From contig JAHAZJ010000166.1 in assembly GCA_018385315.1 (NCBI GenBank), positions 1 through 44,672 of the forward strand: 44,672 nt of DNA, given 5' to 3'. The notes beneath the pieces were generated by a model. The model searched no databases. It was not told the origin of the DNA and saw only the letters and a list, made by a program, of their open reading frames with translations. The position numbers and the translations under genes were made by a program. Positions 1 through 44,672 of this stretch are shown here, piece by piece. Origin of the DNA: Treponema sp. (GTDB taxonomy: Bacteria > Spirochaetota > Spirochaetia > Treponematales > Treponemataceae). Within the stretch, counting starts at the first letter, position 1, and every line of letters begins with the position of its first letter.

Positions 1-13
1 AATTTAAACCTAT

Positions 14-118
14 AAAAAAGGGCCAGATAATCCCAGTCACCACAATACGAAAGATACCGTTGCTGGATTCCTCCTCTGGCGGGGTTTTCTAACAATTGTG
101 TGTAGGGCATCTGACCCA
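14..118 (-). ncRNA. ffs: small (4.5S-type) signal recognition particle RNA
   Basis: This is the RNA core of the signal recognition particle, which binds Ffh and targets nascent membrane and secreted proteins to the SecYEG channel. Read on the minus strand, the ends pair as GGGTCAGAT (117-109) with ATCTGGCCC (28-20). The next helix pairs CACACAAT with ATTGTGGTG. The apex shows a GGA-GGAA-TCC hairpin (GGAA tetraloop) followed by AGCA, the layout of domain IV that binds the Ffh M domain. A T-run (minus strand, 19-14) follows as terminator. At about 100 nt it is the small Alu-less form. A good promoter sits just upstream on the same strand. Identification rests on fold and tetraloop, not on a search; the stem closing the tetraloop has reversed polarity compared with the common TCC-GGAA-GGA form. 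Confidence 0.85.
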
Positions 119-125
119 CATTTAT

Positions 126-154
126 ATTATAAGATACGGGAATTTTTTTCAAGA
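126..154 (-). promoter_or_regulatory. sigma-70 type promoter of the SRP RNA
   Basis: On the minus strand a perfect -10 box TATAAT lies at 131-126. It is preceded by a TTGA-containing -35 region (TCTTGA at 154-149, 17-nt spacing; TTGAAA at 152-147 would give 15). The -10 ends 7-8 nt before the first base of the RNA closing helix, so the predicted start at about 118 fits the folded RNA. Confidence 0.6.
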
Positions 155-200
155 GTATTTAATTTTGAAGATATGGGCATACATATCCGATAATTTAGAT

Positions 201-1415
201 ATGAAGAAGATAAGTAAAACTAGCCTTTTTTTATTTTTTGCTTTATTGACTGTAAAAACATATGCTCAGGACAAAGGTACTCAAAGTGTGGTTTATTCTG
301 AAAAACAACAGAAGCTTAGAATTACTGTTGATGATATAAAAATTTATGAAACATACGGAAAAGATAATGGTGGTGTTCCTGTAGGAGAAGGTTATCATCT
401 GTTTATTAAAAAGAAGCCTGGAATTGAATCTGTTTTATTAACAGAAACAACTAAAGATCCTGAAGGAAAAGTCACCAATTATGCTTATAGAACTGAAAAA
501 TATAATCCTATTAATGGTGATGAATTGCGGTATTTAGATGGCAAGGAACTTGTTTCGGAAGGTGCAAAATATTCATTAATAGATTCCACTGTAGAAAAAA
601 CAGATTTTTTTCCAGAAGCGTTTCATATTTATATCCCTAAAAAAATAAAATATGGGTATGAATGGGGGCGTAATGGGGAAGTGGAGGTTGTAGCAGGAAC
701 TTTCATCAATATTAGAGCTTTTGAAAAACCTTATGCTGATTATTCGGGTGATTTCATTGATAATCCTTTTATGTTTGATTTTCAGAAAAAAAAGAAGGAA
801 AAAACTGTTACTTTAGCTGACAATTATAGTCCACAAGCTAATATAACTTTTAAAGAATTATCTCCTGATGTTATTTATTCTAAAGGTCCGGAAACTCTTA
901 TCAAAGATATTCAAAAAGTAATTCAAGGATTTAGTACAAAAGATGATTGTGATTTAATATTTGCAATTGATGGGACAGGTAGTATGAAAGATGATATTAA
1001 TCAGATTAAAAATAAACTTGTGCCAATGTTGCAAAAGGAATTTGAGAAAAATCATAATGTAAGAATTGGTCTTTTGTTTTATAGAGATTATGGGGATAAC
1101 TATAACTATATGAATCTTCCTGTAAAAATTTTTGATTTTACTGATAATTATTCTTTGTTCAGTAAAAACTTAAATTCAATTAAAATTATTGGAACAGAAG
1201 GTGGAGATGTTCCTGAAGCAGTTTATGAAGCTTTATATGCTGCAGAAGAATTTTTTGACTGGAATGTGGATTCTAAAAAGCACATTATTCTTATGGGAGA
1301 TGCTCCTGCCCATGAAACACCAAAGGGTACTAAAAAATATACAAGTGAACTGGTAATGAGTAGGGCTCAGCAGAAAAATATAGATATTCATTGCATTTTA
1401 TTACCAATGGAATAA
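201..1415 (+). CDS. secreted von Willebrand factor type A domain protein
   Basis: The protein has a clear Sec signal peptide at residues 1-23 (charged MKKISK, hydrophobic core, TYAQ cleavage region), so it should be exported. The C-terminal half is a vWA fold. A MIDAS-like metal site DGTGS starts at Asp257 within DLIFAIDGTGSM, with downstream GTEGGDVPEA and a hydrophobic strand IILMGDAPAH typical of the fold. Such domains bind protein or extracellular ligands through a metal ion. The N-terminal half (about residues 24-245) is unrecognised and rich in beta-type sequence. The reading frame is open from 96, but the upstream 35 residues are not signal-like; the ATG at 201 puts the signal peptide at the N terminus, although no strong ribosome site is visible. 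The GH27 gene follows 55 nt downstream on the same strand. Function unknown; export and vWA fold are well supported. Confidence 0.8.
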   Translation: MKKISKTSLFLFFALLTVKTYAQDKGTQSVVYSEKQQKLRITVDDIKIYETYGKDNGGVPVGEGYHLFIKKKPGIESVLLTETTKDPEGKVTNYAYRTEKYNPINGDELRYLDGKELVSEGAKYSLIDSTVEKTDFFPEAFHIYIPKKIKYGYEWGRNGEVEVVAGTFINIRAFEKPYADYSGDFIDNPFMFDFQKKKKEKTVTLADNYSPQANITFKELSPDVIYSKGPETLIKDIQKVIQGFSTKDDCDLIFAIDGTGSMKDDINQIKNKLVPMLQKEFEKNHNVRIGLLFYRDYGDNYNYMNLPVKIFDFTDNYSLFSKNLNSIKIIGTEGGDVPEAVYEALYAAEEFFDWNVDSKKHIILMGDAPAHETPKGTKKYTSELVMSRAQQKNIDIHCILLPME

Positions 1416-1470
1416 GCAGAGAATATTAAAATTGGAAATTTAGAGTATAATTTATTAAGACGAGGGAAAT

Positions 1471-3270
1471 ATGAGTCTTGAATTACCAGATAAAATTACA
1501 GATAGTCAATATCGTTATGATTCTTTTGAAAACGGTAAAGTTTTATTAAATAAGAAAAAGAATCATTTGCCTGCTATGGGGTGGAACAGCTGGAATGCTT
1601 TTGGAAGTGGAAATACCCAGTTTCTTACAAAGATTATGGCAGATAAAATTGTAGAATTGGGACTTAAAGACTTAGGCTATAAATATGTTATTCTAGATGA
1701 CGGCTGTTATAAGGCTCAAAGAATTGACGGAAAACTTTCAAATGATGAAGTAAAATTTCCAGATGGATTTAAGACTCTTTCTGATTACATTCATTCTAAA
1801 GGTCTTAAATTCGGCATGTACAATGATATTGGAACTAATCTTTGTGCTGGTGCTGCGGTAGGAACTTGTGGTCATGAAAAAACTGATGCACAGTCTTATA
1901 TTGATTGGGGTGTAGATTTCTTAAAAATCGATAACTGCTATTTTCTTTGGGATAATGCAACATTTAGTAATCCTGAAAATGCTCGATATGTATTTGCTCC
2001 AAAAATCAAAGGAGTGGAAATAAAAGGTCCCAATAATCAACTGAATCAAACAATGGGGACAGGGATAAATATTAAAATTTCTGCAAAAGACGGGAAGCTT
2101 TCTGGGAATGGGGCAAAACTAGAGCAGGATTATGTTACAGACTTAGGCACCTTTGATGGAACTAACACAGGAATATCTCCTATTGGTCCAAGAAGTGGAG
2201 AATTACAGTTTACAATAACTGTGGCAGAAGCTGGTATTTATAAGCTGACTGTTGAATATGCTTCTGGCAAAGAAAATGGCATTGGCCAGTGGCTTCAACT
2301 TGCAGTGGGGACAGGGATAAATTGTAAATATTATTATGATGATTTATTGCCAGAGACTTTAAATAAAAACTCTTTTCAGATTTCTGAAGAAATAAATATA
2401 GAATTAACAGCAGGTGAAAACATAATCCGCATTATGAATCATCGCCGGCAGGAAAACACATTGTGTTCTTATGCTGCAATGCTGGAAGGTCTAAATAAAG
2501 CGAATCCAAATCATGATATTCTTCTTTCTTTATGTGAATGGGGAAAAACTCAGCCACAAAACTGGGGATACAAGGTTGGTGATTCCTGGAGAATTTTAAA
2601 TGACATTACCTTTCGAGTTGGTAGTGATGGTGATGCTGGTTTTGGTGAATGGAATAATCCTGGAACTCAAAGTGTGTGTTCACAATACAATAAAGCCGTT
2701 GTTATGGATAAATTTGCGGGGCTGGATAAAGGCTGGAATGACCCTGACATGCTAATGGTGGGAATGAAAGGGCTTACTCCTGAAATGAATAAGACTCATT
2801 TTACTATGTGGTGTATGATGAACGCACCTTTAATGCTTGGACTTGATTTGCGTCGTGTTTTAAAAGGTGATGAACTTTATAATATCATTTCAAACAAGGA
2901 TTTAATCGATTTGAATCAGGATGTTCTTGGTGTTCAGGCAAAACGAATCTGGACAAGTTATGATTCAAAAGCTCCAGATAAAGATTATATTCAAGATAAC
3001 AATCGTTTTGATATTCTGGCAAAACCCTTAAGTGATGGGGGAGTTGCTGTTGCTTTGTTTAATTTAAGTGATACAGCTGCATCCAAATCAGTCTCTGTTT
3101 CTTTTGATATGATAAACAGAATGTTGGGAAAAAAGATGAAAAATAAACTGGATGTTACAAAAGAATACAAAGTAAAAGATTTGTGGTCTAAAGCAGAAAA
3201 ATCGGTTAAAGGAGAGTTCTCTTTTGAGGCTGTTCCTCCTTGTGATTGTATTGTAGTAAAAGTTTATTAG
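1471..3270 (+). CDS. GH27 alpha-galactosidase with an internal carbohydrate-binding domain
   Basis: This enzyme should release terminal alpha-1,6-galactose from raffinose-type sugars or galactomannan by a retaining mechanism. The barrel opens with MGWNSWNAFG and YVILDDGC. The nucleophile is Asp154 in FLKIDNC, and the acid/base is Asp378 in SWRILNDI after LCEWGKTQPQNWG. These two aspartates are about 55 residues apart in typical GH27 enzymes but 224 apart here, because a beta-rich CBM6/35-like module (about residues 180-346, with FDGTNTG and GIYKLTVEYASGKE) interrupts the barrel. The C terminus is the usual beta-sandwich. There is no signal peptide, so it acts in the cytoplasm on imported oligosaccharides. 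The ATG follows GAGGG. Two identical 17-bp repeats, each encoding GTGIN in the same frame, lie in the inserted module. GalE in this window could serve the same galactose route. Confidence 0.92.
   Translation: MSLELPDKITDSQYRYDSFENGKVLLNKKKNHLPAMGWNSWNAFGSGNTQFLTKIMADKIVELGLKDLGYKYVILDDGCYKAQRIDGKLSNDEVKFPDGFKTLSDYIHSKGLKFGMYNDIGTNLCAGAAVGTCGHEKTDAQSYIDWGVDFLKIDNCYFLWDNATFSNPENARYVFAPKIKGVEIKGPNNQLNQTMGTGINIKISAKDGKLSGNGAKLEQDYVTDLGTFDGTNTGISPIGPRSGELQFTITVAEAGIYKLTVEYASGKENGIGQWLQLAVGTGINCKYYYDDLLPETLNKNSFQISEEINIELTAGENIIRIMNHRRQENTLCSYAAMLEGLNKANPNHDILLSLCEWGKTQPQNWGYKVGDSWRILNDITFRVGSDGDAGFGEWNNPGTQSVCSQYNKAVVMDKFAGLDKGWNDPDMLMVGMKGLTPEMNKTHFTMWCMMNAPLMLGLDLRRVLKGDELYNIISNKDLIDLNQDVLGVQAKRIWTSYDSKAPDKDYIQDNNRFDILAKPLSDGGVAVALFNLSDTAASKSVSVSFDMINRMLGKKMKNKLDVTKEYKVKDLWSKAEKSVKGEFSFEAVPPCDCIVVKVY
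2054..2070 (+). repeat. dispersed short repeat, copy 1 (in GH27 gene)
   Basis: TGGGGACAGGGATAAAT occurs here and again, identical, at 2306-2322; a 15-bp version is intergenic at 41551. Here it is in frame and encodes (M)GTGIN at the start of the inserted carbohydrate-binding module. Confidence 0.6.
2306..2322 (+). repeat. dispersed short repeat, copy 2 (in GH27 gene)
   Basis: This is a 17-bp exact copy of 2054-2070, in the same reading frame, encoding (V)GTGIN where an ordinary module would have a short turn before CKYYYDD. The G-rich run stands out in the AT-rich gene. Confidence 0.6.
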
Positions 3271-3283
3271 GTTTTTATTTTTT

Positions 3284-3742
3284 TTGGGGCAGAATGTGGA
3301 AGCAGAAAATTCGAATCAAAATATTACTGTAGAAAATTTTGTAAAACAGTTATGGATATCATTTTTTTCTTTTAAAGATTTAGATTTGTCACAACTTATG
3401 CATTATGGTCATGTAAAAGGGTGGCTGGAAGATCAGGATGAAAGAGATTTTTCTGCTTTTATTGATAAACGAACCGCTGCTCGCATTGTTCATATGTTCA
3501 CAAAATTAGAATTGCATTTACCTGATGCAGAAGATATTTCTGGTGCCGAAGTTTTGCAAGATTTGTATACTTGCAGGGTTTGTGCAAATCATGTGGCTCA
3601 GGTTTTTGTGAAGGGTTTTATGAATTCTGAAGATTTTTTACAGGATGATAAAGTGGTGGAACTTTTTAATATGAACCGTTTACTTTTGGAAAAGGAAGCT
3701 ATTCATATTATAAAAAAAATTCAGGATTTTTGTTCAATTTAA
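3284..3742 (+). CDS. conserved hypothetical protein, possible SLH-like fold
   Basis: This is a cytoplasmic-looking protein of about 150 residues with no signal peptide or membrane segment. It begins 13 nt after the GH27 stop codon and is probably co-transcribed with it. The body has spaced motifs (KGWLEDQDERDFSA, RTAARIVHMFTK, LQDLYTCRVCANHVAQVF, KGFM). The alternation of a conserved acidic turn with ANHVAQVFVKGFM loosely recalls S-layer-homology repeats, but I cannot assign it. The start is uncertain: the frame opens with TTG at 3284, GTG at 3296 is an alternative, and neither has a good Shine-Dalgarno. The length and stop are secure. Its place next to an alpha-galactosidase suggests, but does not show, a link to carbohydrate use. 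Confidence 0.65.
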   Translation: MGQNVEAENSNQNITVENFVKQLWISFFSFKDLDLSQLMHYGHVKGWLEDQDERDFSAFIDKRTAARIVHMFTKLELHLPDAEDISGAEVLQDLYTCRVCANHVAQVFVKGFMNSEDFLQDDKVVELFNMNRLLLEKEAIHIIKKIQDFCSI

Positions 3743-3765
3743 TTTAATATTTTTTCTTTAACCTA

Positions 3766-3794
3766 TTGACACTTTTTGATGAAAAGTATATTCT
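3766..3794 (+). promoter_or_regulatory. promoter of the tRNA Ser-Ser-Arg cluster
   Basis: A consensus -35 TTGACA (3766-3771) is followed by TATTCT at 3789 (17-nt spacing) or TATATT at 3787 (15-nt spacing). The predicted start near 3801 is about 8 nt before the first tRNA. Confidence 0.7.
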
Positions 3795-3808
3795 AATACT
3801 CACTTGTT

Positions 3809-3894
3809 GGAGCGATACCAAAGCGGTCGTACTGGGGCGGTCTTGAAAACCGTTGTAGCGCAAGTTACCGGGGGTTCGAATCCCTCTCGCTCCG
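3809..3894 (+). tRNA. tRNA-Ser(UGA)
   Basis: The acceptor arm GGAGCGA pairs with TCGCTCC, with discriminator G. The anticodon loop CTTGAAA gives anticodon TGA, which reads UCN serine codons. The long variable arm (class II, about 86 nt) and the T-loop GTTCGAATC fit serine tRNA. No CCA is encoded. Confidence 0.95.
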
Positions 3895-3902
3895 ATTCTA
3901 CT

Positions 3903-3987
3903 GGAAGCGTGGTAGAGCGGTAATACAACGGATTGCTAATCCGTCGGTTCCGAAAGGGCCGGGCAGGTTCAACTCCTGTCGCTTCCG
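3903..3987 (+). tRNA. tRNA-Ser(GCU)
   Basis: The acceptor GGAAGCG pairs with CGCTTCC, discriminator G. The anticodon loop TTGCTAA gives GCT, reading AGC/AGU serine codons. The long variable arm (GGTTCCGAAAGGGCC region) marks it as class II. It starts 8 nt after the first tRNA-Ser, so the two are co-transcribed. No encoded CCA. Confidence 0.95.
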
Positions 3988-4019
3988 CTACAATTCACTG
4001 ATCCAGTGATAGTATAAAT

Positions 4020-4094
4020 GAGATTGTAGCTCAGCTGGATTAGAGCATCACCCTGCGGAGGTGAGGGTCGCACGTTCGAATCGTGTCAGTCTCA
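4020..4094 (+). tRNA. tRNA-Arg(GCG)
   Basis: The acceptor GAGATTG pairs with CAGTCTC, discriminator A. The anticodon stem TCACC/GGTGA encloses the loop CTGCGGA, giving anticodon GCG, which reads arginine CGC and CGU. Most bacteria instead use ACG (inosine-modified) here, so G34 is notable. The rest of the loop (C-T-...-G-G-A) matches the usual Arg(ACG) loop. The last 20 bases of the tRNA plus flank are repeated downstream at 4281-4300. Confidence 0.93.
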
Positions 4095-4100
4095 AAAATG

Positions 4101-4127
4101 GCTCGTCTTATTGACGAGCTTTTTTTA
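4101..4127 (+). terminator. intrinsic terminator of the tRNA cluster
   Basis: A perfect 7-bp stem GCTCGTC/GACGAGC with loop TTATT is followed by seven T residues. It lies directly after tRNA-Arg(GCG) and ends the three-tRNA operon. Confidence 0.85.
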
Positions 4128-4141
4128 TTTTAAACAAATTT

Positions 4142-4300
4142 ACACGATTCGAAACGGAGTGAACAGTCTTCAAAAAGGCGAGCAGTGCGGAGCGTTTTTG
4201 AAGATTCACCGACAGGACGTCGGTGAAAGTGAACGGAGGCGCCGTGGAAGGAGCAGACAGGACGTCTGCGACTGTAACGGCGAATCGTGTCAGTCTCAAA
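4142..4300. repeat. structured repeat duplicating the tRNA-Arg 3' end
   Basis: The 20 bases CGAATCGTGTCAGTCTCAAA at 4281-4300 are an exact copy of the tRNA-Arg 3' end and flank (4077-4096). An inverted copy of its T-arm, ACACGATTCGAA, lies at 4142-4153 and can pair with 4281-4290 to close the whole block. Inside are three hairpins. The first is TCTTCAAAAA/TTTTTGAAGA (4167-4176 with 4195-4204). The second is TTCACCGAC-AGGAC-GTCGGTGAA (4205-4227). The third is GCAGAC-AGGAC-GTCTGC (4253-4269). The last two share the same loop, AGGAC. The block is far more GC-rich than its surroundings. Open frames across it on both strands look like by-products of the repeat, not genes. It could be an attachment-site scar or a tRNA-associated repeat. 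Confidence 0.7.
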
Positions 4301-4307
4301 GAATAGG

Positions 4308-4342
4308 GGGCTGTCCAAAGAGAATGGACAGCCCTAACTTTT
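4308..4342. terminator. terminator between the tRNA block and fic
   Basis: GGGCTGTCCA and TGGACAGCCC form a perfect 10-bp stem with loop AAGAGAA, followed by TAAC and a T7 run on the plus strand. The convergent fic gene ends about 100 nt further on. Confidence 0.75.
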
Positions 4343-4441
4343 TTTATGCCTAAATACTGATTTTATAACCATTTAGGCGATTTTGTATAACAGTTTTATA
4401 TCTGATAGAGAGTAGGAAAAATTCTACATTATTGGAACTGG

Positions 4442-5506
4442 TTATTCATACTTTATTCCAAAATAATTCAGAGTATCTTTCATCCCATCCTGCCCGGTGA
4501 GACAGGTATCACGCAAAAAGCCTCTTTCTTCCTTCCAGTTTTTGATGCCACGGTACGAAGCGTCAAGGCACGCTTCGCTTAAAGCCTTGACATCTTCGTT
4601 TGACAGGCTCTTGATTGCCATCATAAGCCCGTCATAATAGTACATCTTAAGTTCTTCTGTAATTATAAAAGGAACTATGTTGTGTTTAAGACATTCCTTG
4701 AACATAATCAGGCGGCCCACACGACCGTTGCCATCCTGAAAGGGATGAATGGATTCAAAACGTACATGAAAATCCAGAATATCATCAAAAGTAATTTTAG
4801 ATTTAGAATTATATTCTTTAAGCAGAGCCTTGATTGCATCGGCAACTTCTGCAGGTTTTGTTGTTTCGCTTCCGCCAACCTCCGCCTTCGCAGCACAGCT
4901 GCTCGGAGACTCGCTCAAAACAGTCCACTGGACTGTTTTGCCGGCTCCGCCGTCGCTCACTACATTTTCAAGCATCTTGTAATCACCGACTTTAAACCAG
5001 GATTTCTGACTGTCCGTAGTTCCGGATTTCAAAATGAAATGAAGCTGCTTTATAAAACTTTCTGTAAGTTTCGTATTAGCACCTTCAATTACCAGATCTA
5101 TACAACGGAAGTGATTTACTGTTTCAACAATATCATCAACCTTTACAGCCTTATCTGTAACTCCAAAAGTTTTTGTTTCAAAGATATAACGGGTCTGGTC
5201 ATGGGTAAGCTTTGAGCCTTCAATATGATTTGAATTATAAGTAAGGTCAATCTGAATTTTATGATAAATTCCGCCTTTAAGACCGGCATCCTTTTCGCGT
5301 TTGAGAAATGCAAGAAGTGTTTCTTCTGCAGAAGAATGACGAGGTTTACGATCTGGCTTTTCTGCGGTTGATGGAATCTTCCAGGTTTTCCCTTCTAAAA
5401 GAGCGCCCTCAACCCGTCCCTGAGCACAATAATTTCGTACACTGCGTTCGCTAATCTGCCAGTTTTGAGAAGCCTGTTCTACAGAGATATATTTAATCTT
5501 ACTCAT
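4442..5506 (-). CDS. Fic family AMP-transferase with N-terminal HTH domain
   Basis: Fic enzymes transfer AMP (or another nucleotide moiety) from NTPs to a hydroxyl group of a target protein. The full catalytic motif HPFQDGNGRVGR is present in the C-terminal half, so the enzyme is probably active. The upstream SNHIEG motif matches the inhibitory-helix pattern [S/T]xxxE[G/N], placed N-terminal to the core (class II, self-inhibited). Residues 1-45 (SVEQASQNWQISERSVRNYC) look like a MerR/excisionase-type DNA-binding helix-turn-helix, suggesting autoregulation. The start is set at the ATG at 5506; a -10-like TATAAT ends 7 nt upstream of it, so the message may be leaderless. A 27-codon GC-rich insert (4877-4957) interrupts an otherwise standard stretch between ENVV and GGSETTKP. 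No antitoxin-like partner is adjacent. Confidence 0.9.
   Translation of the reverse strand: MSKIKYISVEQASQNWQISERSVRNYCAQGRVEGALLEGKTWKIPSTAEKPDRKPRHSSAEETLLAFLKREKDAGLKGGIYHKIQIDLTYNSNHIEGSKLTHDQTRYIFETKTFGVTDKAVKVDDIVETVNHFRCIDLVIEGANTKLTESFIKQLHFILKSGTTDSQKSWFKVGDYKMLENVVSDGGAGKTVQWTVLSESPSSCAAKAEVGGSETTKPAEVADAIKALLKEYNSKSKITFDDILDFHVRFESIHPFQDGNGRVGRLIMFKECLKHNIVPFIITEELKMYYYDGLMMAIKSLSNEDVKALSEACLDASYRGIKNWKEERGFLRDTCLTGQDGMKDTLNYFGIKYE
4877..4957 (-). repeat. in-frame palindromic insert within fic
   Basis: These 81 bases encode 27 residues (from SDGGAGKT to AKAEV) absent from the usual Fic layout, in which the preceding ENVV would run straight into GGSETTKP. The core at 4916-4940 is a perfect palindrome: CAAAACAGTCCA, one C, then its exact complement. 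The stretch is much richer in G and C than the gene around it. Its GAGCGAG/CGAGCAG wording resembles the structured repeat at the right end of the window. This matches the behaviour of palindromic elements that insert in frame. Confidence 0.55.
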
Positions 5507-5713
5507 AGGAAAGATTATAGCATGGTATCGGCAAAATATAAATAGATTTTTGGGCATAAAACCACAAGTTATTTTGCCGATAAGCTTGAACTAAATTACC
5601 GTAACCTGGCTTTCAATTATTAAATCAAAACCAGTATCTTTTTCTTGTATTAAAGGATAATTAAAGATGGGTAGATAAGTTCAACTGTTACGGATACGCA
5701 GATTAATAGTTTA

Positions 5714-5770
5714 TAAAAAAAAGGCTGCCCTTTATTGAAAATATTTCAACTTTAAGGACAGCCCTTTTTA
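5714..5770 (-). terminator. terminator of the rubrerythrin fusion gene
   Basis: GGCTGCCCTT (5723-5732) pairs with AAGGACAGCC (5754-5763) with one mismatch, and TTGAAA/TTTCAA extends the stem inward. On the minus strand the hairpin is followed by a T-run (5722-5714). It lies about 22 nt after the stop codon of the fusion gene. The remaining bases back to fic (5557-5713) show nothing else I recognise. Confidence 0.7.
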
Positions 5771-5791
5771 CAATTTCTGTTCTAAATCAGA

Positions 5792-7063
5792 TTATTTGAA
5801 GTATCTGTCTAAGAAGCCTTTTAGTGCTTTTCCGTGACGGGCTTCATCGCGAGCCATTTCGTGAACAGTATCATGGATTGCATCAAGGCCATTTTTCTTA
5901 GCACAAGCAGCAAGATCAAACTTACCTTTAGTTGCACCAAACTCACAGTCAACACGCCAAGCCAGATTATCTTTTGTTGTAGCCTTCATGTGAGGTTCTA
6001 AATCTTCCCCAAGAAGTTCTGCAAATTTTGATGCATGTTCAGCTTCTTCAAAAGCTGCCTTTTCCCAGTAAAGACCAATCTCTGGATAACCTTCTCTGTG
6101 AGCAATGCGTGCCATGCAAAGATACATACCAACTTCTGAACATTCACCCTGGAAGTTTGCCATAAGCTGCTCAAAAATATATTTTTTATCTGCAGCAGAA
6201 ATGTCAGGATTATTTTTTACAGTCTTTGCATAAACACCATATTCGTGTTCAGCAGCCAGCTTCATATCTGCTTCCATCTTTGTAAATTTTTCACCTTTAA
6301 CATGACATACAGGACATTCTGCTGGAGCTTCAGGTCCTTCATGTACATAACCACAAACTGGGCATACCCATTTATCCATCTTTCTTTCCTCCATTGATGA
6401 TGTTGATTGTATTTTATTTTCTGCAACCTTTGCTGCAGGAGTATTAGTTACCTTTTCAAAATCTGCTGCTGGGTGCTTACAGGTAGGGCAGATAAAATCA
6501 TCCGGTAATTCCTCGCCAACATATTCATAACCACAGATTTTACAACGCCAGATAGTTTTTCCATCAGCAGTTTTACCTACAGCTTCTGGTTTAGGCTTAA
6601 TATTGTTCATGTAATATTCGTAAGTTGCAGAAGTATCATCAGACAGCACTTCCATATCTGTAATTTCGCCTACAAACATTGTGTGGGAGCCTAAGTCTTC
6701 AGTCTTTTCAACTTTAATAGAAATAAAAGCATTAGTTCCCTGAGTAATGTAGAAAATTCCATTTTCCCCACGCTTGCAGTCTTTAAAATCTGCAAACTTA
6801 TTTACATCCTTACCAGACTGGAACCCAAAATGTTTAAATAAATCAAAACTAGCCTTCTGACTGATAACAGAAATAGTAAAAGCCCCAGTACGCATAATCA
6901 TATCGTGGGTAAAATTAGCTTTATTTACACAAACACTAATTTGATTAGGTGTAGATGCTGCCTGTATAGCAGTATTAATAACGCATCCATTATCTTTTTC
7001 ACCTTCTCTGGCAGTGAGTATAAATAAACCATAACTAAGCTTATACATAGCTTTTTTATCCAT
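5792..7063 (-). CDS. flavin reductase-rubredoxin-reverse rubrerythrin fusion
   Basis: This looks like a one-chain oxygen/peroxide detoxification system. Residues 1-165 are an FMN-binding flavin reductase domain. Residues 170-207 are a rubredoxin (WRCKICGYEYVG...CPTCK). After a linker, residues 229-265 form a second rubredoxin-like zinc or iron knuckle (WVCPVCGYVHEG...CPVCH), and residues 270-423 a ferritin-like diiron domain with ExxH motifs EEAEH and DEARH. The first half resembles high-molecular-weight rubredoxin of clostridia; the second is a reverse rubrerythrin, reducing H2O2 to water with electrons passed through the rubredoxins. The gene start has GAGGATACTT before ATG. A strong internal Shine-Dalgarno and ATG (6392-6377) would also allow a free 195-residue rubrerythrin. 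Monocistronic, with its own terminator. Confidence 0.92.
   Translation of the reverse strand: MDKKAMYKLSYGLFILTAREGEKDNGCVINTAIQAASTPNQISVCVNKANFTHDMIMRTGAFTISVISQKASFDLFKHFGFQSGKDVNKFADFKDCKRGENGIFYITQGTNAFISIKVEKTEDLGSHTMFVGEITDMEVLSDDTSATYEYYMNNIKPKPEAVGKTADGKTIWRCKICGYEYVGEELPDDFICPTCKHPAADFEKVTNTPAAKVAENKIQSTSSMEERKMDKWVCPVCGYVHEGPEAPAECPVCHVKGEKFTKMEADMKLAAEHEYGVYAKTVKNNPDISAADKKYIFEQLMANFQGECSEVGMYLCMARIAHREGYPEIGLYWEKAAFEEAEHASKFAELLGEDLEPHMKATTKDNLAWRVDCEFGATKGKFDLAACAKKNGLDAIHDTVHEMARDEARHGKALKGFLDRYFK
6377..6392 (-). promoter_or_regulatory. internal ribosome binding site in the rubrerythrin fusion
   Basis: On the minus strand GGAGG (6392-6388) is spaced 8 nt from an in-frame ATG (6379-6377). 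That codon opens MDKWVCPVCGY, exactly where free-standing reverse rubrerythrins begin. It is a better ribosome site than most true starts in this window. Confidence 0.6.
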
Positions 7064-7193
7064 AAGTATCCTCTTGTTAAATTTTTACACTGTAAAAGTT
7101 TATAATTTTTGTGAAATAAAATTCTGATTTGAATTTAAAAATATTATGGCACAATAAAATTATTCTTTCAAGATTTTAAAAAATAGTTTTCTG

Positions 7194-7331
7194 TTATATT
7201 AATGTTGATTGTTCGACTAAGGATAAAACTCTGGTAAATGAAGTGCTTTGCCGTGGACCAGTTATTCCAACTACAGGAAATTGACCTGCAAGTCTTAAAA
7301 GGGCGCCTTTTGCTTTTCTTGAAACTTCCAT
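7194..7331 (-). pseudogene. 5' remnant of a P-loop ATPase (AAA_14/DUF4143-type) gene
   Basis: A 45-codon frame begins MEVSRKAKGALLRLAGQF and continues PVVGITGPRQS, the classic N terminus of ATPases of the AAA_14/DUF4143 group, whose Walker A reads GPRQSGKTT. Here GPRQS is followed directly by TSFTRVL, so the invariant Gly-Lys is missing, and the frame stops soon after. These families usually have about 380-450 residues, so this is a truncated, non-functional relic. The rest of the 7064-7408 interval is AT-rich and contains nothing else I can identify. Confidence 0.6.
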
Positions 7332-7408
7332 AATCTAAAGTCAAGACTTGTAGCGTTTTTTATTATAGAATATTTAATTTCTTTTTTATTTAATATATAC
7401 TTATTTCC

Positions 7409-8116
7409 ATGGACAAAGCCTTATATTTAATTCCTGTAACTTTGGGAGAAACCGAAATTAATCAGGTTTTACCTTCTTATAATCATGATGTCATTGTTAG
7501 TATTAAACATTTTATCGTAGAAAATATCCGATCTGCCCGTCGATTTTTAAAAAAAGTGGAAAAATCCATTGATATTGATGAGCTTACTTTTTATGAATTA
7601 AATCGTCACACAGACAGAAAAGTTATTGGTGAATATCTGGCGCCATTAAAAAAAGGTCTGTCTGTGGGAATTATTTCTGAAGCAGGCTGCCCTGCCATTG
7701 CAGATCCTGGTTCAGATGTAGTTGCACTGGCTCAAAAACAGAATATTAAAGTGGTTCCTTTGGTAGGACCTTCTTCTATTATTATGTCTGTAATGGGAAG
7801 TGGTTTTAATGGTCAGTCTTTTGCTTTTAACGGTTATTTGCCGGTAGAAGTTCCCCAGAGAATTAAAGCTCTTAAAAAGCTGGAAAATAAAGTTTGGAAT
7901 GATGATCAAACTCAGTCCTTTATTGAAACTCCATATCGCAATGCAAAAATGATTGAAACTATGCTTTCTGCTTTGCGTCCTCAAACAAAAATTTGTATTG
8001 CGGCTGGTATTACTTGTCCAGAAGAATATATTAAAACAAAAACTGTAGAACAGTGGAAAAAAGAAAAAGTTCCCGATTTAGGAAAAATTCCCTGTATTTT
8101 TGTGTTGGGAAAATAA
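7409..8116 (+). CDS. tetrapyrrole-methylase family (RsmI-like) SAM methyltransferase
   Basis: This SAM-dependent methyltransferase is of the fold shared by RsmI (16S rRNA 2'-O-methyl C1402) and cobalamin-pathway methylases. Visible hallmarks are the N-terminal LYLIPVTLGE, the SAM-loop segment GIISEAGCPAIADPGSDVV, the PLVGPSSIIMSVMGSGFNGQSFAFNGYLP stretch characteristic of the RsmI branch, and IETPYRNAKM. At 235 residues it is shorter than classical RsmI (about 280) and lacks its C-terminal tail, like the short homologues in Bacteroidetes and spirochaetes. A substrate other than 16S rRNA is possible. No Shine-Dalgarno is visible; TATACT (7396-7401) ends 7 nt before the ATG, so a leaderless start is possible. 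A weak hairpin follows the stop. Confidence 0.82.
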   Translation: MDKALYLIPVTLGETEINQVLPSYNHDVIVSIKHFIVENIRSARRFLKKVEKSIDIDELTFYELNRHTDRKVIGEYLAPLKKGLSVGIISEAGCPAIADPGSDVVALAQKQNIKVVPLVGPSSIIMSVMGSGFNGQSFAFNGYLPVEVPQRIKALKKLENKVWNDDQTQSFIETPYRNAKMIETMLSALRPQTKICIAAGITCPEEYIKTKTVEQWKKEKVPDLGKIPCIFVLGK

Positions 8117-8131
8117 TTTTAAATTTTATAA

Positions 8132-8157
8132 AAACCTAGTGTAAATCCCCTAGGTTT
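8132..8157 (+). terminator. hairpin after the methylase gene
   Basis: AAACCTAG and CTAGGTTT form an 8-bp stem with a 10-nt loop, 15 nt after the methylase stop. Only a weak T-run follows (TTCTTG), so termination is likely to be partial. Confidence 0.45.
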
Positions 8158-8158
8158 C

Positions 8159-8187
8159 TTGTAAAAAAACACTAGATATGGTATATT
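8159..8187 (+). promoter_or_regulatory. prs promoter
   Basis: TTGTAA (8159-8164) and TATATT (8182-8187) are spaced by exactly 17 nt. They place the transcript start near 8194, about 28 nt before the prs ATG, which has AAAGAGG as its ribosome site. Confidence 0.65.
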
Positions 8188-8222
8188 CAAAGAACCAAAT
8201 CCCAATTTAAAAGAGGTCAAAT

Positions 8223-9494
8223 ATGCCTTATACCGAACCAACAAGTCTAGCGATTGTTGCGTGTCCTGGTGGCGAAGCTTTCGCCAATGAAGTCATAACG
8301 CACCTTAAACATATGTACAAACATCGCTTCACATTGAAGAACGATGTTGTATCAAAGCGTTATGAGCTGACTAAAGAAGAGCTTGTACAGAGAATTAATC
8401 TGCAGAACGATTTGCAGACTAGCGATCTTTGTATAAGAGGTGCTACAGACAAGTACAGACCACCTGTATTCAAAGTTAATACTCGTTTCTCGTATTTTGC
8501 TAACGGTGAGGTTAAGACCGAGCTTTTAGATACTGTCCGTGGAAAAGATGTTTATATTTTCCAGGATGTTGAAAACCACGAGGTTCTTCATTTGAACGGT
8601 GGTAAAAATGATGTAGTTATGACTGTAAATGATCATGTAATGTCATTACTTGTAACTATTGATGCTGTTCGTATTGCAGGTGCTGAAAAAATTACTTTGG
8701 TTGTTCCTGCATATCCTTATGCTCGCCAGCACAAACGCAAGGGGCGTGAAGGTCTTACAGCAAGTCTTTTGGGTCACATTTATGAAATGCAGGGTGTTGA
8801 TAGAATTATCACTCTTGATTTACACTCTCGGGAAATTGTAAATGCGTTCTCTTCTTGTAATCTGGATAACCTTCATGCAAGTTACCAGATTATCCGTGAA
8901 CTTAGTAAGATTGTTGATCTTACAGGTCAGACAGAAGATATCGTTATTGTATCTCCAGATACTGGCGCTATTGATCGTAATAAGTTCTATGCTTCTGGAT
9001 TAAAACTTCCACTTGCTATGATTTATAAAGAGCGTGATTACTCTATTGTAACTCAGGATGCTCATTCAACAAACATCAAGTCTGTAAAACTTCTTGGTGA
9101 TGTAAAAGGAAAAGTTGCTTTCTTGGCTGATGATATGCTTGGTACTGGTGGTACTTTGCTTAAAGCTATGGAATTCTTAAAGAATCAAGGTGCTACAAAA
9201 GTAATCTGTGCAATTTCTCTTCCTTTCTTTACAGGAAATGCTATTGAACAGTTTGATGAAGCATATAAACAGGGCTTGTTCTACAGAATTATTGGTACAA
9301 ATGCTGTTTATCATGAAGAACTTCTTAACAGAGAATGGTTTATTAATACAGATGTAAGTGGTTTGTTTGCAAACGTTATTACTCGTATTCATTATAATCA
9401 ATCACTTGGCGAACTTCTTGATAATAGAACTATTATTGAAAAGGTTGTTAAGCAGACTACACACACAGAACAGAAAGAAGAACCTGCTAAATAA
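8223..9494 (+). CDS. prs: ribose-phosphate pyrophosphokinase (PRPP synthetase)
   Basis: This enzyme makes 5-phosphoribosyl-1-pyrophosphate from ribose-5-phosphate and ATP, feeding purine, pyrimidine, NAD and histidine synthesis. Diagnostic motifs are VVPAYPYARQHKRKGREG (the flexible ATP loop), IITLDLHS, VIVSPDTGAIDR, and the PRPP-binding loop FLADDMLGTGGTLLKA. At 423 residues it is about 100 longer than the common 310-320 residue enzyme. The extra sequence is mostly at the N terminus (about 1-100) and in a short C-terminal tail, giving an extended version I associate with spirochaetes. It is the first gene of an operon: its stop TAA overlaps the ATG of the sugar kinase by one base. HisG and PurE, encoded at the far end of this window, work downstream of its product. 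Confidence 0.93.
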   Translation: MPYTEPTSLAIVACPGGEAFANEVITHLKHMYKHRFTLKNDVVSKRYELTKEELVQRINLQNDLQTSDLCIRGATDKYRPPVFKVNTRFSYFANGEVKTELLDTVRGKDVYIFQDVENHEVLHLNGGKNDVVMTVNDHVMSLLVTIDAVRIAGAEKITLVVPAYPYARQHKRKGREGLTASLLGHIYEMQGVDRIITLDLHSREIVNAFSSCNLDNLHASYQIIRELSKIVDLTGQTEDIVIVSPDTGAIDRNKFYASGLKLPLAMIYKERDYSIVTQDAHSTNIKSVKLLGDVKGKVAFLADDMLGTGGTLLKAMEFLKNQGATKVICAISLPFFTGNAIEQFDEAYKQGLFYRIIGTNAVYHEELLNREWFINTDVSGLFANVITRIHYNQSLGELLDNRTIIEKVVKQTTHTEQKEEPAK

Positions 9495-10621
9495 TGATTG
9501 AAACAGTGCTCTGTGTAGACATTGGTACGACTTCCTTAAAAACTGGTTTAATTACTGGGGATGGGGAAGTCGTTTCTTTTTCTGCAAAACAATTTTCTAA
9601 TTATGAAGATAGATACATCTCTCATTCCTGGAAGCTCTCTCTAAAATCTGCTATTGGAGAAATGAAGCAGCAATGTAAGTGGGAGGAAATTTGCATAAGG
9701 GCCCTCGCTATTTCAGGTAATGGCCCAACCCTGGTAGCACAGAATGGTCTTACCTATAAATGGAATGAACATATTGTCTGGCAGCTATTTGAGCACTATA
9801 GCGAGCAAGCAAATCAGTTTTTAAGAAAATCCCTTTTTCTTCCACGTATTGTTATGATGAAGCATCTTTTCCCAAAGGAATTTGCTGAGGGGATGATATT
9901 TTCGGGGCCAGAATATTTAATGTACCAGCTTACAGGTTGTCCTGTTACAATTCTCCCAGAAAAAAGATTTTCCACGGCTTACTGGTCAGAGGAAAATCTT
10001 TCGTTATGTGATATAAATCCAGAAAAGCTTCCTCCTTTTGTAGGAGTGGGCGAAATCTGTGGATATTTAAAATCGGCGGAAGCAGAAAATTTAGGATTAA
10101 AAGCAGGTATTCCCGTAGTTTCCGGTGGACCAGATTTTGTTGTTGCCCTTATTGGCACTAATACTTTAACTTCCGGCAATATTTGTGATCGCTGTGGTTC
10201 ATCTGAAGGATTTAATTATTGTGTTCCAAAATTTATCACGGCACCAGAAATCAGAACTTTGCCATCAGTTATTCCTGATTTATGGAACTGTTCATTTTTA
10301 ATTCCTGAAAGTGGCAGTTTATCGGAATCAGAACGTTTTCATTATGCTAAAAAAGCGGTTGCCTCATTGAAAAAAATCTCTGAAGATTATAAAATTCCAT
10401 TCCCAACAGATATTGTGGTTACTGGCGGACAGGCAAAAGATAAAGTTCTTATGCAAGAAAAGGCACTTGTACTGGGTATAAAGCTTTCAACTTGTCAGAA
10501 TGCTGACGCAGAATTGCTTGGCGATAGTTGTGCTGCCTGGTATGCTTTAGGAAAATATGCTAGTTTGCAAGATGCTGCAAATCATATTGTGAAAAAAGAG
10601 GTTGTATATGAAGGTGTATAA
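9494..10621 (+). CDS. FGGY-type carbohydrate kinase, short form
   Basis: The N terminus MIETVLCVDIGTTSLKTGLI is the phosphate-1 motif of the ASKHA/FGGY kinases. Further family features are LAISGNGPTLV, VVSGGPDFVVALIGTNTL and a C-terminal VVTGGQAKDKVLMQ adenosine motif with DAELLGDSCAAWYAL. Such enzymes phosphorylate sugars or polyols such as xylulose, gluconate or glycerol; the substrate cannot be read from sequence. At 375 residues it is about 100 shorter than usual (450-520), with a compact first domain, so reduced or altered activity is possible. Translation is coupled to prs through TAATG, and the HAD gene starts inside its last codons. A product phosphorylated here and the adjacent phosphatase may belong to one pentose-phosphate salvage step feeding prs. 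Confidence 0.8.
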   Translation: MIETVLCVDIGTTSLKTGLITGDGEVVSFSAKQFSNYEDRYISHSWKLSLKSAIGEMKQQCKWEEICIRALAISGNGPTLVAQNGLTYKWNEHIVWQLFEHYSEQANQFLRKSLFLPRIVMMKHLFPKEFAEGMIFSGPEYLMYQLTGCPVTILPEKRFSTAYWSEENLSLCDINPEKLPPFVGVGEICGYLKSAEAENLGLKAGIPVVSGGPDFVVALIGTNTLTSGNICDRCGSSEGFNYCVPKFITAPEIRTLPSVIPDLWNCSFLIPESGSLSESERFHYAKKAVASLKKISEDYKIPFPTDIVVTGGQAKDKVLMQEKALVLGIKLSTCQNADAELLGDSCAAWYALGKYASLQDAANHIVKKEVVYEGV

Positions 10622-11258
10622 GCTTCCTGCTGATTTAAAAGCTATTGTTTTTGATATTGATTTAACTTTGTATACAAATCATGCTTATGCTCATGAACAG
10701 ATTGATTGTCAGGTTCGTGAATATGCCAGAGTAAATGGAATGACTGCAGATGAAGCCAGAGCTAAAGTTGCAGCCTTCAGAAAAGAATATGCCCGCCTTC
10801 ATGATGGAAAAAAGGTTAGTCTTGGAAATACGCTTCTTTCTTTTGGTGTTCCTATTGAACAAAGTATAAAATGGCGAGAAGAACTTGTATTTCCGGAAAA
10901 ATTTTTAAAATTTGATGAAAAACTGGTAGCAACAATAAAACAACTGAAGACAAAATATAAAATCATTTGTGTTACAAATAATCCGATTCTTCCCGCAAGA
11001 AAAACACTGGAAGTAATTGGTGTTTCTGATTATATTCCAGAAATTGTAGGTTTGGATACATGTTTTAAATCAAAACCTGCCAGAGAGCCTTTTGAAGAAG
11101 CTGTTAAACGTTTGTGTGTTGATGTGAGTCAATGTGTTGCAATTGGAGATCGATATGATCTTGACGTGGCATTACCAATGGATATGGGAATGGGTGGCAT
11201 TGTTGTTGATGGTGTAGAAGATGTTTATAAACTGCCTGAATTGTTACATTTTGATTAA
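10608..11258 (+). CDS. HAD-superfamily hydrolase (phosphatase)
   Basis: All four HAD motifs are visible: nucleophile motif DIDLTLY (Asp-x-Asp) near residue 17, motif II CVTNNP, motif III lysine in CFKSKPAREPF, and motif IV IGDRYDLDV. A helical cap domain lies between motifs I and II, as in phosphoglycolate-phosphatase-like enzymes. The likely role is dephosphorylation of a small sugar phosphate or nucleotide. The ATG at 10608 is chosen because AGAGG (10597-10601) sits 6 nt before it; a TTG at 10602 in the same frame is too close. The start overlaps the kinase gene by 14 nt, making prs-kinase-HAD one operon. Confidence 0.85.
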   Translation: MKVYKLPADLKAIVFDIDLTLYTNHAYAHEQIDCQVREYARVNGMTADEARAKVAAFRKEYARLHDGKKVSLGNTLLSFGVPIEQSIKWREELVFPEKFLKFDEKLVATIKQLKTKYKIICVTNNPILPARKTLEVIGVSDYIPEIVGLDTCFKSKPAREPFEEAVKRLCVDVSQCVAIGDRYDLDVALPMDMGMGGIVVDGVEDVYKLPELLHFD

Positions 11259-11418
11259 GTTAATCTGTTTTTTTAAAGGGAAACTCCTCATAGAAGAAAA
11301 AATGAATTTATGGTATCATAGGTAATTGGATTAAACTTCAAATTGAATGCATTTTCCACTTTAAGTAATATAGGAAGTTAGTGTGTTGAACTCACACTCG
11401 CTATATAAATATTTTTTA

Positions 11419-11492
11419 GACCCAGTAGCTCAGCTGGATAGAGCATCCGCCTCCTAAGCGGAAGGTCGTGCGTTCGAATCGCATTTGGGTCA
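11419..11492 (+). tRNA. tRNA-Arg(CCU)
   Basis: The acceptor GACCCAG pairs with TTGGGTC (one G-T), discriminator A. The anticodon loop CTCCTAA gives CCT, reading the AGG arginine codon. The T-loop GTTCGAATC is standard and no CCA is encoded. A hairpin AGTGTG/CACACT lies about 20-40 nt upstream. Confidence 0.94.
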
Positions 11493-11548
11493 AAATGCCT
11501 TAACATTTTTTCGTGAAAAATGGTTGGGTGGTTAAAAGGAGATTTCGT

Positions 11549-12862
11549 ATGAAAAAGATTCTTGTGGCTTCTACTAATAATGAAATTCTTGATATTGTAA
11601 AGTCGGTTTGTCAGAAATATTCTACTTATTTTGATCCGATTTTCTGTCCAGATACTGATGAAGCATTGAGTTTTATTGATTACGAATTACCTGAATTAAA
11701 GCTTATAGATTTTACTTCTGATGATATTGATTCTAGCCGTATTTTATCTGCAATTCATGCTGATCCCTGGTTGCATAATGGTGGAATTATTGCAGTTGTT
11801 CCTAATCCTGCACTAGTACAACAAATTGAGGATATGAAAGATCCTAATATTTTGATTGTTCAAACTCTTTATACTTTTAAGCAGAATTTTGAACGTTTGA
11901 TTAGAATCTTGTGGGGAAATCAAAAATTTCTTTTTAATCGCGGATTGCAGGATCGTGTTGGTGGACAGGAAAATGGTACATTTGTTTGTGGTAATGATCC
12001 AATGGATATTCGTTTGTATACCAGCTTTCTTGTAAATTATCTATTCTGTTCAAATAGAATTAGTGATGATGGACGTTATGCACTTCAGACCACATTAATG
12101 GAATTGCTTACTAATGCATTGGAACATGGAAACTGCGGTATTTCATATGCAGAAAAAACTCAGTGGCTTGAAAATGGAAATAACATTATTGATTTAATTA
12201 ATGAAAAAAGAAAGAAACCTGAAATTTCAAAGAGAGTAATCAAGATTAATTATGCAATTGGTAAAGAAAAATCATCATTTCGTATTGTAGATGAAGGTGA
12301 AGGTTTTGATTGGAAGGCTCGAATGAATGCTGATCCTAATGTAGAAATGCATGGGCGTGGAATGAGTCTTGCAAACAGCCTTGTTACAAATTTATCTTAT
12401 AATGATAAAGGAAATGAGGTTTCTTTTGAAATTGAAAATCAGTTGAATGCTTCAAATAATATTCCAGGAATCATGGTTCCATTCAAGACAATTACTTATG
12501 GTCCTAGGGAAATTGTTTGTAAGCAGAATGAACCTTCAAACGATTTGTACTTTATTATTTCAGGAAAATATGGCGTTTATGCTGATGGAAAGCTTATTTC
12601 CGTTCTTACACCAAATGATATGTTTATTGGTGAAATGGCCTTTTTGTTAAATGACCGTCGCTCTGCAACAATTATGTCTGCAGGAGATGGAAAGTTAATC
12701 CGAATTCCAAAGGTGTCATTCCTCAATCTTATCAGAAAAAATCCACACTATGGTATTTTCCTTTCAAAGTTGCTTGCTCAACGTGTAGTTAGACAAAATA
12801 ATAAAACTGTTGAGCAAGCCGAAGAAATCAAAAAACTAAAAGCTGAATTAGAAAGAAAGTAA
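11549..12862 (+). CDS. receiver-like/anti-sigma ATPase/cyclic-nucleotide-binding regulator
   Basis: Three signalling modules are joined. Residues 1-125 resemble a response-regulator receiver (KKILVASTNNEILDIV, ELKLIDFTSDD), although the usual acidic pair at the start is replaced by ASTNNE. Residues about 150-300 are an RsbW/SpoIIAB-type HATPase (TLMELLTNALEHGN N-box, IVDEGEGFDW G1-box, GRGMSLANSLV G2-box). Residues about 310-420 are a cNMP-binding domain (DLYFIISGKYGVYADGK, FIGEMAFLLNDRRSATIMS), followed by a short coiled coil. The architecture suggests a kinase-like switch controlling a sigma or anti-anti-sigma partner in response to a cyclic nucleotide, but no partner gene is adjacent. The ATG at 11549 is chosen for the AAGGAG 9 nt upstream; the 12 preceding codons are not needed. 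Confidence 0.82.
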   Translation: MKKILVASTNNEILDIVKSVCQKYSTYFDPIFCPDTDEALSFIDYELPELKLIDFTSDDIDSSRILSAIHADPWLHNGGIIAVVPNPALVQQIEDMKDPNILIVQTLYTFKQNFERLIRILWGNQKFLFNRGLQDRVGGQENGTFVCGNDPMDIRLYTSFLVNYLFCSNRISDDGRYALQTTLMELLTNALEHGNCGISYAEKTQWLENGNNIIDLINEKRKKPEISKRVIKINYAIGKEKSSFRIVDEGEGFDWKARMNADPNVEMHGRGMSLANSLVTNLSYNDKGNEVSFEIENQLNASNNIPGIMVPFKTITYGPREIVCKQNEPSNDLYFIISGKYGVYADGKLISVLTPNDMFIGEMAFLLNDRRSATIMSAGDGKLIRIPKVSFLNLIRKNPHYGIFLSKLLAQRVVRQNNKTVEQAEEIKKLKAELERK

Positions 12863-12878
12863 CATAACTTTGCTTGAA

Positions 12879-13844
12879 TTATCCAGCTAAAGTTTCTTTT
12901 GTACCATTTGAAAGGTTGTGATAAGCATAACTGTAAAGAATTTCTGCAACATCTCTTAGTGGCTTTCTAATATTTAAGCCCATAGAGTAAGCAAAATTGC
13001 AGGCCGCTTTTGTTGATTCTGGGTTCCATAGTTTTGTATTTTCAAGATTAATAAAATCTGCTTTTTCTGTTTGTGCAATTGCATTTATATGTGCATTCAT
13101 AAGTGAAATTGTTTTATTATTTTCTGAATTATTTACAGAAAGTAATGCAATTCTGCATTTTTTATTAACATTTTTAATTTCATCAATTAAAGTAAGATAA
13201 TAATTGTCAAAAGCGGCTGAATCTTTTTGGAAAAGAGAAATATCATTTTCACCAAGATGAAGTAATATTCCTTCTGGATGTAGTTGGGAAATATTTGTTT
13301 TAAAGAATTCAACAGAAGATGATAAAGAAAGATTTTCTGAACTTTTATTATAAATGTTAAAGTTGAAGTTATATTCTTTTGCAAGAGTTTCAACTGGAAT
13401 TTCTTTATCAAATTTGCCACCAAGTAAAATAACAGCATTTTTGTTTTCAGATTTGCATCTTTTATTAATAATATCATCCAAAGAAGATGTGTAATTAAGC
13501 ATATTTACCTCCTGTGCTTTTTCAATATCTGTTATATCAATTTTGCGAACTTTTAATTCTTTCTTTTCATTAGCTTTTTTGTCCAGACTTTTATTTCGTA
13601 TGTAAACAAAAATATTGGCTGTAACTATTGCCAGATTCAAAAAATAAACTCCAAGAACGTAATTAAATTGATTGTTTATAATTTTTGCAGAAATGCCTGC
13701 AATGTATCCTGTAATGATTAAAATGATGAATGCCAGACTTGTTCCCTTTGCTGTTCTTGCCTTATAAGTTTTTACAACATTTATTGGCCAGGAAAAGCCA
13801 AAACATACCAACATTCCTGCTTCTAAAAGATGTGCTAAATTCAT
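12879..13844 (-). CDS. SemiSWEET-like membrane domain fused to an SGNH-hydrolase-like domain
   Basis: Residues 1-90 contain three hydrophobic helices with a PQ-loop-type signature (FGFSWPINVVKTYKARTAKG), the hallmark of bacterial SemiSWEET sugar transporters, which work as dimers of three-helix units. A charged linker (KANEKKELKVRK) leads to residues 125-321, which look like an SGNH/GDSL hydrolase: AVILLGGKFD in the block I position and LLHLGENDI in block III. The catalytic serine of GDS is replaced (LGGKFD) and no C-terminal DxxH is visible, so this domain is probably inactive or a binder. The ATG is preceded by GGAGAAAA. The gene stands alone, divergent from the two-component pair. The fusion itself is the notable point; function unknown. 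Confidence 0.72.
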   Translation of the reverse strand: MNLAHLLEAGMLVCFGFSWPINVVKTYKARTAKGTSLAFIILIITGYIAGISAKIINNQFNYVLGVYFLNLAIVTANIFVYIRNKSLDKKANEKKELKVRKIDITDIEKAQEVNMLNYTSSLDDIINKRCKSENKNAVILLGGKFDKEIPVETLAKEYNFNFNIYNKSSENLSLSSSVEFFKTNISQLHPEGILLHLGENDISLFQKDSAAFDNYYLTLIDEIKNVNKKCRIALLSVNNSENNKTISLMNAHINAIAQTEKADFINLENTKLWNPESTKAACNFAYSMGLNIRKPLRDVAEILYSYAYHNLSNGTKETLAG

Positions 13845-14046
13845 TTTTAATTTTCTCCTGTTTTTTGTTTTGTTATGCCCTTATCATATTCGAAAAAAAT
13901 AAATCCGCAATTTTTAGAAAGAAAAGAAAACTATTATTAAAGTATTGTCTGTGAATCTATAAGAAAAGAAAATGCTAAAGTAATCCTGCTCTTTTTTTTA
14001 CTTACAAAAGGAAAAAAGTTTTTACATATTATGATACACTTTATAT

Positions 14047-15285
14047 ATGAAGAAAAATAAACTTGGAAACCTTACGACTATTAGAAAAGATATTCAGAAA
14101 ACCCAATTGTTTCTTATTATTTCAATCACAATTTTTTTAAGTATTGGTGGTGCCTTTATAAATTTAAATTTTAACAATAAGACTTTAAATCATAATCTGC
14201 AAAATACGGCAGAGTTGATTACCAGACTTTATTCTTTTGCGCAGAATTTTTCTCAAGATGAATTATGTGATTATATGGATAATTTGGTTCAAGATTTATC
14301 GGATGTAGATGTTATTTCTATTGTTGACTTAAATAATATTAGAAAATATCATACCCATCATGATTTGATAGGAACAGAATATGATGGGACTATACCCGAT
14401 TTTATAATACATAAATCTTATTTTTATACTGAAAGTAGTAGTGGTCCTTCCGGCCCTCAGCTTAGAACCTATTCAGCGGTTTTTGATGCAAATGGAAAAT
14501 ATTGTGGTTTTATAATGACGATTAGATTAAAAACTTCTATTTCGGCAGTTACAACACGAATTTTGATTTTATTTTTAATTGTTACTGTTTCTGCTATTTT
14601 AGTGGAAATTGCTATTTCAGGAGTTCTCTCCCGAAAGATTAAAAAAGAATTTATTGCTTTTACAGAAGATTTTGAAGGAACAAAGTTTCTTGTAGATTCT
14701 ATGCGGGCAAACAATCACGATTTTACTAATAAATTACATGTGATTTTAGGATTAATTCAGATTGGTCAATATGAAAAAGCAATTTCTTATATTCAAAACA
14801 TTTCAATTATTCAAAAGGAAATAATCAGCAAAGTAATGCATACAATTGAAAATCCTTCATTTGCAGCTTTGATTGTTGGGAAAATAGCCAGAGCTTCTGA
14901 ATGCAACGTTAAGTTTATTTTGAATGAAGGAACTTGCTTTAGAAATTCTGACATTACTTTGCCATCCGAAGCACTTGTAACTATTACAGGTAATTTAATT
15001 GATAATGCCCTTGATGCTATGAACATGGATACAGAAAAATCAGAAAAGGAGTTATCTCTTGGAATTTATACCAGACCAGATGAATTGCTTATAATTGTAA
15101 AAGACACGGGACCTGGTATTCCAGATGAAATAAAAGAGAAAATCTTTGATAATGGTTTTTCAACAAAAGGGGATGGCAGAGGTATTGGTTTATATCATAC
15201 AAAGCAGCTGATTACAAGTCTAGGCGGTTCAATTACGGTTGAGACGCAGGTTGGGGTAGGAACCAGTTTTATGGTAAAATTATAG
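14047..15285 (+). CDS. CitA/DcuS-family sensor histidine kinase
   Basis: This is the membrane sensor of a two-component system. Helix 1 (about residues 18-42) and helix 2 (about 165-190, ILILFLIVTVSAILVEI) flank a roughly 120-residue extracytoplasmic sensor domain of the PAS-like (PDC) type, with the HTHHDLIGTEYDG-like stretch typical of CitA/DcuS. The phosphoacceptor is His224 in NNHDFTNKLHVILGL, the H-box form of this subfamily. The ATPase has the N-box GNLIDNALDA, G1 KDTGPGIP and G2 GRGIGLYHTK. Family members sense C4-dicarboxylates, malate or citrate. The citrate synthase gene 4 kb away is suggestive only. The response regulator starts 22 nt after the stop. The cytoplasmic PAS domain common in DcuS seems absent, so this is a compact version. 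Confidence 0.88.
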   Translation: MKKNKLGNLTTIRKDIQKTQLFLIISITIFLSIGGAFINLNFNNKTLNHNLQNTAELITRLYSFAQNFSQDELCDYMDNLVQDLSDVDVISIVDLNNIRKYHTHHDLIGTEYDGTIPDFIIHKSYFYTESSSGPSGPQLRTYSAVFDANGKYCGFIMTIRLKTSISAVTTRILILFLIVTVSAILVEIAISGVLSRKIKKEFIAFTEDFEGTKFLVDSMRANNHDFTNKLHVILGLIQIGQYEKAISYIQNISIIQKEIISKVMHTIENPSFAALIVGKIARASECNVKFILNEGTCFRNSDITLPSEALVTITGNLIDNALDAMNMDTEKSEKELSLGIYTRPDELLIIVKDTGPGIPDEIKEKIFDNGFSTKGDGRGIGLYHTKQLITSLGGSITVETQVGVGTSFMVKL

Positions 15286-15307
15286 GTTGTGGAAAGATGG
15301 AGGTATT

Positions 15308-15997
15308 ATGAGTTATTCTGTTTTGATTGTAGAAGATGATCCAATGGTTTCTATGATAGATGAACAATATGTTCTAAAAAATCCTGATTTTACAGTTATT
15401 GGAAATTGTAGAAATGGGCAAGAAGCAATTGAATTTCTAAAAACGCAGAATGCAGATTTGATTCTTCTTGATGTTTTTATGCCTGTTATGAATGGGATTG
15501 AAACATTAAAGAAAATACGTGAATTAAAAATTTCTTCTGATGTAATAATGATAACAGCTGCAAACGATACTTCTACAATTGAAGGTACTATGCATCTTGG
15601 TGTTCTAGATTATCTGATTAAGCCCTTTGCTTTTGAACGATTTAATATTGCACTGCAAAAATTTAAAAACAAAATGCAAGTGCTAAAAGGGAGTCAGATT
15701 CTTGATCAGAAAAGTGTCGATTCATTAATATCAAATAATACAAATAATTCTATAGTTGCAGAGGAAAATATTTTACCAAAGGGAATCCAAAAAACAACTT
15801 TAGACCATATATGTAATTATTTTAATCAGAATCAGACATGGCAAACTGTAGATATGATTTCTGAAGCATTGGGAATTTCTGTGGTTACTGCACGTACTTA
15901 TTTAAATTATCTTGTGAGGGAAAAGAAAATTCAGGAGGATATAAATTATAATACTGGAGGGCGACCTTGCATGCTTTATAAAAAGTCAATTTTATAA
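15308..15997 (+). CDS. CitB/DcuR-family response regulator
   Basis: The receiver domain has the acidic pocket EDD (residues 9-11), phospho-acceptor Asp55 in LILLDVFMP, a T/A at MITAAND and Lys in YLIKPFAF. After a linker of about 40 residues, a winged-helix domain (VDMISEALGISVVTARTYLNYLV...GGRPCMLYK) matches the CitB/DcuR/MalR group that activates carboxylate transport and fermentation genes. The ATG at 15308 is preceded by GGAGG with 4-nt spacing; seven upstream codons in frame are dropped. It forms an operon with the kinase. The stop codon lies inside a 14-bp perfect inverted repeat. No transporter gene is adjacent, so the target is unknown. Confidence 0.9.
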   Translation: MSYSVLIVEDDPMVSMIDEQYVLKNPDFTVIGNCRNGQEAIEFLKTQNADLILLDVFMPVMNGIETLKKIRELKISSDVIMITAANDTSTIEGTMHLGVLDYLIKPFAFERFNIALQKFKNKMQVLKGSQILDQKSVDSLISNNTNNSIVAEENILPKGIQKTTLDHICNYFNQNQTWQTVDMISEALGISVVTARTYLNYLVREKKIQEDINYNTGGRPCMLYKKSIL

Positions 15998-16003
15998 AGC
16001 ATG
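15970..16003. terminator. 14-bp perfect inverted repeat over the response regulator stop
   Basis: CATGCTTTATAAAA (15970-15983), loop AGTCAA, then its exact complement (15990-16003). It includes the TAA stop codon and lies between convergent genes (fhs ends at 16019), so it probably works as a terminator or mRNA 3' end stabiliser for one or both strands. No long T-run follows. Confidence 0.55.
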
Positions 16004-16018
16004 TTTGGTTATTAAAAA

Positions 16019-17695
16019 CTAGAACAATCCTGTGATTACACCGTTGTCATCAACATCAATATTTAATGCGGCAGGTGCTTTTGGTAAACCTGGCATTGTC
16101 ATAATGTCTCCGGCAAGAGCAACAACAAAACCTGCTCCCGCATAAAGTTGAACATCACGAATTGGGAATGTAAAGCCACTTGGTGCTCCAATTAGTTTTG
16201 GATCATGGCTAATAGAGTTCTGTGTTTTTGCAATACAAACAGGAAGATTTCCATAACCTTGCTCTTCATAAGTTTTAAGCTTTTTAAGAGCAGCAGCATC
16301 AATAGAAACATCTTTTGCTCTGTAAATTTCTGTGGCAATCTTTTTGATTTTATCTGCTAATGGAAGTTCAAGATCATATAATGGGTGGAAATCAGCTTTA
16401 CCACTATCTGCAATTTCGGCAACAACCTTTGCAAGCTCTTTTGTTCCTTCACCACCTTTTCCCCAGCCTTCAGAAAGAACAGCAGTTGAGCCATTTTCTT
16501 TACAAAGTTTCTGTAAAAGTTGAATTTCTTCATCTGTGTCTGTAATAAATTTATTTACTGCAACAACAGCTGGAAGTCCGAATTTTGCAATATTTTCAAT
16601 ATGACATTTTAAGTTTGCAAAACCTTTTTCCAAAGCTACGCAATCAGGTTTGCTTAAATCAGCTTTTGCAACACCACCATGCATTTTTAATGCACGAATT
16701 GTAGCAACAATAACAACTGCGTCTGGTCGTAAACCTGCAGAGCGACATTTAATATCCAGAAATTTTTCTGCACCTAAGTCTGCAGCAAAACCTGCTTCTG
16801 TAATAACATAGTCCCCGCAAGCCAAAGCACATGTTGTTGCATTTACAGAGTTACAGCCGTGGGCAATATTTGCAAAAGGACCTCCGTGTACGAATGCAGG
16901 ATTTTTTTCCAAAGTCTGTACAAGATTTGGTTTAATTACATCTTTAAGAAGAGCGGCAACTGCACCAGTACATTTTAAATCACCAAAGCGAACAATTTCT
17001 TTATCATCATTTTGACCAATAACTATGTTATTTAATCTTTCTTTTAATTCAGAAATTGTTTTTGAAAGACATACAATTGCCATAATTTCTGAAGCAACTG
17101 CAATTGTAAAATGGTCTTCTCTTGGAACACCCTGCATTTTACCACCAAGACCAATAATAATGTTTCTTAATGCCCGATCATTTAGATCTACGCAGCGTTT
17201 CCAGGTGATAGTGCGGGGGTCAATATGTAACTGATTTCCCTGCTGCAAGTGATTATCAATAAGAGCAGCAATAAGATTATTTGCAATACTGATGGCGTGT
17301 AAGTCTCCTGTAAAATGGAGGTTGATTTCTTCCATTGGAACAATTTGTGCGTATCCACCACCACAAGCACCACCTTTTACTCCAAAACATGGGCCAAGGC
17401 TTGGTTCACGAAGGGCAACTACAGTTTTTTTGCCGATTTTATTTAATCCGTCTGCAAGACCAATGGAAACTGTAGATTTTCCTTCTCCTGCAGGAGTTGG
17501 AGTAACTGCTGTTACTAATATAAGCCTTCCAGGTTTTTTACTGGCCTTTTCTTGAAGAGTTTTAAGTTCATCAAATGTGATTTTTGCTTTATATGGACCG
17601 TAAAGTTCAAGCTGATTTTCTGAAATTCCAATTTTTGAAGCAATCTGTGTGATTGGCATCATAACGTTATTCTGTGCAATTTCAATATCTGTCAT
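16019..17695 (-). CDS. fhs: formate-tetrahydrofolate ligase
   Basis: This enzyme activates formate as 10-formyl-tetrahydrofolate with ATP, supplying one-carbon units for purines and, in acetogens and some treponemes, for acetate formation. Visible features are the ATP loop TPTPAGEGKST, VALREPSLGPCFGVKGGACGGG, HFTGDLHAI, the NVFITDTDEE-like stretch VNKFITDTDEEI and the C-terminal AGAGFVVALAGDIMTMPGLP. Length 558 matches the family. An upstream GTG (17704) is in frame, but the AGGTG ribosome site overlaps it and is correctly spaced for the ATG at 17695. It lies 81 nt downstream of the pseudouridine synthase gene on the same strand. Its product would supply a PurH-type transformylase. Confidence 0.95.
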   Translation of the reverse strand: MTDIEIAQNNVMMPITQIASKIGISENQLELYGPYKAKITFDELKTLQEKASKKPGRLILVTAVTPTPAGEGKSTVSIGLADGLNKIGKKTVVALREPSLGPCFGVKGGACGGGYAQIVPMEEINLHFTGDLHAISIANNLIAALIDNHLQQGNQLHIDPRTITWKRCVDLNDRALRNIIIGLGGKMQGVPREDHFTIAVASEIMAIVCLSKTISELKERLNNIVIGQNDDKEIVRFGDLKCTGAVAALLKDVIKPNLVQTLEKNPAFVHGGPFANIAHGCNSVNATTCALACGDYVITEAGFAADLGAEKFLDIKCRSAGLRPDAVVIVATIRALKMHGGVAKADLSKPDCVALEKGFANLKCHIENIAKFGLPAVVAVNKFITDTDEEIQLLQKLCKENGSTAVLSEGWGKGGEGTKELAKVVAEIADSGKADFHPLYDLELPLADKIKKIATEIYRAKDVSIDAAALKKLKTYEEQGYGNLPVCIAKTQNSISHDPKLIGAPSGFTFPIRDVQLYAGAGFVVALAGDIMTMPGLPKAPAALNIDVDDNGVITGLF

Positions 17696-17776
17696 AATAT
17701 TCACCTTTGGTATAGAAGAAATAATATATAATTATAACTTAGAAAATGTGAATTTTCAATTATACCGGAATGTTAT

Positions 17777-18520
17777 TTAAACCAACTTTTCCAAATCAGT
17801 TTCATCCAGGTATTTGTATTCACCTAAACCCAGGTTTTCATCTAAAAGCAGTTGTCCCATGGAGATGCGTTTTAAAAAGGAAATCTTGTTTCCAACGGCA
17901 ACGAACATTCTTTTTACCTGGTGATATTTTCCTTCATAAATTGTAAGGTGTGCAGTTGAATCATTTATCCATTTTATAAAAGCTGGCTCGCAGAGAAAGC
18001 CTTCATCATTATCTTCTGGACCAACTTCAATTCCTTTTTCAAAAAGTTGTGTAATCTCTTTTTGATGTTCATCTGTTTCAGAATGCTCCAGACAGCATAA
18101 ATAAGTTTTGCTGATGTGAGACTTTGGAGAAATTAAACGGTGGGTTAATTCCCCATCAGTTGTAAAGAGTAACAAGCCTTCTGTGTCCATATCAAGGCGG
18201 CCAACAAGATGAAGTTTATCCTGAAGATAGGGAGTTTTAAATGAATCATCTAATAAGTCAAAAACAGTTTGATGTTCGCCATCTTTATTTGATGAAATTG
18301 TGTGTTGAGGTTTGTTCATCATTAAATAAATATGTTCATGCAACTTTATTTCTTCATCATCAATGGTAATTTTATCATTTTCAGTATCAATTCCAAAGCT
18401 GGGGTCATAAATACGTTGATCATTAACTAAAACTTCGTATTTGCGCAAAATTTTTCTAATATCTTTTCTTGAACCCAGACCTTCATGGGCAAGGATTTTA
18501 TCCAATCTTTCTTTTTTCAT
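17777..18520 (-). CDS. RsuA-family 16S/23S rRNA pseudouridine synthase
   Basis: An N-terminal S4 RNA-binding domain (ERLDKILAHEGLGSRKDIRK) is followed by the RsuA/RluB/E/F catalytic core. The catalytic aspartate lies in VGRLDMDTEGLLLFTTDGEL, with SKTYLC and GKYHQVKRMFVAVG downstream. The 247-residue length fits RsuA, which makes pseudouridine 516 in 16S rRNA. The loose match to RluB/RluF means that the exact target site cannot be fixed. The start ATG is at 18520. Transcribed toward fhs, possibly with it. Confidence 0.88.
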   Translation of the reverse strand: MKKERLDKILAHEGLGSRKDIRKILRKYEVLVNDQRIYDPSFGIDTENDKITIDDEEIKLHEHIYLMMNKPQHTISSNKDGEHQTVFDLLDDSFKTPYLQDKLHLVGRLDMDTEGLLLFTTDGELTHRLISPKSHISKTYLCCLEHSETDEHQKEITQLFEKGIEVGPEDNDEGFLCEPAFIKWINDSTAHLTIYEGKYHQVKRMFVAVGNKISFLKRISMGQLLLDENLGLGEYKYLDETDLEKLV

Positions 18521-18622
18521 GTGTCTAGAATAAATGAAAAATTGGGGAAGAGCAATGAGATTTAAGTTAGTATAACATTGAAAAAAAGGCTTTCCTATGA
18601 TTAAATAAAAATAGAGGTATTT

Positions 18623-19354
18623 ATGTATTTAGGTGGAATTGATATTACTTATATTATTTTTGTGTTACCGGCTCTTCTTTTAAGTTTATGGGCATCTGCA
18701 AAAGTTAAATCTAGTTTTGCAAAATATGATAAAGTTATGAGTAAAAAAGGATATTCTGGTGCTGAAGCGGCTTCAATTCTTATGCGAGCTAATGGCATTA
18801 CAGATGTTTCAATTAATCGTATTGGTGGAAGCTTAACTGATAATTACAATCCTTCATCAAAAACACTTAATTTAAGTGATGCCACATTTGCTTCTCGTTC
18901 TATTGCTGCAATAGGTGTTGCGGCTCACGAAACAGGTCATGCAATTCAGCATAATGTGGGATACGGTCCATTGGTTTTAAGAAGTACAATGGTTCCTGTT
19001 GCAAATTTTGGAAGTAGACTTGGACCATGGCTTGCAATTTTGGGGATTGTGCTTGGAGGAAGTGGTACTGCAAATGGGTATCTTTCAATCTGGCAGCTTC
19101 TTACTAATATTGGTTTGATTTTGTTTAGTGCATCTGTTTTATTTTATGTTGTTACTTTACCAGTAGAAATTAATGCTTCAAAAAGAGCTTTAAAGATTTT
19201 GAAAGAAACTGGAGTGTTTGACAGTGAAGAATTAAAGTGTGCTAAAAAAGTTTTAACTGCGGCAGCAATGACATATGTAGCCTCAGCTTTAAGTGCAATT
19301 GGTTCTTTGTTAAGATTGATTTTCATTTCAAAAAGCAGACAGAGAAGAAGATAA
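18623..19354 (+). CDS. YugP-like membrane zinc metallopeptidase
   Basis: The zinc site HETGHAIQH (HExxH type) lies in the middle, preceded by the family-typical ASRSIAAIGVAA. Hydrophobic segments lie at the N terminus (ITYIIFVLPALLLSLW) and in the second half (LGPWLAILGIVLGG, LLTNIGLILFSASVLFYVVTLPVE), ending with INASKRALKIL and a basic tail. This is the neutral zinc metallopeptidase family (YugP) of about 230 residues, which is membrane bound with unknown substrates. The ribosome site AGAGG precedes the ATG. The gene ends in front of a strong terminator shared with the convergent citrate synthase gene. Confidence 0.9.
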   Translation: MYLGGIDITYIIFVLPALLLSLWASAKVKSSFAKYDKVMSKKGYSGAEAASILMRANGITDVSINRIGGSLTDNYNPSSKTLNLSDATFASRSIAAIGVAAHETGHAIQHNVGYGPLVLRSTMVPVANFGSRLGPWLAILGIVLGGSGTANGYLSIWQLLTNIGLILFSASVLFYVVTLPVEINASKRALKILKETGVFDSEELKCAKKVLTAAAMTYVASALSAIGSLLRLIFISKSRQRRR

Positions 19355-19370
19355 AAATTATATTTGATAG

Positions 19371-19426
19371 AAAAAAAAAGATTCCGAAGCAAGTTGAGCC
19401 TCAAGCAAGTTCGGAATCTTTTTTTT
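19371..19426. terminator. bidirectional terminator between the zinc peptidase and citrate synthase genes
   Basis: GATTCCGAA (19380-19388) pairs with TTCGGAATC (19410-19418), flanked by A9 and T8 so that it works in both directions. The inner part carries its own small palindrome TTGAG-C-CTCAA between two GCAAG copies. Confidence 0.9.
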
Positions 19427-20788
19427 CTATTTTCTGTTTTGTAAAGGAATAAATGGTCTTGTTTCACTAACATTCTTGTAAGCTGGACGATAGATTCTTC
19501 CACCAGAAACAACTTCCTCAATTCTGTGAGCTGACCATCCAGCAATTCTGGAAATTGCGAAAAGTGGAGTGAACAATTCACGAGGAATATTTAGCATTGT
19601 ATAAACGAAACCTGAATATAAGTCTACGTTAGCACAAACTCTTTCTGCAGAAGGGTGCTTCTCTTGAATAATAGCAGGTGCAAGACGTTCAATAATATCG
19701 TATAAAGCATAATCTTCAAGACAACCTTTTTCTTTTGCTAATTCTTTTGCTTTTGCCTTTAACAATTTTTCACGTGGGTCACTAATTGTGTAAACTGCAT
19801 GACCAATTCCGTATATTTTACCAGTATGATCAAAGGCTTTTTTATCAACAATTTTTCTAAGATATTCGGCAACTTCTTTTTCATTTGTCCAGTCTTTTAC
19901 ATTGGCTTTAATTTCATCCATCATTTCTACAACGCGAATATTTGCACCACCATGACGGCTACCTTTTAATGAACCAACAGCTGCAGCAATTGCAGAATAT
20001 GTATCTGTATCAGCAGATGAAACAACATGAACTGTTAAAGAAGAGTTGTTACCACCACCATGTTCTGCATGAAGAATAAGTGCAAGGTCCAGAATTTCAG
20101 TTTCCAGTTGTGTATATGATTTATCAGAACGGATTAAACGTAAGAAGTTTTCTGCAGTAGAAAGTTCTGGTTTAGGGTTGTGAATATACATACTCTTGTT
20201 ATCGTAGTAACGACGTTTTGCCTGATATCCGTAGGCAGCAAGAGTAGAAAAACGGGCAATTAATTGAATACACTGTTTTACAATATTACCAATTGAGCGA
20301 TCTTCGGGATTATCATCATAAGAATAGCAGGCAAGTACACCACGAGCTATTTTATTCATAATATCATTTGAAGGCGCTTTCATAATCATGTCTTCTGTGA
20401 AGTTTGATGGCAGCACTCTGCATTCACCAAGATATTTTGAGAATGTATCTAATTGCTCTTGGGAAGGAAGTTCACCGAACAAAAGAAGATATGCAGCCTG
20501 TTCATAACCATATTGTTTATTAACTTTAGAATCGTTAATAAGGTCTTCAACATCATAACCACGATAAATTAGTTTACCAGGAACGGCAATTTTCTGACCG
20601 TCTTTAATTTCGTAACCAACAACATCACCAATACGAGTAAGACCAACTAAAACACCAGTTCCATTAGCATTTCGTAGACCACGCTTTACATCATATTTTT
20701 TATATAAATCAGGATTAATAGGGTCATTTAAAATGGCTAGTTTTTCCAATTTCTTGATGATTGCCTGTTCTTGTTTTGGGGTAGTCAT
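19427..20788 (-). CDS. gltA: citrate synthase
   Basis: It condenses oxaloacetate and acetyl-CoA to citrate; in an anaerobe this mostly feeds 2-oxoglutarate and glutamate synthesis. Family landmarks are LILHAEHGGGNNSSLTVHVV (active-site His), GSRHGGANIRVVEM, IYGIGHAVYTISDPR and a final SRIAGWSAHRIEE. The length of 453 residues and long N terminus (GLRNANGTGVLVGLTRIG) fit the type found in Firmicutes and treponemes. The ATG at 20788 has an AGGAGG ribosome site; 13 codons upstream in the open frame are dropped. Upstream (20837-20882) lies a 14-bp direct repeat. The XRE-cupin regulator is encoded just upstream on the same strand and could control it. Confidence 0.94.
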   Translation of the reverse strand: MTTPKQEQAIIKKLEKLAILNDPINPDLYKKYDVKRGLRNANGTGVLVGLTRIGDVVGYEIKDGQKIAVPGKLIYRGYDVEDLINDSKVNKQYGYEQAAYLLLFGELPSQEQLDTFSKYLGECRVLPSNFTEDMIMKAPSNDIMNKIARGVLACYSYDDNPEDRSIGNIVKQCIQLIARFSTLAAYGYQAKRRYYDNKSMYIHNPKPELSTAENFLRLIRSDKSYTQLETEILDLALILHAEHGGGNNSSLTVHVVSSADTDTYSAIAAAVGSLKGSRHGGANIRVVEMMDEIKANVKDWTNEKEVAEYLRKIVDKKAFDHTGKIYGIGHAVYTISDPREKLLKAKAKELAKEKGCLEDYALYDIIERLAPAIIQEKHPSAERVCANVDLYSGFVYTMLNIPRELFTPLFAISRIAGWSAHRIEEVVSGGRIYRPAYKNVSETRPFIPLQNRK

Positions 20789-20836
20789 TGATTTCCTCCT
20801 AGTTTTTAAACTTTTATAATCATACATTCAAAATGC

Positions 20837-20882
20837 ATAATTATACAAAATTTATTCAGTTTTATTAAATAATTATACAAAA
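20837..20882 (-). promoter_or_regulatory. tandem 14-bp direct repeat upstream of citrate synthase
   Basis: ATAATTATACAAAA occurs at 20837-20850 and again at 20869-20882, spaced by 32 bp (three helical turns). On the minus strand each copy contains TATAAT. It may be a pair of operator sites or tandem promoters. Confidence 0.4.
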
Positions 20883-20994
20883 ATGAAGATTTATATGCAA
20901 GTTTATTTAAGGTTTGAAACAGAAAATCCTGGATATGCTGGAATTTTTCCAGACAGAGTTTGAATGCGAAATATATTTGAATTTAAACTTCACT

Positions 20995-21603
20995 TTATTT
21001 TACAAATCTTTGAGCAGGTGTTACAGTCCAGATTGCTCTTAATTCTGTGTCACCAATATTTTCCAAATGATGAGGAACTGCAGCAGAGAATGTTACGCTG
21101 TCTCCTTCATCCAAAAAATATTCTCTTCCTTCATAAGTAAGCTTTGCTTTACCCTGAAGAATTACACCAATTTCTCTACCAATGTGTCCATAAGAGCCTT
21201 TGTGTGTTTGTGATGCTGGTGGCAGAGTGATAATATATGATTCAATTGAGTTCTCTTTTGCAGATTCATTTGCTTTTGCAATTTCTTCATATATAATTTC
21301 ATCTTCTTTAACAATTGGACGCTGATCATGTCTTACAATTTCTACTGGACGAACCTTTCTATATTCTTCAAAAAGAAATTCCAGGTTAATGTCCAAAACA
21401 TTTGCTAAAGTGAGTAAAGTATCGATTGCTGGTGAAACATGATTTCTTTCAATTTGGGAAACAAGACTTTCACTTACACCTGCCTGTTGTGCTACAACTT
21501 TAAGTGTATATCCTTTATGCTCTCTTACTTGTCTTAATTTCTCTCCAAAGTGATAAGGAATGCGTTTCTGTTTTTCATCTTCAGGATTTTGCGAAGGTGT
21601 CAT
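20995..21603 (-). CDS. XRE-family transcriptional regulator with cupin domain
   Basis: Residues about 18-72 form a Cro/C1-type helix-turn-helix (LRQVREHKGYTLKVVAQQAGVS, SLVSQIERNHVSPAIDTL). Residues about 115-195 form a small cupin barrel (GREYFLDEGDSVTFSAAVPHHLENIG) that would bind a small ligand. This PuuR-like architecture is typical of repressors of amino acid, polyamine or sugar-acid genes. The ATG at 21603 has GGAG 9 nt upstream and overlaps the end of the preceding gene by 23 nt, so it belongs to that operon. Citrate synthase follows after 206 nt. The ligand and targets are unknown. Confidence 0.9.
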   Translation of the reverse strand: MTPSQNPEDEKQKRIPYHFGEKLRQVREHKGYTLKVVAQQAGVSESLVSQIERNHVSPAIDTLLTLANVLDINLEFLFEEYRKVRPVEIVRHDQRPIVKEDEIIYEEIAKANESAKENSIESYIITLPPASQTHKGSYGHIGREIGVILQGKAKLTYEGREYFLDEGDSVTFSAAVPHHLENIGDTELRAIWTVTPAQRFVK

Positions 21604-22654
21604 TGTTTTGCTTCTCCTTATTTTTTTGTGTTACAAATTCTATAAAGTAATCTTCTAGAGTTTTATGGGGTCCTTCTAAATGCATTCTGTTTCTTGAACG
21701 GGCGTTATCTCTACGAACTGTATAAAGTGAATAGAAATCACGGTAGTCTAATCCTGCATCGGCTTTGACGTGTTCACCAAGGAATTTAGAAACTTCATCA
21801 CGACCAATTGCTGGAATACCTTTTTCTCTAAGTATTCTACGTAATGTATTTATCTGTTCATAAGAAATTCCAAATAAGAATTCTTCCATTGCCTGTGTTA
21901 CACCAGTGTCTCCCATTTTTTGTTTAATAAAGGCAATCCATTGGTCATCCATTTGCATAGAAATTAATAAAAGTTCACTTGTTCCCATCATTGTTCCAAA
22001 AGCAGGAGCAAGTCGTCTTCTGGCATTCCATACAGTCTGCAAAACAGGTGCAACATCTGCAGAATTTGAGTCATTCCAATGTTCCCAAAGCAGAAGTAGT
22101 GAAAGTGCCCATTCACGACGGTATTCAATTGGTTGAGATGTATCCCGAATAAGATTTAAATAAACGTCTTCTACTAAAAGGGAAAACATAGAAAGATTTG
22201 TTTCATCTTCAAAAGGTTTATAATATTTTTTTAATTGCTCATTATGCTGGCAATATTTTGCGAAACTAGAAAGTGTGTGTATTTTTGAAACAAGAAGGCC
22301 TTTTCCAAGCATAGCTTTTGAAGGTAATTGTAAAGTTGGATCTCCATTATCTTGATGGGCGATAAGAGAATCTATTAATGAGCTGGGAGTTCTTTCTCCG
22401 CCTACAAGTTGATGTCTTTCCAATAAAGAAGGGAAACGTCCCATGGCTTGAGCTAGTGCACTTAAATCATCAAGGCGAGATTGAAAACTATTATATTTTG
22501 AAATGTCTATTTGTTTGATTTGTGGCATAAGTTCATTAATCAATGACTTCTGCTTTTTTGTCAGCATTTCATATTTTTCTTGAGGAGCAGCTTGTTGTGT
22601 AGATGTATCAAAAAAGGTTGAAAGATCAACCTGTTCAAAATCTTCTTGAGCCAT
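21581..22654 (-). CDS. unknown cytoplasmic protein, operon with the XRE-cupin regulator
   Basis: This is a 357-residue soluble protein without signal peptide, membrane segments or any motif I recognise. It is mostly helical, with an acidic N terminus, a central run of leucines (REWALSLLLLWEHWNDSN) and a basic patch near the end (YTVRRDNARSRNRMHLEGPHKTLEDYF). The ATG at 22654 is preferred to the GTG at 22663. It starts 12 nt after the stop codon of the TPR membrane protein gene and overlaps the regulator by 23 nt, so it bridges the envelope genes and the regulator. I would treat it as a lineage-specific protein of unknown function. Confidence 0.75.
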   Translation of the reverse strand: MAQEDFEQVDLSTFFDTSTQQAAPQEKYEMLTKKQKSLINELMPQIKQIDISKYNSFQSRLDDLSALAQAMGRFPSLLERHQLVGGERTPSSLIDSLIAHQDNGDPTLQLPSKAMLGKGLLVSKIHTLSSFAKYCQHNEQLKKYYKPFEDETNLSMFSLLVEDVYLNLIRDTSQPIEYRREWALSLLLLWEHWNDSNSADVAPVLQTVWNARRRLAPAFGTMMGTSELLLISMQMDDQWIAFIKQKMGDTGVTQAMEEFLFGISYEQINTLRRILREKGIPAIGRDEVSKFLGEHVKADAGLDYRDFYSLYTVRRDNARSRNRMHLEGPHKTLEDYFIEFVTQKNKEKQNNDTFAKS

Positions 22655-22666
22655 AATAATCACATT

Positions 22667-23635
22667 TTAATTATATTCTTCTATTATACTTGAAATATCA
22701 GTTTTTTCAAAATGAATTTTTTGATTTGCGTTAGAAATTATTATAAATAATGGTGATGCATATTCTTGGATTTTAGCGGCATTATATTCATATGTTTCTA
22801 CTTGTGCATTATAAATGTTACCTCTGTAAAAGCGAAGAGTTGGAGAAAGTTCAAATAATGAAAAATCCCACAGATTTAATGTGACACAGGAATATACACA
22901 TAAACTAATTAATGAACCGTTTAATAAGAAAGCGTTTAGTGCATCCTTATAATTGTGAGCATAAAGTTGGCCTAAACCTGGAATGAAAGAGAGATGGGCA
23001 GCAAGTAAAGGCTTTTTAGGCTTAAATGAATTGATTTTTGACAGCTGCTTTTGAAATATCTGAATATCTTCTTCAGAAAAAAGTTCGGGATAATCATTGC
23101 TATAGGTAGAAAATGCAGCGGATAAGGTTTCCCATTGGTTTGTCAGAATCAGATTTTTTAAATGAGCACAGCAAGCTTGTTGTTTAATTGCAAGGGAAAA
23201 ATCATCCAGATAAAGATATTTTGCAAATTCATAGTTTGTGTCTAAGCTTGTCTTTTCAGTAATGGCCTTGTTTTCTAAAAGAGAAATATGTTTACTTTGA
23301 AGGGCTTCTAACTTTGAAAAAGATATGTTTTCATCTGATAATGAAAGAGATAATCCCTGCTCAAAATAATTAAGTGCTAAATCCAGCTGATTGTTTTTTT
23401 CATAAATCTGACTTAAAGAAAAAAGTGCATCATCAATAAAATCACCTTGCACATCCTGGTAGTTTTGCATGAAAATGTATCTTTTATATTCAGTTGCAGC
23501 TTCCTTAATGGCCCCTGAATTTTCAAGATTTTTTGCCTGCTTGTATAAAAAAAGATAGTTATCTGTTTCTTGAGCACAAAGAGGAAAATTGTAAAATAAA
23601 AGCAAAAAAGTTAGAATTTTAGAAAGATTCTTCAT
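22667..23635 (-). CDS. exported TPR protein with C-terminal PGLGQLY membrane module (paralogue 2)
   Basis: A signal peptide (MKNLSKILTFLLLFYNFPLCAQ) leads to helical TPR-like repeats (about residues 25-190: AKNLENSGAIKEAATEYKRY, DALFSLSQIYEKNNQLDLAL). About residue 215 the sequence HLSFIPGLGQLYAHNYKDAL opens a membrane module with PGxGxxY and hydrophobic stretches (NAFLLNGSLISLCVYSCVTL), a pattern seen in DUF5683/TM2-like proteins. The neighbouring gene encodes a second protein of the same plan. The first codons overlap the upstream gene by 17 nt, so translation is coupled. The likely place is the cytoplasmic membrane with the TPR part outside; a partner of the YidD protein is an inference from context. 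Confidence 0.75.
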   Translation of the reverse strand: MKNLSKILTFLLLFYNFPLCAQETDNYLFLYKQAKNLENSGAIKEAATEYKRYIFMQNYQDVQGDFIDDALFSLSQIYEKNNQLDLALNYFEQGLSLSLSDENISFSKLEALQSKHISLLENKAITEKTSLDTNYEFAKYLYLDDFSLAIKQQACCAHLKNLILTNQWETLSAAFSTYSNDYPELFSEEDIQIFQKQLSKINSFKPKKPLLAAHLSFIPGLGQLYAHNYKDALNAFLLNGSLISLCVYSCVTLNLWDFSLFELSPTLRFYRGNIYNAQVETYEYNAAKIQEYASPLFIIISNANQKIHFEKTDISSIIEEYN

Positions 23636-24485
23636 AAACTAAATCCAAAGATTGGCAAAGATTCCTATATTGTGCATCATTGTAACGTTTTGCAGCTTTG
23701 TATGAACCATAAATGTCTGTTATGTACAAGCCCAATGCACAAGTTCCAAAAACGTAGGGTCTCCAGTCTTTCCAGTTGCTTTCAATCCCAGTGTAAAGGG
23801 TTCCCCCAATAAAAGATGTAATTGAAAGAAATGATGAAAGAAAGCTTGAAAAATTGCCAGTGTACCATTTTCCTGCTCCAGGAATAAGAATTGAAAGAGT
23901 TGTGGCCAAAGCTACATTTTTTTGACTGTAAGAAGTACAGGCTTTTGCAAATTTTTCGAATTGAGCATATTCGTGTAAGGCTTCGTTTGCTTTTATTCCA
24001 GCGTCAGAAATATTATATAAGAATAGATCTTTACTGATTACTGTAAGCAACTGAAATGATGGAGCATATTCTTCTAAATCTGTGGAAATTGAATCTATAA
24101 AGGAAAAATATTCTTCCTGATTACGTTCTTTAAAAATTAATCTTGCATTTGTGAAATCGACTTTTTCTTTTATATCAAGGGAAAGATTTTCTGAAAAATT
24201 TTTTTCCAGCCATTGAATCCCAGTTTTATCATCATTCTGATTGTAAATTGTTGTAAGAGTAAAAATTGATTGCTCTTGAATAAAGGAATATTCATTTTGA
24301 TTAATGGCATCGGAAAGAAACAGGGATTTTTTGAATTCACTTTCTGCTTCATCCCAAAAGCCATCCTCGTATAAACTTTGTGCAAAATTAAAAACAACCT
24401 CTGAATCGTAAGGCGAAGTTTGTTGAGCAAAGAAAGGGATGTGGAGAAGAGCAAATGTTAAGATAATATTAAAAATTTTTTTCAT
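23619..24485 (-). CDS. exported TPR protein with C-terminal PGAGKWY membrane module (paralogue 1)
   Basis: It has the same design as its downstream neighbour: a signal peptide (MKKIFNIILTFALLHIPFFAQQ), helical repeats (QSLYEDGFWDEAESEFKKSL, FTLTTIYNQNDDKTGIQWLEK) and, from about residue 205, TLSILIPGAGKWYTGNFSSFL followed by hydrophobic stretches (FLSITSFIGGTLYTGI, YVFGTCALGLYITDIY). The two proteins are divergent paralogues from an old tandem duplication. The ATG at 24485 gives a proper signal peptide; 15 upstream codons in the open frame overlap the YidD gene and are not needed. It begins 13 nt after the YidD gene stop. Confidence 0.75.
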   Translation of the reverse strand: MKKIFNIILTFALLHIPFFAQQTSPYDSEVVFNFAQSLYEDGFWDEAESEFKKSLFLSDAINQNEYSFIQEQSIFTLTTIYNQNDDKTGIQWLEKNFSENLSLDIKEKVDFTNARLIFKERNQEEYFSFIDSISTDLEEYAPSFQLLTVISKDLFLYNISDAGIKANEALHEYAQFEKFAKACTSYSQKNVALATTLSILIPGAGKWYTGNFSSFLSSFLSITSFIGGTLYTGIESNWKDWRPYVFGTCALGLYITDIYGSYKAAKRYNDAQYRNLCQSLDLVYEESF

Positions 24486-24498
24486 ATTTATTTCCATC

Positions 24499-25512
24499 CT
24501 ATGGTACTGGATCTGCATGGTGGTTGCCATTTACAACAGGATAAAGATTTCTTGAATGTTCATAGGAAGTACATCGTTTTAATCGTTCAAGTCCCATAAT
24601 AATTCCAAATGGACCATGTTTTGATACTGCTTCTAACATATATTGGGAACAGCTTGGTTCAAAAGGACATGCACTATGATCCTGCTTTGTAATGAATTTT
24701 TTGTAAAAAGCATAGCTTGCATTTACGGCCATCATCACTGTTGATGTTGTAAACTTTTCTACTTCTGGAGTTATGGCTTTTGATTTTTCAACTTGAATAG
24801 GACTTTTTTGTTCACTATCTTTTACCAGCAAAGTGGTTCCAGCATAATCTTGTTTTATTTGTTTATTAATTTTTACTTTTGAGAAAGTTAATTTTGTTGT
24901 TGCAAAAATTTTATCATCATTAAATGTGTATGTTGTTATTTCTTTAGGGTAGGCAATTCCCATGTAATTATCATATGCGTCTAAAATTGTTTCTGCAAAA
25001 AGACATTCTTCTGCCGTATACATCTGCAATTTTCGAAATCTTCCATTTGAATCAGAATAAACAATAATGCTTTCAAAAGGATGGACTCCAATTTTACCAT
25101 AACGCCATTTTGTAGCCAGCATGGAGTTTTCTTTCCAGTTTTCCCAAGGTACATACCCCTGAACTGCTAAATCGCAATCTTTTTTGAACCATGTTAAAAT
25201 ATCTTTACAGGTTTGCAAAAGTACTTCTTTACCTTCTGAATAATCGTAAAGAATGTCAGCTTGAATAAGATATGTTCCATCGCTATTTGAATAAGCAATT
25301 TGAGAAACTGGCGAAGTTGTTTCAAAAATGAAAATAGCTGGTGAAGATTGATAAACAATATGACCAGCCATTTTTGCAGATTCACCTGTGCTTGAAATTT
25401 CCTCCCTAATATAATCCAGTTGAAGTGTCTGGAAGTGGGAGGGTTGTGAATATAGTTTTATTGAAAAGATAAAAAATATTATTAATATGATTTTACATTT
25501 AGAAATGAACAT
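24499..25512 (-). CDS. exported LolA-like protein fused to a YidD domain
   Basis: A signal peptide or signal anchor (residues 1-22) is followed by a beta-rich domain (about 25-235; KMAGHIVYQSSPAIFIFETTS, DGTYLIQ) that resembles LolA-type lipoprotein carriers. After a charged linker, residues about 262-315 are an unmistakable YidD domain: FYKKFITKQDHSACPFEPSC, then SQYMLEAVSKHGP, GLERLKRC. YidD normally is a small separate protein that helps YidC insert membrane proteins at the inner face of the membrane. Here it sits behind an export signal, so either the signal is an anchor with unusual topology or this YidD acts outside. The gene starts 3 nt after the Cys-rich protein gene and has no clear ribosome site, implying coupling. 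The LolA call is weaker than the YidD call. Confidence 0.82.
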   Translation of the reverse strand: MFISKCKIILIIFFIFSIKLYSQPSHFQTLQLDYIREEISSTGESAKMAGHIVYQSSPAIFIFETTSPVSQIAYSNSDGTYLIQADILYDYSEGKEVLLQTCKDILTWFKKDCDLAVQGYVPWENWKENSMLATKWRYGKIGVHPFESIIVYSDSNGRFRKLQMYTAEECLFAETILDAYDNYMGIAYPKEITTYTFNDDKIFATTKLTFSKVKINKQIKQDYAGTTLLVKDSEQKSPIQVEKSKAITPEVEKFTTSTVMMAVNASYAFYKKFITKQDHSACPFEPSCSQYMLEAVSKHGPFGIIMGLERLKRCTSYEHSRNLYPVVNGNHHADPVP

Positions 25513-25515
25513 AAA

Positions 25516-25935
25516 TTAAGGAACATAAATTGGCATTATGTATTTAAGGCCTGCATCGGAACAAGTTTCTTGGATACATACATCAATTGTTTCTTCCATA
25601 CAGTCTTCCATGCACTGTTCAATTGCCTCTCCGGCACATTCTGCCATAAATTCTTTGCCACCCTCTGTAGACATTGTTGCCACTAAAACAATTCCACCAA
25701 CAACAATTACGCCACCCACAATTAATGATGTTACAAGAACTTTACTTGTTTCTTTTACAGCTGTAGAAGCAGAAAGATTTTCTGGTGCGGCAGTTGCTTC
25801 TACAATAGTTGCAGAAGAAGGTAAGCCGCCGCCGAATCCAGAAAAAGAATAGGTTGAAACTTCCTGTGCGTATAAGAGAGAGGAGAATGAAAAAAGAGTT
25901 AATATTGAAGTTATGGCAAAGATTTTCTTATTCAT
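25516..25935 (-). CDS. small exported membrane protein with Cys-rich tail
   Basis: The signal peptide MNKKIFAITSILTLFSFSSL-LYAQ is followed by a Ser/Gly/Ala-rich segment (FSGFGGGLPSS) and a transmembrane helix (about residues 68-88, VLVTSLIVGGVIVVGGIVLV). An acidic, probably helical tail carries six cysteines in the spacing C-x7-C-x3-C-x7-C-x4-C, within ECAGEAIEQCMEDCMEETID and onward. This could form a disulphide-locked helical hairpin outside the cell membrane, or bind metal. I do not recognise a family. It is the second gene of the operon, 12 nt after the TPR lipoprotein and 3 nt before the LolA-YidD gene. Confidence 0.72.
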   Translation of the reverse strand: MNKKIFAITSILTLFSFSSLLYAQEVSTYSFSGFGGGLPSSATIVEATAAPENLSASTAVKETSKVLVTSLIVGGVIVVGGIVLVATMSTEGGKEFMAECAGEAIEQCMEDCMEETIDVCIQETCSDAGLKYIMPIYVP

Positions 25936-25947
25936 AATATACTCTGT

Positions 25948-26352
25948 CTATTCAGACTTTATTTTTTCTAATTCAGTTTCAGGTATTTTAGAAATGCCTA
26001 ATTCAGCAAGTTTTTTGTATGCAGGAGGAAAAGCTCCTATTGGAGAAAGTTCATAAATATTCAGAATATCTGAAAAATTAACATATGCTTTCCTATATTC
26101 TTTTGTTTTCATGTAAAGATGACCCAATTCATATCTTGCTTCAATATATGTTTGGGTGTCATCGCCATAGCGTTTAATTGTTTCTAAGTAATAGCGTTCA
26201 GCATTTTCGTAGGCACCATTAGAATATTCGTTCTGTCCCTGCTGAAGTAATTGTGCTGATGATAAATCTTCTGGAATTTCTTCAATTGTTCCACAAGAAA
26301 AAAAAGAGAAACTTAAAAATAATACTGATAAGAATAATACTGTTTTCTTCAT
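25948..26352 (-). CDS. TPR lipoprotein (BamD-like repeats)
   Basis: A lipoprotein signal (MKKTVLFLSVLFLSFSFFSC) has a Cys at position 20 in a FFSC lipobox. The mature part is two to three TPR units (LLQQGQNEYSNGAYENAERY, ARYELGHLYMKTKEYRKAYV). The repeat style resembles the outer-membrane assembly lipoprotein BamD, but at 134 residues it is about half that size. It is the first gene of the seven-gene run ending with the XRE-cupin regulator. The upstream 127 nt are shared with the divergent galE and contain AATTGAA-AGAA-TTCAATT, a possible operator. Confidence 0.8.
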   Translation of the reverse strand: MKKTVLFLSVLFLSFSFFSCGTIEEIPEDLSSAQLLQQGQNEYSNGAYENAERYYLETIKRYGDDTQTYIEARYELGHLYMKTKEYRKAYVNFSDILNIYELSPIGAFPPAYKKLAELGISKIPETELEKIKSE

Positions 26353-26431
26353 ATATAAGATTTTATATTAACAATTGAAAGAATTCAATTAAGAGTTTTA
26401 TTAAGAATTTGTTTTATATCGCAAAAAAAGT

Positions 26432-26461
26432 TTCATTGTGATATTATAAGAACATTATAAT
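26432..26461 (+). promoter_or_regulatory. probable galE promoter
   Basis: A perfect -10 TATAAT lies at 26456-26461 with a weak -35 TTCATT at 26432-26437 (18-nt spacing). The predicted start is about 12 nt before the galE ATG, which has AGAGG as its ribosome site. Confidence 0.45.
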
Positions 26462-26479
26462 GAATAATAGAGGTGCTTA

Positions 26480-27442
26480 ATGAAAGTTTTAGTAATTGGT
26501 GGTGCAGGATATATTGGAAGTCATGTTGTAAAAGAAATGATGAAAGCCGGTCATAAGGTAACAGTTTTTGATAACCTTTCTAGTGGATTACGCTGTAATT
26601 TATTTCCTCAGAACGATTTTATTTATGGAAATATTTTAATTCCTGCAGATTTGGATGCTGCTTTTGAACAGGGCTTTGATGCATTTGTTCATCTTGCTGC
26701 TTTTAAAGCTGCCGGTGAATCTATGATTAAACCTGAAAAATATTCTGTAAATAATATTACAGGTACATTAAATATTATGAATTCGGCAATGAAGTACAAT
26801 TGTAAAAAAATGATTTTCTCTTCATCTGCTGCAACTTTTGGTGAACCTCAGTATTTGCCAATGGATGAAAATCATCCACAGAATCCAATCAACTATTATG
26901 GATTTACAAAACTGGAAATTGAACGTTATATGACTTGGTATGATCAGCTTAAAGGTTTGCGTTTTGCAGCACTCCGCTATTTTAATGCTGCCGGTTATGA
27001 TCCAGAAGGAGAAATCCGCGGTCTTGAACAGAAACCTGAAAATCTTCTTCCACGTGTAATGGAAGCAGCTCTTGGTCAGCGTGAACTTAAAATTTTTGGT
27101 ACTGATTATGATACTCGTGATGGTACTTGTATTCGCGATTATGTTCATGTAACAGATTTAGCTCGTGCTCATGTTATGGCTTTGGATTACATTACTAAAA
27201 ATGATAAGAGTTTAAAATTAAACCTTGGTACAGAAAAGGGTACAACAGTAAAAGAAATTATTGAAGCGGCAAGAAAAATTACTGGAAAACCAATTCCTGC
27301 TGGTGAAGAACCACGTCGTCCAGGAGACCCTGCAAGCTTGTATGCTACTTCTAAATTGGCAAAAGAATTGCTTGGATGGGAACCAAAATATTCTGATGTA
27401 GATACTTTGGTAAAAACAACATGGGAAGTTTATAGGAATTAG
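26480..27442 (+). CDS. galE: UDP-glucose 4-epimerase
   Basis: It interconverts UDP-galactose and UDP-glucose with bound NAD, the last step of the Leloir route and a source of galactose for surface glycans. The NAD motif GGAGYIGSHVV (GxxGxxG) is at residues 7-13. The active site has SSSAATFGEP and the YxxxK pair in YYGFTKLE. LRYFNAAGYDPEGEIRG, RDGTCIRDYVHV and NLGTEKGTTVKEI are GalE landmarks. The 320-residue length is normal. The last codons and stop (AGG AAT TAG) are themselves the first units of a heptamer tandem repeat that continues downstream. Galactose released by the GH27 enzyme in this window could enter the pathway that GalE completes. Confidence 0.94.
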   Translation: MKVLVIGGAGYIGSHVVKEMMKAGHKVTVFDNLSSGLRCNLFPQNDFIYGNILIPADLDAAFEQGFDAFVHLAAFKAAGESMIKPEKYSVNNITGTLNIMNSAMKYNCKKMIFSSSAATFGEPQYLPMDENHPQNPINYYGFTKLEIERYMTWYDQLKGLRFAALRYFNAAGYDPEGEIRGLEQKPENLLPRVMEAALGQRELKIFGTDYDTRDGTCIRDYVHVTDLARAHVMALDYITKNDKSLKLNLGTEKGTTVKEIIEAARKITGKPIPAGEEPRRPGDPASLYATSKLAKELLGWEPKYSDVDTLVKTTWEVYRN

Positions 27443-27495
27443 GAATTAGGAAGTAGGAAGTAGGAGTTAGGAATTAGGAATGAGGAATTAGGAGT
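27433..27495 (+). repeat. nine-unit degenerate heptamer tandem repeat (TAGGAAT)
   Basis: Nine consecutive 7-bp units (TAGGAAT, TAGGAAG, TAGGAGT, GAGGAAT variants) run from inside the last galE codons to 27495. The galE stop codon TAG lies at the start of the second unit. The repeat sits 57 nt before the M20 peptidase start and supplies many AGGA sequences, but none at ribosome-site distance. Confidence 0.8.
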
Positions 27496-27552
27496 TAATA
27501 CTTGTTATTCTGAGTTCGTTTCAAGGATTCATAAATAATCAGAGGCATAAAA

Positions 27553-28776
27553 TTGGATAAAAATACTTTTTTTGATAATCACAAATCGGATATTATTGAA
27601 CTGGAAAAATTACTTACATCTATTCCTGCTATTGCTCCAGAAGGTGGCGGTGATGGTGAAGCATTAAAATGTGGGGCGCTTGAAAAATGGCTTAAAGAAA
27701 ATGGTTTTGAAAATGTTCAGCGCTTTGAAGCCCCTGATTCAAGAGTTTCTGCCGGAGTAAGACCTAGTTTAGTTGTAACAATTCCCGGTTCTATTCCAGA
27801 AGAACAGGATAATGGCCGTGTTTGGGTAATGGCACATCTGGATGTAGTTCCAACTGGAGATATCACTCTTTGGAAAACAAATCCTTTTGAATGTGTAGAA
27901 AAAGACGGCGTACTTTATGGTCGCGGTGTAGAAGATAATCAGCAGGGACTTGTTTCTTCTGTGTTTGCAGCTTTGTATTTACTTAAAAATGGAATAAAAC
28001 CTGCTCATACAGTAAAGCTTCTTTTTGCTGCTGATGAAGAAAACGGAAGCAACTACGGAATTATCTGGCTTATTAATAATACAAAGCTTTTTAGAAAATC
28101 AGATTTAGTATTGATTCCTGATGGAGGAGATCCTCAGGGTTCTACAATTGAAATTGCAGAAAAAAATCTTTTGTGGCTTCAGGTTCATGTTATGGGCAAA
28201 CAGACTCACGGAAGTCGCCCGGATAGTGGTGCAAATGCCTGTCTTGCGGCTGCTGATTTAACTCTGCGTCTTCATAATTTGGAAAAAATCTTCAATAAAA
28301 AAGATTCTCTTTTTGAACCAGACTATTCAACTTTCCAGCCAACAAAAAGAGCAAAGAATGTAGACAGCATAAATATTATTCCTGGTGAAGACACTTTCTG
28401 TATGGACTGCAGAATTCTTCCCTGTTATAAACTTTCGGATGTAATTGATAAAGTAGATGAGCAGTGCAGGGAAGTAGAAAAAATTCATGATGTAAAAATT
28501 GAATATACTTGTCCGCAAAAATCAGAAAGTCCTGCTACAAGTAAAGATGCTCCTGTAGCAAAGAAACTTGCTGATGCAATAAAAGCTGTTCACGGAATCA
28601 ACCCAAGATTTATAGGAATTGGCGGCGGTACTGTTGGTGCAGAACTTCGTCGTGAAGGAATTGATGCAGTTGTCTGGAGCACCCTTGATGATCAGGCACA
28701 CCAGCCAAATGAATATTGCAAAGTCGAAAATATTATAAAAGATGCTATGACTTTAGTTGAAGTATTTTCCAGGTAG
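27553..28776 (+). CDS. M20 family metallopeptidase
   Basis: This zinc-dependent amidohydrolase belongs to the ArgE/DapE/dipeptidase group. Metal-site segments are VMAHLDVVPTGD (His-x-Asp), YGRGVEDNQQG (bridging Asp), ADEENGSNYG (catalytic and metal Glu), LVLIPDGG (Asp) and a final histidine in TLDDQAHQPNE. The dimerisation lid (QVHVMGKQTHGSRPDSGANA) is present, as in Sapep/PepV-type dipeptidases. Length 407 is typical. The start is a TTG at 27553 with AGAGG 7 nt upstream; no ATG fits. Substrate not predictable; a dipeptide or acyl-amino acid is likely. Possibly co-transcribed with galE across the heptamer repeat. Confidence 0.88.
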   Translation: MDKNTFFDNHKSDIIELEKLLTSIPAIAPEGGGDGEALKCGALEKWLKENGFENVQRFEAPDSRVSAGVRPSLVVTIPGSIPEEQDNGRVWVMAHLDVVPTGDITLWKTNPFECVEKDGVLYGRGVEDNQQGLVSSVFAALYLLKNGIKPAHTVKLLFAADEENGSNYGIIWLINNTKLFRKSDLVLIPDGGDPQGSTIEIAEKNLLWLQVHVMGKQTHGSRPDSGANACLAAADLTLRLHNLEKIFNKKDSLFEPDYSTFQPTKRAKNVDSINIIPGEDTFCMDCRILPCYKLSDVIDKVDEQCREVEKIHDVKIEYTCPQKSESPATSKDAPVAKKLADAIKAVHGINPRFIGIGGGTVGAELRREGIDAVVWSTLDDQAHQPNEYCKVENIIKDAMTLVEVFSR

Positions 28777-28793
28777 TTTATCTTTCATATTTG

Positions 28794-29006
28794 TTAGTAT
28801 TTAAGTATGTAGTAAATTACATAAACCCAGCTAAGTAAACCGTGAAAAATTGCCCAGCCGATTGATTTGTATGCAGTATAACTGATTACCATGGCTAATG
28901 CTGAGCCAAATGATATTCCTGCTTTTACAGATTTTTCAACTCGTTTTGTAGTAGTTGTTTTACCATTTGAGTCTGTTGTTGTAATTTCTGTTACTTCTTC
29001 TGCCAT
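28794..29006 (-). CDS. small membrane protein
   Basis: A 70-residue protein with a polar, Thr/Lys-rich N terminus (EITTTDSNGKTTTTKRVEKS) and two hydrophobic helices (ISFGSALAMVISYTAYKSI and AIFHGLLSWVYVIYYIL). It follows mraY by 23 nt on the same strand and is likely to be its operon partner. I recognise no family. Confidence 0.7.
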   Translation of the reverse strand: MAEEVTEITTTDSNGKTTTTKRVEKSVKAGISFGSALAMVISYTAYKSIGWAIFHGLLSWVYVIYYILKY

Positions 29007-29029
29007 TGTTTTTTCTCCTATAATATTTT

Positions 29030-30106
29030 TTAGCGAACTTTAAGGAAGGTACCTATTACTGCAATTGTAATCAAAATCTGAATGATTACGAATTTAACAA
29101 GAACCTGTGTTGGTGACCATCCACGATTTTTTCTCATATGATCATGTAATGGGAATCTTACATTTGGGAAAATTTTAATTTTGAAAAAACGGAGAAGGGC
29201 AACTTTTACTAATCCCAATCCACCGTTTACAAAAATTACAGATGATGTTGCGAGTGCAATAAATGGGTTTCCAGAAAGCATTACACAAACACCAATGAAA
29301 TATCCAAGGGCGCGGCTTCCTGCATCACCCATTAAACAGTGACTTGGGAAAGCATTAAGCCATAAGTAACCCATAACAACACCGGCCATTGTGAAAATCA
29401 TGGCACCCCAATTTGCACCAGGAGCAAAATGTGGAATTAACAGATAGTTTGCAACATCTGTATGACCAAGAATAAAGTAGAAAAGAATACCTAAAGTAAT
29501 TAATGCAATAAGAACCAGTGAAGAAGAAAGTCCGTCTACACCGTCTGTACAGTTTGTAGTATTAATAGAAGCCCACAAAAGAATTGTAGTTAAAATAATG
29601 TAAACAACAGGATTTACTGCTACAAGACTTGAGGTAAATGGAAGCCAGAAACGAACAATCCCATCTGAAGAGAGCTGTTTCATTCCAAAGTAAAGAATAA
29701 ATGCAGTTCCCACACTAATAATTAAATCTAAAGCACCTTTAAGATATTCACCCCAGCTGTCCACACTTCTATCATCAAGAAAACCTGTAAGCATTGTTAT
29801 CCATGTAAGTGCAATTATAGATGCTCTAACCCAGTTCATTGGAATAATAAGGAAACATAAAATTACAAAAATAGTTATAAAAACTACGCCAGAACCAGTT
29901 GGTTTACCCTTTGCAGCTTCGGCGTTATCTTTTAATGTAAATTCACGCCCTCTATCATGTGGCAATTTGTCATAAAAAACAGGAATCAATTTGTAGGCTA
30001 AGAAGTATCCTGCAAAAAGAACAATAATCATAATTACTGCATAAGATGTCAAAAGACGAGCAGGACCCCAGAATTGTTGTAAGTATTCACCTAATTGAAA
30101 TAACAT
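29030..30106 (-). CDS. mraY: phospho-N-acetylmuramoyl-pentapeptide transferase
   Basis: MraY transfers phospho-MurNAc-pentapeptide to undecaprenyl phosphate, forming lipid I at the inner face of the membrane. About ten hydrophobic helices are visible. Catalytic motifs are GFLDDRS (the DD pair), NTTNCTDGVDGLSS (NxxxGxDGL), HCLMGDAGSRALG and HDHMRKNRGW (the HHH-type motif reads HDH here). GKPTGSGV replaces the commoner GTPTMGG. Length 358 is normal. Small deviations at several conserved sites make this a divergent member, but the catalytic aspartates are kept. It lies outside any cell-wall cluster, between a PurH-like gene (19 nt upstream) and a small membrane protein gene. Confidence 0.9.
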   Translation of the reverse strand: MLFQLGEYLQQFWGPARLLTSYAVIMIIVLFAGYFLAYKLIPVFYDKLPHDRGREFTLKDNAEAAKGKPTGSGVVFITIFVILCFLIIPMNWVRASIIALTWITMLTGFLDDRSVDSWGEYLKGALDLIISVGTAFILYFGMKQLSSDGIVRFWLPFTSSLVAVNPVVYIILTTILLWASINTTNCTDGVDGLSSSLVLIALITLGILFYFILGHTDVANYLLIPHFAPGANWGAMIFTMAGVVMGYLWLNAFPSHCLMGDAGSRALGYFIGVCVMLSGNPFIALATSSVIFVNGGLGLVKVALLRFFKIKIFPNVRFPLHDHMRKNRGWSPTQVLVKFVIIQILITIAVIGTFLKVR

Positions 30107-30125
30107 AAAATAAACCTCTTATATC

Positions 30126-31739
30126 TTATATAGTAATGTGATTCATGTTTGTAAAAATCATTACAATTCCATGTTCATTACAATAATTTATAAATTCATC
30201 ATCGGTAGAATCTCCACCAGTCTGAATAATTGCTGATAATCCGTTTTCAACTAATTCCTTAATTGAATCGGAAAGACCAATTGTGGAATCGCAAACTAAT
30301 AAATCGGCAATTGTACCTGTGTTTGTATTGTTTGTAAGTTTTTCTTTGGCTTCCATCAAAGCATAGTCAATTGCTTTTTTAGGAGTTAAACAACTTTGTC
30401 CAATTCCAGTAATGGTATTATTTTTAAGAAGAATTACACAGTGAGATTTCGCTTTCATTGCAAGAATCATACCAAATGCCATTTCATCAACAATATATTG
30501 TGAAGGACGTTCATTAGTTTTAATTTGCCATTCTTCAAAAACAGAAGAATCAATTTCTTGAAACAGAACTACATTGTTGACCATTCTAAGTTCACGTTTT
30601 GGCCCTGAAAATTTTGAAGCAGCAACAAGCTTTGTATTCTTATTCTGTGCAAAAACTTCTCGAGCTTCATCGGTAAAATCTGGTGCAACAATTGCAAGAA
30701 AATTACATTTAACCATTTCTTCTGCAGTAATTTTATCTACTACAGAGCTGCACCCTAATGAAACACCAGAAATTGTATTTCCATATGCATAAGTGTTTTT
30801 AAAAGAATCTAATGCATTTGTAGAAAGAGCAGCACCTATGATTGTGTTATATTTTACTGCAATGGTAAAAACAGTCCCTGTAATTGGTGTAAATTGGGTT
30901 GTGAAGTTATATCCATCACGAGTAACACTTTTTACAGAATATTGATTTTTTAGGGTCTGATACAGGAAAGTTATTTCATCCCAAATAGAAGACAAATCAC
31001 TGATATTGTTATAATCAAAATCGTTGTAGAGTAATTCAGAATAAAAAGTGGAATTTGCTGCTGTGGTTGGCATTCTGTAAAGAACTGCTTTCTGTTGTTT
31101 GTTTGAGCCGTGTTTTAATTCCGAAGCTTTAACAAGGGGAAATGAAAGATAATTCATGAATTCTTCTTTATAGTTATTATCTTGCAACAAAGCATGTGAC
31201 AATCCTGCATCATAAGCTGAAATCATATTTAAGGCTTTTGCGGCAAGGTAAGACCGGAATTCGCTGGTAACATTTCCTGTTCTCAATTGAATCATGGCTT
31301 CTTTATAATCATCAGGATCTGTTAGAATAATAATGTTCTGATAATTTAGGAAAGAATCTCTAAGAATTACAGAAACTTGTAAGCTTGATGGAATACTTTT
31401 TTTCTGATAACTAATTTCAGTTGAAATTGGAGTTGTTTCTGGAATAATATTTAGACAAAGCAAAAATATTCCACCACTTCCAGAATTTGTTGACAAATTT
31501 TGATCAGTTTCCTGAGAAAGACGAGTAGAATGAATTTCGTTAATTAATTGGGCAGTTTCGTGTCCATATATATTTTGCTCAGATAGAATGTGCTCAGTTG
31601 TTACAGGAATATTATTGTCTTTTAATATTTCTTCTGTCTTGTTTGCAGAATAGATTGTCCAACCAAGCTCAACAAGAAAAGAAGCTAGTTCAACAAGATT
31701 ATCTGAATTTTCAACATGAATAAGTGCTTTCTTTACCAT
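30126..31739 (-). CDS. PurH-like protein with degenerate catalytic sites
   Basis: The 537-residue length, domain order and C terminus (IVMIFTNMNHITI, cf. PurH VFTGMRHF) identify a homologue of the bifunctional AICAR transformylase/IMP cyclohydrolase, the last two steps of purine synthesis. Key sites are altered, however. The catalytic Lys-His of the transformylase (usually VKHxNPCGVA) reads VKYNTIIGAA (Lys296-Tyr297). The LRYGENPHQ motif reads LKHGSNKQQ. The cyclohydrolase STGGT and GRVKTLHP motifs are replaced by SANKT and unrelated sequence. I infer that it is inactive or changed in function, perhaps a regulator. Another true PurH may exist elsewhere. It heads the operon with mraY. Confidence 0.75.
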   Translation of the reverse strand: MVKKALIHVENSDNLVELASFLVELGWTIYSANKTEEILKDNNIPVTTEHILSEQNIYGHETAQLINEIHSTRLSQETDQNLSTNSGSGGIFLLCLNIIPETTPISTEISYQKKSIPSSLQVSVILRDSFLNYQNIIILTDPDDYKEAMIQLRTGNVTSEFRSYLAAKALNMISAYDAGLSHALLQDNNYKEEFMNYLSFPLVKASELKHGSNKQQKAVLYRMPTTAANSTFYSELLYNDFDYNNISDLSSIWDEITFLYQTLKNQYSVKSVTRDGYNFTTQFTPITGTVFTIAVKYNTIIGAALSTNALDSFKNTYAYGNTISGVSLGCSSVVDKITAEEMVKCNFLAIVAPDFTDEAREVFAQNKNTKLVAASKFSGPKRELRMVNNVVLFQEIDSSVFEEWQIKTNERPSQYIVDEMAFGMILAMKAKSHCVILLKNNTITGIGQSCLTPKKAIDYALMEAKEKLTNNTNTGTIADLLVCDSTIGLSDSIKELVENGLSAIIQTGGDSTDDEFINYCNEHGIVMIFTNMNHITI

Positions 31740-31773
31740 AGAATAATATTATCAAAAAGATTAAAATAATGAT

Positions 31774-31798
31774 AGACTTACGATACAGACTTACGATA
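31774..31798 (+). promoter_or_regulatory. direct repeat at the start of the methyltransferase gene
   Basis: AGACTTACGATA occurs at 31774-31785 and 31787-31798 (13-bp period); the second copy includes the A of the start codon. It fills the 58-nt space between divergent genes and could be an operator. No Shine-Dalgarno is present. Confidence 0.4.
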
Positions 31799-32964
31799 TG
31801 GAATCAAAAGAAAATCAAGAAAACGAACTCTATTTACAGAATCAGTTAATTACTTATATTGGCAATAAAAGGGCATTGCTTGATTTTATTGGTCAGGAAG
31901 TAAAAGTTGTTCAAGAAAAATTAGGAAAAGAAAAACTTGAATGTCTTGATATTTTTTCTGGCAGTGGGATTGTAAGTCGTTATTTAAAACAGTTTTCTTC
32001 CTCTATCACAACAAATGATTTAGAAGCTTATTCATGTATTATTAATCGCTGTTACCTTTCAGATTTGGATGAAAAGCAGCTGGAAGATTTAAGGGACTTA
32101 TATAAAAAACTGAATGAAAAAATAGATGAAAGAATGAGGGAGCTGGAAAGAGCGAGGGAAGAGAATAGATATGTTGAACCAGGATTTATTTCTAAATATT
32201 ATGCGCCAAAAGATATAGATGATATTTCAAAGGAAGAACGCTGTTTCTATACTCCATACAATGCAAATTATCTGGATGTTGCGCGACAGGAAATTGAAAG
32301 TATTGTTCCAGATGAATACAAAGATTTTTTCATTGCTCCTCTGCTTTCGGAAGCATCTATTCATGCAAATACAGCTGGAATATTTAAAGGATTTTATAAG
32401 AATTCTAAAACAGGAACTGGTCAGTTTGGAGGAAATGGAAAAAATGCCCTTTCAAGGATTATGGGACAGATAAGGTTGCCATTTCCGGTTTTTTCTAATT
32501 ATAAATGTAACCATCGGGTTTTTAATGAAAATGCAAATGAGTTAATAGATAAAGAAGAACTAGGACATTTTGATTTAGCATATTTTGATCCGCCATATAA
32601 TCAGCATCCTTATGGTTCGAATTATTTTATGCTTAATTTAATTGCAAATTACAAAACTCCAGATCCAGAAAAAATGAGTCGTGTTTCAGGTATTCCTTCT
32701 GATTGGAATCGTTCTGCCTATAATAAAAAGGGAAAAGTTGCTGATGTCTTTATTGATTTGGTAAAAAAAGTAAATGCAAAATTTGTTTTGATTTCTTTTA
32801 ATTCTGATGGTTTTATTTCTCGTGATGAAATGGTTTCTCTTTTAAATCAATGTGGCAAGGTTAATGTAGTAGAATCCAAGTACAACACATTCCGTGGTTC
32901 ACGCAATCTTAAAGAAAGAGATGTTCATGTAAAGGAGTATTTATTTTTAGTGGAGAAAGATTAG
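31798..32964 (+). CDS. D12-class N6-adenine DNA methyltransferase
   Basis: It transfers a methyl group from SAM to adenine N6 in a short DNA site. The N-terminal LITYIGNKRALLDFIGQEV is the D12/Dam-type opening motif, LDIFSGSGIVSRYL (FxGxG) binds SAM, and the catalytic DPPY lies in YFDPPYNQHPYGSNYF. A charged region (about residues 95-125, KKLNEKIDERMRELERARE) is probably part of the target-recognition domain. There is no restriction endonuclease beside it, so it is either an orphan regulatory methylase or part of a split system. The last 4 nt overlap the convergent lipoprotein gene. The two 12-bp repeats at its start suggest its own regulation. Confidence 0.87.
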   Translation: MESKENQENELYLQNQLITYIGNKRALLDFIGQEVKVVQEKLGKEKLECLDIFSGSGIVSRYLKQFSSSITTNDLEAYSCIINRCYLSDLDEKQLEDLRDLYKKLNEKIDERMRELERAREENRYVEPGFISKYYAPKDIDDISKEERCFYTPYNANYLDVARQEIESIVPDEYKDFFIAPLLSEASIHANTAGIFKGFYKNSKTGTGQFGGNGKNALSRIMGQIRLPFPVFSNYKCNHRVFNENANELIDKEELGHFDLAYFDPPYNQHPYGSNYFMLNLIANYKTPDPEKMSRVSGIPSDWNRSAYNKKGKVADVFIDLVKKVNAKFVLISFNSDGFISRDEMVSLLNQCGKVNVVESKYNTFRGSRNLKERDVHVKEYLFLVEKD

Positions 32965-33980
32965 TTTTTAAATTGTAAGGTTATTTTAATTGGTAAATGG
33001 TCGGAATAACCTTCACCTGTATAAATCTTAAATCCATTTGGAATATTATTGTCTTTTGTCCATAAATCATCAGTGCAAGCTTCAAAATCTAAAATATCAA
33101 AGCTTCCATATACGAAAAAATTGTCTATATACTCCCATGAATTCTTATAATAATAACTTCCTGTATTGCAAGTGTAATTACCATGTTCATCATACCAGGG
33201 TGATAAAACAGCAATTGCTTGGTCATCATAAGGATATTTGCTTTTTAATAAAACATTGCCTTTTTCTACACTATCAATGTATTCAAATTCTTCAATACTT
33301 TTATTAAAATCTCCACAAATAAGAATCGGACAGTTCTGGTTTTCTTCAACCGTTTCACATACTAAATTTGTCAAAATGCTTTCTTGTTTAATTCTCCATA
33401 TTTCTGTTTCAATTTCTCCTGAACTTTTCGATTTCCAATGATTAACAAACAATACAAAATCTTTATTTCCAATTTTTACTTTAACTTTTCCAATTGCTCT
33501 CAAAGCCGGTTGCTGAACTTTTGGCGAACCGTCTTCAATACTATGATTAGATAAATCCCACAATTCATACTTCGAAATCACTGCGCATCCAATAGAACTT
33601 TCAGGTTCTTTTGAAAAACAAGCATAATTCCAAATTCCTGTAGAATTCCACTTATGTGCAGAAAGACCATTACAGATATCTTGTATTACAGCTTCATTTT
33701 CAATTTCTTCAAATACATAAATATCGGCATTTAATGTGGTCATTACCTTACACAAACGATTTACCCTTTCTGAATACATTTCTTCATTCCATGTTTTGCT
33801 TTTTAGAAAATCAGCATATTCAGAGCCATCATTGTTTGCATCAAAAAAAGTTTGTACATTCCACGACACAACAGAGAACGAATTTTTTGTATTTGTTACA
33901 TTTCCAAATCCATTTCCATTGGAGCAGGAATTAAAAATAAACAAAAACAAACCAAACAAAATAATCGAAATTTTCTTCAT
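32961..33980 (-). CDS. endonuclease/exonuclease/phosphatase-fold lipoprotein
   Basis: The lipoprotein signal MKKISIILFGLFLFIFNSC carries a Cys at position 19. The mature protein has the metal-dependent DNase I-like fold: VVSWNVQTF (Asn), VFEEIEN (Glu), FVNHWKS (His), LICGDFNKSI (Asp, Asn) and a final YSDHLPI (Asp-His pair). Such proteins hydrolyse phosphodiesters in nucleic acids, phospholipids or inositol phosphates; exposed on the cell surface it may scavenge nucleotides from extracellular DNA. The start codon immediately follows an A and eight Ts after a strong hairpin that also holds the only Shine-Dalgarno-like sequence (AGGAG). Confidence 0.88.
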   Translation of the reverse strand: MKKISIILFGLFLFIFNSCSNGNGFGNVTNTKNSFSVVSWNVQTFFDANNDGSEYADFLKSKTWNEEMYSERVNRLCKVMTTLNADIYVFEEIENEAVIQDICNGLSAHKWNSTGIWNYACFSKEPESSIGCAVISKYELWDLSNHSIEDGSPKVQQPALRAIGKVKVKIGNKDFVLFVNHWKSKSSGEIETEIWRIKQESILTNLVCETVEENQNCPILICGDFNKSIEEFEYIDSVEKGNVLLKSKYPYDDQAIAVLSPWYDEHGNYTCNTGSYYYKNSWEYIDNFFVYGSFDILDFEACTDDLWTKDNNIPNGFKIYTGEGYSDHLPIKITLQFKN

Positions 33981-34018
33981 AAAAAAAATACTCCTAAGAA
34001 GACATGCTTCTCAGGAGT
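33981..34018 (-). terminator. hairpin with U-tract abutting the lipoprotein start codon
   Basis: On the minus strand ACTCCTGAGAAG (34018-34007), loop CATGT and CTTCTTAGGAGT (34001-33990) form a 12-position stem with one mismatch, followed by A and T8. It ends transcription from the era-ychF operon, 52 nt after the ychF stop. The ATG of the next gene comes directly after the T-run. AGGAG, the expected ribosome site at 10-nt spacing, is in the 3' arm, so the hairpin could also mask translation. Confidence 0.75.
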
Positions 34019-34069
34019 AATATTGCCTTAGTTTTAAAAAAAAGGAAGTTTTTTTAAATTTTTTTATTT

Positions 34070-35200
34070 TTAGTTATTAAATTTAAAGAAAAGAACGTCT
34101 CCATCCTGAACAACATATTCTTTTCCTTCTTGACGGTACTTACCAGCAGCTTTTATTGAAGCTTCATCTTTATATTGGCGTAAATCGTCAATAGTGTATG
34201 CTTCTGCTTTAATAAAACCTTTTTCAAAGTCTGTATGAATAACACCAGCAGCACGAGGAGCTTTATCACCGTTATGGATTGTCCAAGCACGGCATTCATC
34301 TGGTCCACCTGTAAAGAACGTTCTTAATCCCATTAAGTGATAAGCTTTGCGAGCCAAAACTGCAAGACCACTTTCTTTTAGACCAACGCTTTCCATAAAA
34401 TCTTTTCTATCTGCAGGATCGTCAATTTCGGCCAGGTCAGCTTCGAATTTTCCACAAATAACTACAACTTCAGATTTTTCTTCATCAGCATATTTTTTTA
34501 CAATTTCAACATATTTATTTGTACCGTCTGCAATTGTATCTTCATCAACATTTGCAACATACAAGGTTGGTTTCATTGTTAAAAGGAACATGTCATATAC
34601 AGCAGCTTTTTCTTCATCTGTAAGGTCTGCTGTGCGGGCACATTTTCCATCAAGTAATAAAGGACGAATTTTTGCAACAGCACTAATCCAAGGTGCATAA
34701 ACTTTTTCCTGTTCCTTTCCTAAAGAGCGGATTGCACGAGTAACTTTATCCTGGCGGGCATCAATTGTGTTAATATCAGCCTGACAAAGCTCCCAGTTGA
34801 TTGTAAGAATATCTGATTCTGGATCAATTGGGGCAGCTTCGTTTGCATTATCACGAACGTGCATAATGTCTGGGTTATCGAAACAACGAACAACATGGGC
34901 AATAACAGAGCATTCACGAATATTTGCAAGGAATTTATTTCCAAGACCTTCACCCTGAGAAGCACCTTTAATCAAACCTGCAATATCAACAAACTTTACT
35001 GCAGCTGGAGTCTTCTTTTTAGGATTGTGAATGCTAGCAAGAAAGTCCAGTCTTTCATCTGGAAGGTCTACAATGCCAATGTTTGGATCGATTGTACAAA
35101 ATGGGAAATTCTCTGCGCTGGCTGGTGCCGAAGTGAGAGCCGAAAAAATAGTAGATTTACCAACATTTGGTAAGCCAACAATACCACATTCAAGTGCCAT
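34070..35200 (-). CDS. ychF: Obg-like ATPase YchF
   Basis: YchF (OLA1 in eukaryotes) is a ribosome-associated ATPase linked to translation and oxidative stress. The P-loop is GLPNVGKSTIFSAL, the switch II DIAGLIKGAS, and the specificity motif reads NVDED (in place of NKxD), as expected for an ATP-preferring member. The C-terminal TGS-like domain ends with KEYVVQDGDVLFFKFN, typical of the family. The start is set at the ATG at 35200 with an AGGAG ribosome site 7 nt away; the longer open frame reaches into the upstream gene. 376 residues. It is the last gene of the era-HD-GYP-TSCPD-ychF operon. Confidence 0.95.
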   Translation of the reverse strand: MALECGIVGLPNVGKSTIFSALTSAPASAENFPFCTIDPNIGIVDLPDERLDFLASIHNPKKKTPAAVKFVDIAGLIKGASQGEGLGNKFLANIRECSVIAHVVRCFDNPDIMHVRDNANEAAPIDPESDILTINWELCQADINTIDARQDKVTRAIRSLGKEQEKVYAPWISAVAKIRPLLLDGKCARTADLTDEEKAAVYDMFLLTMKPTLYVANVDEDTIADGTNKYVEIVKKYADEEKSEVVVICGKFEADLAEIDDPADRKDFMESVGLKESGLAVLARKAYHLMGLRTFFTGGPDECRAWTIHNGDKAPRAAGVIHTDFEKGFIKAEAYTIDDLRQYKDEASIKAAGKYRQEGKEYVVQDGDVLFFKFNN

Positions 35201-35210
35201 ATATATACTC

Positions 35211-35453
35211 CTAGTTTGATAAAACAGCCTTTGCCAGCTGATCTGCACAACTTGTTGATTTAAAACCGCAGATATTTCCTGCAAGTTTAGCTGCAATCTC
35301 TTCTGCTTTCATGCCATCACAAAGTTTAGAAATAGCTTTTAAATTGCCGTTACAGCCACCAACAAAACTGATGTTTGTAATAGTACCATCATCTGCTTTA
35401 TCAAAGGTAATTGTCTGAGCGCAAACGCCCTGTGTTTTATAAGTAATTGTCAT
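35211..35453 (-). CDS. TSCPD domain protein
   Basis: A small 80-residue protein with the conserved GGCNGNLKAIS, VGGC and C-terminal KSTSCADQLA pattern of the TSCPD family (named after a domain also found at the end of some ribonucleotide reductases). The spaced cysteines (Cys11, the Gly-Gly-Cys, LCDG, NICGF, TSC) suggest a metal or cluster site. Stand-alone members are of unknown function. It lies 3 nt after the HD-GYP gene and 10 nt before ychF, so translation is likely coupled in one operon. Confidence 0.88.
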   Translation of the reverse strand: MTITYKTQGVCAQTITFDKADDGTITNISFVGGCNGNLKAISKLCDGMKAEEIAAKLAGNICGFKSTSCADQLAKAVLSN

Positions 35454-35456
35454 GGA

Positions 35457-36809
35457 TTAAATATACTCGACTGTATCGATAACTTCAACTGCATCTACTA
35501 AAGGTTCAATGTCATTAAAAACAAAGTCGTTATATCGCATGAAAATTTGACTGAAATCAGCCTGAAGTGTTTTCTGGAAAAATCTTAAATCTTCCATAAT
35601 ACTATCATACTGGTTAAAAAGGACCGAAATAATATTTTTATCTAATTCGCCGTTATCAGTCATTTTCTGCATGATGGTGAATGTTTCTTCAACTGAAAAT
35701 TCCCCTTTGTAACTTCGGCTGTCACTTAATGCGCTGGTAATATCTGCAATAGTAATGATTCTTTGAATAAGAGACAGTTCTGCTTCTGTAAGATGATTTG
35801 GGTATCCATTACCATTCAGCTTTTCATGATGGCGGTATACATCTTCCAGAATATTTTCAGGTACCAGATCGGTAAGGATTTTTTTTGAGTGATTCACATG
35901 GTAACGCATAATACCCATCTCTTCTGGAGAAAGTTTACCTGGTGCTTCAAGAATTTTTTGTGGCGTACAGATTTTTCCAATATCATGAAGCATAGAACTT
36001 ATAAAAAGCTGGGAAATATCATCCTGGGAAAGGTTAAAGCGCATACCCAAAGCAAGAGCATAACATGAAGTATTTATAGAATGAGTCATGGTACTTGTGC
36101 TTTTAAAATCGAGAAGATAGGTAACCAGTTTAAGATAACAGTTTTTATCCTTATCAGATAGGGTGATTTTACTTACATAATTGTACAAAAAATTCAAATG
36201 AGTTTTTGCCTTAATCTGATTAATTATGGAATTATTGTGATTAATTTGCTGAAAAGACTGCACAACCAATGGATTAAATTGGCCAGGCTCTATAGAATTC
36301 AAATCTTCTGGTAAAGGAGAATCTGGGTTTCTATAAATATAATCACTTATTCTGGCAGAAAAATACAGAATAGATTTTATTTTTTCCTGATAAATATATT
36401 TTTCCATATCCTTGTTATAGGGCTGAAAAAAATTTTCCAAAGCAAGGGCATCCTGTTTAAGAGGCGTCATGAATTCCAAATAATAACAACTGAAAACATA
36501 TTTACTTTCTATAAAATGGTCTTTTGTAAAATAATCAATTTTGTCTTCTGAGGCACTGTAACTAAAGAAAGTGTCATCTCTGAAAAAACCGATAGTATGG
36601 AATAAAGAAAGAATTACAAGATTTTGCAAAGAATACTCTTTCCCAAGCCCCATATGACGGGCAATATTCAACGCAATAAAAGCTGTGCGTTCATTATGAA
36701 AGAGAATCTGTTTATTAATATATTTCAGCATTTCGCAGGCAATTTGTATAATGGAACCTGCAGAAAGCGGATTAACAACTTTTTTGCCAATCTTTTGATT
36801 ATTAGACAT
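35457..36809 (-). CDS. HD-GYP domain protein (putative cyclic-di-GMP phosphodiesterase)
   Basis: The C-terminal half has the full HD-GYP signature: SMLHDIGKI (metal HD), HVNHSKKIL, YRHHEKLNGNGYP (HHE...GYP) and ITIADITSALSDSRSY. Such proteins linearise cyclic-di-GMP or related dinucleotides using a di- or tri-iron site. The N-terminal half (about residues 1-210) looks like a second, degenerate HD domain: LFHNERTAFIALNIARHMG and LVILSLFHTIGFF show H-T in place of H-D. It may be a sensory or dimerising part. No membrane segment is visible. Located 32 nt after era and 3 nt before the TSCPD gene. Confidence 0.88.
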   Translation of the reverse strand: MSNNQKIGKKVVNPLSAGSIIQIACEMLKYINKQILFHNERTAFIALNIARHMGLGKEYSLQNLVILSLFHTIGFFRDDTFFSYSASEDKIDYFTKDHFIESKYVFSCYYLEFMTPLKQDALALENFFQPYNKDMEKYIYQEKIKSILYFSARISDYIYRNPDSPLPEDLNSIEPGQFNPLVVQSFQQINHNNSIINQIKAKTHLNFLYNYVSKITLSDKDKNCYLKLVTYLLDFKSTSTMTHSINTSCYALALGMRFNLSQDDISQLFISSMLHDIGKICTPQKILEAPGKLSPEEMGIMRYHVNHSKKILTDLVPENILEDVYRHHEKLNGNGYPNHLTEAELSLIQRIITIADITSALSDSRSYKGEFSVEETFTIMQKMTDNGELDKNIISVLFNQYDSIMEDLRFFQKTLQADFSQIFMRYNDFVFNDIEPLVDAVEVIDTVEYI

Positions 36810-36841
36810 TTATTATATTATCACCCTGAATTTGAAAAAAA

Positions 36842-37765
36842 TCAATTTTTAGGTATTAAACGGTTAATTGTTATGTCTCTCTGTCTCCAGTTTTTATCAA
36901 CTTTAACCTGTAAATCCAAGTCAATTTTCTGGATATAGATTTCGCTTAATTTTTTAATTGCAGCCATTCTGATTTCTTTAATTTTGGAAGCACCTTTTCC
37001 AATTACAATACCTTTTTGACTTTCTCGCTCAACACAAAGAAAAGCTCGAATCCAAAGCTTTTTACCTTCATTTCGGTGTTCCACATCTGCAACTTCTACA
37101 TAAACTGCATGTGGAATTTCTTGTTCTAAACGGTTGATTGCTTCACCACGAATTATTTCACAAACACGGAATGTTAAATTCTGATCTGTATATGTATCTT
37201 CGTCGTAAATAGGGTCTCCAATTGGAGAAATATCGTAGAGACCTTTTAAAACTTCATTAATACCAATATCATCCCGGGCAGACATTTCAAAAATTCTGTT
37301 TTCTGGAATTTCTGGAAGATTTTCTTTTATAAAAAGTGCAATTGGTTTTGGCTTACTTGCTGGGGCATCTGTTTTATTGATTGCAACAACGGTTTTACCT
37401 TGAAGTTTTTTAAGTAGGGCTGCTGTATGAATTTCTTCTTCACCTGGTTCTCGAGTTGAGTCAATGATGTAAAGAACACAATCAATATCATCCAGCTGAT
37501 TTTCAGTTACTGATTTTAGACGGAGATTAAGTTTTTTTTCAGAATCGTGGTAACCTGGAGTATCAATAAAAATAAGCTGACCATAACTAGTGTTTACAAT
37601 TCCTTTAATAGGGTTTCTTGTAGTTTGTGGAATAGGAGAAACAATACTTACATTTTCCTGGCAGGCTGTATTTAAAAAAGTAGATTTTCCTGCACTAGGA
37701 CGTCCTATGATTGCAACTACTGCGGTTTTTAATGGTTCATTTGTATTTGATTCAATTTCGTTCAT
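36842..37765 (-). CDS. era: GTPase Era
   Basis: Era binds the 3' end of 16S rRNA and assists small-subunit assembly. G-domain motifs: G1 GRPSAGKST, G2 around PQTTRNPI, G3 DTPGYHD, G4 NKTD, G5 SARDD. The C-terminal KH RNA-binding domain shows IVIGKGASKIKEIRMAAIKKL. Length 307 matches the family. First gene of the era-HD-GYP-TSCPD-ychF operon. The divergent secreted-protein gene starts 65 nt away. Confidence 0.95.
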   Translation of the reverse strand: MNEIESNTNEPLKTAVVAIIGRPSAGKSTFLNTACQENVSIVSPIPQTTRNPIKGIVNTSYGQLIFIDTPGYHDSEKKLNLRLKSVTENQLDDIDCVLYIIDSTREPGEEEIHTAALLKKLQGKTVVAINKTDAPASKPKPIALFIKENLPEIPENRIFEMSARDDIGINEVLKGLYDISPIGDPIYDEDTYTDQNLTFRVCEIIRGEAINRLEQEIPHAVYVEVADVEHRNEGKKLWIRAFLCVERESQKGIVIGKGASKIKEIRMAAIKKLSEIYIQKIDLDLQVKVDKNWRQRDITINRLIPKN

Positions 37766-37830
37766 ATTTTCAATTATACATCTTTTATGATATTATTTAT
37801 AGAAGAAATATAAACAAATTGGAGAAAGAA

Positions 37831-38856
37831 ATGAAAATAAAAAAGTTCCTATTTATTGCATTGATGTTTATTTTTGCTGGTTCTGCAGCTTTTGCAGGAA
37901 CTATAGAAATTACTTCCCCATACTACGGTGAGGATTTCTACGCATATAATTGTGATTCAGTATATGATTTTAATGTAAAATTTAAGGGAACAGTTTCTGG
38001 CGGATGTACTTCCATTCGTGTAATCTGGACTTCTGGAAAGAAGAAAAATATTACAAAGTATCTTATTCAGGGAAAAAAGACAAAAATTACTGGTGGTGAT
38101 AATTATCAGATTGATGATTTTACATTGAAACAGTATCAGAAAGGAACCCCAACTTTTGAATATAATGTTTCTGGTCGTTTGGAAAACCTTGCTTTTGGTT
38201 CAAACTATTATCTTTTTATCGCAACATTTGCTGATGGGTCAATTGATGTTGCAGAACATGAAATTTTCGTTTATCAGGGAGGGGCAGCTGAAAAAGCAAA
38301 GCCAGTTATTTATCTTTATCCTACAAAAAAACAGGATGTAAAAGTAAAAGTTAGTCCAGAAGGTGGTGTAACAGAATCAATTCCAGAATATGGAAAGGGA
38401 TGGAAAGTTACAGCAGCTCCAGACGGTACAATTATTGATAAAGCAACAAAAACAGAATATCCATATCTTTTCTGGGAAAGTAAAGATTATGGGGACGAAA
38501 TTGATATGTCAGAAGGTTTTGTTGTAGAAACAAAAAATCTTCAGGCTTTCTTTGAAGAAAAATTGGCAATTCTTGGTTTAAATGAAAAAGAAATTGCTGA
38601 CTTTACAGAATACTGGGTTCCAGAATTACAGGGCAAAAAATATGTATTCATAACTTTCTATTCGCAGGAAAGAATTGATTCAGAAGCTCCATTAAAAATT
38701 TCTCCAAAACCAGATTCAATTATTCGTGTTTATTTTGATCACAAAAAACTTGATCAGAAAATTACTGTAAAAGAACAGGTTCTTACTCCTGCAGCTCGTA
38801 CAGGTTTTGCTGTAATTGAATGGGGCGGAAAACGTTATAAAGAAGCAGCAAACTAA
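37831..38856 (+). CDS. exported protein with a KPVIYLYP-type domain
   Basis: The signal peptide is MKIKKFLFIALMFIFAGSAA-FA. Residues about 25-145 form a beta-rich domain of unknown type (IEITSPYYGEDFYAY, SGGCTSIRVIW). From about residue 155 comes a conserved module beginning AKPVIYLYPTKKQDVKVKVS, with GKGWKVTAAPDGT, YPYLFWESK, EKEIADFTEYWVPEL and a closing FAVIEWGGK. I recognise this as a recurrent uncharacterised exported domain of bacteria. The ATG at 37831 is set by GGAGAAAG and the signal peptide; the longer frame overlaps era on the other strand. The MEMO-family gene follows after 9 nt, so the two are co-transcribed. Confidence 0.8.
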   Translation: MKIKKFLFIALMFIFAGSAAFAGTIEITSPYYGEDFYAYNCDSVYDFNVKFKGTVSGGCTSIRVIWTSGKKKNITKYLIQGKKTKITGGDNYQIDDFTLKQYQKGTPTFEYNVSGRLENLAFGSNYYLFIATFADGSIDVAEHEIFVYQGGAAEKAKPVIYLYPTKKQDVKVKVSPEGGVTESIPEYGKGWKVTAAPDGTIIDKATKTEYPYLFWESKDYGDEIDMSEGFVVETKNLQAFFEEKLAILGLNEKEIADFTEYWVPELQGKKYVFITFYSQERIDSEAPLKISPKPDSIIRVYFDHKKLDQKITVKEQVLTPAARTGFAVIEWGGKRYKEAAN

Positions 38857-38865
38857 TTTATAATC

Positions 38866-40527
38866 ATGATATTGGAATTAGACTCAACGCTTTTTAAATT
38901 TATAAAAAGATTTGTGGGTGCAGGAATTATTTTTTTTGTATTCCTCTTATCAGCTTGTAGCAAAAACTCTGCATTACATAGGGAGATTACAGATGGAATT
39001 GCAAAATATCAATATTTTGAAGATGCAGCCATGTGGAATCATATTTACCATGGGACGGATGCTTTTTTTATTCCAGAAGCTGTAGAACCAAAAGCAATTA
39101 TAATTCCTCATCACGATATTACTACTGGAAATCAGAATAGCTTTTACAAGGCTTTGTCTTATAAAATGCAGCCTTCTGTAATTGTTGTGGTAGCTCCAGA
39201 TCATTTTGAAATGGGGCAAAAGCTTATTACAATGCCTGAAAATACCACTTTTATGGCACCAGAAGGCAATATGGAAGTTGATGCAGATTTAATTTCTCGC
39301 ATTTCCGGGGCAGATGAGATAAAGGATGTAGTTTCATTGCAAAGTGATTTGTGGTTTCAAGAGCATGGAATTTTCATTCACACTCCATTTTTAAAGCATT
39401 ATTTTCCACAAGCCAAGTTTGTTCCAATTCTGGCAAAAATGCTTACAACAGATCAGGAGTTTGAATCCTTTGAAAAACTTGGACAGGTTTTAGCAGAAGT
39501 TTTACCAGAAGATGCCCTGGTTGTTGCTTCAGTAGATTTTTCCCATTATCAAATTCCATTAATGACAAGTTTTCACGACAGAGTTTCACAAAATACAATT
39601 CAATGTATGGAAGATCCTCGTTATGCAGAAATAGATAGCCCTGAATCAATACAAGTAATTTTTTCTTACTGTAAGGCTAAAAAAGCAGATAAACCTGTTT
39701 TAATAAACCGTTCTTCAACCTATGATTACATTCCAGATGAATATGTAGAATCAACATCCCATCAGTACTGGTGTTTTTATGATGATTCTTTGGATTTGCT
39801 TACAGAATATGATTATTTTTCGAAAGTTCCAGAGACAAATCAGCGATATAACGAAAGTATTGATGCCAGAAATCAGACAATCTTAATTGGTGGAAGCGGT
39901 AAAACAGAAGCAGGCATTCGTACAACCTGGAAATGGGACAGATATAATACGGCTACAGATCCTGCAGATATTCTTTTGCGGGATGTGGCTGGAAAAGAGG
40001 CCCGTTTTTTATATGGTTTTGATGCAGTTATTATGGATCCAGAGGTTGGTACAACTTATGAACGAACACTTCATAATACAACCCTTACAGTGGATACAAT
40101 TTCTATGAAAGATTTTCAAGGGAAATATAAAAGCATTTTTGCAGAGGCATTTGATAAAACTTTTGGAGATATGCTATTACCTGTATTAAAAAAGTTTTTT
40201 ACCAGTAGGGAAGTAAAAGTGCTTGAAGTTGTAATGAGCACTGGTTTTACTCAAATAAACAAAGAAACAGTAAAATATGCTTTGACCCAATACGATGTAG
40301 TAGTTTTCCGTGATAATGAAGGAAAAGTTGATGGTAAAGCTTATATGATGGGGTCAGATTTAATTCTGAAAGAATATAATCTTGGAATAATCCATGGAGA
40401 AGGAAAGATAAAAGGTTCCCTTCTTGCAATAGATTTTTATAAAGGTGGAACAACTACTGCTACTTTTGATTATGAATCAGATACAGGGGTTGTTCCTGCT
40501 ATTTATCAGTTTATTCCAGAAGAGTAA
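38866..40527 (+). CDS. exported MEMO1-family (AmmeMemoRadiSam protein B-like) lipoprotein
   Basis: The N terminus has a hydrophobic helix ending in a lipobox-like LLSAC (Cys31). Residues about 60-290 match the MEMO1 family, related to ring-opening dioxygenases: IIIPHHDITTG, VVVAPDHFEMG, EHGIFIHTPFLKHYFP, VPILAKML and VVASVDFSHY, with the histidines of the metal site kept. These proteins usually belong to the AMMECR1-MEMO1-radical SAM trio and are cytoplasmic; an exported lipidated form is unusual. The C-terminal 230 residues (from about 325, QTILIGGSGKTEAGIRTTWK) are unrecognised. No AMMECR1 or radical SAM gene is adjacent. The start ATG lacks a ribosome site and may be coupled to the gene 9 nt upstream. 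Confidence 0.78.
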   Translation: MILELDSTLFKFIKRFVGAGIIFFVFLLSACSKNSALHREITDGIAKYQYFEDAAMWNHIYHGTDAFFIPEAVEPKAIIIPHHDITTGNQNSFYKALSYKMQPSVIVVVAPDHFEMGQKLITMPENTTFMAPEGNMEVDADLISRISGADEIKDVVSLQSDLWFQEHGIFIHTPFLKHYFPQAKFVPILAKMLTTDQEFESFEKLGQVLAEVLPEDALVVASVDFSHYQIPLMTSFHDRVSQNTIQCMEDPRYAEIDSPESIQVIFSYCKAKKADKPVLINRSSTYDYIPDEYVESTSHQYWCFYDDSLDLLTEYDYFSKVPETNQRYNESIDARNQTILIGGSGKTEAGIRTTWKWDRYNTATDPADILLRDVAGKEARFLYGFDAVIMDPEVGTTYERTLHNTTLTVDTISMKDFQGKYKSIFAEAFDKTFGDMLLPVLKKFFTSREVKVLEVVMSTGFTQINKETVKYALTQYDVVVFRDNEGKVDGKAYMMGSDLILKEYNLGIIHGEGKIKGSLLAIDFYKGGTTTATFDYESDTGVVPAIYQFIPEE

Positions 40528-40547
40528 AAGTGTGATTGCAGCTGGTT

Positions 40548-41516
40548 TTAGTTTTTACTGTACCAGTTACAAATTACATCTTCAGCCTTTTTTAGGTGAA
40601 TATTAAAGCCTGTATCTTTAGAAGCTTCTTCTTTTGTTCTATATATTACAGTGCTCCAGTCCCACCAGAAATAGCCCATGAACCAGTCTTTTTTAGTCAT
40701 GACAGCAAGAGACGATTCATAAAAATTAGCCTGTTCATCTTCGCTCCAGGGGAACTCTTTGTGAGTAAAATCCCAAGGCATTTGAGCACAACCCAATGCA
40801 CTACGGCATCCAATTTCCATAAAAATAATTTTTTTACCAAGACGTTTACTTACTTTTTCAAGATTGTAAGCAATTTTTTCCCATTCACCTTCCATCTCTT
40901 TTTCAGTAGCCCCCGGAGCTTTTTCTACAGGGTAGTAGGCTGAAGTACCAAGGTAATCAATAGCATCATACCATTGAGCCACTTCTTCTTTTCCATGATT
41001 TGTGTTGTAAACAAGAGGACCACTGTAAACAGCTCTTACTTTTGCAATAGTTTGTCGCCAGTAAGCTTCTTTTCTCTCTGTCCCCAGCATTTCACAACCA
41101 AGACAGAACATTTCGCATTTAGTATATTCTGCAATTTCTGCATAGTGCTCCAAAAAAGCACCATAAAATTCAAACCATTTAGACCAGTAACTGTCCTGAT
41201 TGAACATAGTTTCATCTGGAAAATTAATAAGGGCACGCCAAACACCATCAGAACAGTTAATCATAGGTTTGAGGCAAACTTTAATCTTGCGAGAATGAAA
41301 ACGATTAATTGTATCAATGATTTCCAGGTCTGGCATGTTAAAACGGTAGTCAAAATAAATTTCTGTAGAAGAAAAAGTTTTCTGATTCACAGGAACTGCA
41401 AGACAAACCCAGTTAATCCCTGTGTCCATTAATGCGTTTTGACTATAAATGCCATCATCACTGTTATATAAACCCTTTTTTGCATAATATCCGTATGTGA
41501 ATCCTTTAATTTCCAT
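40548..41516 (-). CDS. GH113-like endo-beta-mannanase
   Basis: A TIM-barrel glycosidase of clan GH-A. Landmarks are KGFTYGYYAKKG at the start, KIKVCLKPMI, the probable acid/base glutamate in MFCLGCEML, TSAYYPVEKAP, the probable nucleophile in IIFMEIGCRS and the aromatic GYFWWDWSTV near the end, all consistent with GH113 beta-1,4-mannanases. There is no signal peptide, so it would act inside the cell on imported manno-oligosaccharides, parallel to the cytoplasmic GH27 enzyme that removes galactose side groups. The ATG has AGGAGAA upstream. Single gene, convergent with the MEMO gene. Confidence 0.82.
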   Translation of the reverse strand: MEIKGFTYGYYAKKGLYNSDDGIYSQNALMDTGINWVCLAVPVNQKTFSSTEIYFDYRFNMPDLEIIDTINRFHSRKIKVCLKPMINCSDGVWRALINFPDETMFNQDSYWSKWFEFYGAFLEHYAEIAEYTKCEMFCLGCEMLGTERKEAYWRQTIAKVRAVYSGPLVYNTNHGKEEVAQWYDAIDYLGTSAYYPVEKAPGATEKEMEGEWEKIAYNLEKVSKRLGKKIIFMEIGCRSALGCAQMPWDFTHKEFPWSEDEQANFYESSLAVMTKKDWFMGYFWWDWSTVIYRTKEEASKDTGFNIHLKKAEDVICNWYSKN

Positions 41517-41550
41517 GAAATTCTCCTTTTACAATTATATTACAGTATGA

Positions 41551-41565
41551 TGGGGACAGGGATAA
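41551..41565 (+). repeat. dispersed short repeat, copy 3 (intergenic)
   Basis: TGGGGACAGGGATAA matches the first 15 bases of the two copies inside the GH27 gene 39 kb away. Here it lies between the divergent GH113 and purE genes. Confidence 0.55.
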
Positions 41566-41611
41566 GGTATAAATCTAGAAATTAATTGTATTTTTTGATA
41601 TTATGTATAGT

Positions 41612-42106
41612 ATGAAAGTTGCAATTTTTTTTGGATCTAAATCCGACACAGACAAAATGAAAAAGGCTGCCGAAGTTTTAAAGGAATTCGGTGTTGAATA
41701 CAAAGCATATATTCTTTCTGCCCATCGTGCAGGTGCTTTATTAAAGGAAACTGTTGAACAGGTTGAAAAAGACGGTTGCGAAGTTATTATTGCAGGGGCA
41801 GGTCTTGCTGCTGCTCTTCCTGGTGTAATCGCTGGTGAAACTGTTATTCCTGTAATTGGTGTTCCTCTTGAATGTATCAGCGAAAAATCAAACGGACTTG
41901 GTGGGATGGATGCACTTCTTTCCATTGTACAGATGCCTCCACAGATTCCAGTTGCAACAGTGGGAATTGGTAATGCAAAAAATGCAGGCTATCTTGCTGT
42001 TCAGATTCTTGCTATTAAATACCCAGAGCTTAAAGAAAAATTAAAGGCATTTCGTGCAAAGCTAGCAGAGGATGCTAAAAATTCAGGGCTTAATGTGGCT
42101 CTCTAA
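41612..42106 (+). CDS. purE: N5-carboxyaminoimidazole ribonucleotide mutase (class I)
   Basis: PurE moves the carboxyl group from N5-CAIR to C4 of the imidazole ring in purine synthesis. Motifs are FFGSKSDTDKM (phosphate loop), YILSAHRAG (the catalytic SAHR), IIAGAGLAAALPGVIAGET, GVPLE and SIVQMPPQIPVATVGIGNA. The SAHR and MP features fit class I rather than the CO2-using class II enzyme known from Treponema denticola. Length 164. The ATG at 41612 matches the family start. There is no ribosome site, but an extended -10 (TGATATTAT, ending 41604) lies 7 nt upstream, so a leaderless message is possible. First gene of purE-hisG-hisB-rnhA. Confidence 0.93.
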   Translation: MKVAIFFGSKSDTDKMKKAAEVLKEFGVEYKAYILSAHRAGALLKETVEQVEKDGCEVIIAGAGLAAALPGVIAGETVIPVIGVPLECISEKSNGLGGMDALLSIVQMPPQIPVATVGIGNAKNAGYLAVQILAIKYPELKEKLKAFRAKLAEDAKNSGLNVAL

Positions 42107-42121
42107 AAATAGGAAATATAA

Positions 42122-42994
42122 ATGGATAAATTAAAGATTTTACTTGCTAAAGGCAGAATATACGAATCAGTTTATGCTCTTTTGAGTGATGTTGGTATTT
42201 CTATCAATCTTCCAGAGCGTCAGTACTTTCCAACAACAAATCAGAAGGATCTTGCGTTCCAGGTTGTAAAACCTCAAATCACAAGTCTTTTGCTTGCTAA
42301 TAACAAGGCTGATGTTGGTTTTAGTGGAAAAGACTGGGTTTACGAAAATGGTGTTCAGGATGATGTTATAGAAATTATGGATCTTGGTTTTGATCCAGTT
42401 CGCATTGTTGCTGCAATTCCAGAAAATAAAGATTATGAAAAACTTCTTAAAGGTCCTGTTACAATCGCTACTGAATATCAGGCATTAAGTAAAAAATATG
42501 TTGAAGATAAAAAAATCGATGGTACAATTTTCCGTACTTGGGGAACTTCTGAAGGTTTCGTACAGGATACAGAAGATTCTATTGCTCAGATTTTGATTGA
42601 TAATACATCTACTGGTTCTTCATTAAAAGCAAACCGTCTTAAAATTGTTGATACTTTGATGGAAAGTTCTACAAGAATGTATGCTTCTAAAGAAGCAATG
42701 AACGACCCTGAAAAGAAACAGAAAATCATGGAACTTAAGATGCTCTTTGAAACTGTTCTTAATGCCCGCAGTCGTGTAATGCTTGAAATGAACTGTTCTG
42801 AAGTTGATTTTGATAAATTGATTAAAGGGATTCCAAGTATGAAAAGCCCAACTGTTTCTCCTTTGTTTGGTGGAAACGGCTATGCAATCAAAATTGCAGT
42901 TAAGAAATCTGAAGTACCAACCCTTCTTCCAAAATTACAGAGTCTTGGAGCTACAGACATTGTAGAATACGAACTTAGAAAAGTAATGCTTTAA
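42122..42994 (+). CDS. hisG: ATP phosphoribosyltransferase (long form)
   Basis: HisG joins PRPP and ATP in the first, feedback-controlled step of histidine synthesis. The N terminus LKILLAKGRIYESVYALLSD, the PRPP-binding loop DNTSTGSSLKANRLKI and the aspartate in ADVGFSGKDWVYE identify it. The C-terminal 75 residues (VSPLFGGNGYAIKIAVKKSE to YELRKVML) are the regulatory domain of the long form, which binds histidine and needs no HisZ. Length 290 is normal. It follows purE by 15 nt with GGAAATAT upstream. PRPP comes from prs in this window. Confidence 0.94.
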   Translation: MDKLKILLAKGRIYESVYALLSDVGISINLPERQYFPTTNQKDLAFQVVKPQITSLLLANNKADVGFSGKDWVYENGVQDDVIEIMDLGFDPVRIVAAIPENKDYEKLLKGPVTIATEYQALSKKYVEDKKIDGTIFRTWGTSEGFVQDTEDSIAQILIDNTSTGSSLKANRLKIVDTLMESSTRMYASKEAMNDPEKKQKIMELKMLFETVLNARSRVMLEMNCSEVDFDKLIKGIPSMKSPTVSPLFGGNGYAIKIAVKKSEVPTLLPKLQSLGATDIVEYELRKVML

Positions 42995-43068
42995 TCATTA
43001 AAAAAAAGAAAAGGGTAAGTTGTGAAATTAATAGTTATGTTACAATCAGATTAACATAGAGGATGAAT

Positions 43069-43686
43069 ATGGCAAGAATTGCAACTGTAAAAAGAGTGAC
43101 AGGGGAAACCCAGATTGAATTAACTTTGAATCTTGATGGAAGTGGAAAGTGCGATGTAAAGAATCCTATTGGTTTTTTTGATCATATGCTTAAATCTTTT
43201 TGTAAACATGGTCTTTTTGATTTAAGGGGTGAAATAAAAGGTGATCTTGAAGTAGATCAGCATCACACAATTGAAGATACTGGAATTGTTCTTGGTGAAT
43301 GTTTTCGTAAAGCCTTAGGCGATTGTGCCGGCATTTATAGAAGCGGCTTCTTTATTTATCCAATGGATGAAACTTTAGTTCAGGCTGCAGTTGATTTTGG
43401 CGGACGTGCTTATCTTGTTTCTAATGCAAATCTTACTGGAATTCCTCTTGTTTCTGTGTCTGGTGGAAAAGAAGCAAGTTTTCAAACAGACTGTTTTGAA
43501 GATTTTTGGCATGGTTTTGTAAATGCTGCTCAGTGTAATCTTCATATTGATGTGATTCGTGGAAGAAGCGATCATCATAAGGTTGAAGGAAGTTTTAAAG
43601 CTGTATCTCGTGCAATTCGTGCAGCAGTTGAAATTGATGAACGAAGAAATGGTTCAGTTCCTTCTACAAAAGGTGTAATTGCATAA
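43069..43686 (+). CDS. hisB: imidazoleglycerol-phosphate dehydratase
   Basis: HisB removes water from imidazole glycerol phosphate, the sixth step of histidine synthesis. The two metal-binding motifs are DQHHTIEDTGIVLGE and DHHKVEGSFKAVSRAIR, with FFDHMLKSFCKHG and YPMDETLVQAAVDFGGRAYL. This is the single-function form (205 residues), without the phosphatase domain of enterobacterial HisB. The ATG at 43069 is chosen because AGAGG lies 6 nt upstream; the ATG at 43063 directly abuts it. The 74-nt gap after hisG holds a possible promoter (TTGTGA at 43020, TACAAT at 43041, 15-nt spacing). rnhA starts 2 nt after its stop. Confidence 0.95.
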   Translation: MARIATVKRVTGETQIELTLNLDGSGKCDVKNPIGFFDHMLKSFCKHGLFDLRGEIKGDLEVDQHHTIEDTGIVLGECFRKALGDCAGIYRSGFFIYPMDETLVQAAVDFGGRAYLVSNANLTGIPLVSVSGGKEASFQTDCFEDFWHGFVNAAQCNLHIDVIRGRSDHHKVEGSFKAVSRAIRAAVEIDERRNGSVPSTKGVIA

Positions 43687-43688
43687 TT

Positions 43689-44138
43689 ATGGAAGATATT
43701 GTTGTTTACACAGATGGTGGATGTCACGGAAATCCTGGTCCTGGAGGATGGGGAATTGTTGTTATTGCTGATGGAGTTGCAAAACAACTTTCTGGTGGCG
43801 AAAAATTTACTACTAACAATAAAATGGAATTAACTGCGGCAATTGCAGCTTTATCTGTAATTAAAAATACACCTTCTTTTGCAGGTCGTAAGGTTGTTGT
43901 AAATATTGACAGTCAATATGTTAAAAATGGAATAACAACCTGGATTCACAGCTGGAAAAAAAAGGGATGGATTACAGCGGATAAAAAACCAGTAAAAAAT
44001 CAGGAATTGTGGATTCAATTGGATAATCTTAATTCTTCTATGGAAGTTACCTGGAACTGGGTAAAAGGCCATGCCGGTGTTGAATATAATGAAATCTGTG
44101 ATCAACTTTGCCAAAGTGAAATCGCCAAGTATGAATAA
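43689..44138 (+). CDS. rnhA: ribonuclease HI
   Basis: It cleaves the RNA strand of RNA-DNA hybrids, removing R-loops and primers. The catalytic carboxylates are visible: Asp8 in VYTDGGCHGNPGPGGWG, Glu in NNKMELTAAIAAL, Asp in VNIDSQYVKNGI and Asp in EICDQLC, with the KKKGW handle region and VKGHAGVEYNE. At 149 residues it is a plain type 1 enzyme with no hybrid-binding domain. It lies 2 nt after hisB and closes the purE-hisG-hisB-rnhA run; the link to histidine synthesis is positional only. Confidence 0.95.
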   Translation: MEDIVVYTDGGCHGNPGPGGWGIVVIADGVAKQLSGGEKFTTNNKMELTAAIAALSVIKNTPSFAGRKVVVNIDSQYVKNGITTWIHSWKKKGWITADKKPVKNQELWIQLDNLNSSMEVTWNWVKGHAGVEYNEICDQLCQSEIAKYE

Positions 44139-44186
44139 AGAGTAGGTTTAAATTAAAGAAAAAATCACAAACAAACTTCCCACAGC

Positions 44187-44340
44187 GCAGTTACCTAAAA
44201 TGGCTACCGCAGAAAAAAGCCTTCTCAAAACCGCTAGATATCGTCGCTAGACGCTAAGGGCGGCAAGGAAACGATAGTTTCCGCCCTTAGAGCCTTTTTG
44301 AGAATTCTTTTTTTCTGCTCCCGCCATTTTAGGTAACTGC
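44187..44340. repeat. 154-bp palindromic element with 18-bp terminal inverted repeats
   Basis: GCAGTTACCTAAAATGGC (44187-44204) is exactly complementary to 44323-44340. Further inward GCAGAAAAAA pairs with TTTTTTCTGC, TTCTCAAAA with TTTTTGAGAA, and CTAAGGGCGG (44254-44263) with CCGCCCTTAG (44281-44290), enclosing a small GGAAAC-GATA-GTTTCC hairpin. The whole can fold as one long rod with a side bulge at CGCTAGATATCGTCGCTAG. There is no coding frame. It could be a MITE-like element or a structured RNA, and its strong stem may also end rnhA transcription. Confidence 0.65.
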
Positions 44341-44553
44341 TCCCCGATATTTTTAATATTTTCTTTCATTAGTAAAATAGGCCCCTAGAAAAGCGGGGAT
44401 TTTAAGTGAAAAACATTGCATTGTGAAAGTTTCAAGCATTTATGGCAGTAAATGAGTGATTCTTTTTTGAAAGCGGGGATGTGTTTTGTAAATTCTGCCC
44501 CTTCCGGGCCCATGGTTTGAATAAAGAAAAATTAAAATACCAGGGAAGTCTTA
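44341..44553. other. gene-free stretch with a short G-rich direct repeat
   Basis: No coding frame or RNA is recognisable here. AAAGCGGGGAT occurs twice (ending at 44400 and 44480), and TCCCCGAT at 44341 is a partial inverse of it. This is possibly decayed repeat sequence. Confidence 0.35.
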
Positions 44554-44581
44554 GAGTAAAAGTACGAGAGCGAAAACGGGA

Positions 44582-44672
44582 CTACGAAGTGCCTCTGAAG
44601 CTGACGAGCACAGCGAGATGGATAACTTCCAAACAGCTTCAGCGAGCAGCTTCGTAGGCACGTTGTAGCGGT
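44582..44672. repeat. GC-rich inverted-repeat element, cut by the window end
   Basis: CTACGAAG (44582-44589) pairs with CTTCGTAG (44650-44657), GTGCCT with AGGCAC (44656-44661), and CTGAAGCTG (44595-44603) with CAGCTTCAG (44634-44642), around a GACGAGCACAGCGAGATGG loop. Composition and the CGAGCA/CAGCGAG wording resemble the insert inside fic. The element probably continues past 44672. Confidence 0.5.

What the first reader, a model, noticed from the sequence alone, without database searches (positions are those of the whole stretch)
20995..26352. Seven-gene run centred on a secreted YidD fusion: a possible new envelope-biogenesis system
Seven minus-strand genes are packed with gaps of 3-13 nt or overlaps of 17-23 nt. 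In order they encode a TPR lipoprotein, a Cys-rich exported membrane protein, a LolA-like/YidD fusion, two paralogous exported TPR proteins with PGxGxxY membrane modules, an unknown soluble protein and an XRE-cupin regulator. Five of the seven carry export signals. YidD (established knowledge) aids YidC-dependent membrane insertion and LolA carries lipoproteins. Their fusion, together with TPR adaptors, suggests a dedicated route for inserting or sorting envelope proteins. The joint function is inference.
Basis: partly seen in the sequence, partly recalled or inferred. Interest (0 to 1): 0.72.

Follow-up and report, generated by a model that had tools for sequence, protein, structure and literature searches.

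The report
Secreted YidD operon in gut Treponema
Gut Treponema bacteria carry a small, fast-evolving operon built around an exported version of YidD (normally an internal helper of membrane-protein insertion) fused to a LolA-type lipid-binding domain, and its core of exported YidD plus two membrane-anchored helper proteins recurs in the same gene order in at least three bacterial phyla, which points to an unstudied envelope machine.

Summary
The seven genes are there, but four of them, CysR, LolA-YidD, PG1 and PG2, form the module. The TPR lipoprotein, gene 6 and the XRE-cupin regulator belong to an older, genus-wide locus around it.

The module has a core that I could not find described: an exported YidD ("sYidD") followed by two exported TPR proteins ending in a PGxG(K/Q/H)xY membrane hairpin. 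sYidD lay directly upstream of PG in nearly every Spirochaetota locus inspected and in all 20 Bacteroidota loci. One Acidobacteriota-phylum genome has a LolA-like gene before the same three genes. Short, canonical YidDs never neighbour PG (0 of 77 frames). Twelve of 200 Pseudomonadota genomes have a PG protein; in the ten loci inspected it lies inside a type II secretion cluster, twice with sYidD beside it.

The N-terminal domain of the fusion has a confident LolA fold, homologous to the separate LolA-like gene upstream of sYidD in a distant spirochaete. sYidD-PG fusions also exist. Most likely it is an inner-membrane-anchored, periplasm-facing accessory machine that handles hydrophobic clients. 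That mechanism is inferred. Type II secretion is not obligatory: the window's genome shows no sign of it.

The parts
24499..25512 (-). Central protein (337 aa): signal peptide + LolA-type domain (residues ~23-228) + disordered linker (229-256) + YidD domain (~258-337)
   Evidence: ORF; YidD PF01809/TIGR00278; AF2 model; LolA fold; full-length only in one Treponema clade
24829..25446 (-). LolA-type N-domain of the fusion; homologous to the separate LolA-like gene upstream of sYidD in G104 (L034)
   Evidence: Foldseek E 4.9e-11 to 3buu/2w7q; VIA Z 14.9 to P. gingivalis LolA3 9tp6; hhalign 95.7%, E 8e-9 to L034 gene
24499..24720 (-). Exported YidD domain with the invariant C-x5-CS...RC cysteines (C282, C288, C314) and C-terminal DPVP
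23619..24485 (-). PG1: exported TPR solenoid + PGAGKWY membrane hairpin (start taken as ATG at 24485; the ORF opens at 24530)
   Evidence: AF2 mean pLDDT 91.6; TPR-type matches only; PG1 clade with Bacteroidota/G104 PG1
22667..23635 (-). PG2: second exported TPR protein, PGLGQLY hairpin
   Evidence: groups with Bacteroidota/G104 PG2 at 96% SH-aLRT
25516..25935 (-). CysR: small exported Cys-rich protein, one further TM segment, invariant YSxSxFGGGLPSS; first gene of the module
   Evidence: alignment of 8; absent in G081 and G323; promoter-like site 29-35 nt upstream in 5 of 8 relatives
25948..26352 (-). TPR lipoprotein: neighbour, part of the genus-wide locus, NOT part of the module
   Evidence: present without the module in L119-L124, L126, L127; BamD/YbgF models below cut-off
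21581..22663 (-). Gene 6, unknown soluble protein: genus-wide, NOT part of the module
   Evidence: 114 of 118 genus genomes; inverted in L115; promoter-like site 22710-22683, 11 of 12 matches
20995..21603 (-). XRE-cupin regulator, travels with gene 6, NOT shown to be part of the module

Best explanation
Shown here: CysR - LolA-YidD - PG1 - PG2 is a four-gene module set into a genus-wide Treponema locus. Its core (exported YidD, then one or two TPR-PGxG proteins) is a conserved gene set found in Spirochaetota, Bacteroidota, an Acidobacteriota-phylum genome and, beside type II secretion genes, in some Pseudomonadota. Inferred: PG1 and PG2 are anchored in the inner membrane by their PGxG hairpin, with the TPR solenoid in the periplasm, and hold YidD at the periplasmic face of that membrane. 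There YidD acts on hydrophobic clients, meaning TM segments, lipid anchors or pseudopilin-like helices, as cytosolic YidD is thought to do with YidC on the inner face. In the Treponema clade the tethered LolA domain receives or shields the acyl or hydrophobic part, coupling release from the inner membrane to delivery. CysR may be a client or a clade-specific adaptor.
For: Adjacency: 38 of 72 long YidD frames lie next to PG against 0 of 77 short ones (Fisher p 1e-15, not corrected for kinship); 18 of 20 further loci have sYidD directly upstream, one of the two others cut by a contig end; 20 of 20 Bacteroidota loci. Fusions: LolA-YidD, sYidD-PG (L175; L293). Same-position LolA-like gene in another Spirochaetota family (L034) and in the Acidobacteriota phylum (L348), homologous to each other, the former also to the fused domain. 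Export: signal-peptide-like start in 64 of 72 sYidDs and a lipobox-like LPGC in L172/L173. LolA fold. PG1 model: TPR solenoid plus C-terminal hydrophobic hairpin. Own canonical yidD lies at rpmH-rnpA and own LolA elsewhere, so both halves are extra copies. T2SS context. PG1 and PG2 form separate clades across phyla.
Against: No experiment. The molecular action of canonical YidD is itself poorly known. Most carriers outside the Treponema clade have no LolA partner next to sYidD, so lipid carriage is not the core function. PG topology is read from hydrophobicity and a model. Eight of ten Pseudomonadota PG loci have no sYidD nearby. The module evolves fast (29-42% identity where flanks are 77-91%), more like a surface-facing or client-specific system than basal machinery.
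Confidence: 0.42

Rival explanations
1. Accessory of type II secretion or type IV filaments: sYidD-PG assists membrane insertion or extraction of pseudopilins, or assembly of the platform.
For: In Pseudomonadota PG sits directly after gspF and, with sYidD, before gspG-gspH in L331 and before a pilin series in L339; gspE or gspF-gspG accompany PG in all ten loci fetched. In Spirochaetota PG and T2SSG co-occur (63/93 against 42/154, OR 5.6, not corrected for kinship).
Against: The window's genome has no T2SSG and no T2SSE-type ATPase at E<=1e-10; G104, G488 and G372 lack the ATPase as well; the module is not beside secretion genes in the Treponema, Spirochaetota or Bacteroidota loci inspected.
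Confidence: 0.25
2. All seven genes are one envelope operon regulated by the XRE-cupin protein.
For: Tight packing on one strand in the window; the same seven-gene order minus CysR in L177 and L185.
Against: Gene 6-XRE and the TPR lipoprotein persist without the module; VWA-like gene on the opposite strand inside the run in most carriers; inversion in L115; own promoter-like site before gene 6.
Confidence: 0.1
3. Dedicated lipoprotein sorting: LolA-YidD is a bespoke carrier for one cargo (for example CysR or a surface lipoprotein), with no link to membrane-protein insertion.
For: LolA fold; LolA-type proteins specialised to one gene cluster are proposed elsewhere (F. johnsoniae LolA2/LolB2 in the flexirubin locus, PMC11885536); LolA-like gene at the same place in three lineages.
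Against: Most sYidD-PG loci have no LolA partner adjacent; CysR has no lipobox and is missing in two module carriers.
Confidence: 0.15
4. Secreted YidD is a lytic or haemolytic effector (the old name of PF01809 was haemolytic domain).
For: B. subtilis YtjA, a YidD homologue, was reported to lyse cells (cited in PMC3573977).
Against: Constant membrane-bound TPR partners, lipoprotein forms, fusion to LolA and placement among T2SS structural genes fit a resident envelope protein better.
Confidence: 0.05

Closest known systems
Canonical YidD (PF01809/TIGR00278, membrane protein insertion efficiency factor)
   Same: Same domain, same three cysteines, GG...R..RC and C-terminal DPVP
   Different: Exported, extended or fused, next to PG proteins; not at the rpmH-rnpA-yidC locus, where the genome's own canonical copy lies
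LolA/LolB superfamily, nearest P. gingivalis LolA3 (9tp6) and larger LolA-like proteins 3bk5, 3buu, DUF1329 4z48
   Same: Fold over residues ~23-228, Z 13.6-14.9
   Different: About 10-14% identity, no Pfam LolA match, tethered to YidD by a disordered linker; the genome has a separate LolA
Type II secretion system operons
   Same: PG (with or without sYidD) lies between gspF and gspG in some Pseudomonadota
   Different: No T2SS genes near the window module; T2SSG and T2SSE not detected in its genome
TM2 / DUF5683 / DUF6677 (PGxGxxY membrane hairpins) and BamD-type TPR proteins
   Same: PGxGxxY motif, weak sub-cut-off matches; TPR fold
   Different: Combination of signal peptide + TPR + hairpin, paired with exported YidD; below every curated cut-off in the window proteins
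Bacteroidota LolA2/LolB2 (flexirubin locus)
   Same: LolA-type protein dedicated to one gene cluster (PMC11885536)
   Different: No YidD, no TPR-PGxG partners reported

Membership tests
YidD (PF01809) | Profile match above curated cut-off | tested here: met
   53.0 bits against cut-off 27; TIGR00278 52 against 40
YidD (PF01809) | Located in the rpmH-rnpA-yidD-yidC locus | tested here: not met
   Fusion lies between galE and citrate synthase; the canonical copy is at rpmH-rnpA on contig C71
YidD (PF01809) | Works with YidC/Sec in membrane-protein insertion | not testable with these tools
   Literature only (Yu et al. 2011, cited in PMC8082313)
LolA | LolA fold | tested here: met
LolA | Profile match PF03548 above cut-off | tested here: not met
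   No LolA match for the fusion; sub-cut-off match for its unfused homologue in L034
LolA | Binds acylated lipoprotein and passes it on | not testable with these tools
   -
Type II secretion accessory | Encoded within a T2SS cluster | tested here: inconclusive
   True for PG in ten Pseudomonadota loci, false for the window module
Type II secretion accessory | T2SS present in the carrier genome | tested here: not met
   No T2SSG or T2SSE match in G000 (94.6% complete) at the cut-offs used
BamD (OM_YfiO, TIGR03302) | Curated cut-off for the TPR lipoprotein | tested here: not met
   33.3 bits against 81.4
TM2/DUF5683 | Curated cut-off for PG1/PG2 | tested here: not met
   No match in window PG1/PG2; sub-cut-off in relatives

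The most novel reading that the evidence does not exclude
sYidD-PG1-PG2 is an undescribed, widespread periplasmic-side membrane-insertion or extraction machine, a mirror image of cytosolic YidD/YidC. It serves different clients in different phyla (pseudopilins in Pseudomonadota, other envelope proteins elsewhere), and in gut Treponema it has gained a covalently tethered LolA carrier.
Probability: 0.3. Interest if true: 0.88.

Novelty: new variant of a known kind. Interest (0 to 1): 0.66.

Why it matters
YidD is found in most of the control genomes searched (10 of 14), yet its molecular role is poorly understood. A lineage of YidD that has moved to the periplasm and kept the same two membrane partners across phyla makes its function testable by a new route: the partners, the fusions (LolA, PG) and the T2SS context each name candidate clients. 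It also marks about a third of sampled Spirochaetota genomes as carrying an envelope component that Pfam and NCBIfam annotate only as YidD plus hypothetical TPR proteins.

Tried and rejected
The seven genes as one system: rejected on synteny. Single-strain oddity: rejected, 9 other named Treponema MAGs carry the fusion and 10 of 118 genus genomes carry full-length PG1+PG2. T2SS as obligatory partner: rejected for the window genome. IMG/VR scan with the fusion: 122 candidate stretches, none confirmed, so no sign of phage carriage. No solved structure of a YidD was found by sequence. Papers: no hit describing exported YidD or this operon in the open library; subscription literature was not searchable, and the E. 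coli YidD paper itself was not held. Foldseek for PG1 gave only generic TPR matches, none with E <= 0.001. Promoter/terminator scan of the window is at chance overall.
Full report
The window comes from a Treponema genome. The named genomes with the closest fusion proteins are all Treponema MAGs from rumen, omasum or horse faeces, and gene 6 and its flanks match Treponema genomes throughout.

What belongs together. In 118 genomes of the genus, gene 6 is present in 114, but full-length PG1 and PG2 in only 10, nearly all close relatives of the window genome by gene 6; an eleventh carrier, G081, came from the phylum sample. Genomes without the module keep the order galE - TPR lipoprotein - VWA-like gene (opposite strand) - gene 6 - XRE-cupin - citrate synthase, with small exceptions (the VWA match is sub-cut-off). 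In carriers, CysR - fusion - PG1 - PG2 is inserted as a block. CysR is missing in G081 and G323. In G314 gene 6-XRE is inverted relative to the block, and in G333 the block lies on another contig. A promoter-like site sits 29-35 nt before CysR in 5 of 8 carriers (the window is not among them) and strong ones before gene 6 in 11 of 36 loci, but none before the fusion in 11. So the module is four genes and the first and last two of the seven are neighbours. Compared with G081, the flanks are 77-91% identical but the fusion 29%, PG1 42% and PG2 38%: the module evolves fast.

The fusion. Residues 265-318 match YidD above both curated cut-offs. An AlphaFold2 model from 10 fusions and 14 canonical YidDs shows a confident beta-rich N-domain (mostly pLDDT >90 over 31-220), a disordered linker (229-256) and a helical YidD domain at moderate confidence. 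The N-domain is a LolA fold: Foldseek E 4.9e-11 to LolA proteins, VIA Z 14.9 to P. gingivalis LolA3 and 13.6-14.3 to other larger LolA-like proteins, at ~10% identity. It is homologous to the separate gene just upstream of sYidD in G104, a different family of the phylum (hhalign 95.7%, E 8e-9). That gene has a relative at the same place in the Acidobacteriota-phylum genome G725 (28%, E 1e-14). The window genome has its own canonical yidD at rpmH-rnpA and its own LolA.

The core is older and wider than Treponema. In 247 Spirochaetota genomes, 93 have PG proteins at E<=1e-12. YidD hits with a frame of 112 aa or more lie next to PG in 38 of 72 cases; shorter, canonical ones in 0 of 77 (p 1e-15 without correction for kinship). 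Of 20 more PG loci (18 of them tandem clusters that seemed to lack YidD), 18 have an sYidD directly upstream, one is cut by a contig end, and one (L264) has none within 1.2 kb. In Bacteroidota, 20 of 20 loci inspected have sYidD before PG (genomes). One Acidobacteriota-phylum genome has LolA-like - sYidD - PG1 - PG2. PG1 and PG2 separate into two groups across phyla, and the Treponema pair falls with the Bacteroidota and G104 pairs, not with the tandem pairs of most other Spirochaetota (PG2 96%, PG1 89% SH-aLRT; the deepest split is weak). Within class Spirochaetia of the sample only the two Treponema genomes carry it. This suggests lateral gain by the gut Treponema clade, though repeated loss is not excluded. 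Two further fusions join sYidD directly to PG (G037 in L175; G484 in L293).

Export. A simple signal-peptide score passes 64 of 72 non-Treponema sYidDs, with a median 55-residue extension; some carry a lipobox-like LPGC (L172, L173). PG1 is modelled with mean pLDDT 91.6 as a TPR solenoid followed by the PGxG hairpin; its fold matches are generic TPR proteins, BamD among them.

A clue from Pseudomonadota. Twelve of 200 genomes have a PG protein. All ten loci examined are type II secretion clusters: gspF - PG - sYidD - gspG - gspH in L331; gspE ... PG - sYidD - gspG - three more pilin-like genes in L339; gspE ... PG in the others (Pfam confirmation of T2SSE, T2SSF and T2SSG). In Spirochaetota, T2SSG and PG co-occur (63/93 against 42/154), but kinship confounds this. 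The window genome and G081 lack T2SSG, and the window genome, G104, G488 and G372 lack a T2SSE-type ATPase at the cut-off used. T2SS is therefore a context in which the core is used, not a requirement.

Mechanism. Shown: gene set, order, fusions, LolA fold, export-type N-termini, TPR + hairpin architecture, T2SS context in one phylum. Established knowledge: cytosolic YidD aids YidC/Sec-dependent insertion (Yu et al. 2011, as cited in PMC8082313); LolA binds acyl chains of lipoproteins. Inferred: PG proteins anchor a periplasm-facing complex in the inner membrane that presents or extracts hydrophobic clients with the help of YidD, and in this Treponema clade a tethered LolA domain takes part. 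I put this at 0.42, a T2SS or filament-specific role at 0.25 and a lipoprotein-sorting role without insertion at 0.15.

Novelty. I found no description of exported YidD or of this operon in the open literature library; subscription journals were not searchable. The parts are known families and the assembly appears new, so I class it as a new variant of a known kind, with a categorically new machine as the open upper reading.

Noticed in passing
L331 7274-10369 (-); L339 7877-12518 (-): PG (and sYidD) encoded inside type II secretion clusters of Pseudomonadota, between gspF and gspG; could be an overlooked T2SS accessory.
   Followed up: partly
L175 2852-3979 (+); L293 1105-2307 (+): Single proteins that join an exported YidD domain to a TPR-PGxG protein, in a spirochaete-phylum and a Bacteroidota-phylum genome.
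   Followed up: partly
window 25516-25935 (-) and homologues: Small exported Cys-rich protein with invariant YSxSxFGGGLPSS and C-terminal P...P; no known family; always just upstream of the fusion where present. Role unexplained.
   Followed up: partly
window 21581-22663 (-): Unknown 360-aa soluble protein conserved in 114 of 118 Treponema genomes, paired with an XRE-cupin regulator in nearly all loci inspected; no Pfam family.
   Followed up: partly
L122 3120-4403 (-) and equivalents: About 420-aa exported protein with a weak VWA-domain match, on the opposite strand between the TPR lipoprotein and gene 6 in most relatives; absent from this place in the window.
   Followed up: no
L170 3455-4924 (complement): One open frame joins an outer-membrane-barrel-like protein to an exported YidD (G160); may be a real fusion or a lost stop codon in a MAG.
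   Followed up: no
L175 2180-2797 (+): Borrelia P13-family membrane protein (PF05628, above cut-off) directly upstream of the sYidD-PG fusion.
   Followed up: no
L169, L171-L174, L276: sYidD lineages that keep the CxxxPTCS motif but have lost the third (RC) cysteine of canonical YidD.
   Followed up: no
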